Assembly: GCA_022560555.1 (NCBI GenBank)
Contig: JADFSZ010000120.1
Span: forward strand, 1 to 5,642
Direction of reading: 5' to 3'
Source of the DNA: JADFSZ01 sp022560555 [NCBI: PVC group bacterium]
GTDB taxonomy: Bacteria > GCA-001730085 > JADFSZ01
Length of the DNA: 5,642 bases
Part shown: positions 1 to 5,642 of the stretch, one piece after another
Numbering within the stretch: position 1 is the stretch's first letter
Layout of the letters: the number at the start of each line of letters is the position of its first letter
The notes under the pieces: generated by a model
Databases searched by the model: none
What the model was told of the DNA's origin: nothing
Seen by the model: the letters and a program-made list of their open reading frames with translations, nothing else
Program-made: the position numbers and the translations under genes

Positions 1-120
1 ATTCAAACCGATAAGGTGCAAAAAATCAAGGGAATGAATATCGCTTTTGATACATCAACAGATTCTGATGAGGAATCGCAAGAGTTGTTGCGTTTGTTCG
101 GAATGCCGTTTCGTCAGTAG
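1..120 (+). CDS. rplE: Ribosomal protein uL5 (L5), 3' end only
   Basis: This is the last 39 codons of the gene for large-subunit protein uL5, which binds 5S rRNA in the central protuberance. The open frame starts at base 1 without a start codon and ends at TAG 118-120. The residues GMNIAFDT, then DEESQELLRLFGMPF, match the family's usual C-terminal ending (a GMDI-like strand, a DEEA-ELL helix, and the terminal GMPF). Two extra residues (RQ) follow GMPF. rpsN begins 15 bases downstream, the order normally seen in the spc operon. The 5' part lies outside the window, so length and start cannot be judged. The identification rests on this short C-terminal signature plus the operon context, and I consider it secure. 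Confidence 0.95.
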   Translation: MQTDKVQKIKGMNIAFDTSTDSDEESQELLRLFGMPFRQ

Positions 121-123
121 TTT

Positions 124-130
124 AAGGAGG
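124..130 (+). promoter_or_regulatory. Ribosome binding site of rpsN
   Basis: AAGGAGG is a full-strength Shine-Dalgarno sequence placed 5 bases before the GTG at 136. It decides the start of rpsN in favour of this GTG, since no in-frame ATG lies nearby, and it shows that this organism uses canonical Shine-Dalgarno initiation. Confidence 0.9.
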
Positions 131-135
131 AATTT

Positions 136-321
136 GTGGCAAAGAAATGTAAAGTTGAGAGCGCGAAAAGAGAACCGAGATTTAAGGTTCGTCAACATAA
201 CCGATGTCATTTGTGTGGTAGGCCCAAGGCGTTTATCCGTCGATTCAATATGTGCCGGATTTGCTTTCGGAATTTGGCCAGTCGCGGAGAGTTGCCGGGT
301 GTCCTGAAATCCAGCTGGTAG
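136..321 (+). CDS. rpsN: Ribosomal protein uS14, zinc-binding type Z
   Basis: This gene encodes the 61-residue form of small-subunit protein uS14, which sits in the 30S head next to 16S rRNA. Four cysteines at residues 24, 27, 40 and 43 form the C-x2-C-x12-C-x2-C zinc ribbon that defines the short, zinc-dependent type. The zinc-free type found in E. coli is about 100 residues and lacks them. The ending [12 protein letters not shown] is the family signature, and the basic N-terminus ([19 protein letters not shown]) is also typical. It starts with GTG behind a strong AAGGAGG, 15 bases after rplE. Its TAG stop (319-321) is the first three bases of the heptamer repeat array, so the array abuts the coding sequence directly. 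An extra cysteine at residue 5 is probably not a zinc ligand. Confidence 0.97.
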
Positions 322-418
322 AAGACAGAAAACAGAAGACAGAAAAGCAGAAGACAGAAAACAGAAGACAGAAAAACAGAAAACAGAAGGCAGAAGACAG
401 AAGATAGAAAACAGAGAA
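319..418 (+). repeat. Heptanucleotide tandem repeat array, consensus CAGAARA
   Basis: Fourteen consecutive units follow the consensus CAGAARA (R is A or G). Twelve are 7 bases long and two (340-347 and 369-376) carry one extra base. Unit starts are 319, 326, 333, 340, 348, 355, 362, 369, 377, 384, 391, 398, 405 and 412. The first unit reads TAGAAGA, so it includes the rpsN stop codon; the unit at 405 also begins with T, and the last (CAGAGAA) is degenerate. A 27-base stretch at 320-346 recurs exactly at 349-375. Between 321 and 418 the sense strand has a single T, so the RNA would be nearly U-free and should stay single-stranded within the tract. It fills most of the rpsN-rpsH gap. Similar short tandem repeats occur between genes in some environmental bacterial genomes; here its function is unknown. 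Confidence 0.93.
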
Positions 419-430
419 ATCTGATCTCTG
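412..430 (+). promoter_or_regulatory. Small hairpin before the rpsH ribosome binding site
   Basis: CAGAGA (412-417) and TCTCTG (425-430) are a perfect 6-base inverted repeat with a 7-base loop. The left arm is the last, degenerate unit of the heptamer array. The segment TCTCT (425-429) could instead pair with AGAGG (439-443) of the rpsH Shine-Dalgarno site, with one G-U pair and a 9-base loop. The two pairings exclude each other, so a translational switch is possible. No U-run follows, so it is not a Rho-independent terminator. The stems are short and may be chance. Confidence 0.35.
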
Positions 431-438
431 AAGACATG

Positions 439-444
439 AGAGGA
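439..444 (+). promoter_or_regulatory. Ribosome binding site of rpsH
   Basis: AGAGGA lies 8 bases before the ATG at 453. It favours that start over the in-frame ATG two codons later (459), for which the spacing would be 14 bases. Confidence 0.75.
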
Positions 445-452
445 CACAAAAA

Positions 453-851
453 ATGACAATGACCGATCCCATAGCAGCCATGTTAACAAAAATGCGAAAT
501 GCCATTGGGGCTAAGAACGAAAAAGTTCAAATACCATGCTCGAAAATCAAGGTCGCTATTGCAAAAATTCTTAAAGACGAAGGCTTCATTCGAGCTTACA
601 AGATTCTTGAGGCAGATATACAAGCCTCCATTGATATTACCTTGAAATACACAGAAGAGGGGGAACCTGTGATGTCTATGCTGCGGCGTGTGAGTAAACC
701 CGGCTTAAGGCGGTATAGTCCTTCGAAAGAAATTAAATCCGTTATACGAGGGCGGGGAATCTCGATCATGTCAACATCTAAAGGTATTATGACCGGAGAA
801 AACGCCCGTAAAGAGAATGTAGGCGGTGAAGTTTTGTGCGAAATTTGGTAA
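453..851 (+). CDS. rpsH: Ribosomal protein uS8 (S8)
   Basis: This encodes the 132-residue small-subunit protein uS8, a primary binder of the central domain of 16S rRNA. In E. coli S8 is also the translational repressor of the spc operon. The N-terminus MTMTDPIAAMLTKMRNA matches the conserved family start, and the C-terminal half has RVSKPGLRRY (residues 79-88), the signature STSKGIMTGENA (107-118) and the ending GGEVLCEIW (124-132). Length is normal. The start at 453 is chosen for its AGAGGA site; ATG 459 is a possible alternative. The gene follows rpsN after an unusually long 131-base gap filled with the heptamer array, and rplF follows 19 bases after its stop. S8 autoregulation here is conceivable, but no S8-binding RNA element was recognised. 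Confidence 0.98.
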   Translation: MTMTDPIAAMLTKMRNAIGAKNEKVQIPCSKIKVAIAKILKDEGFIRAYKILEADIQASIDITLKYTEEGEPVMSMLRRVSKPGLRRYSPSKEIKSVIRGRGISIMSTSKGIMTGENARKENVGGEVLCEIW

Positions 852-858
852 AAGTTTT

Positions 859-864
859 AGAGGA
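859..864 (+). promoter_or_regulatory. Ribosome binding site of rplF
   Basis: AGAGGA lies 6 bases before the ATG at 871. This site, with the conserved MSRIGKKPI start, rejects the longer open frame that begins at 826 inside rpsH. Confidence 0.8.
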
Positions 865-870
865 ACCATT

Positions 871-1407
871 ATGTCTCGTATTGGAAAAAAACCGATTGCT
901 ATTCCGAAGGGAGTTAAACTTGTTTTCGCGAACAACGAGGTTGTTTGCGAGGGGCCCAAAGGAAAACTTTTTCAGAAATTGCATGAGCTTATTCAGGTGA
1001 CTATCGAGGACATGGAAGTCAGGGTTTCTGTTGAAGGTCAAACGAAAAGCGCCCGCGCGATGCATGGTTTGGGACGGGCCTTGATTGCCAACATGATTCA
1101 AGGTGTTACCGAAGGGTATGAAAAATCCCTTTTACTTACCGGCGTTGGATTCCGCGGGCAGATTCAAGGAAAAACTCTCAACCTTCAATTGGGTTACTCG
1201 CATCCTATTCTTTACCAAATTCCGGACGGGGTAAGCCTAGAGATGCCGTCCGCGACGGAAATTACAATTAAAGGAATCGATAAACAAGCCGTGGGGCAAG
1301 TTGCGGCCAATATTCGCCAGTTTTATGTTCCGGAACCTTACAAAGGCAAAGGAGTTTCCTACAAGGGGGAACAAATTCGCCGTAAAGCCGGAAAAACAGT
1401 GGCGTAG
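871..1407 (+). CDS. rplF: Ribosomal protein uL6 (L6)
   Basis: This encodes the 178-residue large-subunit protein uL6, which lies near the sarcin-ricin loop and the factor-binding region of the 50S subunit. The start [15 protein letters not shown] is the canonical L6 beginning. The two repeated L6 folds are represented by [19 protein letters not shown] (about residues 61-79) and GVGFRGQ (91-97) in the first part and the linker, and by [15 protein letters not shown] (107-121) in the second. The C-terminal signature [10 protein letters not shown] (153-162), followed by IRRKAGK, is the rRNA-binding end. Length is typical. An upstream in-frame ATG at 826 would add 15 residues encoded within the end of rpsH; those do not belong to the family, and the Shine-Dalgarno site supports 871. 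rplR follows after 17 bases. Confidence 0.98.
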
Positions 1408-1424
1408 GAATATCAAGGTGTCAT

Positions 1425-1796
1425 ATGGCAAGGTTACCGAGTGAATTGAAAAAAAAATACAGATCCCGTTTAAGACGAAAGCGGCTGATTCGCAGTCGTG
1501 TTATCGGAACTATGGAGAGACCGAGGCTCAGCGTGAAGGTCTCAACAAGGCATATCTATGTTCAGGTAATCGATGACATGAATGGACGTACGATATGTGC
1601 TGTATCCACCGTCACAAAAGACACGAAAAACACTCAAAAAAATGTTAAATCCGCGTACAAAATTGGCGAAGATACCGCGCTGTTAGCGAAAAAGAAAAAT
1701 ATAAAAAAAGTGGTTTTTGATAGGAATGGGCGGCTGTATCACGGAAGGGTTAAAGCCGTTGCCGACGGGGCCCGTAAAGCGGGATTGCAGTTTTAA
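1425..1796 (+). CDS. rplR: Ribosomal protein uL18 (L18)
   Basis: This encodes the 123-residue uL18, which with uL5 binds 5S rRNA and anchors it in the central protuberance. The N-terminal tail is strongly basic ([18 protein letters not shown], residues 9-26), as expected for an rRNA-binding extension. RPRLSV at 32-37 begins the globular domain, and the C-terminal block [20 protein letters not shown] (96-115), then ARKAGLQF, is the L18 signature. Length is normal. The start ATG at 1425 has AAGGTG (1415-1420) four bases upstream, a slightly tight spacing. It follows rplF after 17 bases. A 35-base AT-rich gap separates it from rpsE, somewhat longer than the neighbouring gaps but without a clear regulatory element. 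Confidence 0.97.
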
Positions 1797-1831
1797 ACAC
1801 CTAAAATATAAAATGAAAAGGTTGTTGTGAA

Positions 1832-2359
1832 ATGAATAAAGGCAAAACAAACCCGAATAGAATGATGAATTCGTCAGATCAAGCTCCTGAGTTTCTTGAC
1901 AATGTCATCCGTATTCGACGGGTGGCGAAAGTTGTTAAGGGAGGGAGGCGTTTTAGCCTAGCGGCTCTTGTTGTCGTCGGAGACGGGAATGGCCGCTTGG
2001 GTATCGGAAACGGGAAAGCGAGGGAAGTTCCCGATGCGATTCGAAAAGCGATGGAGCAGGCGAAGAAATCGATGGTTTCCTTTGCGCAAGAAGGATCAAC
2101 CATTCCTCATGAAGTGATCGGTCGTTTTAAGGCCTCACGTGTGCTTCTCAAACCTGCCGCTAAAGGGACAGGGTTGATTGCCGGAGGAGCCGTTCGGTCT
2201 GTTTTAGAGGTTTCGGGCATCCACGATATTTTGACAAAATCACTAGGGAGTCCCAATTCCCTCAATGTGGCCAAAGCCACGATCAATGGTCTGTGTCAGT
2301 TAAAAGATGCTTTAAAAGTTGAGCAAGCAAGAGGGGTGAAGCTAAATGCACTTGAGTAA
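1832..2359 (+). CDS. rpsE: Ribosomal protein uS5 (S5)
   Basis: This encodes the 175-residue uS5, part of the mRNA entry region of the 30S subunit and involved in decoding accuracy. The conserved S5 N-domain runs from about residue 23 to 87 with [20 protein letters not shown] (34-53) and [10 protein letters not shown] (61-70). The C-domain shows [20 protein letters not shown] (107-126) and [17 protein letters not shown] (138-154). The first 20 residues are poorly conserved and rich in Asn, Met and Ser. The start at 1832 has only AAAAGG (1816-1821), 10 bases upstream; starts at residues 11 or 12 are possible but have no better site. The last 14 bases overlap rplO. In most operons rpmD would come next; it is absent here. 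Confidence 0.97.
2330..2336 (+). promoter_or_regulatory. Ribosome binding site of rplO inside rpsE
   Basis: AGAGGGG lies 9 bases before the ATG at 2346 and is wholly inside the rpsE coding sequence. It fixes the rplO start and shows that rpsE and rplO are packed with no room for another gene between them. Confidence 0.85.
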
Positions 2360-2789
2360 TTTACAACCAAACCCTGCTTACACCAAGAAGAGAAAACGCG
2401 TGGGGCGCGGCCCGGGTTCGGGGCATGGAAAAACGAGCTGCCGTGGACACAAAGGGAGCAAGCAACGTTCGAGCGGCAATGTTGGGCCCCTTTACGAGGG
2501 AGGCCAAATGCCTTTGCATCGCAGGCTGCCTAAGCGTGGGTTCACCAATATATTTAAAAAACACTATGCGATCGTTAATCTGAAAGATCTTGAGCGATTT
2601 GACGCGAATACGGTTGTTGATTTAGAGCTCTTGCTTCATCAAAATGTTTTAAAAAAGCCCTATGATGGATTGCGTGTTTTAGGTCTTGGAGAACTTACGA
2701 AACCTTTAACGGTTAAAGCGGATCATGTGTCCAAAAGTGCCGGTGAAAAAATCAAGCACGCCGGCGGTAAAGTCGAAGTGGCAGGGTAA
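2346..2789 (+). CDS. rplO: Ribosomal protein uL15 (L15)
   Basis: This encodes the 147-residue uL15, a late-assembly 50S protein that threads through 23S rRNA. The N-terminal half is the extended basic, glycine-rich arm: [10 protein letters not shown], then [20 protein letters not shown] (17-36) and [15 protein letters not shown] (52-66). The globular C-terminal domain ends with [15 protein letters not shown] (109-123) and [20 protein letters not shown] (125-144), which fits the L15 signature. Length is normal. It starts 14 bases before the end of rpsE behind a strong AGAGGGG, so its translation is probably coupled to rpsE. uL15 usually follows rpmD, so its direct contact with rpsE marks the loss or relocation of that gene. 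secY begins 6 bases after its stop. Confidence 0.98.
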
Positions 2790-2795
2790 GCGGCT

Positions 2796-4148
2796 ATGTT
2801 AAAGGCGTACCTGAATATTTTCAAGATTGCCGATCTGAGAAAAAAGATACTTTTGACACTGGGTTTACTTGTGATTTACCGGGTCGGATCGTATATACCC
2901 ACACCCGGGGTTGACGGACGTGCCTTATCCGCGTTTTTTGCGGATATTGCCGCTAAGCAGGGGAGTACAATTTTCGGTTTGATGGACTTGTTTTCCGGAG
3001 GAGCCGTATCGAACTGTACTATTTTTGCTCTCGGGATTATGCCTTACATCAGCTCCTCGATTATTTTGCAGCTGATGACAGTTGTTATCCCCCACTTGGA
3101 GCGCCTCGCTAAAGAAGGCGGAGAAGAAGGACGTAAAAAGATTAACCAGTACACGCGCTACGGTACTGTTGTGTTGTCGTTGATTCAATCGTTCTTTATA
3201 TCTCTATGGTTACAGAATCCTAATAGTTTTCAAGGAACTATTATTGTTTCCACGCCCGGAGTCCCGTTTATCCTTTTGGTGATGATTACGCTTACGGCCG
3301 GAACCGCGTTTATCATGTGGTTGGGTGAACAAATTACGGAACGCGGCATCGGAAACGGGATTTCGATCATTATTATGGCGGGGATCATCAGTCAGTTGCC
3401 GATCGCGTTAGGACAATTATGGACTCTATTTTCGTTTACGGATCCCGCGAGACGGCAGATCCCTTTGGGGTATGGACTTGTGATGATCGTCTTATTTGTG
3501 TTTGTCGTCATGGGAACCATCCTTTTGACGCAGGGGCAGCGCAAAATCCCTGTTCAGTATGCCAAGAGAGTGGTTGGGCGAAAAGTCTACGGAGGGCAAA
3601 GTCAGTATATCCCTTTAAGGATCAATCACGGGGGCGTGATTCCGATTATTTTTGCTTCGTCGATTTTGATGTTCCCGTCGACGATAGCCAGTTTTTCTTC
3701 GGCGCCTTGGCTGCAGTCTTTTGCGGCGGCTTTTATGAGGCAAGAAGGATTTTATAATGTTGTCTATATGCTGCTGATTATATTTTTCGCGTATTTTTAT
3801 ACCGCGATTACATTCAATCCTATTGAAATTGCGGACAATATGAAAAAATACGGCGGATTTGTTCCCGGAATCAGACCCGGGCGGCCTACGGCCGAGTTCT
3901 TTGACAATATCATCACAAAAATCACTTTGGCCGGATCTGTTGGATTAGCTTTTATAGCTGTATTGCCGAATATTATCAGTCGATCCTTAAATATTCCGTT
4001 TAAAGTAGCGAGTTTCATGGGAGGCACCGGGCTGCTGATTATCGTTGGAGTGATGTTGGACACCATGAAACAAGTTGAGGGGCAATTGATGATGCATCAT
4101 TATGATGGTTTTATGAAAAAAGGCCGTATTAAAGGACGCCATTATTAA
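2796..4148 (+). CDS. secY: Protein translocase channel subunit SecY
   Basis: This encodes the 450-residue SecY, the pore of the SecYEG translocon in the cytoplasmic membrane, which exports proteins with SecA and inserts membrane proteins from the ribosome. Ten hydrophobic segments can be placed at about residues 18-35, 74-98, 121-141, 152-175, 186-206, 224-245, 279-299, 319-340, 376-396 and 404-422. The plug and second segment contain the first family signature (FSGGAVSNCTIFALGIMPYI, 66-85), and WLGEQITERGIGNGISI (175-191) is the second. The ribosome- and SecA-binding loops hold PVQYAKRVVGRKVYGGQSQY (252-271) and FNPIEIADNMKKYGGFVPGI (340-359), then RPGRPT. The tail GRIKGRHY is typical. AGGG (2783-2786), 9 bases before the ATG, lies in the end of rplO, implying coupling. 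Length and features are entirely normal. Confidence 0.98.
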   Translation: MLKAYLNIFKIADLRKKILLTLGLLVIYRVGSYIPTPGVDGRALSAFFADIAAKQGSTIFGLMDLFSGGAVSNCTIFALGIMPYISSSIILQLMTVVIPHLERLAKEGGEEGRKKINQYTRYGTVVLSLIQSFFISLWLQNPNSFQGTIIVSTPGVPFILLVMITLTAGTAFIMWLGEQITERGIGNGISIIIMAGIISQLPIALGQLWTLFSFTDPARRQIPLGYGLVMIVLFVFVVMGTILLTQGQRKIPVQYAKRVVGRKVYGGQSQYIPLRINHGGVIPIIFASSILMFPSTIASFSSAPWLQSFAAAFMRQEGFYNVVYMLLIIFFAYFYTAITFNPIEIADNMKKYGGFVPGIRPGRPTAEFFDNIITKITLAGSVGLAFIAVLPNIISRSLNIPFKVASFMGGTGLLIIVGVMLDTMKQVEGQLMMHHYDGFMKKGRIKGRHY

Positions 4149-4150
4149 TT

Positions 4151-4188
4151 GCGAATCGGAAAAAATCGATTCCGCAGCTGTTCGGAAT
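4151..4188 (+). promoter_or_regulatory. Overlapping inverted repeats in the adk leader
   Basis: GAATCG (4153-4158) and CGATTC (4167-4172) form a 6-base inverted repeat with an 8-base loop, extendable by GC/GC (4151-4152 with 4174-4175) across one bulged C. A second repeat, ATTCCG (4169-4174) with CGGAAT (4183-4188), has an 8-base loop and shares 4169-4172 with the first, so both cannot form at once. The second would bury GGA (4184-4186), the only Shine-Dalgarno-like triplet before adk. No U-run follows either stem, so a Rho-independent terminator is unlikely. A translational switch is an inference; the stems are short. Confidence 0.35.
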
Positions 4189-4194
4189 AGCCCC

Positions 4195-4839
4195 ATGCGG
4201 ATTGCCTTATTAGGAGCTCCGGGTTCAGGAAAAGGGACACAAGCCCTGATGCTTCAAAAACGACTTGGGCTTATTCATATCTCAACAGGAGATATTTTTA
4301 GAGCATCCGTGAAGAGTCAAAGTGTTCTGGGCGAAAAAGCAAAGACTTATATGGACCAGGGAGAATTGATACCGGATCCGATTGTTGTTGAACTTGTTAT
4401 AGAAAGATTGCAAAAGTTGGATTGTCAGAAAGGATACATTTTAGACGGATTTCCAAGAACAAAAACACAGGCGGAAGCTTTAGAGGATACGGAATTCGGT
4501 GTTGAAATCGTGTTGTGTTTGGATGTTCCTGACGAAGAGCTTGTCAAAAGGCTTACAGGCCGCCAGACATGTTTGACGTGCGGACATTTGTATCATATGA
4601 CTTCCTCGGCGCCTAAGCAAGCGGGCGTATGCGACCAATGCCAAGGTTTATTAAAGATTCGTGATGACGATTTGCCTGATGTTGTTAAGAAACGCCTTGA
4701 GGTTTATAAAAGACTTACGTTGCCCGTTGTTACGTTTTATCGAGAAAAAAAGAAATTGATTGATATTAATGGACATCAAGAAATCGATCAGATTTTCCAT
4801 GAAATACTCCAAGAGCTAACGCGGGAGCAGCTAAAATAG
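4195..4839 (+). CDS. adk: Adenylate kinase, zinc-binding long form
   Basis: This encodes a 214-residue adenylate kinase, a soluble cytoplasmic enzyme that interconverts ATP plus AMP and two ADP. The start MRIALLGAPGSGKGTQA contains the P-loop (GAPGSGKGT, residues 7-15). The AMP-binding region has STGDIFRA (30-37) and LDGFPRT (83-89). The LID, about 122-158, carries cysteines 126, 129, 146 and 149 in the C-x2-C-x16-C-x2-C spacing of zinc-containing enzymes, and is followed by RDDD (156-159) and KRLEVY. Length is typical of the long form. It lies 46 bases after secY, a position common in Gram-positive and many other phyla. Its Shine-Dalgarno site is weak (CGGAA, 4183-4187) and falls in a possible hairpin, so initiation may be lower than for the ribosomal genes. 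Confidence 0.98.
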   Translation: MRIALLGAPGSGKGTQALMLQKRLGLIHISTGDIFRASVKSQSVLGEKAKTYMDQGELIPDPIVVELVIERLQKLDCQKGYILDGFPRTKTQAEALEDTEFGVEIVLCLDVPDEELVKRLTGRQTCLTCGHLYHMTSSAPKQAGVCDQCQGLLKIRDDDLPDVVKKRLEVYKRLTLPVVTFYREKKKLIDINGHQEIDQIFHEILQELTREQLK

Positions 4840-4868
4840 ATTTTGAATAATTGTGTCGTGATAAATAT

Positions 4869-5630
4869 ATGATTGTCTTAAAAAGTCCAGCTGAAATTGA
4901 GATTATGCGTCAGGCTGGTCGTATTTTGGCCGATATAATGGACACGCTCATTGATAAAGTTAAACCCGGTATCACCACCTTGGAACTGGATAAGACGGCG
5001 GAAGCCCAATTAAAAAAGAGTGGGGCCACTCCGGCATTCAAGGGTTATCGCGGTTTTCCAAGAAGCATTTGTGTCTCCGTGAACGAAGAAGTTGTTCACG
5101 GTATTCCCGGGGCTAGATGTCTTTTGGAAGGCGATATCGTCAGTATCGATATCGGTGTGAGGTATAACGGCTTATATTCGGATTCGGCTGTGACTGTTGG
5201 TGTCGGAGCTATTGACGATGAAAAGCAAAGGCTGATCGATACCGCAAAAGAAGCTTTAACTTCCGGGATCGAAGCGATGACCACTGCCAATCGTTTGAGT
5301 GACATTTGCGCGTCTATACAGAAGGTGATTGAAGGTCATGGGTTTTCTATTGTGAGAGATTTTGTCGGACACGGTATCGGCTCAGAGCTTCATGAGGACC
5401 CCCAAATTCCGAATTTTGGCGAACCGGGGCACGGAGCGCGCATTAAAGAAGGAATGGTTTTTGCTATTGAGCCGATGGTGAACGCGGGTTGTGCTGATGT
5501 TAGAATTGATAATGATGATAAGTGGACTGTCAAAACCGTGGATAAAAAACCGTCAGCCCATTTTGAACATACGGTAGCCCTTACCCATAAAGGGCAGGAG
5601 ATATTAACATGGCGAAAGACGCACCCATAG
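4869..5630 (+). CDS. map: Methionine aminopeptidase, type I
   Basis: This encodes a 253-residue metalloenzyme that removes the initiator methionine from nascent proteins. All expected metal ligands are visible by family alignment: D94 (in SIDIGV), D105 (in GLYSD), H168 (in GHGIG), E201 (in AIEPM) and E233 (in HFEHT). The catalytic histidines H77 (in VVHGIP) and H175 (in LHEDP) are also present. No N-terminal zinc-finger or SH3-like extension is seen. The start ATG at 4869 is chosen because MIVLKSPAEIEIMRQAGRI matches the family's usual beginning; a TTG at 4851 would add six unconserved residues. No clear Shine-Dalgarno site precedes either. It lies 29 bases after adk. Its last eight codons, stop included, overlap infA by 22 bases, giving a tail (TWRKTHP) a few residues beyond the usual end. 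Confidence 0.97.
   Translation: MIVLKSPAEIEIMRQAGRILADIMDTLIDKVKPGITTLELDKTAEAQLKKSGATPAFKGYRGFPRSICVSVNEEVVHGIPGARCLLEGDIVSIDIGVRYNGLYSDSAVTVGVGAIDDEKQRLIDTAKEALTSGIEAMTTANRLSDICASIQKVIEGHGFSIVRDFVGHGIGSELHEDPQIPNFGEPGHGARIKEGMVFAIEPMVNAGCADVRIDNDDKWTVKTVDKKPSAHFEHTVALTHKGQEILTWRKTHP
5596..5600 (+). promoter_or_regulatory. Ribosome binding site of infA inside map
   Basis: AGGAG lies 8 bases before the ATG at 5609, inside the map coding sequence. It is the best such site in the map-infA region and supports a start for infA before map has ended. Confidence 0.8.
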
Positions 5631-5642
5631 AAGATGAGGGTG
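5609..5642 (+). CDS. infA: Translation initiation factor IF-1, 5' end only
   Basis: Eleven codons are visible, reading MAKDAPIEDEG, before the window ends. This matches the usual IF-1 beginning (MAK, a few residues, then I-E-x-E-G and a beta strand). IF-1 is a small OB-fold protein of about 72 residues that binds the A site of the 30S subunit during initiation. The start overlaps map by 22 bases in a different frame (+2 relative to map) and has AGGAG 8 bases upstream. The position after secY-adk-map is the standard place for infA in many phyla. The identification rests on the short peptide, the ribosome binding site and gene order; completeness cannot be judged here. Confidence 0.85.
   Translation, partial: MAKDAPIEDEG

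What the first reader, a model, noticed from the sequence alone, without database searches (positions are those of the whole stretch)
319..418. Heptamer tandem array inserted in the core spc operon between rpsN and rpsH
Fourteen near-perfect CAGAARA units sit inside a co-transcribed ribosomal protein operon, where gaps are normally short. The other gaps here are at most 46 bases; this one is 131. Period 7 is not a multiple of 3, so it is not a coding repeat. The RNA is nearly U-free, so it should be an unfolded, A/G-rich spacer. It could be a slippage-prone tract that tunes rpsH expression by length, a protein or S1 landing site, an RNA processing site, or neutral expansion.
Basis: partly seen in the sequence, partly recalled or inferred. 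Interest (0 to 1): 0.6.

Follow-up and report, generated by a model that had tools for sequence, protein, structure and literature searches.

The report
Intergenic seven-base repeat array
A stretch of fourteen near-identical seven-base units sits between two ribosomal protein genes of an uncultured bacterium; it is one of many such arrays in this genome and in unrelated bacteria, most likely tolerated repeat DNA and not a switch built for this gene.

Summary
The array is real: 14 CAGAARA-like units at 319-418, 10 exact, starting on the rpsN stop codon and followed by two inverse units (TCTGNNN) and a Shine-Dalgarno-like site before rpsH. It is not special to rpsH. The genome carries CAGANNN at several other sites and two more heptamer families. 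In 55 stretches not chosen for arrays, noncoding arrays number 11 at lag 7 and at most 4 at any tested lag that is not a multiple of 7. Among spc-operon gaps of other lineages, 15 of 205 hold a lag-7 array; 0.15 expected from shuffles. 28 of 56 arrays have an inverted partner nearby, against 7 to 11 in controls. CAGAANA x3 occurs in 10 of 290 genomes, the own one included; 7 of 19 sites inspected lie in frame inside genes that look conserved. Best reading: a member of the published kind 'intergenic heptanucleotide repeat arrays', grown by slippage or unequal exchange and tolerated as an unstructured spacer. Gene-specific regulation was neither shown nor excluded. Recurrence of the same words across lineages, with inverted arms and in-frame copies, is the under-described part; how they spread is unknown.

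The parts
136..321 (+). rpsN (uS14) with its TAG stop codon; the stop codon is the first three bases of repeat unit 1
   Evidence: ORF; homologous stretches in relatives by tblastn; gene name from the known order and my reading
319..418 (+). heptamer array, 14 units of CAGAARA (10 exact), two single-base insertions, higher-order 29-base repeat
420..433 (+). two units of the inverse word TCTGNNN (TCTGATC TCTGAAG), a short inverted arm; CAGAGA 412-417 is the reverse complement of TCTCTG 425-430
   Evidence: TCTGNNNTCTG is found in 2 of 12399 tiles of 34 bases of the own genome
438..444 (+). GAGAGGA, Shine-Dalgarno-like site 8 bases before the rpsH ATG
   Evidence: read from the sequence; inference, not tested against the 16S rRNA
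453..851 (+). rpsH (uS8), the gene downstream of the array
   Evidence: ORF; homologues by tblastn and protein search

Best explanation
The tract is one member of a genome-wide set of heptanucleotide tandem arrays that lie mostly between genes. Shown: such arrays are over-represented at period 7 in noncoding DNA of this genome and of relatives, often carry an inverted arm of the same word, often start close behind the upstream stop codon, and occur in spc-operon gaps of other lineages with different words. Inferred: a short CAGANNN seed arose in, or was copied into, a normal short rpsN-rpsH gap (about 19 bases remain if array and inverse arm are taken away). It then grew by replication slippage or unequal exchange, as the 14- and 29-base higher-order repeats suggest. 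It is kept because it adds no stable structure in front of the rpsH ribosome-binding site. Its effect on rpsH is probably small: a longer untranslated spacer that may loosen translational coupling to rpsN. How the same words come to recur at many sites and in several lineages is not explained by slippage alone and is left open.
For: Own genome, 55 stretches not chosen for arrays (422 kb): 11 noncoding lag-7 arrays against at most 4 (lag 17) at any lag from 5 to 19 that is not a multiple of 7; with the five chosen contigs added 19 against at most 5. CAGANNN x3: 25 pattern hits, 0 in the reversed control; AGTTNNN x3: 17, control 1; GTAANNN x3: 47, control 13, but that control is not independent. 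Relatives, 80 loci: 37 noncoding lag-7 arrays against at most 5. Spc gaps of 25-400 nt: 15 of 205, in 11 loci, hold one; 0.15 expected by shuffling. rpsN-rpsH gap: 5 of 69 loci (L055, L061, L074, L075, L094); L037, the best SecY match, falls just under the threshold of 11 at 10.5. Higher-order repeats: 29-mer here, 42-mer at C55. RNA fold z = -0.14. Published arrays of the same kind: MacGregor 2015, Rehm 2015, the Geobacter metallireducens genome paper.
Against: Local slippage alone does not predict that one word (CAGAANA) recurs in 10 of 290 genomes, nor the inverted partners (28 of 56 arrays score >=12 against 7, 8 and 11 in three controls), nor seven aligned 102-104-base copies with heptamer arms in G272. 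Arrays are not confined to noncoding DNA: 8 of 27 lag-7 arrays and 5 of 16 fall in ORF calls, some of them spurious. GTAANNN arrays lean to the sense strand: of 15 sites tested 11 sense, 0 antisense between genes, 3 antisense inside ORF calls, 1 mixed, which hints at some constraint. A stricter count on 35 unchosen contigs gave only 2 at lag 7, as many as at lag 17. No expression, variation or population data were available.
Confidence: 0.68

Rival explanations
1. The array is one arm of a dispersed, possibly mobile palindromic heptamer element (MITE-like or RPE-like) that inserts between genes and, in frame, inside genes, and then varies in unit number.
For: Inverted partners enriched. Own CAGA sites at C67 and C145 and this window have inverse arms. 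G272 has seven aligned 102-104-base copies whose terminal arms are GTAAATN heptamers. CAGAANA arrays lie in frame in gatA, waaA, ileS and miaB, with extra residues against solved homologues (miaB is the weak case). Genomes with both words: 3 (G000, G114, G251), about 0.4 expected (my arithmetic); without the own genome 2, of one family, about 0.3 expected.
Against: In the own genome 29 sites, arrays masked, gave 5 pairs below E 0.01: two are the same or an overlapping place, two are matches of 21 and 24 bases, and one (C45:183 and C110:4469) is a real shared flank of about 160 bases at 75%. Y1 transposase (PF01797) is as frequent with these words as without, 9 of 12 and 9 of 12. No RVT_1 reverse transcriptase in the own genome.
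Confidence: 0.25
2. The array is a cis-regulatory RNA element of rpsH: a protein or S1/Hfq landing site, or a length-tuned translation spacer.
For: A/G-rich, weakly folded leader between rpsN and rpsH. MacGregor 2015 proposed translational roles for TAACTGA repeats, some inside ribosomal protein operons. Sense lean of GTAANNN arrays.
Against: The same word stands at other places of this genome. Relatives have other words or no array in this gap; the same-phylum genome G001 has a 20-base gap. AGTT (4 sense, 8 antisense) and CAGA (2 and 2, plus 2 unclear) show no sense lean.
Confidence: 0.15
3. Assembly artefact.
For: Draft genome of 222 contigs; the window is one whole short contig.
Against: The flanks keep a normal spc operon order, the units differ among themselves, and similar arrays stand in other contigs and other genomes. 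The unit number may still be wrong.
Confidence: 0.03

Closest known systems
TAACTGA heptamer direct repeats of Beggiatoaceae, Cyanobacteria and Bacteroidetes (MacGregor 2015, PMC4679880)
   Same: Heptanucleotide tandem arrays, mostly intergenic, many per genome, some inside ribosomal protein operons, scattered over distant lineages
   Different: Other word; in the main genome of that paper most sit within several bases upstream of a start codon, while this array starts on the upstream stop codon and leaves a Shine-Dalgarno-like site before the start
GGGAATC / GGGGAYT arrays of Xanthomonas and Nostoc (Rehm 2015, PMC4692102)
   Same: Intergenic heptamer arrays of varying copy number, some as inverted pairs (passages)
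   Different: G-rich and putatively quadruplex-forming; CAGAARA has no G runs
Tandem heptanucleotide sites of Geobacter metallireducens (class 3, five repeats of MTYCTGA; PMC2700814)
   Same: Period 7, several units, sites of these classes mostly in pairs, a word near TCTGNNN (passages)
   Different: Presented there as predicted regulator binding sites; no link to ribosomal operons in the passages seen
Rickettsia palindromic elements (recalled; a MITE review, PMC10969869, seen in the search listing only)
   Same: Small palindromic repeats between genes and in frame inside genes (recalled)
   Different: Not heptamer arrays (recalled); the in-frame case here concerns other genomes, not the window

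Membership tests
Intergenic heptanucleotide repeat arrays (long SSRs of period 7) | Tandem period of seven beyond chance | tested here: met
   TRF; 0 of 5000 shuffles
Intergenic heptanucleotide repeat arrays (long SSRs of period 7) | Many arrays per genome, mainly noncoding | tested here: met
   11 noncoding and 5 in ORF calls at lag 7 in 422 kb of unchosen stretches; ORF calls are crude and noncoding DNA is about 8% of the sample
Intergenic heptanucleotide repeat arrays (long SSRs of period 7) | Unit number varies between strains | not testable with these tools
   the only other genome held of the phylum is G001
MITE / palindromic mobile element | Inverted terminal arms | tested here: met
   short and uneven in the window: 14 units against 2 inverse units
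MITE / palindromic mobile element | Dispersed copies sharing interior sequence | tested here: not met
   own genome, arrays masked: the CAGA site of this window matched no other of 29 sites; met in G272 for another word
MITE / palindromic mobile element | Target-site duplication or empty site in a close relative | not testable with these tools
   no close relative held
Telomerase-like / DRT10 repeat DNA | Encoded reverse transcriptase | tested here: not met
   no PF00078 match in the 91.5% complete genome; the DRT10 repeat described is 9 nt (passages)

The most novel reading that the evidence does not exclude
CAGANNN, GTAANNN and related heptamer arrays form a cross-phylum class of palindromic, dispersing repeat elements that settle behind stop codons and, in frame, inside essential genes (three heptamers read as the peptide QKTEDRR), spread by an unidentified mechanism. 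The rpsN-rpsH array is a long, expanded copy of one arm.
Probability: 0.3. Interest if true: 0.72.

Novelty: new member of a known kind. Interest (0 to 1): 0.48.

Why it matters
It shows that a core ribosomal operon can hold a long heptamer array, and that period 7 is the preferred period of noncoding arrays in the loci examined here, a bias noted in print, for which polymerase slippage was proposed. If the same words really spread between phyla and into reading frames, there is a small, widespread class of repeat DNA with an unknown copying mechanism that also adds short peptides to essential enzymes.

Tried and rejected
Core-plus-variable grammar: I suspected four fixed and three free contiguous positions per unit. 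Permuting columns did not support it (83 arrays, 414 of 5000 permutations as clumped), so I dropped it.

Telomerase-like reverse transcription: no RVT_1 match in the own genome, so I rejected it for this genome; a divergent RT or the missing 8% is not excluded. Y1/RAYT transposase: 9 of 12 genomes with these words and 9 of 12 without have PF01797; the 12 without were picked by low handle number, not at random, and may hold other heptamer words.

Phage carriage: the exact word pattern gave 17 stretches in a scan of viral contigs (2.9 million contigs by the tool's description). I did not read them and took this as no support for phages as carriers.

General purine or strand bias: sense purine >0.55 in 15 of 20 own arrays and 19 of 34 in relatives. 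By word only GTAA leans to sense, with 3 antisense sites inside ORF calls against it; 17 of its 47 hits had no locus and were not tested. I make no general claim.

Control caveat: the tool's reversed-pattern control is not independent for GTAAATN, GTAANNN and CAGAANA, because the reversed pattern also matches such arrays. I rely on it only for CAGANNN and AGTTNNN.

Gene calls in my scripts were long ORFs only, so some arrays counted as 'coding' are spurious, the window's own among them.

Full report
Observation. The array is present as described. Fourteen heptamers fill 319-418, ten of them exact CAGAARA, with two single-base insertions that create a 29-base higher-order repeat. Lag-7 identity is 0.74; none of 5000 dinucleotide shuffles reached it. 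The first unit is TAGAAGA, whose TAG is the rpsN stop codon. After the array come TCTGATC TCTGAAG (420-433), two units of the reverse-complement word. TCTGNNNTCTG occurs in only 2 of 12399 tiles of 34 bases of the own genome, so this arm is unlikely to be chance. A Shine-Dalgarno-like GAGAGGA (438-444) and the rpsH ATG (453) follow. The other gaps from rpsN to map are at most 46 bases. RNA folding of 300-475 is no better than shuffles (z = -0.14).

Origin of the window. It is one whole contig of 5642 bases in a draft genome of 1.66 Mb in 222 contigs, 91.5% complete. A phylum-wide search found two genomes held, the own one included. The best SecY matches are Omnitrophota MAGs at 65% identity or less (records very near the own genome may be left out there), so I had no close relative to compare. 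The other genome of its phylum, G001, has a 20-base rpsN-rpsH gap.

Genome-wide context. The own genome holds other CAGANNN or CAGAARA-like sites at C55, C67, C145, C209 and C50, and two more heptamer families, GTAANNN (47 pattern hits) and AGTTNNN (17). In 55 stretches not chosen for arrays (422 kb), noncoding arrays number 11 at lag 7 and at most 4, at lag 17, among lags not multiples of 7; at a stricter threshold 7 against 4. With the five chosen contigs added the figures are 19 and 5. An earlier, stricter count on 35 unchosen contigs gave 2 at lag 7 and 2 at lag 14, as many as at lag 17; a count by repeated 4-mer cores on the same contigs gave 5 at spacing 7 and 3 at spacing 6. The excess in the own genome is therefore moderate and depends on the threshold; it is much clearer in the relatives.

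Relatives. In 80 loci around SecY, of many phyla by their record titles, noncoding arrays number 37 at lag 7 and at most 5 at lags that are not multiples of 7. Of 205 spc-operon gaps of 25-400 nt, 15 hold a lag-7 array (gaps with N were skipped in this count); 0.15 were expected by dinucleotide shuffling, and other lags not multiples of 7 gave 0 to 3. The 15 come from 11 loci, four of them from L094 and two from L074, so they are not 15 independent events. The gap called rpsE-rplO holds another gene in many relatives (inference from its median of 194). In the rpsN-rpsH gap 5 of 69 loci have an array: L061 and L074 share similar words, the other three differ. L037, the best SecY match, has an ACGCAAN run just below threshold (10.5 against 11). 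In the 15 gaps the arrays start a median of 6 nt behind the upstream stop and end a median of 21 nt before the next start, with outliers of up to 178 and 248. That is expected if arrays grow in short gaps and spare the ribosome-binding site.

Inverted arms. For 56 noncoding arrays with enough flank, the reverse complement finds a better match within 200 bases than three composition controls: 28 score at least 12, against 7, 8 and 11 (paired Wilcoxon p from 5e-7 to 7e-5). Two arms of one element count twice here. The window's own array was not in this test, because a spurious antisense ORF covers it; its two-unit inverse arm was found separately.

Same words elsewhere. CAGAANA x3 occurs in 10 of 290 genomes and GTAAATN x3 in 12 of 290, the own genome included in both; three have both (G000, and G114 and G251 of one family), about 0.4 expected by chance (the own genome is not an unbiased draw). 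G271 has 149 GTAAATN hits. In G272 the GTAAATN arms bound a 102-104-base repeat of which seven copies were lined up. In one search I looked at 19 distinct CAGAANA sites of other genomes (two further loci, L028 and L034, did not match the strict pattern there). Seven lie in frame in long ORFs that I read as conserved genes. Four were compared with solved structures: gatA (12 extra residues), ileS (9), waaA (about 12) and miaB (7, a weak case). hisH, carB and a second miaB are named from my reading of the translation only. So the period-7 argument against coding gives the right answer here but is not general.

Mechanism. I favour seeding of a short heptamer run in the gap and growth by slippage or unequal exchange; the 29-base order here and a 42-base order at C55 would be its traces. 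That part is inferred. Slippage alone does not explain recurrent words and inverted arms. A reverse transcriptase and a Y1 transposase were tested and gave no support. With arrays masked, own-genome sites share little: of 29 sites, five pairs below E 0.01, two of them the same or an overlapping place, two of 21 and 24 bases, and one real shared flank of about 160 bases at 75% between C45 and C110. A regulatory role for rpsH is possible but rests on analogy.

Literature. Seen: MacGregor 2015 abstract and sections 3, 16 and 23; passages of Rehm 2015, of the G. metallireducens paper and of the DRT10 preprint. Mrazek 2007, on over-represented heptamers, is known to me here only through passages of the first two. 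Searches for the CAGAAGA DNA word found nothing, and for the QKTEDRR peptide words none of the 8 papers listed of 9 held them; subscription papers are mostly not held, so this is weak evidence of absence.

Verdict. A member of a known but little-explained kind at a surprising address, with a more interesting class behind it.

Noticed in passing
L294/L314, L300, L287, L301/L316, L290, L291/L319, L299/L320: CAGAANA arrays in frame inside ORFs of other genomes (miaB twice, after the same LLGQNVNSY stretch; hisH; carB; gatA; waaA; ileS), encoding QKTEDRR-like peptides; four compared with solved homologues.
   Followed up: partly
L303-L308, L310 (G272): A dispersed 102-104-base palindromic repeat whose terminal arms are GTAAATN heptamers, seven copies lined up.
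   Followed up: partly
G271 (L311, L312): 149 GTAAATN x3 hits in a 2.4 Mb genome, one array running from the first base of a contig.
   Followed up: no
L122:4420-4481, L125:7543-7597, L128:16260-16307, L131:4193-4251, L141:3184-3226: A second class of intergenic arrays in the own genome with period 16-17, AT-rich.
   Followed up: no
L094: A Desulfatirhabdium MAG with heptamer arrays of several words in four of its spc-operon gaps.
   Followed up: no
L316 (GatA of G114): A second extra segment (about 16 residues, RVKGRGFTRGGVKGMD region) opposite a gap in the solved homologue.
   Followed up: no
G000 C45:183 and C110:4469 (L233, L247): Two GTAANNN sites whose flanks share about 160 bases at 75% identity.
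   Followed up: no
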